Assembly: GCA_021790815.1 (NCBI GenBank)
Contig: JAJYFT010000003.1
Location: 20,409-84,408 of the forward strand
Direction: 5' to 3'
Length of the DNA stretch: 64,000 nucleotides
Origin: Actinomycetes bacterium
GTDB lineage: Bacteria > Actinomycetota > Acidimicrobiia > Acidimicrobiales > JABEUL01
Below the pieces are notes generated by a model. That model searched no databases. It was not told the DNA's origin and was given only the letters and a program-made list of their open reading frames with translations. Numbering within the stretch: the stretch's first letter is position 1; each line of letters begins with the position of its first letter. The position numbers were made by a program, and so were the translations under genes. This document shows, piece by piece, positions 1 to 64,000 of this stretch.

Positions 1-468
1 TACTCTTTGATATCATCAAAATTCCCCAATGATTTTATAAAAATAGTCGGATTTTCGGAGATTGCTAGAGAGATCCCACCCCACAAACTTCCAGAAATTA
101 CATGGGACTTTGCATATGGAACCAATATGGAACACGCGTTCAGACTTGCAAGAAAGATTTTAGAAAAAAAGTACGGGAATAAACAAATAATACTCATTAC
201 TGATGGTGAACCGACAGCACATATTGAAGACGGTGGCGAAGTATATTTTAACTATCCACCAACTTCAAAAACCGTAAAGGCAACGCTTTTGGAAGTAAAA
301 CGTCTAACAAAAGCAAATATTAGGATAAACACTTTTATGCTGGACGACTCAGTACATTTGAAAGAATTTATCGAAAGAATGACGCGGTTTAATAAAGGAA
401 GAGCATTTTTTACTACGCCTGAAAATCTTGGTAAATATGTGTTAGTTGACTTTTTGAGTCGCCGGTAA
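1..468 (+). CDS. VWA-domain protein, C-terminal fragment (5' end outside window)
   Basis: The reading frame is open from base 1, so the gene starts upstream; the TTG at position 7 is only the first possible start in the window. The visible part is the second half of a von Willebrand factor A domain, with the central strand IILITDGEPTAH and the C-terminal block GKYVLVDFLSRR. The family pairs with MoxR-type AAA+ ATPases or resembles magnesium-chelatase subunits, and is often found as a long protein in actinobacteria. The MIDAS DxSxS part would lie upstream and is not visible. It probably acts in the cytoplasm with an ATPase partner, but no partner gene is in the window. The family call is good; the precise role is unknown. 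Confidence 0.75.
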   Translation, partial: YSLISSKFPNDFIKIVGFSEIAREIPPHKLPEITWDFAYGTNMEHAFRLARKILEKKYGNKQIILITDGEPTAHIEDGGEVYFNYPPTSKTVKATLLEVKRLTKANIRINTFMLDDSVHLKEFIERMTRFNKGRAFFTTPENLGKYVLVDFLSRR

Positions 469-617
469 CACAAAAAACGCATATTTTGGCCATATTCTCA
501 CTTTAAGTAGTAATATATGTGCACTGTGCGTGAAACCACTTGATATTTTCTTCAATTCGTGTCAAGATAACATTGATGTAATTACAACCGTGATATCTTC
601 ACGATGGGAGGCAGAAA

Positions 618-896
618 ATGGAAGTTAACGTAGCACTAATGTTCGGAGCCCACGACATGACCTGGCAAAGAAAAGCAAACTGTATGGGAGTTGATCCTGA
701 CCTATTTTTCCCCGAAAGAGGAGCCTCGACGCGCGAAGCAAAAGAGGTTTGTAGGGGTTGCGTTGTCAAGCCAGAATGTTTAGAGTATGCAATATCAAGC
801 GGCGAAAAATTCGGGATTTGGGGCGGAATGAGTGAAAGAGAAAGAAGAAGAATTCGACGGGCGAGATCTCTGATAAGAATCTCAGCTTCTGCCTAA
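618..896 (+). CDS. WhiB-family iron-sulfur transcriptional regulator
   Basis: 92-residue Wbl protein. The four cysteines that hold the [4Fe-4S] cluster are C22, C45, C48 and C54 in the usual C-x(n)-CxxC-x5-C spacing. The turn GIWGG (66-70) is followed by the basic tail SERERRRIRR that contacts DNA or sigma factor. A GGGAGG Shine-Dalgarno lies seven bases before the ATG. Wbl proteins are essentially confined to actinobacteria and their phages and usually work by binding region 4 of the primary sigma factor. A second, different WhiB is encoded at 3117-3410. Which subclass (WhiB1 to WhiB7) this is cannot be told from sequence alone. Confidence 0.93.
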   Translation: MEVNVALMFGAHDMTWQRKANCMGVDPDLFFPERGASTREAKEVCRGCVVKPECLEYAISSGEKFGIWGGMSERERRRIRRARSLIRISASA

Positions 897-1084
897 GTTA
901 CTCCTAAAAACTAAAATGTGCCATGCTAACCACAGACTAAGGTAACACTTTTGATAGTTCAGTTTTTATAGCAAAAATTCAAAAATTTAAAGAATTTCTC
1001 TTTTCATGCCGAAAAAGGAAGTATACAACATATTCGCTGCATATACTCCAATTAAGGTAAGTGTAAAAAGACGGGAGAAAATTC

Positions 1085-2197
1085 ATGAACGTACCAGAAG
1101 TTCCTATTCTTTTAAGATCGGCACGCATAATGATTGTTGACGACAAAGAGGAAAGCGTTCTCCTTCTAGAAAAATTCCTAAGATTGGCTGGCTATAACAA
1201 CATATATGGTCAAACTGATCCGAGACAGGCGCTTTTAGACTTGTCCGAGTGGAATCCAGATCTAATGATCCTTGACCTCCACATGCCAACATTAGATGGG
1301 TTTGCAATTCTTGACATGATTAGAGAAATGCAAGAAGATACGGACTATGTGCCCGTAATAGTAGTAACTGCTGATGCGAATAAAGAAGTAATGCGCAAAG
1401 CACTTGAAAAAGGTGCAATAGATTATTTAACTAAACCACTAGATAGAGAAGAAGTTCTCCTGCGAGTCAGAAACATTGCGCAATCTAAATTTCAATATAA
1501 GCAGTTGAGGTTAAAGTCAGAGTCACTTGAAAAAAATATTCATGATCGTGAACTTGAACTAGATATTGCTAGAATTGAAATACTTGAACGACTTGCCCAA
1601 ATTGCAGAGTACCGTGATGATGAAAGCAAAGAGCACACAAAAAGAGTTGGGGATATTTCAGCGTTAATTGCAAACGACTGTGGCATGAGCGAATCAATGG
1701 TGAGGATCATGAGAAAAGCAGCTCCCCTTCATGATTTAGGTAAAGTTGGGATTCCTGAATCAATTCTTCTAAAACCTGGAAAATTGTGCGATGACGAGTT
1801 TGAGATAGTGAAATCCCATACAACGTTAGGAGCTGAATTCCTATCAGGTAGTGAGCACAGGCTTCTTAATGTCGCTAGAGACATTGCTTTATGTCATCAT
1901 GAACGATTTGATGGAACAGGCTATCCAAATAAACTCTCAGGTCAAAACATTCCACTTGAAGCGAGAATCGCTTCAGTTGCAGATGTATTTGACACCCTCA
2001 CCCACGTTCGACCATATAGGTCTTCTTGGCCTCTGGATCAGGCGATAGCAGAACTTAGAGATAAAGCTGGCACTCAATTCGATCCCGAGCTTGTTAGGCT
2101 TCTAGAACAGGCCGTAAACGCCGGTGAAATCAACGAGTCTGGCCTAAATACAAGTCGCATAAAATTCAGCAATACGTACGCTTTAAGAGGAACTTGA
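1085..2197 (+). CDS. Response regulator with HD-GYP domain (c-di-GMP phosphodiesterase)
   Basis: 370 residues. A CheY-like receiver (about 14-130) has the acid pair D19/D20, the phospho-acceptor D64 in LDLHMP, T95 and K117. A helical linker (about 135-180) leads to an HD-GYP domain with H184, the HD pair at 216-217 (LHDLGKVGIP), HHE at 271-273 and GTGYP at 277-281. The metal-binding and GYP signatures are intact, so hydrolysis of cyclic di-GMP is expected, controlled by phosphorylation. No histidine kinase is adjacent, so the partner is elsewhere. GGGAG lies about ten bases before the ATG. It stands alone on the plus strand, convergent with the formiminotransferase gene. Confidence 0.92.
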   Translation: MNVPEVPILLRSARIMIVDDKEESVLLLEKFLRLAGYNNIYGQTDPRQALLDLSEWNPDLMILDLHMPTLDGFAILDMIREMQEDTDYVPVIVVTADANKEVMRKALEKGAIDYLTKPLDREEVLLRVRNIAQSKFQYKQLRLKSESLEKNIHDRELELDIARIEILERLAQIAEYRDDESKEHTKRVGDISALIANDCGMSESMVRIMRKAAPLHDLGKVGIPESILLKPGKLCDDEFEIVKSHTTLGAEFLSGSEHRLLNVARDIALCHHERFDGTGYPNKLSGQNIPLEARIASVADVFDTLTHVRPYRSSWPLDQAIAELRDKAGTQFDPELVRLLEQAVNAGEINESGLNTSRIKFSNTYALRGT

Positions 2198-2206
2198 TAT
2201 ATTTAC

Positions 2207-2253
2207 AATGAGTTGGGCTCACTTATATCATCCGACTCAAATTGCAACTCATT
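2207..2253. terminator. Inverted repeat between convergent genes
   Basis: AATGAGTTG and CAACTCATT form a perfect 9-bp stem around a 29-base loop. It lies between the stop of the plus-strand HD-GYP gene and the end of the minus-strand formiminotransferase gene. Its position suggests a bidirectional terminator, but the loop is long and there is no clear U-tract. Confidence 0.3.
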
Positions 2254-2292
2254 TGGCTAAATGCTGGGTTCACCTATTTTTAGGTATTTTTA

Positions 2293-3111
2293 CTACTTGA
2301 TAGCATTCACTCGATTTTCTAAAATATGAAAATCCTCTATACCACATAATTTAAGATCTTTTTTGCTTAAATTCCTAAGTACAAAATTTGGTATAAGGCC
2401 GACAACCTCACCACGTAGTACTCCACCTCCCATGTCATGTGTCATAGATTTAATTGCATTGAACACCAACACAGGCGTAACGACCCAAGGCATAACTAAA
2501 TTACAAGATATCTGAATAGATTCCCCAACCTCCAAAGCTAGCGCTCTTATTTCGTCCGATCGTATCGAAGACGCTATCTCTTTTGCATCCTCGAGAACAA
2601 TTCCATCAAGCCAGACATTATAAGCAACCAAGGTATGCCTTGCGCCCGCACAAATAAATCCTGCTTTTTTATTTACGTGATTTGGCTCATATTCAACTTT
2701 GGAACCTCCTCTTAACAGACGTCTCAACTCAGGAAGCGACCTTTCAGGACCGTATATCCCAACTGGAACGTTCAAAACATCGCAAGCCCACTTCGCAAAA
2801 GTATCTCGTGCTGAAATAGCTTCCGTTAAGTTGACATCTGAACCATCTTGCAATGGTACAAATGGGACAACATCAACTACACCAAATCTTGGATGAACCC
2901 CACTATGACTTTCTATATCTAAAAGTGCAACTGCACTAATACTCAGTTGACGAACATCTTGTTCTAAGTTTTCACCTGCTAGGGTAAATACACTTCGATT
3001 GTGCCACTTGTCAATATGTACGTCTAAAAGACTTTCCTTACAGACTTTCTTAAGTTTTTCGAGAACTTGAGCGTCTTTACCCTCACTCACATTTATGACT
3101 GCTTCAAGCAC
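2293..3111 (-). CDS. Glutamate formiminotransferase (FTCD N-terminal type)
   Basis: 272 residues matching the two-lobed formiminotransferase of formiminotransferase-cyclodeaminase. Early motifs are INVSEGKD and the KWHNRSVFTLAG block; the family hallmark HSGVHPRFGVVDVVPF follows at about 70-85. The enzyme moves the formimino group between formiminoglutamate and tetrahydrofolate. The cyclodeaminase domain is absent, and no hut genes are nearby, so a stand-alone role in histidine breakdown or one-carbon supply is inferred. The start is GTG, five bases after the stop of the upstream whiB, with no good Shine-Dalgarno, so translation may be coupled. Confidence 0.85.
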   Translation of the reverse strand: MLEAVINVSEGKDAQVLEKLKKVCKESLLDVHIDKWHNRSVFTLAGENLEQDVRQLSISAVALLDIESHSGVHPRFGVVDVVPFVPLQDGSDVNLTEAISARDTFAKWACDVLNVPVGIYGPERSLPELRRLLRGGSKVEYEPNHVNKKAGFICAGARHTLVAYNVWLDGIVLEDAKEIASSIRSDEIRALALEVGESIQISCNLVMPWVVTPVLVFNAIKSMTHDMGGGVLRGEVVGLIPNFVLRNLSKKDLKLCGIEDFHILENRVNAIK

Positions 3112-3116
3112 TTGTA

Positions 3117-3410
3117 CTATTGAGAATTAATTGATGCAAGTCTTTCCAGCCGTCGAACTCGTAAAATTCTTCGCCTTTCTCTCTCGGAAGAACCTCCCCA
3201 CACCCCATGGTCGATGCGATTATCCAGTGCATATTCAAGGCAGTGTTCCTTCACTACACACTTGCGGCATATCTTTCTTGCGACTTCAACACCTGCACCG
3301 TCACTTGGGAAAAATATGTCTGGGTCAAGGTCCTTACAAAGACCATCTTTCATCCATACTTCTGCCCCAGCTTCAGACGTGTCGTACTTCTCTAACTTTT
3401 TGCCTAACAT
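3117..3410 (-). CDS. WhiB-family regulator (second copy)
   Basis: 97-residue Wbl protein with cluster ligands C25, C48, C51 and C57, the GVWGG turn (69-73) and the SERERRRILRVRR basic tail. Its N-terminus (EVWMKDGLCKDLDPDIFFPSDG) resembles the WhiB2/WhmD group, which controls septation and cell division in other actinobacteria, but that assignment is tentative. A GAGGGTG ribosome site precedes the ATG. It sits downstream of guaA and just ahead of the formiminotransferase gene on the same strand. A whiB gene near groEL-guaB-guaA is a familiar actinobacterial arrangement. Confidence 0.92.
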   Translation of the reverse strand: MLGKKLEKYDTSEAGAEVWMKDGLCKDLDPDIFFPSDGAGVEVARKICRKCVVKEHCLEYALDNRIDHGVWGGSSERERRRILRVRRLERLASINSQ

Positions 3411-3477
3411 TCACCCTCAATTTAGTCAAGATAATCTTATTACCAGTTTATACCAAAAACTTCTTCATCCGCCGGTT

Positions 3478-5022
3478 TTATTCCCATTCAATAGTTCCAG
3501 GTGGCTTTGACGTGATATCATACGCTACCCTATTTACCCCATCTACCTCGGATATAACCCTTGATGCTATCTTTTCCAGTAGGTCATAAGGAAGACGTGC
3601 AAAATCAGCGGTCATTGCATCATCGCTGGTAACAGCTCTTAATATTATGGGGTAAGCATACGTTCTCTCATCGCCCATCACTCCAACAGATCTAACATCG
3701 GCTAGCACAGCAAAAGCCTGCCAAAGTTCTCTCTCAAGTCCAGCTCGCCTAATTTCATCCAAAACAATAGCGTCGGCTGCTCTGACTATCCCGACACGTT
3801 CTGGTGTCACTTCCCCTACAATCCGTACAGCTAGCCCTGGTCCTGGAAACGGTTGGCGAAATACGATTTCATCACTAAGCCCAAGTTCACTACCAACTAT
3901 TCTCACTTCGTCTTTAAAAAGCCTGCGAAGTGGCTCCACTAGCTCAAAATTCATATCATCAGGAAGCCCTCCCACGTTGTGGTGGCTTTTTATGACTGAC
4001 GCATTTCCAGGTCCTGATTCAACAACATCTGGATAAAGTGTCCCCTGAACTAAATATTTAACATCTACCTTCTCATTTGCTACTTCTTCAAATATACGTA
4101 TAAAAAGCTCTCCAATTATCTTCCTTTTTTCTTCAGGGTCTCGAACTCCTTTTAATCGAGAGAAAAATCTGTCCTTTGCATTTATATGTATAAATTCCGT
4201 CTTAAAATCGCGTGTAAATGCAGCTTCTACTTCTTCTGCTTCACCTTGACGCATTAGACCAGTATCAACGAACACACACGTTAGATTCGAACCAACAGCT
4301 CTATTGACTAATGCGGCAGCAACAGCTGAATCAACTCCACCAGACAGTGCGCACAACACTTTCTCCTCCCCAACCTGAGATCTAACTTGATCGATTGCCG
4401 TCTCAATTACTGAGGTCGAAGTCCAATTTCTTGAGCAACCTGCCACCTTAAAAAGAAATGACTTTATGATCTCTTGACCATGGTCAGTATGTGCAACTTC
4501 TGGGTGGAACTGAACCCCGTATAAGAGTTTTTGATCATTTTCAAAAGCAGCTACTGGAGAATGGTCGCTTTGAGCTACAGTTCTAAAATCAGGTGGCATC
4601 GACACTATATGATCTCGATGGCTCATCCAAACATTATCGCCCTCTAGTACTGAACCTAATAGCTTCGAACTGCTACCTAGATGAATCTCAGTCCTTCCGT
4701 ACTCTCCTTTTTCGGTTTTTCCTACTACGCCATTTAAGTCTCTTGCTATTAACTGTGCCCCATAACATATTCCTAAAATTGGTATGCCTAGGTCATACAC
4801 TTCAGTATCAATATCAACCGAATTAGCTGCATAAACAGATTCTGGACCTCCAGAAAATATGATCGCAGCAGGATTAAAATCCATCAGCTCTTGTGCACTC
4901 ATCGGCCTGACAATTTCAGAGTACACATGCGCCTCTCGAACTCTTCGAGCTATCAATTGAGCGTACTGAGCACCGAAATCTACAATTAAGACAGGCCTGT
5001 TTGGCCAAATAATATTATCCAA
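3478..5022 (-). CDS. guaA: GMP synthase, glutamine-hydrolysing
   Basis: 514 residues, full length. The N-terminal class I glutamine amidotransferase has the nucleophile C86 in GICYGAQ and the H173/E175 pair in QFHPEVAH. The ATP pyrophosphatase domain has the P-loop SGGVDS (227-232). The C-terminal dimerisation domain ends in the invariant KPPGTIEWE. It converts XMP, glutamine and ATP to GMP. The start is a TTG directly after the TAG stop of guaB3 (TAG-TTG), so translation is probably coupled to the upstream gene. Together with guaB3 it forms a two-gene guanine nucleotide unit. Confidence 0.97.
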
Positions 5023-6186
5023 CTAGCTGCCCATGCCTACACCTTGCGATCGCTGAAGTGCTTTCCCTTCAGTCTGCAAAGAAGGAGCCACCATCACTTC
5101 AGCTTTGTGAAACTCTTTAATTGAAGCATAACCACAAGTTGCCATTGACGTCTTCAGTGCACCAAATAAATTCATACGACCATCATTTTCGTGTGCTGGT
5201 CCAAGCAGAATTTCTCTTAGTGTTCCTCGCCTATCTACTTTGACACGAGCTCCACGTGGAAGGGTTGGATGAAAAGTTGCCATTCCCCAGTGGAAGCCTC
5301 TACCGGGAGCCTCATGGGCATGCGCCAATGGAGATCCCAACATAACGGCATCTGCTCCGCAAGCAAATGCTTTAGCAATATCGCCGCCTCTGCTCATTCC
5401 ACCGTCAGCAATTACGTGGCAGTAAACACCTGTTTCATCCAAGTGCCTCATTCTGGCACCAGCTGCATCGGCAATAGCTGTAGCCTGTGGGACTCCAATT
5501 CCTAGGACACCCCGAGTCGTGCAGGCATTTCCTGGCCCGACTCCAACAAGCACACCAACTGCTCCAGTTCTCATAAGGTGTAGTGCAGCGTGATAAGAAG
5601 CACAACCCCCTACAATTACTGGCAAGTCTAAGTCTCTAATGAATCGTTTCAAATTCAGAGGCTCCACAGATTTAGATACGTGCTCGGCTGATACAACTGT
5701 GCCCTGGATTACTAGTAGGTCGAGCTCGCCTTCCATAATGGCAGCTGACAGCTCTTCAGTTCTCTGGGGGGTAACTGAAGCCGCAGACACTACTCCCGCA
5801 TCTTTTATCTGCTTAATCCGTTCAGTTACAAGTTCGGTTTTTACAGGTTCCTGATATATCTGCTGCATTCTTGCCGTAGCTTTTTCAGGCTCTAATGTCG
5901 CTATTTCATCAAGTATTGGCTCTGGATCCTCATACCGCGTCCAAAGACCTTCTAAGTTAAGCACACCCACTCCACCAAGATGACCAATCTCAATCGCAAT
6001 CGCAGGGCTTACAACTCCATCCATCGCTGAAGCCAAAAGAGGCAAGTCGAACTTAAAAGCATCTATTTCAAAGGTTATGTCGACGTCTTCTGGATCTCTC
6101 GTCCGTCTAGACGGCACAATCGCAATGTCATCAAAACCGTAGGCACGCCTACCTGACTTACCAATACCTATTTCGACCTCAGCCAT
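5023..6186 (-). CDS. guaB3: GuaB3-type IMP dehydrogenase-related protein (no CBS domains)
   Basis: 387 residues forming a single (beta/alpha)8 IMPDH/GMP-reductase barrel without the CBS pair of classical GuaB. The catalytic cysteine is C222 in [13 protein letters not shown], followed by [15 protein letters not shown] and the flap region. The ORF track starts at a TTG at 6201, but AGGAGG lies five bases before the ATG at 6186, so the later start is preferred. GuaB3 proteins occur widely in actinobacteria and cyanobacteria; their reaction (IMPDH-like or other) is less settled than that of GuaB. It directly precedes guaA. A canonical guaB, usually next door in actinobacteria, is not in this window. 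Confidence 0.88.
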
Positions 6187-6247
6187 AAAACCTCCTCGCA
6201 ATCACCCTTGAATCCGCATTCAAAGGAAAAACTTCACTACATAATAG

Positions 6248-6276
6248 GGTACCGCACGAGAGACTCGTGCGGTACC
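6248..6276. terminator. Perfect 13-bp hairpin, probable terminator
   Basis: GGTACCGCACGAG and its exact complement flank the 3-base loop AGA. It lies 27 bases past the stop of the large repeat protein and before guaB3. There is no U-tract on either strand, as is common for actinobacterial terminators. It could also be an operator palindrome for guaB3-guaA. Confidence 0.6.
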
Positions 6277-6302
6277 AATGAAGAGGTAATTACTCGTTAA
6301 AT

Positions 6303-9300
6303 TTAAACAGCTGTGCCTGATCCCCCAGTTATCGCTTCAGTAACGTAAATATCACATCCACTGCCCAGGGTTCCACTAAACGAAACCGTAAATGTCCCAT
6401 TTGCTGAAGTGCTTCCAGTTGATGATCCAACTGTTACACCACTGCACCCTATAGGTACAATCGAAAGTGGGTCATTTGCAATGCCAACACCATTTCCGTT
6501 GTCAACAGTAACGTTGGCATTGGATCCTGATATTACAACGGACACCGAATATTTACTTGACGTAGCAACTTCAACTTGAGGCAACGCATATACATAAGTA
6601 GCATTCGTATATGACTCAGTAAATGTAAGATCACAGAACCCAACTGAACTAGATGGAGTATAGTCAAAAGTGACCTGACCTTTTGCCGAAGTATAAGGCA
6701 TGAAGCTACTAGAAATGCTTCCACAAGACGAGCCAGCAGCTGGAGTTATTGAAATTCCATCCCCTTCAACGCCAGCACTACCATTATTTACCGTTAAAGT
6801 AACTGGCACCATTGCACCTCCAGCAACAACTGCCGAAGCCGATGTTACAGAAAAAGATGGAGTTATTGCACTCGGAGGAGTTGCAACTTGTCCAAATGAC
6901 GCCAGCCCACCACTTCCAGATACCGCTTCAATTGTAAGCAAGTTACAGTTACCAATATAGGTTGATGCTTGGTACGGAACTGTGACCATCCCATTTGCAT
7001 TCGTAATAAATGGTGAAACGCCTGCTCCAAAGAACTGTAGACCCGATGGCACTCCACCACAAGCCGGATTTCCGCCAAACGAAGCTGGCAGCTTTGAAGG
7101 ATTAATTACTAAGACAGGATCGTTCACAACTGGAATTCCAGAAGGATTTGTTACTCGCACCTCCATATTTACCATACTCGTGTCAGATGCCAATACACTC
7201 GGGGTAGATCTTACTACTGTAACTGTATTCTTCACAGATGCTGGATACGATGCTTGAGTGACCAAGTTAACATTCAATGCACCAGGAGTTGCTGGTGAAG
7301 TCACGAGGAATGCGCAAAAACCAACATGGATAGGAGTATATGTAGTCACGAACTTTCCGTCACTTGCAGTCGTACCAGATACTGCTCCAAGCGTTCCACA
7401 GCTAGCTGTCGTATAAACACTATTCGTTACGTTTAATGGTGTAATACTCACGGCTGCACCACCAATTGGATTGCCATATCCATCTTCAACGCTAATTACT
7501 ACAGGGTCTGCAGGATCATTAGCATTAACATTAGATAAAGGTAGAGATGGAGATGATCCATTAACTGAAATAAGTACTTGGTTTGGTGGCCCGAGCTGAG
7601 TTATGCTCCCAAATCCAATTGCACCACTTAAACTCTCTTCAGCAGTTACTGCGCAGTTGCCCATAACTTTAGAAGATTTATAGGTAAAACTTGCAACCCC
7701 TGAGGAATTTGTTATTGCAGTATATGCAGATAAACTTCCACATCCTGAAGCTACTCCAGACACGAGACTTATTCCTACCGTAGCACCATTTTCTGGCGAT
7801 CCGCCATTCATTACAGTCACAGAAACAGCTGTAGTAGAGGATCCATCAGCCACAACTACAGCTGGAGCCACAGAAACAATGCTTAACTGTGTCGCTGAAG
7901 TTGCAGCAACCGTTGTTTCACCGCTCATACTTGTAGCAGACTCATTTGCAGTAATCACGCATAGTCCAGAAGCGGCTGGGGCAGTAAGTGTTGCGCTAAG
8001 TTGACCTTCCTGATTTGTGACTCCTGATGAAACTGACAGGGTCCCACATGTCGAACTCAGTGCAACGGAATCAAGAGTAAGTGGACCTGTATCCGTTGTA
8101 ACAGTTACTAACACTGATGTAGTACTTGTCCCGTCAGCAGGTATTGCAACTGCACCAGCATCAACAGAAACAGTTGCAGGAGGAGGAGTTAAGGTTAAGT
8201 TTGAAGTTCCCATTCCTCCAGTAGTAGCCTCAGTTGCATCGAGTGAACATCCACCTTGGACGATGCTAGCTGTCGCACTGAAAATAGCCTGACCACTTGA
8301 ATTAGTAGTACCCAATCCATTTGAAGAAAGTACCGCACACCCACTTGAAGAATAAATCGAAACTGGATCGTTCGGAACTGGTACTCCGTTTTTGTCAGTT
8401 ACAGTAACTGTCGCGGTAGTTGAACTAATCCCATCTGCGGGAAGCGATGCATTTAGCAACTTAATTGAAACACTATAGCTTGAAGTTGCTCCAGCTATCG
8501 TTTGATTTACTACTTCTGCACCACTCATTGAAGGTGAACTCGAATCAGTTCCAGTAATTTGACAAACACCAACACTAGCTCCAGGAGTATAATTCACTGT
8601 TCCAGATCCTGATATTCCAATAGCTACAGTTTTAGTTGACAAAGTTCCACAAGCTGCTGCAGGAACACCTGTAAGTGCCAAGTTGACGGTACCGCTAATT
8701 GGCTGCCCATCTTGAGTTAATGAAAGTGAAATTGTAATCTGGGAAGATCCAGAATTCACATTTACATATGCGCTTCCAAATCCAACAACTGGCGGGTTTA
8801 GAGCTTGTGAAATTATAAGCTGACCGCTTCCAGAGGACGCAAAATCTGTTACGGAAATATCACATGTTCCAGCCACAGTTGAAGCGGTATAAGTGAAAGA
8901 AAATTCACCGTTAGACCCTGTCGTTGGAGTTACCCCCGTGCTGAGAATGCCACAAGAACCTAACACACCATTTGTAGTTGAAAAAGAAAGCTGATCACCT
9001 GAAACCGGTGAACCATTTGGCGTAGTTACTAAAACGGTAACTGTCTCATGTGAAGAAGCACTCGGCGTTATTGTCGTATTTCCTATAACACTTACGTTGT
9101 CAGTCCCGATCGAAGCTGCAGTAAAGTATCCGTCTGCGTCAACAACCACTTGAGTACTCCCTAGAGCGTTGTAAACATTAATCGATCCTTTGCCAAGTTT
9201 TGTAACTGACATGTTTGGCACAATTTGAGATGAGCTAAAGTTAAGGTCAGAACTGATGGGAGGGGCAGAACCATCTCCTGGATAAACAGTTAAGTAGCCA

Positions 9301-10418
9301 CCAGCAGGCACAGTTGAACCCGCTTCAGTTACGTTAGTTACAACTGCGTCTGGGGGATTGGTAGATGAAGCTAGCGGGATGCTTCCAACACCTGCAACAG
9401 GCACATTTATGTCGCTATTTGGCCCTACGGCTGAACTTGTACGAGTATCGATTAGCCTTTGAGGAGATATAGGCACGAATAGAGAGCCTGAAGTTCCCGA
9501 GCCAGTTGAATCACTGAACCATCCATTCACGTCAACAATTACGTCAGCATTAGAATTAAATGATTCAAAATCAACTTTCCCATCGCTTCCCACTGAGACC
9601 ATAACTCTATTTGCTATCGTTTGCCCTTCTGACCAGTTTAGATTTGATACAACAGGTGCCGAAGTCCCATCTGGCCAAATAGTTAAGTACCCACCATTTG
9701 CATTTGTATTCGTTGCAGTTACGTTCATTACAACCGCAGACACTCCACTCGACGGGATTCCACCCACTCCATCTATTTGAATACTCTGCATTTTACTTGC
9801 TACTAGAGTACTCCCAGCATATTTACTTGTTGAACCAGTTCTAGTGTCAACTATTCTTGATGGACTAAGAGGGTAAAAATGACCAGATGCCCCAACAGAA
9901 GCTGCAGGAGTTTCATAGTAGCCCTCAAGATCTACGATTAAATTAGCCTGTCCAGCTGACTCATTGGCGATTGAAATGCTTGCACCGCTTCCAATTTCTA
10001 CGGTTACAAGATTTGGCACAGTCTGGCCAGCACTAAAGTTCAAATTCGATGTTGTCGGAACCGAATTTCCAGTTGCGGGCGTGGGGAACACAGTTAAGTA
10101 CCCAGCGGCCGATGGACTAACTACAGTTACGTTAACGACCACTGCATCAGCTGTCGAAGGTACATCAGCAGATGGCAAAACAAGATTTGTCACCGAACCA
10201 GCAAGCATCGGCGACCCTGAACAAGGAGTAGCGGTTCCTACACGAGTATCACAGATTCTAACTGGAGAGATAGCAACGTATTTGCCGCCAGGTAGTGTTA
10301 TTGAGCCTGCAAGAGCCTCCTTGGGTTGCAATCCGAGAAACGATATAAAATACCCAACCATTGTTATAGCTACAACTCCGATAACAAACGCGGACTTAAT
10401 TCGTCGCAACTTATTCAT
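6303..10418 (-). CDS. Large secreted repeat protein (three beta repeats plus nine Big-like Ig domains)
   Basis: 1371 residues. An N-terminal signal peptide (basic start, hydrophobic 10-30, possible cleavage after ALA at about 38) is followed by three repeats of about 120 residues (about 47-168, 181-302, 314-432). Each repeat carries an R-DTR motif, VVVNVT, YLTV-P, NLN-S-GQ-VPN and a closing VD--GY motif, a module seen in secreted actinobacterial proteins. Residues about 440-1371 hold nine Ig-like units of about 100 residues resembling invasin-type Big_1 domains. Each unit has one cysteine near CGxLS and one near GxC-IT--E, suggesting a disulfide per unit. There is no sortase signal, C-terminal membrane helix or enzyme domain. 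The last unit ends two residues before the stop. Export is clear; a cell-surface or matrix adhesive role is inferred. Confidence 0.85.
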   Translation of the reverse strand: MNKLRRIKSAFVIGVVAITMVGYFISFLGLQPKEALAGSITLPGGKYVAISPVRICDTRVGTATPCSGSPMLAGSVTNLVLPSADVPSTADAVVVNVTVVSPSAAGYLTVFPTPATGNSVPTTSNLNFSAGQTVPNLVTVEIGSGASISIANESAGQANLIVDLEGYYETPAASVGASGHFYPLSPSRIVDTRTGSTSKYAGSTLVASKMQSIQIDGVGGIPSSGVSAVVMNVTATNTNANGGYLTIWPDGTSAPVVSNLNWSEGQTIANRVMVSVGSDGKVDFESFNSNADVIVDVNGWFSDSTGSGTSGSLFVPISPQRLIDTRTSSAVGPNSDINVPVAGVGSIPLASSTNPPDAVVTNVTEAGSTVPAGGYLTVYPGDGSAPPISSDLNFSSSQIVPNMSVTKLGKGSINVYNALGSTQVVVDADGYFTAASIGTDNVSVIGNTTITPSASSHETVTVLVTTPNGSPVSGDQLSFSTTNGVLGSCGILSTGVTPTTGSNGEFSFTYTASTVAGTCDISVTDFASSGSGQLIISQALNPPVVGFGSAYVNVNSGSSQITISLSLTQDGQPISGTVNLALTGVPAAACGTLSTKTVAIGISGSGTVNYTPGASVGVCQITGTDSSSPSMSGAEVVNQTIAGATSSYSVSIKLLNASLPADGISSTTATVTVTDKNGVPVPNDPVSIYSSSGCAVLSSNGLGTTNSSGQAIFSATASIVQGGCSLDATEATTGGMGTSNLTLTPPPATVSVDAGAVAIPADGTSTTSVLVTVTTDTGPLTLDSVALSSTCGTLSVSSGVTNQEGQLSATLTAPAASGLCVITANESATSMSGETTVAATSATQLSIVSVAPAVVVADGSSTTAVSVTVMNGGSPENGATVGISLVSGVASGCGSLSAYTAITNSSGVASFTYKSSKVMGNCAVTAEESLSGAIGFGSITQLGPPNQVLISVNGSSPSLPLSNVNANDPADPVVISVEDGYGNPIGGAAVSITPLNVTNSVYTTASCGTLGAVSGTTASDGKFVTTYTPIHVGFCAFLVTSPATPGALNVNLVTQASYPASVKNTVTVVRSTPSVLASDTSMVNMEVRVTNPSGIPVVNDPVLVINPSKLPASFGGNPACGGVPSGLQFFGAGVSPFITNANGMVTVPYQASTYIGNCNLLTIEAVSGSGGLASFGQVATPPSAITPSFSVTSASAVVAGGAMVPVTLTVNNGSAGVEGDGISITPAAGSSCGSISSSFMPYTSAKGQVTFDYTPSSSVGFCDLTFTESYTNATYVYALPQVEVATSSKYSVSVVISGSNANVTVDNGNGVGIANDPLSIVPIGCSGVTVGSSTGSTSANGTFTVSFSGTLGSGCDIYVTEAITGGSGTAV

Positions 10419-10495
10419 TCATCCTCCTAATCGAAAAGACCAAACATATAAAATTAAAATATTATAAATTGATATGACCCTTACAAATTAAAAGG

Positions 10496-11218
10496 TTAGT
10501 CAATAAATAAGAAACTTGCAAGTGCTTTTAACAAATTGAGCGTAATTTTTGCTGTCGCGCCCCATATGACCTCCTCTTTTGCGCTGAAAAAATGTATCGG
10601 TACTTTATTTTGTGACCAATACTCAACGTGGTAATTCGCTGGATCGTAGAGATCTGTTATCGGGACTGAAAATACCCGGGAGACTTCATCAGGATTTGGA
10701 CTGGTTGCAGGTACTTTTTCCATGGTTGAAAGTATCGGAACGATTGAAGCCTCTCCTGAAACTGTCGAAATAGCATCAAGCGATCCGATAACTTTGACCT
10801 CATTAATATTTAGTCCAACCTCTTCATTTGCTTCTCGCAGTGCAGTCTCAATAGGGGATTCATTAATATCTTTTCTTCCTCCACAAAATGATACCTGGCC
10901 AGAATGTGACCTCAAATTTAGGTTTCGCCGAGTATAGAGAATTTCTGGTCCTGCTTCTGAGTTAAAAACCAGGACCAAAACCGCTGCATCTATTTCTTTC
11001 ATCGGGTGAGAGATTGGGGATGGCCAAGCAGGTCTCACTTCTATAGAGCCGTTTTGTTTTAAAGTTTCAAAAGATAGCCAGTCCACAAATGAGTTCCAAT
11101 TAACATTCTTTCGAACTATCTCAGCATTAGCCGATTCTAGCCATAAAAGAGAATCAGCCGGCAAGGATTCAATTGAACCTACCGGCTGATCTAAACTTCC
11201 GTCCTTACGGAATATCAC
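10496..11218 (-). CDS. Nudix hydrolase, CoA pyrophosphatase-like
   Basis: 240 residues. The Nudix box GGRKDINESPIETALREANEEVGL fits G-x5-E-x7-RE-x-x-EE-x-G, and the preceding RSHSGQVSFCGG is the UPF0035 signature of the CoA-diphosphatase branch (NudL type), with cysteine in place of the usual proline. It likely splits CoA or a related nucleotide diphosphate. The GTG start follows the groEL stop with no gap (TAG-GTG), so it appears translationally coupled to groEL. A later start cannot be excluded. The long N-terminal region (about 1-75) is not a recognised domain. Confidence 0.85.
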   Translation of the reverse strand: MIFRKDGSLDQPVGSIESLPADSLLWLESANAEIVRKNVNWNSFVDWLSFETLKQNGSIEVRPAWPSPISHPMKEIDAAVLVLVFNSEAGPEILYTRRNLNLRSHSGQVSFCGGRKDINESPIETALREANEEVGLNINEVKVIGSLDAISTVSGEASIVPILSTMEKVPATSPNPDEVSRVFSVPITDLYDPANYHVEYWSQNKVPIHFFSAKEEVIWGATAKITLNLLKALASFLFID

Positions 11219-13146
<1,928 letters not shown>

Positions 13147-13170
13147 TTTTTGTCCTCCTTTTCCCAAGAA

Positions 13171-13197
13171 TTAGCACTCTTACTCCTAGAGTGCTAA
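13171..13197 (-). promoter_or_regulatory. CIRCE operator (HrcA-binding site)
   Basis: TTAGCACTC, nine bases, then GAGTGCTAA: a perfect match to the CIRCE consensus. It lies directly before groES and overlaps the last base of the predicted -10 box. HrcA bound here would repress groES-groEL, with release on heat or folding stress. hrcA itself is not in this window. Confidence 0.95.
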
Positions 13198-13225
13198 TCG
13201 TAGTAGAGATTTTGCCCCTTTGCAA
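13197..13225 (-). promoter_or_regulatory. Probable groES promoter
   Basis: On the minus strand TTGCAA (13220-13225) and TACGAT (13197-13202) are separated by 17 bases. The last base of the -10 is the first base of CIRCE, which is the expected geometry for HrcA repression. Confidence 0.6.
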
Positions 13226-13274
13226 CAAAAATTTAAAAAAAAAATTATATTTTGTATTTATCGAGGTAGATAGC

Positions 13275-14291
13275 TTACTGAAACCGCATTTTTAAGGATG
13301 AATTTGCCCCAACGTAAAGATCGGACAAATCCCCATTTAGGTACTTGAACATCCCTGCAGCCCCAATCATCGCTGCATTATCTGTACAGTTTTCTTTCGG
13401 TGGCAGCTTCACAGGAATGCCTTTTCTGGCTCCTAACTCAAGCGCTCTGTTACGTAAGAGTGAGTTGGCTGCCACTCCGCCGCCTAAAATTATAGATTTT
13501 GCTCCAACTTCATCGCTTCCAACATCTAAACGTTCAATTAATGAATCAACAACCGTTTTTCTAAAAGACGCGGCAACGTCTTCAACCTTCGCCGACCTAT
13601 TTTTTTCAAGGTATCTAATCACTGAAGTCTTTATCCCGCTAAATGAAAAATTCATTGTCCCAGAGACTAATGTTTTTGGAAACTTAACGCTATTTTCGTC
13701 TCCGGACAAAGATGCCCTGTCAATTTCAGGTCCTCCTGGATAACCAAGTCCTAAACCCCGCGCAACTTTGTCAAACGCTTCGCCACACGCATCATCGACG
13801 GTCTCTCCAATTAGCCTGTACTTACCGGGACTTTTCATTTCAAGCAACAACGTGTGTCCACCTGAGACTAACAGAACAATGGCAGGAAGCTCAATTGAAT
13901 TTTCGGACTCTAAAAAAGGCGCAAACAGGTGACCTTCTAAATGGTTTACCCCAACAAATGGAATATCTAAACAAAATGCAAGGGCTTTTGCAGCGCTCAC
14001 TCCAACAAGGAGTGCGCCAATTAATCCCGGTCCAATTGTCGCTGCAACGACATCAATGTCCTTGAGCGCTACATCACCTTTTTTAAGAGCTAACTCTGTC
14101 ACCGTTCCAATTCTTTCAAGGTGAGCTCGACTTGCGACTTCTGGAACGACTCCACCAAAAGATGAGTGTAAGTCTATCTGACTTGAGACAATGGATGATT
14201 TAAGTAATACGCTGTCAAAAGTTCCACTGCTTTCAACAACTGCGCAAGCAGTTTCATCACATGACGTTTCAATTGCTAAAAGTCTAATCAT
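13275..14291 (-). CDS. tsaD: tRNA N6-threonylcarbamoyladenosine transferase subunit
   Basis: 338 residues of the Kae1/TsaD ASKHA fold. It starts IRLLAIETSCDETACAVV and carries the metal-binding H117 and H121 in NHLEGH, the SGGHT nucleotide motif and the late NCTDNAAMIG block. It transfers the threonylcarbamoyl group to A37 of ANN-decoding tRNAs, together with TsaB and TsaE, which are encoded immediately upstream on the same strand. The stop lies two bases from rimI, consistent with one operon. Confidence 0.97.
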   Translation of the reverse strand: MIRLLAIETSCDETACAVVESSGTFDSVLLKSSIVSSQIDLHSSFGGVVPEVASRAHLERIGTVTELALKKGDVALKDIDVVAATIGPGLIGALLVGVSAAKALAFCLDIPFVGVNHLEGHLFAPFLESENSIELPAIVLLVSGGHTLLLEMKSPGKYRLIGETVDDACGEAFDKVARGLGLGYPGGPEIDRASLSGDENSVKFPKTLVSGTMNFSFSGIKTSVIRYLEKNRSAKVEDVAASFRKTVVDSLIERLDVGSDEVGAKSIILGGGVAANSLLRNRALELGARKGIPVKLPPKENCTDNAAMIGAAGMFKYLNGDLSDLYVGANSSLKMRFQ

Positions 14292-14292
14292 A

Positions 14293-14823
14293 CTAGTTTG
14301 CTTCTTCCAATAAATTAATCAGAGTTTTCATAGAAGCTTCGCTGCTAAGGTCATGAATCCACATAATCAATGCGTCCTCATTCTCCTTGACATAATAATT
14401 AGGCCGAATACCGACTGGCACAAAACCAACTTTCTCATAAAGATGTTTTGCGGCATCATTGGAAACTCTAACTTCTAATGTTGCAGATTCAATGCCGATT
14501 TTGGATGAATAAGCAAGTAATAGTACTGTAATAGATAATCCAATGCCCATTCTTTTAAACTCGCTCTTTGTTGCAAGATTTAGAATATGAGCTTCTCCCG
14601 CAAAAAACCCAACACCACCGTAGCCAACCACTTCACCTTTTAACTCAGCAACCAGATACAGCCGATCAAGTTTTAGTTCGCTTCTTAAAAGTCTTTCGCT
14701 CCATGGGTCGTTAAACTCTACTTTCTCTATTTTGTGGATTTCCGGAATGTGACTCTCTTGCATCTTTACGATTGAGATTTCACCTAACTTGTAGTAAGCA
14801 GCGTTCGAGTCAGCCAAAAACAT
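14293..14823 (-). CDS. rimI: GNAT acetyltransferase, RimI-type
   Basis: 176 residues. The GNAT core runs from about residue 16 (SIVKMQESHIPEI) with the RimI-type NDPWSERLL segment. The acetyl-CoA loop is FKRMGIGLSI, and VSNDAAKHLYEKVGF precedes the final strands. RimI acetylates the N-terminus of ribosomal protein S18 in E. coli; substrates elsewhere vary. The ATG overlaps the tsaB stop (TAATG), so the gene lies inside the t6A cluster as in many bacteria. About 15 residues before the fold and 20 after it are lineage-specific. Confidence 0.85.
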   Translation of the reverse strand: MFLADSNAAYYKLGEISIVKMQESHIPEIHKIEKVEFNDPWSERLLRSELKLDRLYLVAELKGEVVGYGGVGFFAGEAHILNLATKSEFKRMGIGLSITVLLLAYSSKIGIESATLEVRVSNDAAKHLYEKVGFVPVGIRPNYYVKENEDALIMWIHDLSSEASMKTLINLLEEAN

Positions 14824-15512
14824 TACCCATTCCCATCGATTTTCATTTTGCTCTTCGTTGCGTCGGGCTCCCTAAGATAAAGTGGTCTGACTTCGCCAAC
14901 TTTAAATTCGTTTTTCGTCACTGCTAGTAAACCTAGGCGATCTGCTAATGGAAACTTGGAACAACTAGTACATATTTCGTAATCAATATTAGATCCAAGT
15001 ATTTGAATAACTTCGTCCGTCAAATTCCCTACCATAACATATTTTTCAAGGTGGTCAAGCTCACTAAGCAAATTAAGTGGGTTTACCACATTAACTGTAA
15101 TATTTTCCAAAAGACCGTCTTTGCCAAGCCTATAAATTCCGTAAAAGATCTCTTGGCGTCTAGCATCTAGAATCGACATAACAAGACGGTCTGTCGGATC
15201 AGAAACCGAACTTGCAAGGACTTCGGTGCTAGTAATACCAGCGATTGGAATCGATAGAGTCTTCGCAATTGTGTTTGCAGTAACTATTCCAACTCTTAAA
15301 CCCGTAAACAAACCTGGCCCAATGTCCACACAAACCGCATCCAAATCATCTTTGGTAACCTTAGTTAGCTTCAAAATCGAGTCGATTAGTGGAATTATAG
15401 TTTCCACATGGAGTTGAGAAAGGTTAATTACTGAAAACCCAACAACCTCGGCATCTACAATGAGCGCTGCTGACACTGAGGATGAACTCGTTTCTATACT
15501 TAGAACTTTCAC
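14823..15512 (-). CDS. tsaB: t6A biosynthesis protein TsaB
   Basis: 229 residues of the inactive ASKHA-fold partner of TsaD. It opens with KVLSIETSSSSVSAAL and has the typical DIGPGLFTGLRVGIVTANTIA segment. It scaffolds TsaD and TsaE in the threonylcarbamoyl transfer complex. It lacks the histidine metal ligands of TsaD, as expected. It abuts tsaE upstream and overlaps rimI downstream. Confidence 0.94.
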   Translation of the reverse strand: MKVLSIETSSSSVSAALIVDAEVVGFSVINLSQLHVETIIPLIDSILKLTKVTKDDLDAVCVDIGPGLFTGLRVGIVTANTIAKTLSIPIAGITSTEVLASSVSDPTDRLVMSILDARRQEIFYGIYRLGKDGLLENITVNVVNPLNLLSELDHLEKYVMVGNLTDEVIQILGSNIDYEICTSCSKFPLADRLGLLAVTKNEFKVGEVRPLYLREPDATKSKMKIDGNG

Positions 15513-16024
15513 TATTTTGATTCTCTTTCAACTTCCACTCTAAATGCTTCAATAATCTCTGTGCTCCTTACGTATTCAGTAGTAGAGATCTTAATAATCC
15601 TAGAATCTTCATCGCTTAGTTTAGAAGTAATTTCTATATGAAACGTCAGACGAGGTAATTCATTTAAAAACCTCTCACCCCATTCAACTGCTAAGACTGA
15701 GTCGCATGAAACTTCATCTAGACCTAAACCTTCTACCTCATTTGCGTTGTTTAATCTATACATATCAACATGGACAAGCGCGATTGAACCTTCATACTTA
15801 GTTGCTAGCACAAACGTTGGACTTGTTATATTGTCTTGAATATTAAGTCCTTTCCCAATTCCCTTTATAAAGACTGTCTTTCCGGCACCTAAATTGCCGG
15901 TAACACAAATTACATCACCGCGTTTTAATATCTTGGAAAACTTTTCACCAAACTCGAAGGTGTCTTGGCGGTTCAAAGACAACAGTTCAGTAGCATATAC
16001 GGCAGTCTTTCTTACTTCATCCAT
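15512..16024 (-). CDS. tsaE: t6A biosynthesis ATPase TsaE
   Basis: 170 residues. The P-loop GNLGAGKTVFIKGIG and the following NITSPTFVL switch are the TsaE signature, with VHVDMYRLN and AVEWGERF further on. It is the ATPase that resets the TsaB-TsaD complex. The end shares a base with the tsaB start. The C-terminal 30 residues are less conserved. Confidence 0.95.
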   Translation of the reverse strand: MDEVRKTAVYATELLSLNRQDTFEFGEKFSKILKRGDVICVTGNLGAGKTVFIKGIGKGLNIQDNITSPTFVLATKYEGSIALVHVDMYRLNNANEVEGLGLDEVSCDSVLAVEWGERFLNELPRLTFHIEITSKLSDEDSRIIKISTTEYVRSTEIIEAFRVEVERESK

Positions 16025-16036
16025 GTAACCACCGAT

Positions 16037-16612
16037 TCAGACAGAATTCATAATTTTTTTAGCTCTGATAAAATCAGATCTCATCTGGGCTATTAACATT
16101 CCACCTGTTCTAAGTGCCGCTGCAGGATGAAATGTTGGAACTACTTTAAAACCGTTAAACTCGTAAGTTTTCTGGCGCACTTTAACTATTCCATCCTTCA
16201 CATTGAGAACAGCTTTTGTAGCTGTATTTCCTAACGTGACGATAACTCTGGGTTGAACTAAATCTAACTGCGAACTAAGAAAGTGATTGCAACTTAAAAC
16301 TTCATCTTTTAACGGATTTCTATTTTCTGGAGGACGACATTTAACTACATTTGCAATGTAACATTCTTCTCTTTTAACTTTTAACTCTTCTTCAATCAGG
16401 AGAGTAAGGAGCTTACCCGACCTTCCTACAAAAGGTTCTCCTCGCAGGTCTTCTTCTTGCCCAGGTCCTTCACCAATAAAGAAAATCTTGGCCGTAGAAC
16501 TCCCGCTGCCAAATACAACATTTGTTCTGCTCGAATATAATCGGCATGCGACGCAACTTAAAGCGTCTGCCTTTAGAAGTTCTAGTTTTTGTAACTTTAT
16601 ATCCTGTTTCAT
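16037..16612 (-). CDS. Uracil-DNA glycosylase, family 4 (Fe-S type)
   Basis: 191 residues. The N-terminal C20-x2-C23 pair and the later NVVKCRPPENRNP and SCNHFL cysteines provide the [4Fe-4S] ligands of thermophile-type UDGs. The active-site motif is GEGPGQEEDLRGEPFVGRSG and the C-terminal uracil-binding motif is HPAAALR. It removes uracil from DNA during base excision repair. It lies between alr and tsaE with short gaps, in the same direction, so it is probably co-transcribed. Confidence 0.93.
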   Translation of the reverse strand: MKQDIKLQKLELLKADALSCVACRLYSSRTNVVFGSGSSTAKIFFIGEGPGQEEDLRGEPFVGRSGKLLTLLIEEELKVKREECYIANVVKCRPPENRNPLKDEVLSCNHFLSSQLDLVQPRVIVTLGNTATKAVLNVKDGIVKVRQKTYEFNGFKVVPTFHPAAALRTGGMLIAQMRSDFIRAKKIMNSV

Positions 16613-16622
16613 TGAAAACTTT

Positions 16623-17801
16623 CTACACTACAATTCTTTGCACACGTTGGCCAATTCGAGTAAGAACTTCGTAATGTATTGTACCAATCTCATCTGCAAT
16701 ATCTTGTGCATCTATTTTGCAGTCTTTTGACCTCCCGATTAGTATTACGTCATCATCTGGTCTAACATTCAATCCAGTTACGTCCACCATCAGGTGGTCC
16801 ATTGTTACTACTCCAGTAATTTTGCAAGGATTATTATTAATTATTACAAAGTAACTACTGCCGTTTCTGCCTAGTGATCTCGGAATTCCATCCGCATATC
16901 CAATTGGGATTGTTGCAATTTCCATATCTCTATCTGCAATAAACTGATGGCCATACGATATTCCTTCTCCATGCTTGACCATGGAAACCTTTCTAACTTT
17001 TGCTTTTAACTCGAGTACTGGTTTCAAACATCCATAACTGTTATTACCCGCAAAAGTAACTTGTTCTTTAACTACTTGTGACGGATAATATCCATAAACG
17101 CCAATTCCAGATCTTGCCATGTCAAAATGTGCCTCTTTAAACATCATCAGACCAGCTGTGTTTGCAATATGTAATTTAACTGAATTACGATCCTTAAATT
17201 TAAGCAGTTTAACAAAGTTCTTAAAGCGATTAATTTGTAAACTATTAGCAGCATTGTTTCTCTCATCTGCACAAGCAAGGTGTGACCAAACGCCTTTTAA
17301 TTTAAATCGTTGTTCAGCTTCCACTTGCTTTACCAATTGAAATGCTGTTTCCTCTTCCGCCCCTGATCTATGCATACCGGTTTCAACTTTAATATGGATT
17401 GGAATTACCTCTGTCTCCACCATTAAATCGTTTTTAATAAGTTCACCAAAAGCTACGGCACAATCCCTTAACTTGTTCATGCCTACCGTTGAAGTAATCG
17501 TTGGAGTAAGTCCGTGTCTTACAGCTTCTACAAGGCTTTCTGGGTCCGGTTCGGAGAGGAGTAGAATTTCCGCTTGAATTCCACTATCACGAAGTTCAAT
17601 ACCTTCAGAAACGGTCGCTACACCCAGAGTTTTCACCCCACAATCTTGAGCAACACTCGCAATGTTAATGGCCCCATGGCCATACGCGTCCGCTTTAACT
17701 ACTAAACAAATCTCACAATTGACAGCAAATCTTCTAAGAACCTCAATGTTACTAATTACATTTTTACGATTTATTTCAGCATACGCTCGACTAAAGTTCA
17801 C
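16623..17801 (-). CDS. alr: Alanine racemase
   Basis: 392 residues of the fold III PLP enzyme. The PLP lysine is K36 in VVKADAYGHG. The second half holds the C-terminal beta domain with GEGISYGHQF, the region of the catalytic tyrosine, and MDHLMVDV. It makes D-alanine for peptidoglycan. The start overlaps the end of the nnr gene by 11 bases, the usual actinobacterial order nnr-alr-tsaE. Confidence 0.96.
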   Translation of the reverse strand: MNFSRAYAEINRKNVISNIEVLRRFAVNCEICLVVKADAYGHGAINIASVAQDCGVKTLGVATVSEGIELRDSGIQAEILLLSEPDPESLVEAVRHGLTPTITSTVGMNKLRDCAVAFGELIKNDLMVETEVIPIHIKVETGMHRSGAEEETAFQLVKQVEAEQRFKLKGVWSHLACADERNNAANSLQINRFKNFVKLLKFKDRNSVKLHIANTAGLMMFKEAHFDMARSGIGVYGYYPSQVVKEQVTFAGNNSYGCLKPVLELKAKVRKVSMVKHGEGISYGHQFIADRDMEIATIPIGYADGIPRSLGRNGSSYFVIINNNPCKITGVVTMDHLMVDVTGLNVRPDDDVILIGRSKDCKIDAQDIADEIGTIHYEVLTRIGQRVQRIVV

Positions 17802-19245
17802 GCTTATCCTCGTAACCGCCTGCGAACTCTCTCATTAAACTCACAAATGCACCAGGTATTAGCGTAACTAGATCGCTTGCAATTAAACCTTCTGAATCAA
17901 ATAGTCGACTTAAATACCCATGAAACTGTGCTGACAGGGCAACGGTTTCGATTACGGTCAAAGGATTCGGTGATGCAAACTGATGCGCTAAAAACCCACA
18001 TATGAGGCCAAATAGTACATCACCACTGCCTGCTGTTGCTAACCGAGAAGTACCAGATTGAACAAAAACTGCTCTCTTAAACCTTTCTGGATTATCCAAG
18101 TAGTGTTTTGAATCCACAACGGTTGTAGTTGCACCCTTTAGAAGAATGGTTGAGCTGAGTCTTTCTGATTCGTGCAACAAAGAGTTAAAAATGTCTAATG
18201 CATTATTTTCTTCTATGAACTTCTTAAACTCCCCTAGATGTGGTGTTAAGACAGTTTCTCTGTTTAGTTCTCTTCTTCTCTCTAATATTGCTAACGCATT
18301 TGGGAATTTCTCTACCACTGCTAAAGCATCTGCGTCGACGATTACAGGAACCTCAACTTCATCAATTACTTCTAATGCCTTTCTCAGTGTCTCCTGATCT
18401 AAACCAATACCAGGTCCAATCCCTACAACACAACATCTTTCACTTTCACTTATTGCTAATTCAGACCAGTTACCTTCTCCGGGCAGTGAAACAACCTCAC
18501 CCATATCTACTGGCGATCCATTCGGTGAAATATGTCTTACCATCCCTGCACCACTTCTAAGAGCAGCGGAACAAGAAAGCTTTGCCGATCCGTCCATGCC
18601 ACGAGAACCTGCAATTATTAAGCAGGCACTCTTCCATTTATGATGGTCCCTGTCGAGAGGCTTAAAAAGTCTTAAGGTATCACGATCTTCAGCAAGTAAA
18701 TACTCGCTCTCACCAATTTCTAAACCAATGTCATAAGTTCTAATTTTTCCGGCATAACTCGGTCCATCACCAATTAATTGTCCAACTTTCATTGCCTGGA
18801 AAGTTAGTGTTTCGTCTGCCCTAACAGCATGTGAGTACGCATTACCTGTTTCACCATCAAGCCCTGAAGGAATATCAACTGCCAAAATTGGTACTTTACT
18901 TTGAACGCTTGGTGAAACGTATTCCCGTTTTAGCCCCGTCCCAAAAGCCGCGTCTACAACTAAATCGCAGTCAAATTCTCCAAAACCACTTACTTGATCA
19001 AGACTTAAAACCGTAACCTTGCAGCCTCTTTTTTTTAAATGATAAGCTGCAACTTTACCGTCTTCACCGTTGTTTCCTGGACCAGCCACAATAATTACTT
19101 TTTTCCCATAACAAGATCCTAGGATTTTGATCGAAGCTTGAGCTACTCCAAATCCTGCACGATCGATAAGAACTTTTAGTGGGGCATTTTTAGCGAACTC
19201 TTCATCCATACTTTTCGCATGGCTTACCGAAATTACCTTTTGCAT
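17791..19245 (-). CDS. nnr: Bifunctional NAD(P)H-hydrate epimerase / ADP-dependent dehydratase
   Basis: 484 residues in two domains. The N-terminal YjeF-type epimerase (about 1-200) has VAGPGNNGEDGKVAA and the AVDIPSGLDGETG loop. The C-terminal ribokinase-like dehydratase (about 205-475) has IIAGSRGMDGSAKL, TPHLGEF and the late GSGDVLFG motif with the catalytic aspartate. The protein repairs hydrated NADH and NADPH. It overlaps acpS by 13 bases and alr by 11, giving a tightly packed acpS-nnr-alr unit. Confidence 0.95.
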   Translation of the reverse strand: MQKVISVSHAKSMDEEFAKNAPLKVLIDRAGFGVAQASIKILGSCYGKKVIIVAGPGNNGEDGKVAAYHLKKRGCKVTVLSLDQVSGFGEFDCDLVVDAAFGTGLKREYVSPSVQSKVPILAVDIPSGLDGETGNAYSHAVRADETLTFQAMKVGQLIGDGPSYAGKIRTYDIGLEIGESEYLLAEDRDTLRLFKPLDRDHHKWKSACLIIAGSRGMDGSAKLSCSAALRSGAGMVRHISPNGSPVDMGEVVSLPGEGNWSELAISESERCCVVGIGPGIGLDQETLRKALEVIDEVEVPVIVDADALAVVEKFPNALAILERRRELNRETVLTPHLGEFKKFIEENNALDIFNSLLHESERLSSTILLKGATTTVVDSKHYLDNPERFKRAVFVQSGTSRLATAGSGDVLFGLICGFLAHQFASPNPLTVIETVALSAQFHGYLSRLFDSEGLIASDLVTLIPGAFVSLMREFAGGYEDKREL

Positions 19246-19610
19246 ATAGCAACCATTGCAACTGCTAACGTGTCGGTGTGAGATATTGACAGGTCAATAT
19301 TTATTCCAAACAAACTTTCGAATTTATCTTTAGCTCTTCCATTCAAAACTACGTAAGGCTTGCCGTTAGAGTTTTTTAATATCTCCACCTCCTGAAAGTC
19401 TACCCCTCCGAGACCAAGAGACATTGCCTTCCACGTAGCCTCTTTCGCAGCAAATCTAGACGCAAACTTTAAAGATGGATTTGCAACCCTTCCAACTAGA
19501 TTAATTTCTTTCTCACTAAATAGACGGCTTATTAGTCGAGGATGCCTTTCCACCGACCTTTGAAATCTTGCTATTTCAATTATGTCAACTCCAACTGAAA
19601 CTTTTGTCAT
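19233..19610 (-). CDS. acpS: Holo-[acyl-carrier-protein] synthase
   Basis: 125 residues. The metal-binding motif GVDIIEIARF is near the N-terminus and the second motif FAAKEATWKA lies in the middle, as in single-domain phosphopantetheinyl transferases. It moves 4'-phosphopantetheine from CoA to acyl carrier protein. The small size fits the trimeric AcpS type. It follows glmS by 17 bases in the same direction. Confidence 0.95.
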   Translation of the reverse strand: MTKVSVGVDIIEIARFQRSVERHPRLISRLFSEKEINLVGRVANPSLKFASRFAAKEATWKAMSLGLGGVDFQEVEILKNSNGKPYVVLNGRAKDKFESLFGINIDLSISHTDTLAVAMVAICKR

Positions 19611-19627
19611 AATGCAAATTCTCTTAC

Positions 19628-21448
19628 CTACTCTACAGTCACTGTCTTTGCTAAATTCCTTGGCCTATCAACATCATTGCCATTGATCTGTGCCAACTCA
19701 TAAGCTAGAAACTGCATAGGGATTATATCGATGATTGGGTGAAAGAGTTCGTGCGTAACAGGCACTTTAAAACAGTACTTAGTAAACTCTTCAGACGCGA
19801 CAACAGCGATTAAAGCTCCTCTAGCTTTTACTTCTTCTAAATTACTCTTTACCTTATCTAAAAGTCTATTCTTAGTCGCAATTCCAATTGCAACTACCTT
19901 GTCATCTACTAACGCTATGGGTCCGTGCTTAAGTTCTCCTGCGGCATAACCCTCAGCGTGCAAATAAGATATCTCTTTGAGCTTGAGAGCTGCTTCTAAA
20001 GCAGTCGGATACCCAACATGTCTACCTAAAAAGAAAAAATCTTTAGAGTAAGAAATTTCTCTTGAAATCTCTCTGTATGTCGTCTCACTCTTGAGTGTCT
20101 CATCTATTAGAAGAGGAACTGACGAAAGTTCATCAAAAAGCTTGTCAACTTCGCTAGGGTAAAGTGTTCCCCTCAATTCAGCTAATGCTAATGCTAGAAT
20201 TTCTAACGCAGTAATTTGAGAAACATATGTTTTAGTAGCCGCAACCCCAACTTCAGGTCCAGCTCTTGTATAAAGAACTGTGTCAGCTTCCCGGCTAAGG
20301 GAAGAGTCCACTACATTTGAAATCGCAACTACGGTCGACTTCCATCTCTTAGCTTCTTTAATAGCTTGAAGTGTATCTATTGTCTCACCAGATTGGCTTA
20401 CACCAACAACCAAAGTTCGTGAATCTAATATTGGATCTCTGTACCTAAACTCACTTGCAATATCAATTTCGACTTGGAGCCGAGTCCAGTGCTCTATAGC
20501 GTACTTAGCAACCATTGCTGCGTGAAAACTACTTCCACATGCTACTAAAAATATCTTTTCAATATCTCTTAGCTCTTGAGCACTTAGGCGCATTTCGTCA
20601 AAGACTAGAGTGGAAAGTTGTCCCTTTTTCCCTCTTAGGGTATCTGCGACAGCGGAGGGTTGTTCGTGGATCTCTTTGAGCATGAAAGTTTCATATCCGC
20701 CTTTTTCAGCTGCGTTCAGGTCCCAATTTACTTCCGTCCTTAAAATATCTGTTATTTCACCATTCGCACTAACGACATTAATTTCTTGATCTTTGATATC
20801 AATACACTGGCCATCAAAGACAAGGTAAAACTCCGACACTTTGCCTAGAAGTGCCGGAATATCAGACGCAACAGCAATGAAGTCATCGGCAACTCCAATT
20901 ATTAACGGTGAGATATTTTTTGCGACGGCTAATTCGTTGGGAAACTTTGAGCCAACTAATCCAATTGCATAAGTTCCATGAAGTTGTGAAACGACTTTTG
21001 AAAGTATTTCACCAAGATTTTTACCGGCTTCTACAGACTCTTCAGCTAGGTGGGCTATGACTTCAGAGTCAGTATTTGAAGTAAACTCGTGACCTCGCTT
21101 TAGAAGTTCTTCTTTTAACTCGAAATGGTTCTCTATTATGCCATTGTGGACAATTGCAAATTCATTATTGCAATCAAAAAGAGGATGTGCGTTTTCAATT
21201 GAGGGTTTGCCATGTGTTGCCCATCTTGTGTGACCGATTCCTAGCGTAGCCTTACAATCTTTAAGAATTACATCAGTCGCTAATCTACTTAATGAGTCAG
21301 TTCCATTTGACTCTCTAAAACGAATTAACTCATTTTCACAAAGAACAACGCCTGCAGAATCATACCCACGATACTCGAGTCTGCTTAATCCATCAATAAT
21401 CAGACTAGCTACCGGTTCTTTTCCAACCACAGCAATGATGCCGCACAT
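19628..21448 (-). CDS. glmS: Glutamine-fructose-6-phosphate aminotransferase
   Basis: 606 residues. The N-terminal nucleophile is Cys2 (MCGIIAVVG), which becomes terminal after Met removal. The glutaminase domain includes GIGHTRWATHG and HNGIIEN. Two SIS domains follow, with VACGSSFHAA and SQSGETIDTL, and the C-terminus ends DRPRNLAKTVTVE. It makes glucosamine-6-phosphate for UDP-GlcNAc. No glmS ribozyme is expected, because the gap to glmM is only three bases. Confidence 0.98.
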   Translation of the reverse strand: MCGIIAVVGKEPVASLIIDGLSRLEYRGYDSAGVVLCENELIRFRESNGTDSLSRLATDVILKDCKATLGIGHTRWATHGKPSIENAHPLFDCNNEFAIVHNGIIENHFELKEELLKRGHEFTSNTDSEVIAHLAEESVEAGKNLGEILSKVVSQLHGTYAIGLVGSKFPNELAVAKNISPLIIGVADDFIAVASDIPALLGKVSEFYLVFDGQCIDIKDQEINVVSANGEITDILRTEVNWDLNAAEKGGYETFMLKEIHEQPSAVADTLRGKKGQLSTLVFDEMRLSAQELRDIEKIFLVACGSSFHAAMVAKYAIEHWTRLQVEIDIASEFRYRDPILDSRTLVVGVSQSGETIDTLQAIKEAKRWKSTVVAISNVVDSSLSREADTVLYTRAGPEVGVAATKTYVSQITALEILALALAELRGTLYPSEVDKLFDELSSVPLLIDETLKSETTYREISREISYSKDFFFLGRHVGYPTALEAALKLKEISYLHAEGYAAGELKHGPIALVDDKVVAIGIATKNRLLDKVKSNLEEVKARGALIAVVASEEFTKYCFKVPVTHELFHPIIDIIPMQFLAYELAQINGNDVDRPRNLAKTVTVE

Positions 21449-21451
21449 ATT

Positions 21452-22798
21452 CTAAAGCCTAATACTATTTTCTATGATGTGTTCCAACTCTGAAGCTACA
21501 CTGTTTGCAATTTGATTAGCTCTGTCTTGTGTTGTCATCTCGACCATAACTCTTACTAACGGTTCAGTCCCACTTTGCCTTACAAATACTCGACCAGAGT
21601 TATTAATTGAGCTTTCTATATCGTGCAGAAATGACTTAAACTCGTTAGAGGATAAAAATTTACCTATAGATTCCCTGCTAACACCACTATGCCTTACATT
21701 CACCAGGGTTTGCGGATATTTCTCCATTGAATTTAGACGAAGTTCGTAAAGATATTTTTCCGATCTCTTCATTAAATCCAACATTAAGACTGCCGTTAAA
21801 ATTCCATCGCCTGTTGAAGTAATATCACGTCTTATTATGTGGCCTGATTGCTCACCTCCGAGTGAAAGGTTATCTTTGATTAGAGCTTCAGAAACAAATT
21901 TGTCTCCAACTTCTGTTGTAACAACATCAATGCCTTTGTTTTTCATTGCTTCATAGAAACCAAAATTACTCATTACCGTAACGACAACAGTATTTTTCTG
22001 AAGAGTCCTTCTGTCTCTCATGTCCTCAGCGAACATAGCAACAATATAATCTCCGTCAATCTCATTAAGATTCTCGTCAATTGCAATCATCCTATCCGCA
22101 TCTCCATCAAATGCGATGCCTACGTATCCTGGACGTTTCTTAACTGCATCAACAAGACTTACTAAATTAGTCGCACCACATTGATCATTTATAGATACCC
22201 CATCATCAGAGTCGTTAATTACAAAAACTTCGGCCCCTAAAGATTCAAATATTGGCAAAGCAAATTTTGCAGATGCTCCATTTGCACAGTCAATGACAGT
22301 CTTAACCCCACTTAAAGAGTCCGTTACGGAATTTCTAATTTGATCCCGCCAGTAGAGAAGTTCGGATTGAGCTTGAGCAACTCGACCAATTCTTGAAGTT
22401 TTGTGTTTAGGAATTGCCTTTTCTATGTAGTTCTCTATCTCAATCTCCACACTCCGAGAAAGCTTAAAACCATCATTTCCGACTAACTTAATACCATTGT
22501 CTAAATAGGGATTGTGAGAAGCCGAGATAACTGCACAGTTAAGTCCCAAATTCTTCGCTACGCTCATCACAGCTGGTGTTGGCGCAATTCCAAGATCGAG
22601 TACGTCAACTCCGCTACTGTTTAATCCATCTGCTAGTGACTTCATAAGCGACGAACCAGATATTCGTGAATCCCTACCAACTACTATAGAATCAATGTTG
22701 AGCACGTACGCTACGGCCTCACCAAGCAAACGCATAAACTCATTAGTTAGCTCAATGTCAGCAACTCCACGGATCCCGTCGGTGCCAAATTTTAACAA
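21452..22798 (-). CDS. glmM: Phosphoglucosamine mutase
   Basis: 448 residues. It starts LKFGTDGIRGVAD; the catalytic phosphoserine is S94 in ISASHNPYLDNG, the metal loop is FDGDADR, and the C-terminal phosphate-binding loop is RQSGTEPLVRV. It turns glucosamine-6-phosphate into glucosamine-1-phosphate, the step after GlmS. The start is TTG, four bases after the rpsI stop, with only a weak AGAGA upstream, so coupling to rpsI is likely. Confidence 0.97.
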   Translation of the reverse strand: MLKFGTDGIRGVADIELTNEFMRLLGEAVAYVLNIDSIVVGRDSRISGSSLMKSLADGLNSSGVDVLDLGIAPTPAVMSVAKNLGLNCAVISASHNPYLDNGIKLVGNDGFKLSRSVEIEIENYIEKAIPKHKTSRIGRVAQAQSELLYWRDQIRNSVTDSLSGVKTVIDCANGASAKFALPIFESLGAEVFVINDSDDGVSINDQCGATNLVSLVDAVKKRPGYVGIAFDGDADRMIAIDENLNEIDGDYIVAMFAEDMRDRRTLQKNTVVVTVMSNFGFYEAMKNKGIDVVTTEVGDKFVSEALIKDNLSLGGEQSGHIIRRDITSTGDGILTAVLMLDLMKRSEKYLYELRLNSMEKYPQTLVNVRHSGVSRESIGKFLSSNEFKSFLHDIESSINNSGRVFVRQSGTEPLVRVMVEMTTQDRANQIANSVASELEHIIENSIRL

Positions 22799-22802
22799 AT
22801 GA

Positions 22803-23195
22803 CTATCTCTTTGAATACTGAGGAGCTTTTCGTGCTTTCTTTAGTCCGTACTTCTTAGACTCTTTCTCTCTGGCATCTCTAGTCAAAAAACCAGAACGTT
22901 TGAGGTCTGGCCTCTTTTCAGGTATTACCTCAATTATTGCTCTAGCTATTCCAAGTTTTAATGCTCCGGCTTGACCGGATAGTCCGCCACCACAGATAGT
23001 TGCATCAACGTCATAGGTATCATGTATCTTTGCTATCACTAGAGGCTGGGTAACCAACACTTGGTGCACTTTAGATGGAAAGTACTCGTTTAGAGGTCTT
23101 TTGTTGATGGTAATTATTCCAGACCCAGAGCGAATCCTTACTCTTGCGATAGCTGACTTACGTCGACCTGTTGATTGTGTTAAAGGTTGTGACAT
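22803..23195 (-). CDS. rpsI: 30S ribosomal protein S9
   Basis: 130 residues. It has the usual [12 protein letters not shown] start, [10 protein letters not shown] and the [17 protein letters not shown] core. It ends [12 protein letters not shown], whose arginine reaches the P-site tRNA. It follows rplM by nine bases, the standard rplM-rpsI pair, and leads into glmM. Confidence 0.97.
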
Positions 23196-23204
23196 TTCTA
23201 ACTC

Positions 23205-23654
23205 CTATGATGCCCTTTTTGCTGAAGGCAGTTCCAACTTTATAGGTGTTTGGGCCTGATGAGGATGGCTGTCGCTCGCATACACGTGAAGTTTTTTTAA
23301 CATTTGCCGACCTAAACTTGTTTTTGGCAACATACCTCGAACAGTAATTTTCAATAGTTCCTCTGGTCTCTTCTCGAGTAGATCAGCATAACTCTCTTTT
23401 CTCAAACCTCCAGGATACCCAGAGTGACGATAAGCAAAAGTATTGTCTGCTTTTCTTGCAGTCATTACAAGTTTTGACGCATTGACCACTATTACATTAT
23501 CACCAGTATCGAGATGCGGCGCATAGCCTGGCCTGTGCTTGCCCATCAAAACTGTTGCAATTTCACTTGCAAGGCGACCTAATACCATGCCATCTGCATC
23601 CACTAAGTGCCACTCTCTTTTGATTTCTTTACCTTTTGGGGAAAACGTAGTCAA
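23205..23654 (-). CDS. rplM: 50S ribosomal protein L13
   Basis: 149 residues with WHLVDADGMVLGRLASEIA, KHRPGYAPHLDTGD and MLPKTSLGRQMLKKLHVY, all L13 hallmarks. The start is TTG at 23654 with GGAGA six bases upstream. It heads the rplM-rpsI unit downstream of truA. Confidence 0.97.
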   Translation of the reverse strand: MTTFSPKGKEIKREWHLVDADGMVLGRLASEIATVLMGKHRPGYAPHLDTGDNVIVVNASKLVMTARKADNTFAYRHSGYPGGLRKESYADLLEKRPEELLKITVRGMLPKTSLGRQMLKKLHVYASDSHPHQAQTPIKLELPSAKRAS

Positions 23655-23722
23655 AGATTCTCCATTTCCTAGACTTTTATTGCCACTAAAACATTCCGTT
23701 AAGCTTATTTTCTTGTATTAAT

Positions 23723-24529
23723 TTAAGCAAGCCATTTTAGGGGCGACGTAATATTATAGCGCACTTTATGAAGATACAATCCATCTGGAGGTGCGATATG
23801 CTTTATTGCGCTTCTGTCTTCTTGACTTTGGGCTTTCTTAAGTACTGAGGCAGGTATCTTACTCAATCCAACTTCAACGAGTGTCCCAATAATAGACCTA
23901 ACCATTTGGTGACAAAAAGAACTAGCTGTCAAAGTAAACTCAAGAATATCGTTTGCATTTCTGACAAGGGATACATCGTAAACTCGTCTTACAAGAGAAA
24001 CTTCTTTATCTTTTGGTTTGCGACAAAAGCTTGCAAAACTATGCTCCCCAATTAAGCTGTCACAAGCAAGATTCATCACTTTTAGATCAAGTTCTTGGCC
24101 AATATGCCAAACATAACCTTGTTCCCAAGGAAACCTGTCAAAACTCTCTCGAATGTAGTACTTATATGTTCGGCTAACCGCACTATAGCGAGCATGAAAT
24201 TCATTGGGAACTTGATCGATTTCTTTTATAAATATATGTGGAAAAACTATGGAGTTCAAACTCTTTTTAATCTTCGTAAAATCAATCTCATCCAAGCTAA
24301 ATCTTAAGCCATCTTTTGGACATTCGATATGGACAACCTGGCCAAATGCATGAACACCTGCATCAGTTCTGCCTGCACAAAATATTTCGAACTCTTGACC
24401 AAACACCTTTGAGTAAGCACTTCTTAATTCAGATGCGACAGTAGAAAGGTTAGGTTGATACTGAAAACCATGGAAACTCCTACCATCATAGGCAAGGAGT
24501 GAAGCGATTTTTACAATGCCTTCAGGCAA
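23723..24529 (-). CDS. truA: tRNA pseudouridine(38-40) synthase TruA
   Basis: 268 residues. The catalytic aspartate lies in CAGRTDAGVHAFGQ, the RTD-AGVHA motif of TruA. YDGRSFHGFQYQP opens the fold and SFCHQMVRSIIGTLVEVG closes it. It modifies U38-U40 in tRNA anticodon arms. A TTG at 24529 is the only start that keeps the first strand; no clear Shine-Dalgarno is visible. It follows rplQ by 19 bases, as is common. Confidence 0.95.
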   Translation of the reverse strand: MPEGIVKIASLLAYDGRSFHGFQYQPNLSTVASELRSAYSKVFGQEFEIFCAGRTDAGVHAFGQVVHIECPKDGLRFSLDEIDFTKIKKSLNSIVFPHIFIKEIDQVPNEFHARYSAVSRTYKYYIRESFDRFPWEQGYVWHIGQELDLKVMNLACDSLIGEHSFASFCRKPKDKEVSLVRRVYDVSLVRNANDILEFTLTASSFCHQMVRSIIGTLVEVGLSKIPASVLKKAQSQEDRSAIKHIAPPDGLYLHKVRYNITSPLKWLA

Positions 24530-24548
24530 AGCTTACAGCGTCTTGAAA

Positions 24549-24902
24549 TCAGACTAGCTCTATACGAGCCATTGGTGCATTGTCTCCCTGTCTTGGACCC
24601 AACTTAAGAATTCTGGTGTAACCGCCATTTCTCTCAGTGTATCTGGGGCCAATTTCGTTGAAGAGTTTATACGCCATATCCTTATCACGAATAAGTGCAA
24701 CGACTCTTCGGTGATCCGCAACTTCACCTCTTTTTGCAGCAGTTATTACTTTTTCAGCAACAGGTCGCAAAGCTTTTGCTTTTGCTTCTGTAGTGACAAT
24801 CGCCTCTGCTGCAATCAGTGACGCAACGAGGTTGCCCATCATTGCTTTAGCATGAGCTGCGTCACCACCAAATCTTGCACCTTTTTTTGGCTTACCACGC
24901 AT
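24549..24902 (-). CDS. rplQ: 50S ribosomal protein L17
   Basis: 117 residues. The first part has the L17 pattern of [14 protein letters not shown] and [18 protein letters not shown], and it ends [12 protein letters not shown]. The usual opening (MRH..G..LGR) is replaced by [18 protein letters not shown], an actinobacterial form. Its ATG lies directly after the rpoA stop. Confidence 0.96.
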
Positions 24903-25847
24903 TTATATCCCCTGAAACCCTCTGAGCGTAAGACCACGCTCATCTAGCTTAACAATTACTTCATCAAGTGACTTTTGCCCAAAGTTGGTTAGGGTTAGCA
25001 ACTCTTCAACACTTCGCTGTAGAAGTTCACCGATGGTATTAATCTGAGCTCTCTTAAGACAGTTGCGAGGTCTTTCAGTAAGATCAAGATCTTCAATCGG
25101 AAGGTCCAGATCAGGTGAAGATGAGTTACTTGACGATACTTCCCCTAATTCAAGCCCTATTGGCTGATCACTAAGACTTGCAATCAGTCCCACAAGATTC
25201 TTCAACGTTTCGCCCGCTGAGGCAAGTGCCTCACGTGGCGTAATCGAACCATCGGTCTCAACATCTAAGATTAGCTTGTCGTAGTTTGTTGCCATTTCAA
25301 CCCTAGTCGTCTCCACAGAAAGAGCTACTCGTCTAACAGGTGAGAAAATAGCATCTACTGGTATTACACCAATAGTATTCGAACGGCTTGTTCTGTCTGC
25401 AGATAGATAACCACGTCCCTGTTCGACAGTAAGATCCATTGCAACTCGACCTTTTTCGTTTACGGTTGCTATTACAAGATCACCGTTGAGTATTTCAACA
25501 TCGCTAGATAGTTGGATGTCGCGAGCAAGGACCTGAGCGGGTCCACGCACGTCAAGTCTTAGTGTAACTGGCTCTTCTGAATAGCACTGCAGCACAATAT
25601 CCTTGATATTTAAAATTATGTCAGCCACATCTTCTTTTATCCCAGGTAACGATGTAAACTCATGAAGAGCGTCATCAAACCTTACCTGTGTAATTGCAGC
25701 ACCTGGTATTGAAGACAATAACGTTCTTCTTAGCGAGTTGCCTATCGTGTGACCAAAACCAGGCTCAAGAGGGCTAACAACAAACTTTTGTCTATTGCCA
25801 ACTTCATCGTCCAATGCCTCTACAGTTGGCCTTTGTATAATTAACAT
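24903..25847 (-). CDS. rpoA: RNA polymerase alpha subunit
   Basis: 314 residues. The N-terminal assembly domain (about 1-230) has EPGFGHTIGNSLRRTLLSSIPGAAIT and later ASAGETLKNLVGLI. A serine- and aspartate-rich linker leads to the C-terminal domain (LTERPRNCLKRAQINTIGELL) that contacts UP elements and activators. It follows rpsD after a 68-base gap. Confidence 0.98.
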   Translation of the reverse strand: MLIIQRPTVEALDDEVGNRQKFVVSPLEPGFGHTIGNSLRRTLLSSIPGAAITQVRFDDALHEFTSLPGIKEDVADIILNIKDIVLQCYSEEPVTLRLDVRGPAQVLARDIQLSSDVEILNGDLVIATVNEKGRVAMDLTVEQGRGYLSADRTSRSNTIGVIPVDAIFSPVRRVALSVETTRVEMATNYDKLILDVETDGSITPREALASAGETLKNLVGLIASLSDQPIGLELGEVSSSNSSSPDLDLPIEDLDLTERPRNCLKRAQINTIGELLQRSVEELLTLTNFGQKSLDEVIVKLDERGLTLRGFQGI

Positions 25848-25915
25848 TTATTCTCCTTAGTCCCTTTCTTCGGCTAACTTTTAAATCTCTTTTGTTTAGA
25901 CAATCTTCAATAAAA

Positions 25916-26542
25916 CTACTTCGAGTAAAGTTCGACTATTAGTTGCTCACGAATTGGAGCGTCGACGTGTTCTCTCAAAGGAAGATTTAATACAGTTATA
26001 GAAGTTTTATCTTCAGACCTTTCTAACCATGCAGGTACAGCTCGATCAATTGTGTCAAAATTATGCCGAATAACAATAAATGATTTTGCCACCTCTGAAA
26101 GGCTTATGACGTCCCCAACCTTTACCCTATAACTAGGTATGGTAACTTTTTTTCCATTGACTAAAACATGACCGTGTCTAACGAACTGTCTTGACTGACT
26201 CCTACTTGAACCCCACACCGCCCTAAAAGCCACGTTGTCCAATCTCGTTTCTAAAATTCTTAAAAGTGTCTCACCCGTGATACCTGATAGACGGTTAGCC
26301 TCTTCATAACAATTAGCAAACTGAGTTTCTAAAATTCCATATATTCGGCGTGCCTTCTGCTTTTCTCTCAGCTGACCTAAGTACTCACTTCCCTGACGTG
26401 ACCTATCCCTACCATGTTCACCCGGTGGGTATGGCCTTCTCGTAACTGGACACTTTGGTGTATCACACTTGGGTCCCTTTAGAAAGAGTTGAACTTTTTC
26501 ACGTCGGCACAATCTGCAAACCGGACCAGTATATCTTGCCAT
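25916..26542 (-). CDS. rpsD: 30S ribosomal protein S4
   Basis: 208 residues with an N-terminal zinc site C9, C12, C26 and C31, the C+ form of S4. The S4 RNA-binding domain has RLDNVAFRAVWGSSRSQSRQFVRHGHVLVNGKKV. The ATG starts right after the rpsK stop. S4 nucleates 30S assembly and can repress its own operon. Confidence 0.98.
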   Translation of the reverse strand: MARYTGPVCRLCRREKVQLFLKGPKCDTPKCPVTRRPYPPGEHGRDRSRQGSEYLGQLREKQKARRIYGILETQFANCYEEANRLSGITGETLLRILETRLDNVAFRAVWGSSRSQSRQFVRHGHVLVNGKKVTIPSYRVKVGDVISLSEVAKSFIVIRHNFDTIDRAVPAWLERSEDKTSITVLNLPLREHVDAPIREQLIVELYSK

Positions 26543-26947
26543 TTAAACTCTCCTCCTCTTCTTGGGACGACAGCCGTTGTGAGGCATTGGAGTAACATCT
26601 TTTGTCGATACAACTTCAATACCGGCTGCTACTAAGGATCTAATAGCTGTCTCACGTCCAGACCCTGGCCCTCTAACCAAAACATCAACACGCTGAACTC
26701 CATGCTCCATAGCTCGCTTAGCACACGCTTCAGCCGCCATTTGCGCAGCAAACGGAGTTGACTTTCTCGAACCTTTAAATCCAACGTTGCCCGCCGACGA
26801 CCAAGCCAGAACGTTTCCATCTGTATCAGAAATTGAAACAATCGTATTGTTGAACGAACTTTTTATGTGCGCAACTCCATAAGCAACATGCTTCTTCTCG
26901 CGCTTCTTTGCCTTCCTGCCACCCTGCTGTTTCGCTGGTTTCGCCAT
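26543..26947 (-). CDS. rpsK: 30S ribosomal protein S11
   Basis: 134 residues with [44 protein letters not shown] and the C-terminal [11 protein letters not shown]. It sits between rpsM and rpsD in the alpha operon. Confidence 0.98.
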
Positions 26948-26964
26948 CTAACTAATTACCATTT

Positions 26965-27342
26965 CTACTTACGAACCTTCTTCTTTCCTGCAACTGTTTT
27001 CTTGGGTCCTTTCCGTGTTCGGGCGTTAGTGTGTGTTCTTTGCCCTCTAACAGGAAGACCTCTCCTATGTCGGATGCCTTGGTAGCAACCAATGTCCATC
27101 TTCCTTTTTTTGTCACTTGCTACATCGCGTCTTAAATCACCCTCAACTTTTAAGTTTTCATCAATAAAAGCACGGATCTTGTTTATCTCTTCGTCAGTTA
27201 AATCTCTAACTTTTGTATCAACCGAAATCTCAGTCACTTCACAAATATTCTTTGCTTCTGATCTCCCAATTCCAAAAATATAGGTTAAAGCAATCTCTAA
27301 CCTTTTATCTCTTGGGATGTCAACACCTGCAATACGCGCCAT
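26965..27342 (-). CDS. rpsM: 30S ribosomal protein S13
   Basis: 125 residues from the ATG at 27342 ([14 protein letters not shown]). The ORF track adds 12 upstream codons that overlap rpmJ; the family start is the internal ATG, preceded by AGGG. Conserved parts are [36 protein letters not shown] and the basic tail. Confidence 0.97.
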
Positions 27343-27343
27343 G

Positions 27344-27457
27344 CTAGCCCTGCCTTTGCTTGTGACGTGGGTTCTCACAAATGACCATTACAACTCTGTG
27401 TCTTCTGATCACCTTACATTTTTCACATATCGGTTTTACGCTTGGACGAACTTTCAT
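27344..27457 (-). CDS. rpmJ: 50S ribosomal protein L36
   Basis: 37 residues, too short for the ORF track: it starts [14 protein letters not shown] and ends PRHKQRQG. The zinc ligands are C11, C14 and C27 and H32, so this is the C+ form. It lies between infA and rpsM; the stop is one base from the rpsM ATG. Confidence 0.95.
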
Positions 27458-27497
27458 CTTTTCTCTCTTAAAATTGGAATATAAATGTCTTTAAAAT

Positions 27498-27722
27498 TTA
27501 TTTATAACGGTATGTTATGCGACCTCTATTGAGGTCATATGGAGTTATTTCAACCTGCACTCGATCACCCGAAAGTATCCGTATTCTATGCATCCTCATC
27601 TTACCTGACGAATGTGCGAGAATCTTATGACCATTCTCGAGTTCAACTCTGAACATAGCATTAGGAAGCGGCTCAACAACCGTACCTTCTAACACTATTG
27701 CCTCTTCTTTAGCTTTTTGCAG
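27498..27722 (-). CDS. infA: Translation initiation factor IF-1 (probable CTG start)
   Basis: The ORF track begins at a GTG at 27695 and gives 65 residues, lacking the conserved first strand. Reading in frame upstream gives [17 protein letters not shown], which aligns with the usual AKKEEAIEVEGTVVEP of IF-1. The only start-like codon at the correct place is CTG at 27720-27722, with GGAGG five bases before it. This yields 74 residues, near the normal 72-73. The OB-fold core [19 protein letters not shown] and the C-terminal RGRITYRYK are intact. An AAGAGG before the GTG also allows the shorter form. The gene is certain; the start is inferred. Confidence 0.93.
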
Positions 27723-27850
27723 ATATACCTCCGTGTAGTTTGCTAATTTAGCTATTTACAATAATTTAGAAATAACTTCATCAGACTAAAATTTACGCTT
27801 TTTTATAACAAATACCTTCGTTACATAGCGCGAACTTATATAATAGCACG

Positions 27851-28591
27851 TTACAAACGTGTCAAAATCTCTGGTCCAGATTCCGTCACCGCAATTGTGT
27901 GCTCAAAGTGTGCAGAAAGTAGACCGTCCTTTGTAACGACACTCCAGCCATCGTCTAAAACCCGAGTCTCATACCCTCCTTCATTGACCATCGGCTCTAC
28001 TGCAAAAACGTGACCTTCTCTTAAAATTGGTCCTGGGCTGCCCGGCCAATAGTTTGTGACCTGGGGTTCTTCGTGCATTTGTGTTCCAATTGCATGGCCA
28101 ACATACTCACGAACAACTGAATAACCGGCAGAAACTGCGACCTTTTCAACGGCTCTTCCAATCTCATTCAATCTATTTCCTGAAAACATCTGGTCAATTC
28201 CTGCATAAAGAGCCTTTTCCGTTACATCAATTAACCTGCTAACTCTTTCAGAAACTTTTCCCACTCCCATTGAAAACGCAGCATCTCCATGGTATCCATC
28301 GACTATCGCGCCACAGTCAATCGATATAAGATCACCTTCTTCAAGCCGATATCCGCCAGGTATTCCATGGACAATCATGCTGTTAGGCGAGGAACAAATT
28401 GTGGCAGGAAAACCATGGTATCCAAGGAAATTTGACTTAGCTAATCTCTTATCTAGAACGTCTCGTGAGATTTTATCAAGCTCTAAAGTTGTAACTCCAG
28501 GAACAATTTTTTCTTTTATTTTTTCGTGAATTTCGGCAACAACTTTGCCAGCCTTTCTCATTTTCTCAATCTCATCTTTCGAACGCCTCAA
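27851..28591 (-). CDS. map: Methionine aminopeptidase, type I
   Basis: About 246 residues. The metal ligands lie in ISIDCGAIVDGYHGDAA (two Asp), GHAIGTQMHEEP (His), FAVEPM (Glu) and FEHTIAV (Glu). It removes N-terminal Met from new proteins. The ORF track uses GTG at 28606; the TTG at 28591 is preferred here because GGGTGGGTG lies before it and the protein then begins LRRSKDEIEKMRKAG, the family start. It is separated from adk by about 250 bases and from infA by 128 bases, so it may have its own promoter. Confidence 0.95.
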   Translation of the reverse strand: MRRSKDEIEKMRKAGKVVAEIHEKIKEKIVPGVTTLELDKISRDVLDKRLAKSNFLGYHGFPATICSSPNSMIVHGIPGGYRLEEGDLISIDCGAIVDGYHGDAAFSMGVGKVSERVSRLIDVTEKALYAGIDQMFSGNRLNEIGRAVEKVAVSAGYSVVREYVGHAIGTQMHEEPQVTNYWPGSPGPILREGHVFAVEPMVNEGGYETRVLDDGWSVVTKDGLLSAHFEHTIAVTESGPEILTRL

Positions 28592-28605
28592 TTTACACCC
28601 ACCCA

Positions 28606-28623
28606 AAAAGTGATACCACTTTT
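28606..28623 (-). other. Small hairpin at the map start region
   Basis: AAAAGTG and CACTTTT form a perfect 7-bp stem with a 4-base loop directly before the candidate map starts. It could modulate access to the map ribosome site. The remaining bases up to the adk stop (28624-28853) show no gene or confident promoter. Confidence 0.3.
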
Positions 28624-28853
28624 AATAGCCATCTCAAATATTCTCATCAGGTAGTCTCACTAGTTCTTCTATTCGTGTCAATTTGATATAAATACATAAT
28701 TTGCAACTCGTAAAAAATAGTCCTCTAAAACAAATATCCTGAGAGCAACTTTCGATCAATAAAAATGCCACGCTGCCGTACTTGCTTTGCACATACTATA
28801 TGATTCAAAATATTCCTTTGTTGCAACTGGTTCACAATAGCTATTGTAATGAG

Positions 28854-29519
28854 TCAGTTTCGACTAAGTTTCGATTCAATAGCTTTTATGACCCTCGAAA
28901 GGACAACATCAGCAGTCCCAACTCCGTTAATAGTAGACAAAAGTGACTTCTCACGATAGAAGTCTACAAGTGGTGCAGTTTGTTCATCATAAAGAGTAAG
29001 CCTTCTAATAATTGCATCTTCTGTATCGTCATCTCTTTGGATGACTTCACCACCGCAAATATCGCATGTCCAATTAATTTTAGGAGGTTGAGAAGTCGAA
29101 TATACAGCCTGGCAATCAATACATACTCTCCTTGATGCAAGCCTTCTTAATACAACACCAGTGGGAACCTCTAGGTCAACTACTAGGTTAAGACTCAAAG
29201 GAAGGAGCATCTCTTCTAGGAGTACTGCCTGAGAAACAGTTCTAGGGTATCCATCCAAAATAAACCCTTTCTCCCTTGCGCCGTCTCTGTCCAATCTCTC
29301 AGCAACCATCTTATTTACAACTTCATCAGGTATAAGCTCACCTTTTTCCATTGATTTCTTTGCTTCAAGGCCTAATACAGTTTCAGCCCTCACAGCTGCT
29401 CTAAGCATGTCACCAGTCGCGATATGTGGGACAGCATAAAAACGTGACAATCGAACACATTGAGTTCCTTTTCCTGCGCCCTGTTTTCCCAGGACAACTA
29501 CAAATGCCCCCTTGTTCAC
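28854..29519 (-). CDS. adk: Adenylate kinase (zinc LID type)
   Basis: 221 residues with P-loop LGKQGAGKGTQC, the AMP-binding HIATGDMLRAAV and GFILDGYPRT. The LID has CxxC...CxxC (CIDC and CDIC), so it binds zinc. It balances AMP, ADP and ATP. The GTG start follows the secY stop without a gap (TAG-GTG), the classic secY-adk coupling. Confidence 0.96.
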   Translation of the reverse strand: MNKGAFVVVLGKQGAGKGTQCVRLSRFYAVPHIATGDMLRAAVRAETVLGLEAKKSMEKGELIPDEVVNKMVAERLDRDGAREKGFILDGYPRTVSQAVLLEEMLLPLSLNLVVDLEVPTGVVLRRLASRRVCIDCQAVYSTSQPPKINWTCDICGGEVIQRDDDTEDAIIRRLTLYDEQTAPLVDFYREKSLLSTINGVGTADVVLSRVIKAIESKLSRN

Positions 29520-30806
29520 CTAGTTAAGAAAACTCTCGTAGTTTCTCATCACCAGTTGACCATCAAGTTGCCTCAGGGTCTCAAGTGTGACTCCAACAGA
29601 TATAAGAACAGTGACTCCAAAAAAAGGAACCTGCTTTATATTCCAAAGAACTAGAGGAATGGCAGGTAGGACTGCAAAGATAGCTAGATAAAGTGAACCA
29701 GGAAGCGTAATCCGATTCAAAATTCTACTCAGGTAACGTTCTGTCGGAAGTCCAGGTCTAATTCCAGGTATATATCCACCTTGTTTTCTAATCTGCTCTG
29801 CCTGAAGCTGTGGGTCAAACTGAATTCGAACGAAGAAAAATGCAAACAAGACAATCAACGCGCCATAAGTAAATATATAAATTATGCTCGTTGAAGCTAA
29901 ATTATTCTTCACAAAATTTGTGAGTGGTTGCCATGGAATAATATTGGACAAAAGTACAGGAATATACAGTAATGAGCTAGCAAAAATTACTGGTACAACA
30001 CCACTTTGATTAACTTTCAAGGGAATATAAGTTGATTGACCAGCCATTTGACGCCTTCCAACAATTCTTTTTGCGATAACCATTTGGATTCGTCGCTGAC
30101 CTTGCTCCATAAAAACAATCGCTACAAGCATTGCAAGAGTTAAAGCCATTATCACCCAAAACTTAAACTGTCCTGCTTGAGATAAAACTATCGCTCCAAC
30201 ACCTGGTAAAGTCGCCACTACATTTGCAAAGATAAGGATAGACATCCCTTGACCAATCCCGTGCTGGGTTATTAACTCACCCAACCACATGACAAACGCT
30301 GTTCCAGCCGTTAGTGTCAGAACAATAAATGCGGCTCTTGGAAATGTCCAGTCCGGGATAAGATCAACTGAACTGCCTGTGTTGAATATCCCACCAGTGT
30401 GAAAGGCATACGTTAACCCAGATGCCTGCATAATTGCGAGCCCAACGGTCAAATAACGCGTAGTCTGAGTTAGTTTTTTCTGTCCTACTGGTCCTTGCTC
30501 TCTCCATTCAGCTAGTTTCGGAATTGCAGTTGTCAACATCTGCACAATGATCGAACTAGTTATGTAAGGCATTATCCCTAGCCCGAAAACAGCCATTTTA
30601 GTAATAGCGCCACCCGTAAACAAGCTGAGATACGCGAGAATACCGTTATTCTGTGCCTGTTGCTTCAAAGCTTGGAGCTGATGAACATCAACCCCTGGTA
30701 CTGGTATATTTGCACCAAGTTGATAGGCTCCAATTACAAAGACGGTAAATAGAACTTTCTTTCTTAAGTCACCTACTTTGAAAATGTTAGAAAGTCTAGA
30801 TAGCAC
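29520..30806 (-). CDS. secY: Protein translocase subunit SecY
   Basis: 428 residues, ten predicted membrane segments. Conserved blocks are NIPVPGVDVHQL, FGLGIMPYITSSIIVQ (TM2b), the GIGQGMSILIF segment and the cytosolic loop RRIQMVIAKRIVGRR. It forms the membrane channel with SecE (encoded at 56914-57231). It lies between rplO and adk, the standard spc operon end. Confidence 0.97.
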   Translation of the reverse strand: MLSRLSNIFKVGDLRKKVLFTVFVIGAYQLGANIPVPGVDVHQLQALKQQAQNNGILAYLSLFTGGAITKMAVFGLGIMPYITSSIIVQMLTTAIPKLAEWREQGPVGQKKLTQTTRYLTVGLAIMQASGLTYAFHTGGIFNTGSSVDLIPDWTFPRAAFIVLTLTAGTAFVMWLGELITQHGIGQGMSILIFANVVATLPGVGAIVLSQAGQFKFWVIMALTLAMLVAIVFMEQGQRRIQMVIAKRIVGRRQMAGQSTYIPLKVNQSGVVPVIFASSLLYIPVLLSNIIPWQPLTNFVKNNLASTSIIYIFTYGALIVLFAFFFVRIQFDPQLQAEQIRKQGGYIPGIRPGLPTERYLSRILNRITLPGSLYLAIFAVLPAIPLVLWNIKQVPFFGVTVLISVGVTLETLRQLDGQLVMRNYESFLN

Positions 30807-30849
30807 CTGTCACTCCAAATTCGAATTATCTGAATTATAACCTTAAATT

Positions 30850-31338
30850 CTAGCGGTTTGAAAGCGCACTACCAGAAACTGGCGGTCTCCCATGGCCAAA
30901 CGGCGCAGGAATAATCTCAACTGAACCACCTTTTGCCTCAATCTCTTTTTGAGCAGAAGCTGAAATTGCGTGGACTTTTAATGTTAAAGCTGAGGATATT
31001 TCACCTCTACCTAAAACCTTAACCATTCCCCGTGAGTGCACAAGGCCCTTGTTTCTAAGTATCTCAGGAGTTATGGTGGATTCGTTGAGTCTACTAATAT
31101 CGTCAAGGTTTACGACTTGGTATGTTACTTTAAACGGGTTTTTAAATCCTTTTAGCTTAGGAATTCTTTGGGTAAGAGGAAGTTGACCTCCTTCAAATCC
31201 TGGTCTAACCGAAGAACGAGCATTTTGCCCTTTTGTCCCTCTTCCAGCGGTTTTCCCTCCGTGTCCACCAATACCACGTCCGACCCTGCGTTTTTTCGTT
31301 ACGGATCCATAAGCTGGTTTCAAATCATGAATTTTCAT
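30850..31338 (-). CDS. rplO: 50S ribosomal protein L15
   Basis: 162 residues with the glycine-rich N-terminal RRVGRGIGGHGGKTAGRGTKGQNARS and the FEGGQLPLTQRIPKLKGF motif. The C-terminal GRGEISSALTLKVHAISASA is the globular domain. It follows rpmD and precedes secY. Confidence 0.97.
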   Translation of the reverse strand: MKIHDLKPAYGSVTKKRRVGRGIGGHGGKTAGRGTKGQNARSSVRPGFEGGQLPLTQRIPKLKGFKNPFKVTYQVVNLDDISRLNESTITPEILRNKGLVHSRGMVKVLGRGEISSALTLKVHAISASAQKEIEAKGGSVEIIPAPFGHGRPPVSGSALSNR

Positions 31339-31365
31339 TTTTTACCTTTTAACTAACTTCCTTGA

Positions 31366-31563
31366 TCAATTTTCTGAGCTTATTTGCTCAACTTTAACCA
31401 TGTGGCTAACGCGACGTATCATACCTAAAATCTCTGGTCTATTTGGAAGGTCGTTTGACTTTCCAATTTTACGGAGACCGAGGGCCCGAAGTGTAGCCTT
31501 AGTTTTAGGCTTGACACCGATTACTGATTTAATTTGTGTGACCCGAATTACCTGATTTTCCAT
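31366..31563 (-). CDS. rpmD: 50S ribosomal protein L30
   Basis: 65 residues with IRVTQIKSVIGVKPKTKATLRALGLRKIG, the L30 core, in the usual place between rpsE and rplO. Confidence 0.94.
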   Translation of the reverse strand: MENQVIRVTQIKSVIGVKPKTKATLRALGLRKIGKSNDLPNRPEILGMIRRVSHMVKVEQISSEN

Positions 31564-31565
31564 AC

Positions 31566-32117
31566 TTACTTCTCCTGCTGTGCTGAAGCTGCTATTTCTT
31601 TTCGTCTTTCCCTATACGCATTCAACACGCCTCTTGGGGTAACTTCTTCAACTGATTTTCCTCTTAGACGAGCGACATCTTCGGGTCGTTTAAGTGCCTT
31701 TAGCCCTGCCATGGTAGCGTGAGCGACATTTAAACCGTTCGAAGACCCAAGTGATTTAGCAAGAATATCGTGAATTCCGGCCATTTCAAGAATGGCTCGT
31801 GCTGCTCCACCAGCAATAACACCAGTACCCGGAGCTGCCGGTTTGAGCAGAACCCTTCCCGCTCCTGCTTCTCCAATAATCCTGTGAGTTATGGTTGAAC
31901 CAGCTAAAGGAACTTCAATCATGCTCCTTTTAGCAACTTCTATACCTTTTTGAACTGCTAATCCTGCTTCTTTAGCTTTTCCATATCCAAGACCAACTTT
32001 GCCATTTCCGTCGCCTACCACCATTAACGCCGTAAAAGAAAACCTTCGCCCTCCTTTTACAACCTTTGCAACCCTATTTACTAATATTGTTCGCTCTTCA
32101 TACTGAACCTCTACCAT
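31566..32117 (-). CDS. rpsE: 30S ribosomal protein S5
   Basis: 183 residues. It has the dsRBD-like half ([36 protein letters not shown]) and the C-terminal half with [20 protein letters not shown]. Position 20-30 glycine and arginine residues linked to spectinomycin contact are present. It lies between rplR and rpmD. Confidence 0.97.
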
Positions 32118-32119
32118 TG

Positions 32120-32482
32120 CTAAAACTCCAAACCAGCTGATCTTGCAGCTTCAGCCAACGCAGCAACTCGACCGTGATATATAAATCCACCCCGGTCAAA
32201 AACAACAGTTTTTATGCCTGCTTCCAATGCACGCTTTGCTACTTTTTCACCGATAATACCCGCAGCTTCAATTCCACTTTTTCTGTTTTCTTTAAAATCC
32301 TTTTCAAGTGTCGAAGCATGAACTAAGGTAGTTCCTTTTTGATCATCAATAATCTGTGCCGAGATGTGCTTTGACGATCGAAATACACAGAGACGCGGTC
32401 TTTCTGTTGTACCACTAATTTTAATGCGGATTCGAAAATGCCGCTTTTGTCTTGAACTGACTGAGCCTTTAGCTAAGGTCAT
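32120..32482 (-). CDS. rplR: 50S ribosomal protein L18
   Basis: 120 residues, 5S rRNA binder, with [29 protein letters not shown] and [21 protein letters not shown]. Its first bases overlap the rplF stop by 4 bases. Confidence 0.97.
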
Positions 32483-33018
32483 TTTGCGGCTTTCCCTGCC
32501 TTTCTAATAATTCTTTCATTTGCATACCTGACACCTTTTCCTTTATAAGGTTCGGGCTTCCTTAGTTTTCTAATATCTGCAGCAACTTGACCAACTTTTT
32601 CCTTGTCAATACCTTTAACAATTATTTTATTATTGGCTGGAACCTCAAAACTCACTCCATCTGGCGCAGAGACAAAGACTGGATGGCTAAAACCTAAAGC
32701 GAGCTCTAACTCATTTGGCGCCTTTTGCATTGCACGGTAACCAACGCCAACAATATCAAGCTCCTTTATAAACCCATTAGTTACACCAACTACCATGTTT
32801 GAAACAAGTGTCCGTGTTAGCCCATGTAGAGACCGAGCTGATCTACTTTCTTCAGATCGTTCGACATATAGAGTATCACCATCTTGCCTTATCAAAATAG
32901 TTAGAGGAATTGTCCTCTCAAGATCTCCGTTAGGTCCTTTGACTTTTACCCTGTCACCATCGATATTAACTTCAACATTGCTTGGAACTGCAATTGGAGT
33001 ACGTCCTATTCTAGACAT
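32479..33018 (-). CDS. rplF: 50S ribosomal protein L6
   Basis: 179 residues with [16 protein letters not shown] at the start and the second-domain signature [14 protein letters not shown] near the end. It overlaps rplR by 4 bases. Confidence 0.98.
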
Positions 33019-33067
33019 TCAATTCTCCTCTTCCGGTTTTACTATACCTATGATTGTGCTAAACCTA

Positions 33068-33472
33068 CTACCAAACATGACACAAAATCTCTCCACCCAT
33101 GTTGGCTTTCCTAGCTTCACGATCGGTCATTAGGCCTTTTGAAGTTGAAATGATTGCAAGTCCAAGTCCTCCAAGGACACGAGGAACCTGATCGGCTCTC
33201 GCGTAAATCCTAAGACCTGGTTTTGAAACCCTTCTCAAACCACCGATCGTTCTTTCTCTCTCTTGTGTATACCTAAGATCTAACTCAAGAGTGCTGCCGA
33301 CACTATTTTGATTATCTACTAACTTATAGCCAGCTAAGTAACCTTCTCTCGTAAGAATTTGAGCAAGTGCAACCTTTAGCTTTGATGAAGGCATCTTTAC
33401 AGACGGCTTCATTGCAAGATTTGCATTCCTAATTCTAGTTAGCATATCTGCTATAGGATCGGTCATAGTCAT
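33068..33472 (-). CDS. rpsH: 30S ribosomal protein S8
   Basis: 134 residues, starting [17 protein letters not shown] and ending with the [27 protein letters not shown] block. It follows rpsN and precedes rplF after a 49-base gap. Confidence 0.97.
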
Positions 33473-33487
33473 ACGTTTAAGCCCTCC

Positions 33488-33673
33488 TTACCAACTCGAC
33501 TTCGTAACACCGGGAACCTCACCTGCGTGCACCATTTCTCTAAAACATATCCTGCAAAGACCAAATTTTTTAAAAACGGCTTTCGGGCGACCGCATCTAA
33601 GACATCGAGTGTATGCTCTCACTTTATATTTTGGTACTCTTTGTTGTTTTTGAACTAAGGCTTTTTTTGCCAT
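33488..33673 (-). CDS. rpsN: 30S ribosomal protein S14, zinc type (type Z)
   Basis: 61 residues with a four-cysteine zinc site C24, C27, C40 and C43 (CLRC...CRIC). This is the short C+ form. It stands two bases after rplE in the spc operon. Confidence 0.97.
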
Positions 33674-33675
33674 CT

Positions 33676-34260
33676 TTAATTTCCTTCCCGTTTGAATGGG
33701 AACCCAAGCGCAACAAGTAGCGCTTTACCTTCTTCATTACTTTTTGCTGTTGTTACGATAGTTATATCCATACCCCTCGATGCGTCGATTGAATCGTAAT
33801 CTATTTCGGGGAATATTAATTGTTCTACAACTCCAAAAGTGTAGTTTCCTTTACCATCAAAAGATTTATTTGGCAATCCTCTAAAGTCTCGAATTCTTGG
33901 AATCGATATAGCTACAAGTCTGTCGTAAAACTCCCACATCCTATCGCCTCTAAGTGTAACTTTCGCGCCAATCGGGTTGCCTTCACGCAGTTTAAATTGA
34001 GAAATTGATATTTTAGCTTTTGTTACTAAAGGCTTTTGTCCAGTGATCTTTTCAAGATCTCTTAGTGCACCATCTAAAAGCGATTGCTGCTGGGTAGCTT
34101 TGCCAACTCCCATATTTATAACAATCTTTGATAGAGTTGGTACTTCCATAATGTTTTTGAAGTGCAACGATTCTTTTAATTCATTTCTAATAGTTGAAAG
34201 ATATCGCTCTTTTAGTCTCGGCACTTTGCGCTCTGTTTGAAAAGAAGTAGATGATGCCAT
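33676..34260 (-). CDS. rplE: 50S ribosomal protein L5
   Basis: 194 residues with [42 protein letters not shown] and [19 protein letters not shown]. It binds 5S rRNA and the P-site tRNA elbow. About ten extra residues precede the conserved start. Confidence 0.97.
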
Positions 34261-34563
34261 TTAAAGGTCGCCTCCACATTTTCCACAGACTCTTTTTTTT
34301 GAGCTGTCGCTCAATTCGTAAGAAATTCGTGTCGGGCCACAGGACGAGCAGACAATCGCAACGTTGGAAGCATTGACAGGCATATCTTTATCAATAATGC
34401 CACCTTGCATCATTGCTTTAGTAGCTTTAGTATGCTTCTTAACAACATTGACTCTATCGACTATTACTTTATTCGTGTGTGGGAATACATGCATTACCTC
34501 ACCTTCACGTCCTTTGTCCTTGCCAGTAAGTACTCTGACTTTATCTCCCTTTTTAATTTTCAT
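34261..34563 (-). CDS. rplX: 50S ribosomal protein L24
   Basis: 100 residues. The KOW motif is KIKKGDKVRVLTGKDKGREGEV. Unlike many L24 proteins, the tail holds two CxxC pairs (C72/C75 and C93/C96), a zinc-ribbon-like end. L24 starts 50S assembly and lies near the exit tunnel. Confidence 0.96.
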   Translation of the reverse strand: MKIKKGDKVRVLTGKDKGREGEVMHVFPHTNKVIVDRVNVVKKHTKATKAMMQGGIIDKDMPVNASNVAIVCSSCGPTRISYELSDSSKKRVCGKCGGDL

Positions 34564-34932
34564 CTATATAACCTCCGGAGCAAGTGAGATAATTCGCATA
34601 AATCGTTTCTCTCGCAACTCACGGCCCACAGGCCCAAAAATACGAGTACCTCGAGGTTGCATCTGCTCATTAATCAAAACTGCAGCGTTCTCATCAAATC
34701 TTATGTAGCTTCCGTCTGGTCGTCTTTTTTCTTTTTTCGTCCTGACGACAACACACTTGACAACATCACCCTTTTTTACCCCCGCACCTGGAATAGCATC
34801 TTTAACCGTGGCAACAAAAATATCGCCAATCGACGCGTACCGGCGTCTGGAACCTCCAAGAACTTTGATGCAAAGAACTTCTTTAGCTCCAGAGTTATCC
34901 GCAACCTTAAGCCTAGTTTCTTGCTGAATCAT
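34564..34932 (-). CDS. rplN: 50S ribosomal protein L14
   Basis: 122 residues with [28 protein letters not shown] and [20 protein letters not shown]. The start overlaps the rpsQ stop by 4 bases. Confidence 0.98.
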
Positions 34933-35210
34933 CTGGCACGCTCCACAATTTCAACAAGCCTCCAATGCTTACTTTTTGATAGCGGCCGAGTTTCAACAAC
35001 TTTCACTTTGTCTCCAATATTGGCATCATTAGCTTCATCATGGACATAGAGTTTCTTCGTCTGTTGAACAATCTTCTTATAACGAGGATGTCGAACTCTT
35101 TCAATAACAGCAACTACACACGTCTTTTGCATGGCAGTTGATACTACTATTCCTTCACGCTCTTTTCGACGGGTTCTTACGTTTTCTATATTTTCTTCAA
35201 CTTCATTCAT
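34929..35210 (-). CDS. rpsQ: 30S ribosomal protein S17
   Basis: About 93 residues from the ATG at 35210; the ORF track begins 11 codons earlier at 35243, inside rpmC. Another ATG two codons earlier (35216) is possible; AGAGG lies eight bases before 35210. The core is [42 protein letters not shown]. It overlaps the end of rpmC by 8 bases. Confidence 0.93.
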
Positions 35211-35607
35211 CTTCATCCGCCTCTGTAGCTTCTTCATCTTCAACCGAAGAATTCACTTCAATTGCATCTTCTTCACTATGATCTATCTTGCTCTTAATTT
35301 CGACATCAATCTCATCTGAACTATCTTGATCTGGTTCTTCATCTACCTCAAGTTCTTCGATAGTAGATACTTTAAGTTTTCTAGTTTTCAATGAAACTGG
35401 TTTTAAATGTTCAATACCAAGCTCATCTTCATGAAGAATTGTTAAAATGCGTGCGATCTCTTGCTTAACTTTCTTTATTTCAGACACATTGTCGAGCTGT
35501 CCCGTTGCTGCCCGAAACCTCAAGGACACTAGAGCTTGCCGACTTTCATTCAATCTCCCTACCAACTCAGCGGTGTGATACGTAGCTAGTTCTTTAGCCT
35601 TCGTCAT
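35203..35607 (-). CDS. rpmC: 50S ribosomal protein L29 with long acidic C-terminal tail
   Basis: 134 residues, about twice the usual 60-80. The normal L29 fold is residues 1-65 ([34 protein letters not shown], then [18 protein letters not shown]). The rest is an added tail, first mixed ([12 protein letters not shown]), then strongly acidic ([17 protein letters not shown] and [13 protein letters not shown]). L29 sits at the polypeptide exit site near L23, which docks trigger factor, SRP and SecY. The tail is in frame and is followed by rpsQ with the usual overlap, so it is not a frameshift artefact. Confidence 0.95.
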
Positions 35608-36029
35608 ACTTGCACCTCCAGTGGATTTCTTACAACAAATCGAGCCTTCATGGGAAGCTTTTGAATCGCTAGGTTCATAGCTTCTTTGGCTAGCTCCTCA
35701 TTCACTCCAGCTAGTTCGAATAGTATTCGACCTGGTTTTATTACTGCAACCCAAAGCTCCGGATTCCCTTTTCCAGAACCCATTCTCGTCTCTGCTGGCT
35801 TTTTCGTAACTGGTTTGTCTGGGAAAATACGAATCCAAACTTTCCCACCACGTCGGACATGTCTAGTCATTGCAATACGAGCAGCTTCAATTTGACGGGC
35901 CGTCAACCAAGCTGGTTCAAGAGCCTGAATTCCAAAATCTCCGAAACTCACATCAGATCCACCCTTTGCCATTCCAGTCATCCGCCCACGATGGGTCTTT
36001 CTGTAACGCACTTTTTTAGGCATTAACAT
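35604..36029 (-). CDS. rplP: 50S ribosomal protein L16
   Basis: 141 residues with [21 protein letters not shown] and [39 protein letters not shown]. Two ATGs are possible, 36029 and 36023; AAGGAG is better spaced for the first. The end overlaps rpmC by 4 bases. Confidence 0.97.
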
Positions 36030-36031
36030 AG

Positions 36032-36946
36032 TTAATCGGACTCCTTTCTGAAGTGTGGTGTCTCGTGATGCTCTCCACGTATTCTTCTTTCAATCTCTTC
36101 TTCTTCTGCTAAAAGCTTCTCAAGGGCATCACCATCTGGACCTGAATTTGAAAGCTCTTCTTTTTCAATGGGAACTTCTGACTCTCCGAAAACAGTCTGG
36201 TCTGGACGGCGCTTTCCTCCACCAGCAGTAATGATTCTTCGGGGCTTAAGTTGACCAGAAGTCTCTCCAACCGCCATTGCCGCTTCTTGGTGAATTTTAT
36301 CCTCGGAAGTAGTCTTGTAAGGAACAATATCGCCTTTATAAATCCAAACTTTAACCCCAATTCGGCCAAATGTGGTCCTAGCTTCCCTGAAACCGTAGTC
36401 AACATCTGCCCTAAGGGTATGAAGAGGGACACGACCTTCACGATACGATTCTTTTCTAGCCATTTCAGCTCCACCAAGTCGGCCTGAACATTGGACTTTA
36501 ACGCCCTGACCACCAGCCTTTTGAACCATTTGAATAGCTCTTTTCATTGCACGTCTGAAGCTAATTCTTCTTGAAAGCTGATCTGCAATACCTTGTGCAA
36601 TTAGTGCTGCATCAAGTTCAGGTTGTTTAATTTCCTGAATGTTAAGAGAAATTTTAGAGTTACCTGTTATGTGTTCAAGCCTCTTTCTAAGCCTCTCCGC
36701 CTCTTGACCTTTACGCCCAATTACAATACCTGGCCTTGCCGTATGTACATCAACTCTAAGTCTGTCTCTGGTTCTCTCGATTTCTACCCTACTTACCGCT
36801 GCGGCTTCTAGCTCTCGCATTAGGTAGTCTCGAATTTTCCAGTCTTCTATAACTAGTTTCTTGTAGTCTCGGTCCTCAAACCAACGTGATTTCCAATCAG
36901 TAGTTATACCTAGCCTAAATCCATATGGATTAACTTTCTGTCCCAT
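36032..36946 (-). CDS. rpsC: 30S ribosomal protein S3 with extended acidic C-terminus
   Basis: 304 residues versus about 220-275 in most bacteria. The KH domain has [20 protein letters not shown]; the C-terminal domain has [33 protein letters not shown]. Residues after about 215 form a low-complexity, mostly charged tail ([32 protein letters not shown]). S3 lines the mRNA entry. Confidence 0.96.
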
Positions 36947-36950
36947 TTAA

Positions 36951-37871
36951 CTAACCCTCGCTTCCATCAGAGTCTTGAACTTCGCTGTCTTCAGCACCTG
37001 AATCTGATTCCAAAACTGATTCATCCTCCAAATCGATTGCGAGTTTTTCTGCAGCTTCAGATCTCACGGGAGTTTCCTGATGTCTACCTAAGTCAGAATC
37101 TTCTAATTCGAGTTCATCCTCTAAATCGATTGCGAGTTTTTCTGCAGCTTCAGATCTCACGGGAGTTTCCTGATGTCTACCTAAGTCAGAATCTTCTAAT
37201 TCGAGTTCATCCTCTAAATCGATTGCGAGTTTTTCTGCAGCTTCAGATCTCACGGGAGTTTCCTGATGTCTACCTAAGTCAGAATCTTCTAATTCGAGTT
37301 CATCCTCTAAATCGATTGCGAGTTTCTCTGCAGCTTCAGATCTTTGACCTTCAGCGCCTAAGCTCTCTTCAAGCTCAACTATCTCGTTTGTATCAGCACT
37401 AAGTTCTTGTACATCATCACTATTTTCCGACTTTGCTTTAGAACTTGCTCGAGCAGCTTCCACTCGTTTCTGCCTTCGAATCGCGGTTTCAGCAGCTCTT
37501 CTAGATCTAACTTTTTCAAGTTCTTCTGGCGTTAATCGTGAGACTTCAATAGTAATATGACAATTTCTTTTCCTGATTCTTGAAGCCCTTCCTCGCGCTC
37601 TTGGCTTAAACCGTTTCATCGTAGCGCCTTCATCAGCAAAACAAGTAGAAACGTAAAGCTCAGTAGCGTCAAGACCTTCAGATTGAGCGGCGTTTGCTAT
37701 TGCAGAGGCTAAAACCTTAGCAATTGGAATTGCTGGTCCCCTAGATGTTTTTAGCAGCATAGAAATAGCATCGTGAGCATTTTCCCCACGAATTATATCC
37801 AAGACTTCACGCGCCTTATATGCTGAGAAACGAGCAAACTTAAGTCGAGCTGATGCAACTTCATTAGCCAC
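36951..37871 (-). CDS. rplV: 50S ribosomal protein L22 with repeat-built acidic tail
   Basis: 306 residues; usual bacterial length is about 110-130. The L22 core is 1-113 (SARLKFARFSAYKAREVLDIIRG to NCHITIEVS). A basic helix (about 114-150) and an acidic linker follow. Residues 177-269 are three copies of a 31-residue unit (RSEAAEKLAIDLEDELELED...), then a partial fourth copy and an acidic end (SDSGAEDSEVQDSDGSEG). L22 lines the exit tunnel and its outer face is at the exit rim beside L29. The reading frame is continuous and rpsC follows normally. Confidence 0.95.
   Translation of the reverse strand: MANEVASARLKFARFSAYKAREVLDIIRGENAHDAISMLLKTSRGPAIPIAKVLASAIANAAQSEGLDATELYVSTCFADEGATMKRFKPRARGRASRIRKRNCHITIEVSRLTPEELEKVRSRRAAETAIRRQKRVEAARASSKAKSENSDDVQELSADTNEIVELEESLGAEGQRSEAAEKLAIDLEDELELEDSDLGRHQETPVRSEAAEKLAIDLEDELELEDSDLGRHQETPVRSEAAEKLAIDLEDELELEDSDLGRHQETPVRSEAAEKLAIDLEDESVLESDSGAEDSEVQDSDGSEG
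37020..37343 (-). repeat. 93-bp tandem repeat inside rplV
   Basis: Three full 93-bp units (37251-37343, 37158-37250, 37065-37157) and a 45-bp partial unit (37020-37064). The second and third copies are identical by eye; the first differs by one base (gagtttctc for gagtttttc) and the partial unit differs at two bases near its end. Multiple of three, so the frame is kept. The near-identity suggests recent expansion by slippage or recombination. Confidence 0.97.
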
Positions 37872-37873
37872 CT

Positions 37874-38152
37874 TTATCGCCTCCCTTGCCTTTCTTGACC
37901 GGCATGAAATCTAAAGGTTCGTGTCGGCGCAAACTCCCCAAGTTTGTGACCAACCATTGATTCCGAAACGAAGACAGGCACATGCTTTCTGCCATCGTGC
38001 ACAGCAATTGTGTGACCAACCATGTCAGGTATTATCGTCGATCGTCGTGACCATGTCTTAATAACCCTCTTCTCATTTGCCTGATTCATGATTTCTACTT
38101 TTTTCAATAAGTGGTCATCCACAAAAGGACCTTTTTTTAAACTTCTCGGCAT
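37874..38152 (-). CDS. rpsS: 30S ribosomal protein S19
   Basis: 92 residues with [46 protein letters not shown] and [14 protein letters not shown]. It stands between rplB and rplV. Confidence 0.98.
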
Positions 38153-38166
38153 ATCTTTTCCTTTAC

Positions 38167-39003
38167 CTATCGCCTCGCGCCTCGACCTCGTCGGCGACGG
38201 ATTATAAGCTTGTCTGAATCTTTATTCTTGCGACGTGTGCGACCTTCAGGCTTGCCCCACGGAGAAACAGGGTGACGTCCACCAGAAGTCTTACCTTCTC
38301 CACCACCTAGTGGGTGATCAACTGGGTTCATGGCAACACCACGAGTCTGAGGTCTTACACCCTTCCACCTATTTCGACCTGCTTTCCCTATAGAAATTAA
38401 TTCAGCCTCCGAATTGCCTACTTCTCCTACAGTTGCTCTGCAATCTATCATTACCCTACGCATTTCGGTAGAAGGAAGCCTGACAGTTGCATACGCTCCT
38501 TCTTTCGCTACAAGTTGAATTGCTGCTCCTGCACCTCGACCCATTTTCCCGCCGGCACCAGGTTTTAACTCTACGTTGTGGACTACAGTACCAACTGGAA
38601 TATAACGCATGGGTAGTGCATTTCCAGGTCTAATATCAGCATCTCTACCCGACTTTACAAAGTCACCAACTTTAATCTTGTTCGGGGCAAGTATGTACCG
38701 TTTTTCACCGTCTTCGTAGTGAAGTAAAGCAATTCTCGCATTACGGTTTGGATCATACTCGATTGCAACAACTTTTGCGCCAATTCCATCTTTATCGCGC
38801 TTAAAGTCTACAATTCTGTACTGCCTCTTATGACCTCCACCTTTGTGTCTTGCAGTTTTGCGACCCAGGTTATTTCTACCCCCAGTTGAGGGCTTCGGTC
38901 CAATTAGTGACTTTTCAGGTTTTGACTTTGTAATTTCAGAAAAGTCCGAGACAGTCTGAAAGCGGCGACCTGCGCTAGTAGGCTTACGTTGCCTTAGTGC
39001 CAT
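38167..39003 (-). CDS. rplB: 50S ribosomal protein L2
   Basis: 278 residues. It has [23 protein letters not shown] and the peptidyl-transferase region [27 protein letters not shown] with its conserved histidine. It follows rplW without a gap. Confidence 0.98.
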
Positions 39004-39300
39004 TTAACTACGCACCTCCTCAAAGATTTCGATCTTATCTCCAGGCTGCAACGTTACTATGGCTCGTTTTATATCAGGTTTTTTCCCTTGCCTGCCCGAT
39101 CTTCGATCTGTAACTACTTTTCCTGATCTGCGAAGTGTATTCACTTTTTTTACTCTGACTTGAAATGTACTTTCAACGGCTTGCCTTATTTCAATCTTCG
39201 TTGAAGTTGGCTCAACGGAAAATACATACGACCCAGAGTCCATTAATGAATATGACTTTTCGGAAACAACCGGATTAAATAGGATTGTCTTTTTCTTCAT
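39004..39300 (-). CDS. rplW: 50S ribosomal protein L23
   Basis: 98 residues of normal length, with PVVSEKSYSLMDSGSYVFSVEPTSTKIEIRQAVESTF and VKKVNTLRRSGK. L23 is the exit-site dock for trigger factor and SRP. It has no acidic tail, unlike L22 and L29 nearby. Confidence 0.97.
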   Translation of the reverse strand: MKKKTILFNPVVSEKSYSLMDSGSYVFSVEPTSTKIEIRQAVESTFQVRVKKVNTLRRSGKVVTDRRSGRQGKKPDIKRAIVTLQPGDKIEIFEEVRS

Positions 39301-40038
39301 TTAAACACTTACACTTTCCGATATAGGAGCATTTGCATCAGAACTTTCAAATTTACCTGCAAGAAGAGTCGAGTCAGTGAATACTATCCAGTCATTGAAA
39401 AGAACAGCATACGTCGTAAGTTGCGATATTTCAACTGTCGTAACGTTAGGAAGATTCCTAAAAGAAAGAGCTGCATTATCATCAACTGAATTGAGAACTA
39501 CTAGGATTTTTCCTCGAACTTTAATTTTCTCCAATAGTTCGATCGCTTCTTTTGTTGAGGGTGTTTCAAAATCGAACCTCTCAATGATTGCAACTCTCCT
39601 TAGCTTCGCTCTATCAGAAAGTGCCGATTTCAAACTTGCTCTAACCATCTTCTTTGGAGTTTTTTGATCATGATTCTGTGGCTTTGGGCCAAGCGCAACA
39701 CCTCCACCTGTAAATTGAGGGGCTCTCGTTGTACCTTGGCGCGCTCTTCCAGTCCCTTTTTGCCTAAACGGCTTTGCTCCCCCTCCTCTGACTTCGGCTC
39801 TAGTTTTTGTCGATCTAGTGCCCGATCGGATAGAGGCCAGATAGGCCGTCACTACTTGATGCATCAATGCAACGTTTGGGATTAATCCGAAAATTTCTTT
39901 GTCAAGCTCTACTTCAGTGTCGAACTCTCCATTTGAATTAAATCTTTTTGCTTTTCTCAAGATAAGTTCTTGCTGCCTACGGATTTTTTTGCCAATATAC
40001 TTATTCGCATAAGCGTCATTATCTAAAACAACCGTCAT
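39301..40038 (-). CDS. rplD: 50S ribosomal protein L4 with extended N-terminus
   Basis: 245 residues. The conserved part begins at about residue 40 (EVELDKEIFGLIPNVALMHQVV) with the tunnel loop TKTRAEVRGGGAKPFRQKGTGRARQGTTRAPQFTGGG. An added basic stretch (residues 1-35, KKIRRQQELILRKAKRF) precedes it. The ATG overlaps the rplC stop as ATGA, so the long form is well supported. L4 can regulate its own operon in other bacteria. Confidence 0.96.
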   Translation of the reverse strand: MTVVLDNDAYANKYIGKKIRRQQELILRKAKRFNSNGEFDTEVELDKEIFGLIPNVALMHQVVTAYLASIRSGTRSTKTRAEVRGGGAKPFRQKGTGRARQGTTRAPQFTGGGVALGPKPQNHDQKTPKKMVRASLKSALSDRAKLRRVAIIERFDFETPSTKEAIELLEKIKVRGKILVVLNSVDDNAALSFRNLPNVTTVEISQLTTYAVLFNDWIVFTDSTLLAGKFESSDANAPISESVSV

Positions 40039-40670
40039 GATGCCACCGCATTTCTCAAAACTACCAGGCCACCTTTAGGACCTGGTACAGCACCTTTAAC
40101 TAAAATCACGGATTTGTCAGCATCCGAAGAAACTACCTCAAGGTTTAATGTAGTTACTTTTTCACCACCCATGCGGCCTGCCATTTTTGTTCCCTTAAAT
40201 ACGCGAGACGGTGTTGCACAAGCTCCGATAGAACCAGGCGCTCTGTGCTTCTTGTGGTTTCCGTGAGAAGCACCCTGACCCTTGAAGTTATGTCGCTTCA
40301 TGCCACCAGCAAACCCCTTGCCTCGAGAAACTGAAGTAACATTCACCTTCTCTCCCTTTTCAACAATGTCACTCTTTAGCTCATCACCAACATTAAAATC
40401 TGAAACGTCATCTAATCGAAGTTCTAATAGTTCACGACCAGGCTCCACGTTCGCCTTGTCAAAGTGACCAAGTTCAGGACTATTCAAATTACTCTTCCTC
40501 TTAAACCCAACTGTAACTTGTAATGCCGAGTATCCCTCTTTTAGAGGAGTTTTAATTTGCACAACCCTAATTGGTTCAATTTTAAGAACAGTAACAGGAA
40601 CCACGCGCTGATTCTCGTCCCACACTTGAGTCATGCCGATTTTTCTTCCGACAATCGCTTTTTTCCTCAT
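40035..40670 (-). CDS. rplC: 50S ribosomal protein L3
   Basis: 211 residues with IVGRKIGMTQVWDE, KGFAGGMKRHNFKGQGASHGNHKKHRAPGSIG and the Gln/Arg-rich tunnel loop. AAAGGAC precedes the ATG. It is the first gene of the S10-type operon here because rpsJ lies beyond a terminator and a 242-base gap. Confidence 0.98.
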   Translation of the reverse strand: MRKKAIVGRKIGMTQVWDENQRVVPVTVLKIEPIRVVQIKTPLKEGYSALQVTVGFKRKSNLNSPELGHFDKANVEPGRELLELRLDDVSDFNVGDELKSDIVEKGEKVNVTSVSRGKGFAGGMKRHNFKGQGASHGNHKKHRAPGSIGACATPSRVFKGTKMAGRMGGEKVTTLNLEVVSSDADKSVILVKGAVPGPKGGLVVLRNAVAS

Positions 40671-40886
40671 AAGTCCTTTTCCGGTTCTCTAAAAATCATT
40701 CTTAATAAAACGCGCACAGCAATATTACGTCAGCTAAATAACTGTATTGCAAGTAAATGCTATGTGCTCTTAAAATGCTGTGAGGTCCCCAATACCACTT
40801 CTGGAAGGGCGCACACAGACACTCTCAGTCAAGATACTAAAAGCACTTGACGTCAGTTGTAATATATTACTACAAAAATTACCTGT
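40671..40886 (-). promoter_or_regulatory. Structured leader upstream of rplC
   Basis: No gene is seen in this stretch. In the minus-strand RNA, CACAGCA (40776-40782) can pair with TGCTGTG (40715-40721), while GCAATA (40745-40750) can pair with TATTGC (40719-40724). The two pairings share bases 40719-40721 and exclude each other, as in an attenuator. A promoter for rplC should also lie here; TTACAA-N17-TAGTAT near the 5' side is a weak candidate. Confidence 0.4.
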
Positions 40887-40914
40887 AAAAAACAAACCGC
40901 TCTTTCGGCAGTTT
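40887..40914 (-). terminator. Rho-independent terminator after rpsJ
   Basis: On the minus strand AAACTGC, a 7-base loop and GCGGTTT form a 7-bp stem with one G-U pair, followed by G and six T. It begins within the rpsJ stop codon. Transcripts from the rpsL-tuf-rpsJ side would end here. Confidence 0.8.
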
Positions 40915-41233
40915 ATTGAATTTTGATCGCTATATCAACCCCAGCTGGCAAATCCAGCCTTTGAAGTGAATCAACGGTCTTGGCACTATGGTCCACAATA
41001 TCAATTAGCCTCTTATGAATTCTCATTTCAAAATGTTCACGAGAATCTTTATACTTATGTGGAGATCTAATTACTGTGTACCGGTGCTTCTCGGTTGGAA
41101 GGGGAACAGGACCATTAACTTTTGCTTGTGTTCTTACAACCGTTTCAACTATCTTTTTCGTTGACGAATCCAATATTTCATGGTCATATGCCTTCAAGCG
41201 AATCCGTATTTTCTGTCTATTCCCACTTGCCAT
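40913..41233 (-). CDS. rpsJ: 30S ribosomal protein S10 (NusE)
   Basis: 106 residues with [57 protein letters not shown] and the end [12 protein letters not shown]. It serves the 30S subunit and also NusB-NusG antitermination. It lies 31 bases after tuf and is cut off from rplC by a terminator, so it appears to be the last gene of the str operon. Confidence 0.97.
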
Positions 41234-41264
41234 ACTTAACCTACTTAATAATCTACCTGATAAT

Positions 41265-42452
41265 CTACTTGATTATCTTAGTTACTCGACCAGCACCAAC
41301 GGTTCGGCCTCCTTCACGGATGGCAAACCTCAGCCCTTCATCCATGGCAATCGGCTTTCCGAGTTCAACAGTAATAGTTGTATTGTCACCTGGCATAACC
41401 ATCTCAGTTCCAGATTGAAGCTCAATTGATCCAGTCACATCCGTGGTTCTAAAGTAGAACTGCGGCCTATAACCATTGAAAAATGGCTTGTGACGTCCAC
41501 CTTCTTCTTTTGTGAGGACATACATACTAGCTTCAAAGTTTGTGTGAGGTGTGATTGAACCTGGCTTGCATAGTACTTGACCACGCTCAACTTCTTCTTT
41601 TTTGGTTCCCCTTAAAAGAGCACCGATATTGTCACCTGCTTCAGCCTCATCTAAGAGTTTCCTGAACATTTCCACACCGGTGCAGACAGTCTTTTGGGTA
41701 TTTCTAAGACCTACAATTTCAACTTCGTCTCCGGGATGAAGAGTACCTTGTTCAATTCTCCCAGTGACTACAGTTCCTCGACCAGTTATAGTCATAACAT
41801 CTTCAACTGACATTAAGAAAGGCTTGTCCTTGTCTCGACTCGGCTGAGGAATGTACTCGTCAACGGCGTCCATCAGTTTCATTATTTGCTCTGTCCACTG
41901 TGCGTCGCCTTCAAGCGCCTTAAGTGCACTTACCCTTATGACAGGTGTGTCATCGCCTGGAAATTCGTACTCATTTAATAGCTCTCTTACTTCGAGTTCT
42001 ACTAAGTCAAGTAGCTCTTCGTCGTCAACTACATCAGCTTTATTTAGCGCAACAACAATTGATGGAACACCTACCTGGCGAGCCAGAAGTACGTGCTCAC
42101 GAGTCTGCAGCATCGGTCCATCTGCAGCTGAAACTACTAAAATCGCTCCGTCTACCTGTGCAGCACCTGTAATCATGTTCTTGATGTAGTCAGCGTGCCC
42201 AGGCATGTCAACGTGAGCATAGTGACGTTTCTCAGTCTCATACTCAACGTGAGCAATTGATATAGTTATACCTCTTGCCTTCTCTTCGGGCGCCTTGTCG
42301 ATTTGATCAAAAGGCGTGAAAGATACATTCGGATTCTTCTCCGCAAGTACTTTCGTTATTGCCGCGGTCAGAGTAGTCTTCCCGTGGTCAATGTGTCCCA
42401 TTGTTCCTACATTTAAATGCGGTTTATTCCGCTCAAACTTTTGCTTGGCCAT
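41265..42452 (-). CDS. tuf: Elongation factor Tu
   Basis: 395 residues. GTPase motifs are [19 protein letters not shown] and [10 protein letters not shown]; the aa-tRNA binding and barrel domains are complete to [11 protein letters not shown]. It carries aminoacyl-tRNA to the ribosome. Only one copy is in the window. A 170-base leader with two hairpins separates it from fusA. Confidence 0.98.
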
Positions 42453-42478
42453 GTCGGTTCCTTCGCTCCGTCGTGGTC

Positions 42479-42528
42479 GAAATGAAAATCACGATCTTCA
42501 TTTCCCAACTCTTCCCCCGTGGAAGAGT
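42479..42528 (-). promoter_or_regulatory. Two hairpins in the tuf leader
   Basis: ACTCTTCC/GGAAGAGT (42508-42528, 5-base loop) and GAAATGAA/TTCATTTC (42479-42504, 10-base loop) are perfect 8-bp stems, one after the other. Neither has a U-tract, so they look more like a leader or processing structure than a terminator. Confidence 0.45.
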
Positions 42529-42622
42529 AATCCTACCTATTTTAAACCTGTAAATTTCAGGATTCACAAATTATGTGAACTCGTCCATTATAAGGCAATC
42601 TCGACACGTATGTTTACGTTTT

Positions 42623-44713
42623 CTATTCTCCTTTTGCTTTCGCAATAATTTCTTTAGAAACCGAATCAGGAACTTCCTGATACGAATCGAACTGCATTGT
42701 ATACGATGCCCGTCCTTGCGTCCTAGAACGCAGATCAGTAGCATAGCGGAACATCTCACCTAGAGGAACTTGAGCTTTAACAGCTTGATTGTTTCCTCGC
42801 TGCTCCATTCCTTCAACCTTACCACGCCTAGAGGAAAGATCTCCAATGACATCACCCATATATTCCTCAGGCGTAACAACTTCAACCGCCATAATTGGCT
42901 CCAAAAGGACTGGGTGAGCTAACCTTAAAGCTTTTTTAATAGCCATAGAACCAGCGATTCTAAAGGCCATCTCAGAAGAGTCAACCTCGTGGTAAGAACC
43001 ATCATTAAGTATAACCTTAACATCAACTGTTGGATAACCAGCAAGAACACCCGATGTCAACGCTTCCTTTATTCCACCATCTACCGCAGGGATGTACTCT
43101 TTTGGAATTACACCACCTGTAATTTTGTTTTCAAATACGTACCCAGTTGCTGAATCAGTGGGCTCCACGTCAATTACAACGTGGCCGTACTGCCCGCGAC
43201 CTCCAGATTGGCGAATATAGCGCTCATCCACTCCCGTAATTTTTTTGGTAATCGTTTCTCTGAAGGCTACTTGGGGTTTGCCAACATTAGCGTCGACGCC
43301 AAATTCTCGTAACATCCTATCTACTAGAACTTCCAAGTGGAGTTCACCCATACCTGCAATAACGGTTTGACCAGTTTCTTCGTCCGTAGAAACTTTAAAT
43401 GTTGGATCCTCTTCGCTAAGCGCAAAAAGAGCCTTACCCAACTTGTCTTGATCAGCCTTCGTCTTAGGCTCAATTGCGACATTTATAACTGGTTCTGGGA
43501 ACTCAAGTGATTCTAAGACTATTGGGTTTTGAGGGTCACAAAGAGTATCTCCAGTAGAAGTGGACTTAAGACCTACAGCGGCTACAATATCACCCGCATA
43601 CACCGCATCTTGATCTTCACGATGATTTGCATGCATCTGAAGAATTCTCCCAATTCGTTCTTTTTGACCCTTAGTAGAGTTTAAAACACCAGATCCCTTA
43701 TCGAGAGAACCAGAGTAAACACGAATATACGTTAGCTTTCCAACGTAAGGATCGGTCATTATCTTGAAAGCTAAAGCTGAAAACGGCGCGTCATCACTCG
43801 CAGCGCGCTCCAATTCTACATCTTTTCCAGGCACTTTCCCGACTGCAGGTGGTATATCTACTGGGCTTGGCAAATAATCTACGACTGCATCCAACATTGG
43901 TTGCACACCTTTATTCTTAAAAGCTGAACCACAAAGCACAGGAACTACTTCATTCAATATGGTCGCATGTCTGATAGCTTTAACGATGTCTTCTTTCGTG
44001 ATCTCCTCTTCATTTAAATACTTTTCAGTGAGATTGTCATCGTGATGGCTTAAGATATCAATAAGTTCGTGATGTGCAAATTCAGCACTTTCTTTAAGAT
44101 CGTCAGGGATTTCAACAACGTTGAATTTTTCACCCATCCCATCTTCCCAGACAATAGCTTTCATGGCAACTAAATCAACAACCCCTTGGAAATCGCTTTC
44201 AGCTCCAATTGGAAGTTGGACAACCGCAGGCACTCCATTGAGCCTGTCCTTGATCATTTCGACAGTTCTTTCGAAATTGGCTCCAGTTCGATCCATTTTG
44301 TTGACAAAGCAAATCCGGGGCACTCTGTACTTGTTCCCTTGCCGCCAAACCGTTTCAGTCTGAGGTTCGACGCCAGCAACCGCATCAAAAACTGCAACAG
44401 CGCCATCTAATACTCTTAAAGATCGCTCAACTTCAACTGTGAAGTCCACGTGACCAGGTGTATCAATTATATTAATTGTATGATCATGCCAATGGCAAGT
44501 CGTTGCTGCAGAAGTAATGGTGATACCACGTTCTTGTTCCTGAACCATCCAGTCCATCGTTGCCGCGCCTTCATGTACTTCGCCGATCTTGTAATTCTTA
44601 CCGGTGTAATAAAGAATTCTTTCAGTTGTCGTTGTTTTCCCAGCATCAATATGTGCCATAATCCCAATGTTTCGGGTTTTAGCTAGTTGGGCTGCTCTTT
44701 CATTTTTTGCCAT
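42623..44713 (-). CDS. fusA: Elongation factor G
   Basis: 696 residues. GTPase motifs are [28 protein letters not shown] and NKMDRTGA; domains II-V follow, with [13 protein letters not shown]-type [13 protein letters not shown] and the C-terminal [15 protein letters not shown]. It drives translocation. It lies between rpsG and tuf, the standard str order. Confidence 0.98.
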
Positions 44714-44798
44714 TAACTATCCGTTTCGAATTTCCAACTCTTTTTAAAATCATCAATTTTGGCTCTTGAAGATAGACCTAATCGGTAAATCTTCCTTC

Positions 44799-45269
44799 TT
44801 ACCACCTATAGTGCGCATAAGCTTTATTAGATTCAGCCATCTTGTGCATATCTTCACGTCTTTTAACTGCGCTACCAACTCCATTAGAAGCATCCAAAAT
44901 TTCGCCAGCCAACTTTAGAATCATTGTTTTTTCTTTTCGTTGCTTAGCATACTGTACCAACCATCGTATAGACAAAGTAGTAGCTCGCCTAGGCCTAACT
45001 TCAACAGGGACCTGATAAGTTGCACCTCCAACTCGTCTACTTCTTACTTCTAATTCAGGTCTTGTGTGTTCAAGAGCCCTCTTCAAAATTGGAATTGGAT
45101 CACTAGATGTCTTTTCACTCACAATTTCAAGGGCACTATATACAATTCTTTCGGCTAAGGTTCTCTTTCCTCTTGAAAGCACCTTGTTAATTAACTGTGT
45201 AACAGTAACTGAAGAATGGACGGGATCAGGCATTAGTTCTCTTCGAGGTGATTGACCATGTCTTGCCAT
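44799..45269 (-). CDS. rpsG: 30S ribosomal protein S7
   Basis: 156 residues with [52 protein letters not shown] and [20 protein letters not shown]. Its ATG overlaps the rpsL stop by one base. Confidence 0.98.
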
Positions 45270-45640
45270 TATGACTCCTTCTTAGCGCCGTAACGGCTTC
45301 TAGCTTTTTTTCTGTTTCTTACCCCCGACGTGTCTAAAGCACCTCGAACAATTTTATACCTCACACCCGGTAGGTCCTTAACACGACCACCTCTAACTAA
45401 GACGATGGAGTGCTCCTGAAGGTTGTGACCAACGCCAGGAATATAGGCAGTGACTTCAACGCCACTTGTCAATCGAACACGTGCAACTTTTCTCAATGCT
45501 GAATTTGGTTTTTTTGGAGTATGGGTGAAAACACGCGTACATACACCTCGTCTCTGCGGAGCTCCTTTAAGTGCAGGAGTCTTTGTCTTGGACTGCTTTG
45601 AGTCCCTGCCTTTGCGAACAAGTTGCGCTATTGTAGGCAC
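45269..45640 (-). CDS. rpsL: 30S ribosomal protein S12
   Basis: 123 residues with [28 protein letters not shown] and the decoding loop [28 protein letters not shown]. The lysines at the streptomycin-resistance sites (in KPNSALRK and RVKDLPG) are the sensitive type. It heads the str operon. Confidence 0.98.
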
Positions 45641-45744
45641 TTAAATTCCTTTCTCAATTTTCATAACTGTTACAAATATAACTGCTATCAATTAAATCCT
45701 TCTCCTTATAGACCATTTGTACTTCACAAACAGTTAATATCTAA

Positions 45745-45773
45745 AATATTCAATATTTATAGTAAATAGTCAA
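45745..45773 (-). promoter_or_regulatory. Possible rpsL promoter
   Basis: TTGACT (45768-45773) and AATATT (45745-45750) are 17 bases apart on the minus strand, between rpoC and rpsL. The -10 is a weak match. Confidence 0.35.
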
Positions 45774-45794
45774 CACAATACTAGAGTGTGAGAA

Positions 45795-48700
45795 CTAATT
45801 AAACTCTCCTTCTCCACTCCACAAACTGGTTGATTTCCCAAGATCCCTTAACCATGCGGCCAGGTCATCTGAGGAGCCTTCAATTTCGGAAGACCATCCA
45901 GTCATGTGTTTTGCTTCTGGAGTTTCTATCGCCACGTCTCTGTAAAGTCTGATACCAGATCCCGCTGGTATTAGTTTACCAATAATTATGTTCTCTTTAA
46001 GACCAAATAGCTGATCAGACTTTCCTTCAATAGCCGCTTCAGTAAGAACACGTGTTGTTTCTTGGAATGATGCGGCTGAAAGCCACGAATCTGTCGCTAA
46101 CGAAGCCTTGGTAATTCCCATCAACTCAGGCCTTCCTTCAGCTGGCTTTTTTGATCCTTGAACAAGTTCTTTGTTCATCTCTGCATAACGACGGCTGTCC
46201 ACTCTCTCGCCAGGCAAGAAAGGTGAATCGCCAGTTTCAACAACTGATACTCTTCTCAGCATCTGCCTTACGATGAGTTCGATATGCTTATCATGAATAG
46301 ACACACCTTGATCACGATATACTTTTTGCACTTCAGCTACCAAGTATTTTTGAGTATCTCTAAGTCCCTTAATTTCTAGTAGTTCTTTAGGATCTTTAGG
46401 ACCGTCTACTATCGGATCACCAGCTTCAACTTCTTGGCCATCTACTACCTCAATATGTACTCGAGCTTGAACGGTAAAAATGTGCTCTTCAGAATCGTCA
46501 CCAATAAGCCGGATATCTCTTGTGTTTCCTTCGATCTCACCGACTGTAACTCGTCCAGAAATAGGAGCGAGAATAGCTGCGCCTTTAGGTGTCCTAGCTT
46601 CAAAAAGTTCAACTACTCGAGGAAGGCCATGTGTAATGTCTTCACCAGCGACACCTCCAGTGTGGAACGTTCTCATTGTGAGCTGTGTACCTGGTTCACC
46701 AATTGATTGGGCTGCAATTACTCCAACTGCTTCACCGAGTTCAATTAGTCTTCCCGTAGCGAGTGAAATTCCATAGCAGTTAACACAAACTCCTTGAACA
46801 GCCTCACATGTAAGCACACTTCGTGCCCTTACTCTATCAACTTGGGGATCTTGGCTTATCTCTTGTAGGTGTTGGCCTGCTAAAAGAACGCCACGCTCGA
46901 TAATCCGTCCATCGGAAAGCTTAACATCTTCAGCCAAAATTCGACCAAAAGCTCTCGTTTCAAGGTAGTGTCTCTTCCCCGACTCATCTGGCAAAATATT
47001 TTCTATCCAGATACCTCGTGAAGTGCCACAGTCTTCATCCCTAATAATGAGTTCCTGTGCGACGTCAACTAACCTTCTCGTCAAATAACCAGAGTCCGCG
47101 GTTCTTAAAGCAGTATCCGCAAGACCTTTTCGTGCACCGTGAGTAGAAATAAAGTACTCTAAAACCGATAGGCCTTCTCGGAAGGAGGACTTAATAGGTC
47201 TTGGAATCATTTCACCCCTTGGGTTAGAAACTAACCCTTTCATACCTGCAATCTGCCTGATCTGCTGTGGGTTACCTCTTGCACCTGAATCAACCATCAT
47301 ATACAACGGATTAAACTCCATCGAAGCAAGTGAACGCTCCATTGCTCTACCCACTTCAGAGGTAGCAGATGTCCAAATCTCAATTTCTTTTTGACGTCTT
47401 TCATCGTCAGTTACGATTCCTCGTTTGTATTGACTCTCAGCTTTTTCAGCTTCCTTTTCATGGCGATCAAGTATGTCAACCTTGTCAAGAGGAGTTTTCA
47501 CATCATCAATTGAAATCGTAAGACCTGCTTGAGTTGCATACCTAAAACCAATTTCCTTTATACGGTCAAGGCTTGCTGCCACGGTAGCTTTTGGATAAAT
47601 AGTTGTTAGCTCTTCAACAATAGACCCAATAGGAATGTACCTACGCCCGACTATCTCGTTAACATATCTAAAACCCTCTGGGAGAGTGGAATTAAAAATA
47701 AGCCTCCCAGCCGTAGTTTCCATTTCTTCACTGATAGGCAGTGGAGTCAAGTAAGTACTAGGAGAAAAAACAGGTTTCACAAAAGCCGCCTCTTGTTCAT
47801 CTATATCTCCATTTAAGTTATCTTGATTTTGAGCCCCACTTATTCCAGGATGCTTTGGTACTTCATGAATCCGAAGGCCTTCGGAAGAAGGTCTAATTTT
47901 GATCTTTGCATGGATATCTAACGACTTCTCGTTAATCGCAGCTTCAACTTCATAAAGATGCCTAAATACTCTTCCTTCTCCCTTTGCGCCCTCTCTAACT
48001 AAAGTCAGGTAGTAAAGTCCAAAGACCATATCAAGAGTCGGGACGGTAATTGGCCTCCCAGTTGCTGGCGAAAGGATGTTGTGTGCTGAAAGCATAAGTA
48101 CTCTAGCTTCAGCTTGAGCTTCAGCAGACAAAGGAAGATGAACAGCCATCTGATCACCGTCAAAGTCAGCATTAAATGCAGTACATACTAGAGGATGAAT
48201 CTGAATCGCTTTACCCTCTATTAGAATCGGCTCAAATGCTTGTATTCCTAGCCTGTGAAGGGTTGGAGCCCTGTTCAAAAGTACTGGATGTTCTTTGATG
48301 ACTTCTTCTAACACGTCCCAGACTTGAGGTCTACGCCTTTCAACCATTCTTTTTGCTGACTTGATATTTTGTGCCACTGATGTGTCAACAAGCTGCTTCA
48401 TAACAAACGGCTTAAACAGTTCTAGTGCCATCTGCTTAGGAAGGCCACACTGGTGAAGCTTCAACATAGGACCTACTACAATGACAGATCTTCCTGAGTA
48501 GTCAACTCTCTTTCCAAGCAAGTTCTGCCTAAAGCGCCCCTGCTTACCTTTCAACATATCTGAAAGGCTCTTAAGAGGTCTATTTCCTGGACCAGTTACT
48601 GCCTTCCCTCTCCTACCATTATCAAAAAGCGCGTCAACTGACTCTTGCAGCATACGCTTCTCATTGTTAATAATGATATCTGGAGCACCGAGATCGAGTA

Positions 48701-49907
48701 ACCTTTTCAACCTATTATTACGATTTATCACTCGTCTGTACAGATCGTTCAGATCGCTTGTGGCAAACCTGCCACCTTCAAGTTGAACCATTGGACGCAA
48801 ATCTGGCGGTATTACTGGAACAGCATTTAAAATCATGGCTTTCGGATCGTTGACCCTTACGCCATCATCTTTACGACGGTTAAATGCACTTACAATTTTC
48901 AAGCGCTTTATCGCTTTTTGCTTTCTTTGAACTGAAAGTGATCGTCTTCCATCATTTGCATCAATTGCTTCGCGCAGCTTAATCTCTTCTTCATCAAGAT
49001 CAAGTCTCTCAAGCAATTTTATTATAACTTCAGCTCCCATCCCTCCTTCGAAATAGTCTCCGTAACGGATCTCGAGCTCTCGCCAAAGTTGTTCATCTTC
49101 AATTATTTGGCGACCGTAGAGATCTCTAAAGGCATTGAAGGCGCTCCTGCCAAGTTCAATATCTTCTGAAGCGCGTTCTCTTATTAAAACAATTTCTTTT
49201 TCAGAAGCCTTTTGGCGCGATTTAAGCTCACTATCCTTAGCTCCTTCCTTTTCAAGTTGAGCAAGTTCATGTTCAAGAACTTTAAACTTCTTGTCTATAT
49301 CGAGATCTCTTTGTCTTTCGATCTCAGCAATCTCTTCAACCAAATCTGTTTCAAGAGATGGCAAATCAACATGTCTCTTTTCTTCGTCAACCCAAGTAAC
49401 AAGGTTTGCGGCAAAGTAAATAACTTTTTCAAGTTGTTTTGCCTTAAGTTCTTCCTTGACTTCTGTCCCCATAAGTAAGTAGGCCAACCAACTTCGTGTT
49501 CCACGCAAATACCAAATGTGAACTACAGGTGCCGCAAGTTCGATGTGGCCCATTCGTTCACGGCGAACTTTGGATCTTGTGACTTCAACCCCGCATCGTT
49601 CACAAATAATTCCTTTAAATCTAACCCTTTTGTACTTGCCGCAGTAACATTCCCAATCCTTTGTAGGACCAAATATTTTTTCACAAAAAAGCCCGTCTTT
49701 TTCAGGTCTGAGTGTACGGTAGTTAATCGTCTCTGGCTTTTTTACCTCACCACAAGACCAATCTTTAATCGTTTCTGCTGTAGCTAAACCGATTTTTAAT
49801 TGATCAAAGCTGTTAACATCAATGCCTTGACGAACACCTCTTCTATCTTGCCTTTCCCTGCGATAATAATTATCGGATTGGCTTGATGATTCTGAAAGAT
49901 CCACCAT
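45795..49907 (-). CDS. rpoC: RNA polymerase beta' subunit
   Basis: 1370 residues. The N-terminal zinc ribbon is [20 protein letters not shown]; the catalytic magnesium loop is [12 protein letters not shown]. The bridge and trigger regions are [21 protein letters not shown] and [16 protein letters not shown]; the second zinc site is CGTSRG and [13 protein letters not shown]. It forms the active site with RpoB. It follows rpoB by two bases. The coiled region 190-330 matches actinobacterial beta'. Confidence 0.98.
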
Positions 49908-49909
49908 AT

Positions 49910-52900
49910 TTACAAACTCCTCTCAACCAAATGTCTGTCATCGTCATCTGATCCTCGTTCCGGACGGCTAATGTCAATTCCAAGCTCTTCAGCTGTTCTA
50001 AATACTTCATCATCAAAATCACGCATTTGTATTTGCTCGCCAGTAGTTGAAAGTACTTCAACGTCAATACACAACGACTGCATCTCTTTAATCAAAACTT
50101 TAAAGCTTTCTGGTATGCCAGGCTCTGGTATATTTTCACCTTTAACGATTGCTTCGTAAACCTTGACGCGTCCGAGTACATCGTCAGATTTAATCGTCAA
50201 GAGTTCCTGTAAAGCATAAGCGGCACCATAAGCTTCAAGTGCCCAGACTTCCATTTCACCAAACCTTTGACCACCAAACTGCGCTTTACCGCCTAAAGGT
50301 TGTTGGGTAATCATGGAGTATGGGCCAGTTGAACGAGCATGAATCTTATCATCAACTAAGTGAGCTAATTTAAGCATGTAGACGTATCCGACACTAATTC
50401 TATTGTCATACGGTTCACCAGTTCGTCCGTTATAAAGAACTGTCTTTCCATCAGTACCAATAAGCTTTTCTCCATCTACACCATCAGATTTAAGATGTTC
50501 AAAAACTTTCTTAATGGTTGGATGTCTTCCAGCTTCATCATCTTCATCCCAGTGTGCCCCATCGAAAACTGGAGTTGATATCCATGTTTCAGGTTCTGTT
50601 TTGGGACGAGTCTTCTTCAAGTTAACTATCTCTGAATGACCTCTCTTATGGCCGTCGCCTTCCCATCCATATCTGGCCGCATATCCGAGGTGTGATTCAA
50701 GGACCTGTCCGACATTCATTCGGCTTGGAACACCAAGTGGGTTTAGAATTATGTCAACTTGAGTACCATCAGCTAAATACGGCATATCTTCAACAGGAAG
50801 AATCTTTGAAATTACGCCCTTGTTCCCGTGCCGACCTGCCAACTTGTCACCTTCTGAGATTTTTCTCTTTTGTGCGACATACACTCTAACTAGTTGATTT
50901 ACTCCAGGAGGTAGTTCGTGAGAATCTTCTCTTGAAAATAGTCTGACGTCTATGACGGTTCCAGACTCTCCGTGAGGCACTTTCATTGAAGTGTCTCTAA
51001 CATCTCTGGCTTTTTCACCAAATATAGCTCGCAGAAGCCTCTCTTCTGGAGTTAGTTCTGTCTCACCCTTTGGTGTCACCTTTCCTACTAAGATATCACC
51101 TGCATCTACTTCCGCCCCGATTCTAATAATCCCTCGTTCATCTAAATCTGCAAGGATATCCTCTGAAAGGTTTGGAATGTCACGAGTTATCTCTTCAGTT
51201 CCAAGTTTTGTATCACGGGCATCGACTTCATGTTCTTCAATGTGAATTGAGGTCAAGACATCATCTTTGACTAATCTTTCAGAGATAATAATTGCATCTT
51301 CATAGTTGTAGCCTTCCCATGGCATAAAAGCCACCAAAAGATTTTTACCAAGACCAAGTTCGCTACCGTGAACTGCGGGACCATCGGCTAGAGGATCGCC
51401 AGATACGACGTGATCACCTTCATTAACAACAACTTTATAGTTGACACAGGTATTTTGATTTGATCGTTCGAATTTTTGAAGCGAATAAACTTTCCTGCTA
51501 CCTAGTATTTGACCGCTATGGCCTTTCTGTCCAGGTTCATAGTCGACGACCACGTGGCTCCCAGAAACTTCAGCCACGATTCCTTTACCTTCGGCAATCA
51601 CAACTTCACCAGCATCTATTGCTGCCCTCTCTTCAATGCCTGTACCAATAAATGGTGCTTCAGGAATTAGGAGCGGGACGGCCTGCTTCTGCATGTTTGC
51701 ACCCATTAGAGCTCTGTTTGCGTCATCATGCTCGACAAAAGGTATAAGGGCGGTTGATACTGAAAGAATTTGTTTCGGGCTGACGTCTATTAGGTCGACA
51801 TCTTTCCCAGGTATATAATCAATCTCACTAGTTGATCCATAAGAAGTTGAAACAGCTCCAACTCTTACACCCGCACCTTGAGGTCCACGCCTAACTAATA
51901 CTTTCTCTTCAGCAAAATACCCATTCTCGTCGAGCGGAGCATTCGCCTGAGCGATAACGTACTCTTCTTCCTCGTCAGCTGCCAACCATTTAATGTCGGT
52001 TGTTACTTTACCATCAACAACTTTTCTGTAGGGAGTCTCAATAAAACCGTATTCGTTGACTTTAGCGTAAGTAGCCAAGGCACCAATTAGACCAATATTA
52101 GGACCTTCCGGCGTTTCAATCGGACACATGCGACCGTAGTGAGATGAGTGAACGTCTCTTACCTCAAAACCAGCACGCTCTCTTGAAAGTCCACCTGGGC
52201 CCAATGCCGAAAGTCTTCTTTTGTGAGCCAACCCAGATAAGGGGTTGTGCTGATCCATGAATTGGCTTAACTGGCTGGTTCCAAAAAACTCTTTTATAGA
52301 TGCAACTACTGGACGAACGTTAATCAAAGATTGTGGAGTAACTGCTTCTACGTCTTGGGTAGTCATTCTTTCTCTGACTACTCTTTCCATTCTAGAAAGC
52401 CCGACCCTTACCTGATTCTGAATCAACTCTCCGACACTTCTAATTCTTCTATTAGCAAAATGGTCTTGATCGTCGAGTCTGTACCCAGATTCTCCGTTTG
52501 CAAGATGGAGCATGTAAGTCGCCGTTGCCAAAACCTCACTCGGAGATAATGCCGTTTGCCCATCTTTAGGTTTTTCAAGTTTTACCCCTAAAATTGATGA
52601 TATTTTGTCTATTTCAGGACCAAGTTTCCTGCTTAATTTATAACGACCAACCCGGGTTAAATCATAACGTTTCGACTGAAAAAATCCATTTTCTAAATAG
52701 AATCGCGCAGCTTCAACTGAAGGAGGCTCACCTGGGCGAGCTCGTCTATAAATTTCAAGCATCGCGTCTTCCCGAGTCTGGAAAGAGTTCTTCTCTTTCT
52801 CCCACTGAGCAGATAGAAAGTCAAAATGCCTTACAAACTTATCCAAAAATGCCGGATCATCAAATCCCAAAGCCTTAACAAGAGTAAAAAGTGATACTCT

Positions 52901-53473
52901 TCTTTTTCTTGCAACTCTTGCCCCAGCGTTCAAATCCTTTGACTGACGACTTTCCAAGTCAAACTCAATCCATTCACCCCTATAAGGGTGAATCGTTGCA
53001 GTGACTATAGTCTTGAGTTCCTTACCAGGTTGAAAGAGTACCCCAGGTGATCGAACAAGCTGACTTACTACCACTCTTTCAGTCCCATTTATTATAAAAG
53101 TACCTTTTTCGGTCATCATAGGGAAGTCCCCCATGAATACCGTTTGCTCTTTAATCTCACCCGTCAAGGCGTTCATAAACCTAGCGCGAACAAAGATTGG
53201 AGCGGCATACGTCATGTCCTTCTCTTTGCATTCCTCCATCGAATACTTTGGAGGTGGCCGTAAATCAGGGTCATTTGGATCAAACTCAAGATCAAGCCTT
53301 AGATTTCCACTGAAATCTTCAATAGGGCTTATGTCTTTGAATGTGTCGGCTAACCCGGTTTCCAAAAACCACCGAAACGAATCTTGCTGCACTGCAAGCA
53401 AGTTCGACAATGGTTGTACTTCATTTATGTTGGCAAAAGAAAAACGATGCCTTTTATTAGACCGATTGGTCAC
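49910..53473 (-). CDS. rpoB: RNA polymerase beta subunit
   Basis: 1187 residues, full length. The rifampicin pocket reads [31 protein letters not shown]: the key D, H, R and S positions are the sensitive form, with H for N and A for T at two flanking sites relative to mycobacteria. The C-terminal [31 protein letters not shown] is intact. The GTG start has GGAGG upstream and overlaps the preceding small ORF by 4 bases (GTGA). Confidence 0.98.
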
Positions 53474-53823
53474 AAAATCCTCCGATTGCTAGAGAAGAAA
53501 CTGTCGTTCATTGATATGTCATGAGACGCAAGAGCTTTAGTTGAAACAGAAAAAAGGGCAGGCGCGGGCACGACATCATTTATCTTACACGATTTTCCGC
53601 GCGCATATTCAATTTTGCACATTTTGGCCCCTAAAAACTCAAATGTAGTGGAAATCTTCAAATCCACAACACCTTTATCAAAGGCTATCGCGGTCAAATC
53701 GCTGTCTCCATATTCCATATGGCTACACTTCCTGCAACTACCTATCGTATTGCCAGGATGCGACTTGCAATTTTTGCCAATGTGCAATACTTTGACGGTA
53801 TTACTTAATTTGCTAATTGTCAA
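53470..53823 (-). CDS. Unrecognised small ORF between rplL and rpoB
   Basis: 117 residues, no family recognised. It fills the 370-base space between rplL and rpoB. Support for a real gene: AGAGG four bases before the TTG start, an uninterrupted frame, and a 4-base GTGA overlap with the rpoB start. Features are five cysteines (C19, C30, C33, C69, C79), one a CRKC pair, and no membrane segment. A start at the internal ATG (HMEYGD) is also possible. Against it: a non-ATG start and no known gene here in most bacteria; the DNA could instead be an rpoB leader. Confidence 0.4.
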
Positions 53824-53846
53824 GTATCCTCTCAGGTAATTATTCC

Positions 53847-54239
53847 TTACTTGAGTTCTACAACAGCACCAGCAGCCTCTAATGCTGCTTTTGCTTTTTC
53901 TGCATCAGCTTTTGAGACTTTTTCTAGTACTGGCTTTGGTGCAGCATCTACCAGGTCTTTTGCTTCTTTCAATCCTAAACTCGTCAATGAACGAACTTCT
54001 TTAATAACTTGGATTTTTTTATCGCCTGCGCTACTTAAAACAACATCAAATTCATCTTGCTCTTCTTCTTGAGCAGCGTCACCACCTCCCTGTGCGGGTG
54101 CGGCTGCCACTGCTACAGGAGCCGCTGCCGTTACTCCAAACTTGTCCTCAAACTCCTTGAGAAGTTCGCTCAGTCTCAAAACACTCATGTTAGAGATAGC
54201 ATCCAATATTTCTTCATTTGTTAGTTCGGTTGTTGCCAC
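53847..54239 (-). CDS. rplL: 50S ribosomal protein L7/L12
   Basis: 130 residues: N-terminal dimer domain ([31 protein letters not shown]), an Ala/Gly hinge ([17 protein letters not shown]) and the C-terminal factor-binding domain ([28 protein letters not shown]). It forms the stalk with L10, encoded 36 bases upstream. Confidence 0.98.
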
Positions 54240-54275
54240 CGTTTCTCCTTTTCTTTTTTAAATTATTTAAACTGT

Positions 54276-54815
54276 TTAGTTATTCTTATCGATTAAAGCT
54301 TTTAGACCATATGCAAAACTACGAGGTAACGCCTCAAAAAGGCCTGCCAAGTTAGTTAGGGGTGCTTGGAACGCACCTGCTAAACGCGCTAGCAACTCTT
54401 CTCGAGAAGCAAGTTCCGCCAACGCCAAAGCTTCTTTTTGAGTGATTGCATTTCCATCTAAAATTCCACCCTTTAAGATCAGACTGGGATTAGATTTTGC
54501 AAACTCTTTAAGAACTTTAGCGACCGAAACGACATCACCGTCAACGAATGCAATTGCAGTCGGTCCTGTCAAAAGTGAGTCTAAACCTTCATAGTCATTA
54601 GCATCTACCGCTCGCTTCACAAGTGTATTCTTGAAAACCTTGTAGTGCCCACCTGCTTTGCTCAAATCACGTCGCAATTGAGATATTTCAGCAACAGTGA
54701 GACCCCTATATTCAGTAAAGAGTGCTGCGCTTGAATTACTCAATCGTTCAGATATTTCAGCAACTTGTGTTACTTTCTCTTGTTTTGGCTCACCCAATTT
54801 TATCTCCTTAAACAC
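54276..54815 (-). CDS. rplJ: 50S ribosomal protein L10
   Basis: 179 residues with ALFTEYRGLTVAEISQLRRDLSKAGGHYKVFKNTLVKRA and the C-terminal helix that binds L12 dimers (LAGLFEALPRSFAYGLKALID). The leader upstream looks like an L10-binding autoregulatory site. Confidence 0.97.
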   Translation of the reverse strand: MFKEIKLGEPKQEKVTQVAEISERLSNSSAALFTEYRGLTVAEISQLRRDLSKAGGHYKVFKNTLVKRAVDANDYEGLDSLLTGPTAIAFVDGDVVSVAKVLKEFAKSNPSLILKGGILDGNAITQKEALALAELASREELLARLAGAFQAPLTNLAGLFEALPRSFAYGLKALIDKNN

Positions 54816-54824
54816 TTATTTTCA

Positions 54825-54926
54825 GTAAAAGCCAGGAGAACGCACAATAAATGTACTCGATTCTGAACCTACTCTGGCAGAAATATCTATTACGCATAAA
54901 CTGCACCAGAGGTCTCCGGCTTCTAA
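54825..54926 (-). promoter_or_regulatory. L10-type ribosomal protein leader of rplJ
   Basis: The minus-strand RNA reads AGCCGGAGACCTCTGGTGCAG ... TTTCTGCCAGAGTAGG ... TTCTCCTGGCTTTTACTG. CTCTGG pairs with CCAGAG, and the GGAGACC and GTGC parts recall the bacterial L10 leader (RF00557-like). L10-L12 binding here would lower rplJ-rplL expression. Match is by eye only. Confidence 0.6.
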
Positions 54927-54958
54927 ACTATTTTACACTAATTTTGAACTACCTTAAA

Positions 54959-55684
54959 CTAAGCGGTTTGTTCAAGCTCCTCATCAGTTAATCTAACTTT
55001 ATTAGGATCAATCTTCACACCAGGACCCATTGTTGACGAAACTACAACGGATCTGATGTATTTGCCTTTTGCGGCGGCGGGTTTCACTCTTAACAGTTCG
55101 TCTAGGGCTGCCTTAAAATTTTCCAATATTGAATGATTTGAAAACGATACTTTACCTATTGGAAGATGAATATTGCCTACTTTGTCCGTTCTATACTCAA
55201 CTCGACCCGATTTAAACTCTACGACTGCCTTTCCAACATCTGTGGTTACTGTTCCTGTCTTCGGGTTTGGCATCAAACCTCTAGGTCCTAATATCGGTCC
55301 CAACTTTCCAACTTGAACCATTAGATCAGGAGTCGCAATAGCGACGTCAAAATCCATAAAACCTTCATCTTTTACCCTTGCGACGAGATCGTCTGCCCCT
55401 ACCACATCCGCTCCAGCTTGCTTTGCTTCTTGAGCAGCGTCACCAGCAGCAAAAACTGCAACTTTTCTTGTTCGGCCAGTGCCAGAGGGCAAAGAAAGGG
55501 TCCCTCTTAACATTTGATCTGCTCTGCGTGGGTCAACACCTAGCCTTACCGCCAAATCAACTGTCTCATCGAATTTAGCTACACCAAGGCTTTTAATAAG
55601 CTCTATGGCTTCAGCTGGGGCATGAAGGTGTTGCTTATCATAACGCTTTTCTGCATCTTCTAATCTTTTACCGTAATTACTCAA
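54959..55684 (-). CDS. rplA: 50S ribosomal protein L1
   Basis: 241 residues with [47 protein letters not shown] and the signature [22 protein letters not shown]. It forms the L1 stalk. It lies five bases after rplK. Confidence 0.98.
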
Positions 55685-55689
55685 CTCTA

Positions 55690-56118
55690 TTACCCCGCAA
55701 CACTAATGCCCATTGATTGAGCGGTTCCAATTACTTGTTTTTTAGCAGCCTCAAGATCATTTGCATTGAGATCAGGTAGCTTAAGTGATGCTATTTCTTC
55801 AACTTGTGCATTCGTGACCGATCCAGCATTAGTTCGACCAGTCGTTGCAGATCCTTTTTCAATTCCAGCAGCTTGACGCAGCAGAACTGGAGTTGGTGGA
55901 GTCTTTAAAATAAACGTAAAGCTCTTATCGTCATAGATTGAAATTTCAACCGGTATAGTTGTACCTTTTTGGTTTTCAGTTGCCGCATTGTACTGCTTAC
56001 AAAACTCCATAGTTTGAACACCATGGGGGCCAAGTGCAGTACCAACGGGTGGTGCAGGCGTTGCCTGCCCAGCTGGAAGTTGAATTTTAACGACTGCTGT
56101 TACTCTTCGTTTTGCCAT
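55690..56118 (-). CDS. rplK: 50S ribosomal protein L11
   Basis: 142 residues with [36 protein letters not shown] and the C-terminal rRNA-binding [20 protein letters not shown]. It is part of the GTPase-associated centre. A 146-base gap to nusG includes a TATAAT-like box but no good -35. Confidence 0.98.
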
Positions 56119-56264
56119 TTCTTTAATCCTTGTTAATTAGCGAAAATATTTGCTATTCGGAGACACTATTATATGTCAATTTTGAACTGCATATTTCATG
56201 TCGCCCCTTTCGTAACATATCACCTGAGATAAATTACAATTATAAGTGCGTCATTTATGTTATT

Positions 56265-56900
56265 TTAAAGCTTTGAAACTTGACCAAACTCAAGTTCGAC
56301 TGGTGTCTCTCGACCAAATATATTCACCAAGACCTTGACTTTTAATTGATCTTCACTAATTTCTGCTATTTGACCTGAAAAATCGGCGAAAGGTCCTTCT
56401 TTAACCCTGACAGTTTCTCCGATATCATACTCGAGCTTCGGCTTTGATCGTTTAGAGGGCTCTTGACCATCAATTCTAATTTGAAGAATTGTCTCTACTT
56501 CACGCCTAGACAAAGGAGTTGGAAGATTTCCTGCCCCAACAAAACCAGTAACTCCCGGTGTTCCTCGGATGACTGCAAATGCCTCATTATCTCTTTCACA
56601 CCTGGTAAGCAAGTATCCTGGGAAAACTTTTTTCGATGAAATCGATTTTTTCCCACTCTTAAATTCAACTACGTCTTCCATTGGTATTACTACTTCGTGA
56701 ATTTTATCTTCCATGTGAAGCGAAACAAGCCTATTCTCAAGATTTGATTTGACTTTTTTTTCGTATCCGGCGTACGTATGTACTACATACCAATGTCCTG
56801 GAAGGTCAAAAGGACTAGAAGCTTTTGGGATCTCCTCCTCATTATATTCATCGTGATCAATATCACCTTCGAAACTCTCTTCGACGTTATCTACGTCCAT
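56265..56900 (-). CDS. nusG: Transcription antitermination factor NusG
   Basis: 211 residues from the ATG at 56900, which has GGGAG five bases upstream; the ORF-track start (56966) would overlap secE by 53 bases. An acidic N-terminal extension ([24 protein letters not shown]) precedes the NGN domain ([22 protein letters not shown]). The KOW domain is [18 protein letters not shown]. It binds RNA polymerase and S10. The acidic extension is seen in other actinobacterial NusG proteins. Confidence 0.95.
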
Positions 56901-56913
56901 CAATACTCCCATA

Positions 56914-57231
56914 TCAGGTCTTAAATAAGAATGCAACAGCTTTTGTACACCCATAGTCAATGCCAAAAACTAAACCACCGATCAGCACTAGTGTCAAAAT
57001 TACAACGGTTGAATAGTTTGTCACTTCTTCACGGTTTGGCCAGGCAACTTTACGAAGTTCTGCTCTTACTTCACTTAAAAATATAGATAAACGCTGAAAG
57101 ATATTGCCCTTTTTTTCACTCTCAGGGCGATTCTGTAGAGTTTTAGGTGCTTTAGCTTGAGGAGCGACCGGCTCACCTTCGCTGTCAACAGCTCCTACTC
57201 TTTGCATTAATCTTTTTTGTTCTCGATTCAT
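56914..57231 (-). CDS. secE: Protein translocase subunit SecE
   Basis: 105 residues. A charged N-terminal region leads to the SecE motif [27 protein letters not shown] and one membrane helix ([18 protein letters not shown]). It stabilises SecY. It is followed by nusG, as is standard. Confidence 0.95.
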
Positions 57232-57272
57232 ATTTTCCTCTTATGCAAATTACCTATATCGATCTTTTAAGC

Positions 57273-57344
57273 AGGGCAGAAGGGACTCGAACCCCCAACC
57301 GTCGGTTTTGGAGACCGGTGCTCTACCAATTGAGCTACTGCCCT
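57273..57344 (-). tRNA. tRNA-Trp (anticodon CCA)
   Basis: 72-base cloverleaf: acceptor AGGGCAG/CTGCCCT, anticodon loop CTCCAAA (CCA) and T arm GGGGG-TTCGAGT-CCCTT. CCA is not encoded. It sits just before secE, the usual place for tRNA-Trp in actinobacteria. Confidence 0.97.
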
Positions 57345-57473
57345 TGGATGGGTTACATCGAATACCATCTGCTAAGCATTGCTATCAAAACAGTTTATAG
57401 GCATTACTTACTAACCATTGTAACGCAAAATTACGTGTACCATCAGTAAATTTTCATACTGAAGCAAACAATG

Positions 57474-57830
57474 CTAAATATTTGCAGTTTTTCTTATAAT
57501 TTTAGGTAGTACTTTTGACACTACTGCAGCACTTATCGATAGAAAAATAATAGCCACTCCAGCAAACCCAATCGCTAAATTCTTCTTTGTTTCATTCAAC
57601 TGATCTCGATGAACAGTCTCTTCGATTAATTCTAGCGTTCTAATTAAATTTTCGTTGTTGAGATGCAAATCGTTGGCTTCGATCTTTTTCATCATCCGAA
57701 TTAACCCTCTATACTGGGCCAACTCTGCCTGACACCGTATGCAAGTCGATAGGTGGCGAGATGCACGACCTTTTATCACGTCATCATCCGCAATTTTGGG
57801 CAAATTTGAGACTACTTGGCTACAGTTCAT
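57474..57830 (-). CDS. Anti-sigma factor, zinc-finger type, membrane-anchored
   Basis: 118 residues from the ATG at 57830, which overlaps the sigma stop as ATGA; the ORF track begins 19 codons earlier. The zinc motif is HLSTCIRC (H-x3-C-x2-C). One membrane helix lies near the C-terminus (LAIGFAGVAIIFLSISAAVVSKV) with a short outside end (IIRKTANI). It likely holds the adjacent ECF sigma at the membrane until a signal arrives; the short outer part suggests regulation by cleavage or redox rather than by ligand binding. Confidence 0.85.
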   Translation of the reverse strand: MNCSQVVSNLPKIADDDVIKGRASRHLSTCIRCQAELAQYRGLIRMMKKIEANDLHLNNENLIRTLELIEETVHRDQLNETKKNLAIGFAGVAIIFLSISAAVVSKVLPKIIRKTANI

Positions 57831-58450
57831 CTCAGTTTTCCATTTTTTGAAGGCTTGCTCTTTGAAAAATACTCTTCCTTTAAACAAGCTCTAGCCCTAT
57901 GAAGTCTCACCTTTGCTGAAGATTTAGTGATTTTGAGCTCTTTGGAAATTGCTTCATGGCTTAGTCCGTAAACGTCCTTCAAAACAATTACAGACCTATA
58001 ATCTGGGGACAAACGAGAAAGTGCCGCGCTTAACCGTTCAACTTCATATGAAAAACTGGCTCTATGCTCAGGATCGTTTGAGATATTTCTGTCTTGAAGT
58101 TCCATAGAATCTCCAAGCTCCTCACAATCATGCTTCCGAGCTTTTTTAATGTAACTAGCTGCACAGTTAACTGTTATGCGAAACATCCAAGTTGAAAAGG
58201 AGGAATCCTTCCTAAATTTGGACAATGATTTAAAAGCACGCAGATATGACTCTTGCACCACGTCCATAGCGTCATCAGCATTCTGAGTTATCCTAAACGC
58301 TAGAGAATAAGTTTTTTGGAAAGTATCTCTCACAAGCAATCCAAAAGCTAAGTGATCACCGTGCTGAGCTCTTTCAATCACCTGAGATTCATCAAAATCT
58401 TCAGTTGTTTCAAAGCTGTCATACCGTTGTAAAGCCGGGTTAACCACCAC
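57827..58450 (-). CDS. ECF-type sigma-70 family sigma factor
   Basis: 207 residues. Region 2 is LAFGLLVRDTFQKTYSLAFRITQNADDAMDVVQESYLRAFKSLSKF with FSTWMFRITVN; region 4 is LSRLSPDYRSVIVLKDVYGLSHEAISKELKITKSSAKVRLHRARACL. Regions 1.1 and 3 are absent, as in ECF sigmas. The GTG start has no strong Shine-Dalgarno. It is coupled to its anti-sigma by a 4-base overlap and sits between rpmG and tRNA-Trp. Target promoters are unknown. Confidence 0.92.
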   Translation of the reverse strand: MVVNPALQRYDSFETTEDFDESQVIERAQHGDHLAFGLLVRDTFQKTYSLAFRITQNADDAMDVVQESYLRAFKSLSKFRKDSSFSTWMFRITVNCAASYIKKARKHDCEELGDSMELQDRNISNDPEHRASFSYEVERLSAALSRLSPDYRSVIVLKDVYGLSHEAISKELKITKSSAKVRLHRARACLKEEYFSKSKPSKNGKLR

Positions 58451-58539
58451 TAATTGTCTCTAGATAGAATGCCTGCACCACGAAGATCTCCTTCAACAAA
58501 AATCTCCCTTATCAGCATTTTTAGTAGTGGTATCAAAAG

Positions 58540-58704
58540 CTATCTAGTCTCTTTGTGAAGAGTATGCTTTTTGTCCCAACGACAGTATTTCTGAATTTCC
58601 ATTCTTTCTCTGTCATTTTGCTTATTCTTCGTTGTAATATAATTTCTTCTTTTGCAGTCTTCACACGCTAAAGTGATCTTAACTCTCTTTTCATTTTTTG
58701 CCAT
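58540..58704 (-). CDS. rpmG: 50S ribosomal protein L33
   Basis: 54 residues, too short for the ORF track: [20 protein letters not shown] at the start and [10 protein letters not shown] at the end. The cysteines C14, C17 and C41 give the C+ pattern with the CRWD variant of the third site. rpmG upstream of secE is the typical order; here sigma/anti-sigma and tRNA-Trp lie between. Confidence 0.94.
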
Positions 58705-58887
58705 ACTTACCTCGTAAAATGTTATGCGATCCTAAGGTTTTAAGTTTAGTGCACGTACCATTTCCGTTTTTCAATTCTGCTGATTTGTTTAATTGCAAAG
58801 CCTGCAATTCAGCAAATACTCTTTTTAAATTTCATGTCTACCAATAAATTCTCAACCTACAGCCACAGGCTGCATATATCATACTCA

Positions 58888-58920
58888 TTTGCCTCTTTCA
58901 CTACTAACGAAAGAGGCAAA
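58888..58920. terminator. Perfect 12-bp inverted repeat after tRNA-Met
   Basis: TTTGCCTCTTTC, a 9-base loop and GAAAGAGGCAAA. It lies 13 bases beyond the 3' end of the tRNA-Met gene (minus strand), so it probably ends the tRNA transcript, although no U-tract follows. The rest of 58705-58887 shows no gene. Confidence 0.55.
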
Positions 58921-58932
58921 CAATAATTTCTG

Positions 58933-59006
58933 TAGCGGCGGCGGGACTCGAACCCGCGACCACACGATTATGAGCCGTGTGCTCTGACCTACTGAGCTAC
59001 GCCGCC
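58933..59006 (-). tRNA. tRNA-Met (anticodon CAT, elongator type)
   Basis: 74-base cloverleaf with acceptor GGCGGCG/CGCCGCT, anticodon loop CTCATAA and T arm GCGGG-TTCGAGT-CCCGC. The paired first base and the lack of the initiator C-rich stem suggest the elongator; CAT could also be modified to read AUA. Confidence 0.95.
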
Positions 59007-59011
59007 TCCTG

Positions 59012-59084
59012 AGCCCCCTGTCGGAATCGAACCGACGACACCAGCCTTACCATGGCTGTGCTCTGCCTACTGAGCTAAGGGGGC
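59012..59084 (-). tRNA. tRNA-Thr (anticodon GGT)
   Basis: 73-base cloverleaf with acceptor GCCCCCT/AGGGGGC, discriminator U, anticodon loop ATGGTAA (GGT) and T arm GTCGG-TTCGATT-CCGAC. CCA is not encoded. It lies five bases from tRNA-Met, one transcript. Confidence 0.97.
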
Positions 59085-59140
59085 TAAAGATTTATGCCAT
59101 TTCGCTTATTTACAATAATAACCTCATATAGCCTTAAAGT

Positions 59141-59641
59141 GTGAACGTTGTTATACGCCTTTCAGAAATAAGTGATGCTGAATCTATTGCACAAATTTAT
59201 AATAGAGAAGTTTTGGAATCTTTTTCGACATTTGACCTACGACCAAGAACTATAGAAGAACAGTTAGATTTAATGAGAGGACATGGCGGAGCTTACCCGA
59301 TAACGGTTGCCACCATTGAAGATAAAATTGCTGGATTTGCATCACTTTCTCCTTACAAAATCAGACCTGGTTACTCTACAACTGTTGAAAACTCAGTGTA
59401 TGTCGCCAAACAATTCAGGAACCTTAAAATTGGTACTACTTTGCTCGAGGACATTATTCTAAAAGCAAAATTGCACGGTTTTCATACCATCATTGCCAGA
59501 GTAAGCAATCAAAATCTAGCGTCAAGTCGACTCCACGAGACTTGTGGATTTAACCTCGTCGGGATAGAAAAAGAAGTCGGTAGAAAGTTTGGTCGTTGGC
59601 TAGATGTGTCAATATATCAGCTTATGCTTGCATCTGGATAG
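59141..59641 (+). CDS. GNAT acetyltransferase, phosphinothricin/methionine-sulfone type
   Basis: 166 residues. The fold matches the PAT/YncA branch: IRLSEISDAESIAQIYNREV, SFSTFDLRPRTIEE, GFASLSPYK, NSVYVAKQFRNLKIGTTLLE (acetyl-CoA loop), NLASSRLHETCGF and GRKFGRWLDVSIYQLML. Such enzymes acetylate small amino-acid analogues such as methionine sulfoximine. The GTG start has no Shine-Dalgarno, so leaderless translation is possible. It is divergent from the tRNA pair. Confidence 0.88.
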   Translation: MNVVIRLSEISDAESIAQIYNREVLESFSTFDLRPRTIEEQLDLMRGHGGAYPITVATIEDKIAGFASLSPYKIRPGYSTTVENSVYVAKQFRNLKIGTTLLEDIILKAKLHGFHTIIARVSNQNLASSRLHETCGFNLVGIEKEVGRKFGRWLDVSIYQLMLASG

Positions 59642-59768
59642 AAAATAATCAACCAAAAATCGTTCCTTAAAACCATTTCAGATTAATTGCTAAAAACTTT
59701 TTTACTTTATTTTCCAGCAATAAAGCGTCAATATAAATACGGTAGTATCTGCTAAAAGAACTCTCTAC

Positions 59769-59787
59769 CACTGAGGTGATCTCAGTG
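59769..59787. terminator. Hairpin between convergent genes
   Basis: CACTGAG, GTGAT loop and CTCAGTG: perfect 7-bp stem between the ends of the GNAT gene and the MptB-like gene. No U-tract, so a terminator role rests on position. Confidence 0.35.
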
Positions 59788-59815
59788 AACGTGGATGACC
59801 GAAGATAGACTGACA

Positions 59816-61450
59816 TCAAGAAACGACAGATACTTGATTACCAGTTTGGTCCTTCAACACTCTGTTGACCCTGAAATACCACGGGATAACTGGAGCAAAA
59901 AGAACCACTAACAGAATTAGAGCCGATGGGACCAATAAAAATGGACTTGATATAACAAGTTGTTTTACAAACGTTTTGCCACCAGGAAGTCCAAAAAACG
60001 TTGAAATTACCGCTAACACCATTGCAAACTTCCTAAATTTACCCTTAGAAGTAAACGAAAGTATCATAAAACCCCAGGACAAATACCAAGGTTGCACAAC
60101 TGGACTCAGCATAACTATTATGACAAAAGAAATACCCAGATTATTTATCCATTCTGTCTTATGACTGTTTAAAAGAAGAAATAACGCGATCAAAAGTGAT
60201 AGCGCTGTACCTGTATCTCTAAATATCACCATAATCAGATCCGACGATACATTTAAACCTATTCCGTCGATAAGTCTAATAACTCCTTCTGCTAAAACTG
60301 TTATTGGCGACAACCAACTTTCAACTGAGTCTGGGGCATTTAAGACTTTTACCCATCCCCAACCATAACCTGTTGGCCAGGTGACTAAGAACATAACTAC
60401 GATAGAAATTATCCCAGAGTAAATCAAATACTTAAATCTCTCGACATAGTTTGATCCGGCACCAGGCCAATTCCAGCCAATAAAAGCTACTCCAAGCAGT
60501 GCTGGAGCTTTAATAAGTGCAGCAATAGCACACAAACCTATTCCAATTACTGGCCTATTGCTAAATGCCATAGCGACTCCAGCAACCAAAAACCCAACCA
60601 TAAGACCATCATTGTGAATGCCGCCAATAAGGTGTATTAGGGTGATAGGATTCAAGATCCCAAATACAAATGCACGAGCAGGATCAACTCGTAACTTCCT
60701 TGCAATTATCGGAAAACAAGCAGCCGCCAATACCACCCCAGCTAGGCCCATTACCAACCTTAAAAGCACAATTGAAATAAGCTCCACATGATGGCTTATG
60801 TCCATTATTAAAGAGGAGATAGATAGGTCTAGAGGGCCATATGGAACTGGAGTATTTTGCCAGAGTCTATCAACTTGATTGAAATAGACATTAGCATTTG
60901 CGCCTAAAATGCTTACTCCATAGTGATAAGGGCTAATACCTCTACTTGCCATCTCCCCTTGGGCCGCATACGAATACGAATCCCTACTAAACAGTGGTGG
61001 TGACATGAGCAGAGGAAGTGTCCAAAGGATCGCTACATAAGCGAGGTATTTAATTGGGATTCCAGGCTTTAAGGTAACTTTCTTATGGAGTGACCACCAG
61101 GCTCGTATAAAGATTATCAGGCCTACATACCCTCCTACTAGACCTATGAAAAGTCCGATTGATGGCGACGTTATGGGATTTGTCAATAGCGATTGACTGC
61201 TAATGCCAAAAAACCACGCACCTGGGAGTTTAAGTGTGAACGGGGATGCAGGCTGGATAGCGCCAAGCACTACCAAACACATTGAAGCAAAACCTAGCCA
61301 CATTGGCTTCCCTATAATTCTCCAGACTGAATCCGCCCCATCCTCATAATTAGGACTGTTCACACTCTTTGACTCAATAAGAGATGCATGATAAAACCTA
61401 TTTACACACTTAACAAATGGTGAAACTATTGGAGAATTAAGTTGAGTCAT
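59816..61450 (-). CDS. Polyprenyl-phosphomannose-dependent mannosyltransferase, MptB-like
   Basis: 544 residues, integral membrane, about 12-13 hydrophobic segments. The first outer loop SRDSYSYAAQGEMASRGISPYHYGV with its aspartate, followed by NTPVPYGPLDLSISS and NPITLIHLIGGIHNDGLMVGFL, is the pattern of actinobacterial GT-C enzymes MptA/MptB that extend alpha-1,6-mannan from polyprenyl-phosphomannose. About 60 residues precede the first membrane segment. It suggests a mannosylated envelope lipid or glycan. Close relatives with other sugar acceptors exist, so the acceptor is not certain. Confidence 0.8.
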   Translation of the reverse strand: MTQLNSPIVSPFVKCVNRFYHASLIESKSVNSPNYEDGADSVWRIIGKPMWLGFASMCLVVLGAIQPASPFTLKLPGAWFFGISSQSLLTNPITSPSIGLFIGLVGGYVGLIIFIRAWWSLHKKVTLKPGIPIKYLAYVAILWTLPLLMSPPLFSRDSYSYAAQGEMASRGISPYHYGVSILGANANVYFNQVDRLWQNTPVPYGPLDLSISSLIMDISHHVELISIVLLRLVMGLAGVVLAAACFPIIARKLRVDPARAFVFGILNPITLIHLIGGIHNDGLMVGFLVAGVAMAFSNRPVIGIGLCAIAALIKAPALLGVAFIGWNWPGAGSNYVERFKYLIYSGIISIVVMFLVTWPTGYGWGWVKVLNAPDSVESWLSPITVLAEGVIRLIDGIGLNVSSDLIMVIFRDTGTALSLLIALFLLLNSHKTEWINNLGISFVIIVMLSPVVQPWYLSWGFMILSFTSKGKFRKFAMVLAVISTFFGLPGGKTFVKQLVISSPFLLVPSALILLVVLFAPVIPWYFRVNRVLKDQTGNQVSVVS

Positions 61451-61711
61451 CTAAACACTTTGTGCGAGTTTATTTCCATCCATAATGAGCGCACTTAAAA
61501 AGTTTACAACGATTATTGCACTCAAAAGTTTCATAAATTAAATCTAGCAACTAACAATCAAAATTTCCATGTGTAGATCAAATATAACCTCAAATATATT
61601 AAGGTTTCACTTCATATCTTCTCACCCCAACACACTTTGCACCACCCAAGTAGATTAATCCAGAGGGCACTGAAATAATGGAAATAATCAATATTACTTG
61701 CCACAAAACGG
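61451..61711. other. Intergenic stretch between MptB-like gene and tRNA-Tyr
   Basis: No convincing gene, RNA or promoter was seen. The ORF here in the track is a tRNA-Tyr shadow. Confidence 0.4.
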
Positions 61712-61793
61712 TGGGCCGGGTAGGATTCGAACCTACGTAGGCGTAACCAACAGTTTTACAGACTGCTCCCTTTGGCCACTCGGGAACCGACCC
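61712..61793 (-). tRNA. tRNA-Tyr (anticodon GTA)
   Basis: 82-base class II tRNA: acceptor GGGTCGG/CCGGCCC, anticodon loop CTGTAAA (GTA), a long variable arm and T arm GTAGG-TTCGAAT-CCTAC. Confidence 0.97.
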
Positions 61794-61896
61794 ATCAAAG
61801 ATATATTCTAGACCAAAATAGTGGATAAAACATTTAAAAATAACTTTCAATTTTCACATATGTTCTCAGTCCAATATTTAGAGGTATGCTAGTTCT

Positions 61897-62385
61897 ATGC
61901 CAACTTTTGACGTCACTTCAACAGTAGAGAACCAAGAAGTTAAAAATGCAGTAGATCAAGCAACGCGAGAAGTAAGAAATAGGTATGACTTCAAAGACAG
62001 TGATACTCAAATCAATATTCTAAAAGACTCAATCGAGTTGGAAACATCAAGCACTGATAGGCTGCGAGCACTAAATGACTTATTAGATGAGAAATTTATC
62101 AAACGTGGGATCTCCCTGAAAAGTTTCGTTAGGGAAAAGCCAGTCGAAGGTTCAAAATCAAGAATGCGACAAAAGATCATGATAGTTTCTGGAATCGATC
62201 AAACTAAAGCCAAAGCTATAAATTCGTTTATTAAAGGCTTAAACATTAAAAACGTTTCTTCATCAACCAATGATGATCTCATTAGGGTAACTGGCAAAAA
62301 GCGAGACGACTTACAGGAAGTAATTCAAAAGCTTAAAGAAGAAGACTTTGATATTCCTCTTCAGTTCGGAAACTTTAGAGAGTAA
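61897..62385 (+). CDS. yajQ: YajQ-family nucleotide-binding protein
   Basis: 162 residues, family length. It starts PTFDVTSTVENQEVKNAVDQATREVRNRYDFK and ends DFDIPLQFGNFRE, with SKSRMRQKIMIVSGIDQTKAKAINSFIK in the middle: two ferredoxin-like halves. YajQ proteins bind nucleotides or RNA, and a Xanthomonas member binds c-di-GMP. GAGG lies twelve bases before the ATG. It is divergent from tRNA-Tyr. Function here is not established. Confidence 0.93.
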   Translation: MPTFDVTSTVENQEVKNAVDQATREVRNRYDFKDSDTQINILKDSIELETSSTDRLRALNDLLDEKFIKRGISLKSFVREKPVEGSKSRMRQKIMIVSGIDQTKAKAINSFIKGLNIKNVSSSTNDDLIRVTGKKRDDLQEVIQKLKEEDFDIPLQFGNFRE

Positions 62386-62391
62386 TTTAAG

Positions 62392-63285
62392 TTAAATTCT
62401 AGCCACATCGAATTTAGCCTTTGGTTGAATAACTTTAGGCATATGGTCATTGACTGTTTTATGCATAAAGCAGCGCTGACGTGGAGGTGTGGGTGTGTGG
62501 AGAGTGTTAGGAAATATCTCGCTAATTGCAGCCCATAGCCGCATAGCACCGTCACTTACACAGAGTTTTGGTTCTAAGAAACCTCTGGCTTTTAAGCTAA
62601 GTAATAACTCTGTCCATGACTGGGTTGATTCACGTATTCCATCTTCTAAAGCAATGACATATTTAGTGCCGGTTTCATCTACTCCAATCACTACAAGTAC
62701 ACAGACTTTAGGATTTCCTCCTCTGATTTCTTGGTAGATTCCGTTAAGGTATATAAAACATTATGTTTTGATAGATCTCTATTATTCCAATCATCAAACT
62801 CTTTAACCCAAGACTTTTTCATCTGAGTTAAAACACTAGGACTAAGCCTATTAGCTCCTTTGCCAAGTACTACTTCTAATACCGATGCTATATCTTTTTC
62901 TGAAATACCTTTTAAATAAGCATAAGCCGCCCAGGCAGAGACAGATTTAGAATGCCTTAAGTATTTAGGTAGAGGTGAAATTAACTACTCCACCGCTTTT
63001 TTTAGATCTAATTCTTGGAACCTTGACTTCAACATTTCCAATTGCAGTAGTAACTTCCCTAGTAGGTAAATAACCGTTCCTGATAGTTTCAATTCCATTT
63101 TGGTTTAACTCAGCAAGAACAGCTTTAACTTCGGCTTCTAGAGCAACTGAGATAAGATTTTTAGCGTAATTTCTTAAAAGTTCAGTTATAGTATCTTTAA
63201 CTAAAAACCGGTTTGCTTTTCCCTTAGTTGCATTTGAAATAAATTCTGGAGTTATATTGACATAGTTTGGGATTTCCTTTCTTTT
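62392..63285 (-). pseudogene. Broken IS256-family (mutator) transposase
   Basis: Fragments in different frames. N-terminal part (about 62995-63285): KANRFLVKDTITELLRNYAK and GIETIRNGYLPTREV with VKVPRIRSKK. Middle (about 62755-62990): HSKSVSAWAAYAYLKGIS and LGKGANRLSPSVL. Third (62392-62755): NGIYQEIRGG, VIGVDETG with the first Asp of DDE, VSDGAMRLWAAI and CFMHKTVNDHMPK. At least two frameshifts and a missing C-terminus next to yajQ make it inactive. Confidence 0.85.
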
Positions 63286-63338
63286 TAATGTCTAAATTAA
63301 CAATAGAACAGGAGATCCCAACTAACAATCATTTGAAA

Positions 63339-63609
63339 CTAAAATTTCAAGAGTAAACATGAGTCAAACACAACTTTCACGTATAGCTCTACAAGGTGAG
63401 TTTGACCTTTTGGAGATGATTCCTGCGTCAGCCTTATGATATCTTTAACTCTTGAATTAGAAATTGTCGGCTTCCTACCCCCCCCTGCCCTGCCTTTATC
63501 TATTTGGCTAAAATTTGCTAATCCAACTTTGGTTAGCTTGTCACGCCACAAAATTACAGTGCTTGGAGATATAGCTAATTGAGCGACAATTGAGGTATTT
63601 GCGAGTCAT
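63339..63609 (-). pseudogene. Broken IS630-family transposase, N-terminal helix-turn-helix
   Basis: The frame upstream of and including the 70-residue ORF reads NTSIVAQLAISPSTVILWRDKL, then GLANFSQIDKGRAGGGRKPT and VKDIIRLTQESSPKG-THL. This is the Tc1/mariner-like IS630 HTH and linker. A frameshift follows the TH motif (CRAIRES continues in another frame) and no catalytic domain remains. It abuts the IS256 remnant. Confidence 0.75.
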
Positions 63610-64000
63610 TGTCCTTCTATATAATAGCAATGCCTTTGCGCAAGTTACCTCCTTATATGAAGCAGCACGTTATTTGGATATCTTGTCTTAACTTTCTCGT
63701 TGACAATCAGTGGTTGAAAGGGGACTGGATGGTTGGCACAAAATAAAAGTTTATGGACAATCACAGCTATTTCTGAGGCAATATACTAGATAGTGATCGT
63801 AACAAACTTTCAGTGTTGATTAAATCCTCACTTCGCCTAGACTTATGGAGCTTCTTAAAGGACAACTTAACCATGCATATCACAAGACATGATTTTGCTT
63901 AGTTAGATAATTACCAAGTCCGATTGGCACTTTCCCATAAATTACTTCATACCTTCACCAATAAATTACAGTATGGTCATACAAATGATATCGCCCCCAG
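63610..64000. other. Unassigned sequence at window end
   Basis: No intact ORF over 60 codons and no RNA gene recognised. It may be more decayed mobile DNA; a plus-strand string near the end (LALSHKLLHTF) is not assigned. Confidence 0.4.

Follow-up and report, generated by a model that had tools for sequence, protein, structure and literature searches.

A recently multiplied motif in the long acidic tail of ribosomal protein L22 from a member of the Acidimicrobiales

Layout of the rplV locus and anatomy of the L22 tail

The minus-strand open reading frame at positions 36951–37871 of the window, the 64,000-nucleotide stretch of DNA analyzed here, spans 306 codons and is flanked by rpsS (37874–38152) and rpsC (36032–36946), in the usual rpsS-rplV-rpsC order. 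The predicted protein matches PF00237 (Ribosomal_L22) across residues 8–110 with 112 bits (cut-off 28) and TIGR01044 (rplV_bact) with 119.9 bits (cut-off 73.65), and it is encoded by the single L22 gene of this genome. These family matches identify the rplV product as a genuine L22; its C-terminal extension is shared across the lineage (see below). The first-pass annotation had described a protein of 306 residues with a long acidic tail; the codon count agrees, and the tail extends for 193 residues past the core with a net charge of -40. We delineated the following features of the gene:

36951–37871, minus strand: rplV, ribosomal protein L22 (uL22), 306 aa, GTG start (open reading frame call and L22 family models)
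37542–37850, minus strand: L22 core domain, residues 8–110 (Pfam PF00237 match; AlphaFold2 pLDDT mostly above 90)
37422–37529, minus strand: predicted C-terminal helix past the core, residues 115–150 (AlphaFold2 pLDDT)
37449–37478, minus strand: basic motif RRQKRVEAAR, residues 132–141, within that helix (47-sequence alignment)
36954–37427, minus strand: acidic, predicted disordered tail, residues 149–306 (composition and pLDDT)

In the AlphaFold2 model, obtained with a 47-sequence alignment as input, the core is followed by one helix (residues 115–150), predicted with pLDDT of approximately 94–96 at residues 111–140 and 87 at residues 141–150. From residue 151 on, repeats included, the model contains no secondary structure, and pLDDT falls to about 50. 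The extra predicted helix right after the core is a feature shared with the L22s that carry a helical extension. Conservation beyond the core in the alignment of 47 L22s peaks at R136 (47/47), R133 (46/47), V137 (41/47) and R141 (35/47), and the conserved arginines sit within the predicted helix. The acidic region that follows (residues 149–306) contains 57 D/E and only 11 K/R residues. Overall, the tail consists of a 36-residue predicted helix with the basic motif, a disordered, low-complexity acidic linker, and a short motif that is repeated along the chain.

L22 is not the only protein encoded in the window to carry a tail. S3 (rpsC, 36032–36946) is also extended at its C terminus, and the extension closes with a strongly conserved peptide of about 28 residues that recurs throughout nearly the entire order and in several further orders of the class; in the class families f59, f61, f64, f67, f70 and f72, the S3 tails contain repeated RLIEAGGGKR-like units. 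L29 (rpmC, 35203–35607) has a 72-residue, mostly acidic tail past its core, and acidic L29 tails of 64–138 residues likewise occur in each of the four further family members whose L29 we read (G001, G002, G004, G005), although most of the order lacks such a tail (at least 40 residues in 7 of 36 L29s). Separately, the 3' end of tuf is crossed by a 12-bp tandem repeat at 41237–41278 (3.5 copies, 83%).

L22 tails across the Acidimicrobiales and beyond

We collected L22 from 66 genomes of the Acidimicrobiales and extended the sampling to the class and the phylum. In all 66 L22s of the order, the chain continues past the core for 56 residues or more (range 56–203, median 121.5), and in all 66, the stretch after tail residue 45 is net negative. 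All the L22s examined in the order share one layout: core, a region with the basic motif, and an acidic tail. Related genomes with an ordinary L22, which the first-pass annotation had named as an outcome that would overturn its reading, were not found among these 66. Judging from this sample, the long acidic tail of L22 is ordinary for the Acidimicrobiales and not peculiar to the genome of the window. A scan of genome contigs turned up three L22s, all of them distant, and nothing closely related, and within the literature searched, we found no account of acidic L22 tails in the Acidimicrobiales.

Outside the order, tails of at least 40 residues were detected in 15 of the 50 L22s sampled in other orders of the class and in 13 of the 57 sampled in the rest of the phylum, fractions that are rough given that these samples lean on best-scoring matches and one genome per family. 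The charge of these tails is not consistently negative.

The survey also revealed a variety of other tail contents. Runs of alternating His and Asp (HDHDHD) occur in 7 of the 66 tails of the order (G049, G057, G058, G075, G090, G134, G163) and in 4 of the 15 tailed L22s from other orders of the class (G060, G083, G102, G153), with L018, L022, L012 and L178 as examples among all such tails; possibly, these are metal-binding stretches on the ribosome. Within the order, a sunset domain (NF051437; cut-off 27) is present in some L22 tails, with matches in L051 (6588–7376, 73.5 bits) and L054 (6389–7261, 81.7 bits); it was recognized by eye also in L027, L046 and L052. A helix-hairpin-helix domain (HHH_5) matches at 27.4 bits (cut-off 27) in the tail of L062 (6268–6978) and is probably present in L019 too, and a short EEAGIxDQQ-like stretch is common to tails of three families (G012, locus L050; G018, L011, twice; G046, L059).

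Extensions of L22 near the tunnel exit have been seen in mycobacteria (PMC3286452), and in Mycoplasma, the extension was observed as a helix near the tunnel exit (PMC9534751); the tail described here is a variant of this already known kind. Like the L22 of the window, mycobacterial L22 (153 aa in M. smegmatis, 197 aa in M. tuberculosis) consists of the core and extra C-terminal sequence, and extra density at the mycobacterial tunnel exit has been ascribed to L4, L17, L22 and L29 (PMC3286452). The basic stretch past the core partly aligns between the two, but the extensions match weakly by sequence, the mycobacterial proteins are much shorter, and the M. smegmatis extension, as aligned, is not acidic but basic and rich in alanine, and contains no array of acidic repeats. 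A Foldseek search with the model of the window L22 matched L22s of solved ribosomes. Among these, L22 of Mycoplasma pneumoniae (159 aa; PDB 7ood, 8p7x) resembles the window protein in having a helix-forming extension past the core (PMC9534751); 141 columns aligned, but the extension superposes poorly (rmsd 14), and at 159 residues in total, the protein is too short to accommodate an acidic tail with repeats like that of the window L22.

Among the NCBIfam models, NF008917 (L22/unknown domain fusion) likewise describes an L22 with a long C-terminal addition, but the window L22 scores 77.5 bits against a cut-off of 526 and was rejected as a member. Models NF051448–NF051451 describe sunset variants of L17, L4, L20 and S2, in which a module has been added at the C terminus of a ribosomal protein; no such variant of L22 came up in NCBIfam, and the sunset domain itself gave no match in the window L22.

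A 93-bp tandem array and the motif it repeats

Within the acidic tail, Tandem Repeats Finder (TRF) detects an array at 37020–37343 with a period of 93 bp, 3.5 copies, 99% matches and a score of 634. The array comprises, as the first-pass annotation had claimed, three full copies of a 31-residue unit and a partial one. All are in frame and 99% identical at the DNA level, and they start at residues 177, 208, 239 and 270 (identified by TRF and copy comparison):

37251–37343, minus strand: repeat copy 1, residues 177–207, RSEAAEKLAIDLEDELELEDSDLGRHQETPV
37158–37250, minus strand: repeat copy 2, residues 208–238
37065–37157, minus strand: repeat copy 3, residues 239–269, identical in DNA to copy 2
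37020–37064, minus strand: partial copy 4, 15 residues (270–284), RSEAAEKLAIDLEDE, followed by a unique acidic end

Copy 1 differs from copies 2 and 3 by a single synonymous base change, and the partial copy 4 also carries a single synonymous change before the sequence diverges. With full copies that differ at no more than one base, the proposal that the repeat has grown recently holds up. The array is not a product of chance, because in a control in which the codons of 96 L22 tails were shuffled over 20 rounds, the top score was 130, compared to 634 in the window.

These tails often contain tandem repeats. In the order, 43 of the 66 tails but only 3 of the 66 cores contain TRF arrays scoring at least 40, and the repeat units vary between genomes. 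Among all 96 tails, 60 reach this score, compared to a mean of 18.65 after shuffling, an approximately threefold excess, and 22 score at least 100, compared to a mean of 0.1. The array in the window tops the 96 tails, the runner-up scoring 327. Such repeat growth had been called rare; for the class of event, this is not supported, given the frequency of arrays and the published L22 extensions (PMC3286452, PMC9534751), but an array this large, with copies so nearly identical, is uncommon. Tandem duplication is thus a habit of these tails, with the window providing the clearest and most recent-looking case.

Each copy contains a 13-residue motif, R[SN]EA[AS]EK[LI]AIDLE, which occurs four times in the window L22 and nowhere else in that genome. 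Searching 30 genomes, we found this motif only in the genome of the window and in G001 and G003, two species of a neighboring genus, in each case only in L22; the tails of the latter two contain two copies each. The motif is missing from the third genus of the family (G002, G004, G005), whose tails are acidic, and from all other sampled members of the order, which means that no function shared by the whole order can depend on it. The second half of the 31-residue unit (DELELEDSDLGRHQETPV) was not seen in G001 or G003. A tree of the L22 and S3 cores unites all six genomes from the family (86/94) and does not resolve which genus is nearest to that of the window.

Between G001 and G003, the motif copies are identical at 32 of 33 residues (pN 0.013, pS 0.34), compared to 38 of 53 in the remaining acidic tail (pN 0.141, pS 0.35); the difference in nonsynonymous change is significant (Fisher p = 0.001) for this one species pair with two copies. 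Between the window and G001, 11–12 of the 13 motif residues are retained, against 70 of 105 (67%) in the core. The constraint in the neighboring genus implies that the motif pre-dates the array, and that the array multiplied it. We therefore read the array as a motif apparently under selection that in-frame tandem duplication has recently multiplied, giving four copies in the lineage of the window.

An alternative reading, which we take seriously while considering it somewhat less probable than not, is that bulk charge and length alone matter: the tail would be a polyanionic brush that holds basic nascent chains, or other ribosomes, away from the tunnel rim or else binds cations; the repeat would be a neutral by-product of slippage in a sequence that tolerates it. 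This reading accounts well for the order-wide pattern, in which acidity is kept and sequence is not, and arrays of unrelated units far exceed the number expected, and it may hold for most genomes. However, it leaves unexplained a motif that is more constrained than the rest of the tail in the neighboring genus and, across genera, better conserved than the L22 core itself.

The array could also be an artifact of draft assembly, with the real copy number being one, two or many. The draft genome comprises 179 contigs, and copies 2 and 3, being identical, are uncountable by short reads; moreover, the distance between the two outermost differences in the array, about 300 bp, exceeds a typical short read, so that the exact repeat number is less certain. 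However, the reading frame is kept, the outer copies bear different single-base changes, two motif copies are independently present in G001 and G003, and the tail itself is order-wide, all of which makes an artifact quite improbable. Variation of copy number between strains is plausible.

We considered, too, whether the repeat unit is related to the conserved tail peptide of S3. Copying from the adjacent rpsC tail was rejected, as the DNA alignment score of 13 lies below the codon-shuffled mean of 18.7. Mimicry of the 28-residue S3 peptide, by which the repeat would compete for or share a partner of S3, draws on a local protein alignment score of 52 (shuffled mean about 30, reached in 0.2–0.5% of shuffles) and on the elements (A/L)EKL(A/L) and H(H/Q)ETP present in both sequences, but it is highly improbable given that there is no DNA similarity, that the L22 tails of G001 and G003 show no such resemblance to their own S3 tails, that acidic helices resemble each other by composition, that the comparison was chosen after the fact, and that S3 and L22 belong to different subunits. 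At most, the resemblance is a lead.

A candidate docking arm near the tunnel exit

As the best explanation of these observations, we propose an extension with a basic-helix anchor, an acidic arm and a multiplied docking motif, a proposal that, taken as a whole, we consider equally likely to be right or wrong. Under this proposal, the basic helix would anchor the extension by lying on the ribosomal surface close to the tunnel exit, the acidic tail would act as a flexible arm, and a partner working at the exit would dock on the repeated motif, which perhaps folds into a short helix upon binding; additional copies of the motif would then increase avidity or reach. The parts of this proposal differ in strength. 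We are highly confident in the anatomy of the tail and its evolutionary history. The anchor and arm rest on conservation and structure prediction, and the placement of the helix on rRNA or the ribosome surface is presumed. Docking by the repeated motif, which we infer from its constraint, is put forward tentatively, as a function that the motif may well turn out not to have. It appears unlikely, in our estimate, that the whole of a stronger version holds, namely, that the array is an expanding selected docking motif whose copy number tunes factor recruitment at the tunnel exit and differs between strains.

Published work provides context for this proposal. The first-pass annotation had suggested that the tail could bind nascent chains, chaperones, SRP or a membrane; a like idea has been published for mycobacteria, where the extra domains of L17, L22 and L29 were proposed to coordinate chaperones, SRP or the translocon at the exit (PMC3286452). 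Against the docking proposal stand the restricted occurrence of the motif, the lack of predicted structure in the repeats, and a finding from E. coli, in which a disordered nascent chain touched L23 and L29, not L22, and charge mattered little (PMC8556260). More broadly, ribosomal protein extensions are common in bacteria, those of L22 and L29 in M. pneumoniae among them, and their functions are largely unknown (PMC9534751).

What stands out at this locus is not the tail itself, but the fresh copying and the conserved motif in each copy. The whole order maintains an acidic L22 tail of variable sequence beside an almost invariant basic motif, and in the lineage of the window, this tail perhaps serves as a multivalent arm for docking close to the tunnel exit, with partner and function inferred. 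The constrained, recently multiplied motif offers a concrete bait peptide, and the family provides a natural copy-number series, with two copies in one genus, four in the genome of the window and none in the third genus, for asking what the tail recruits.
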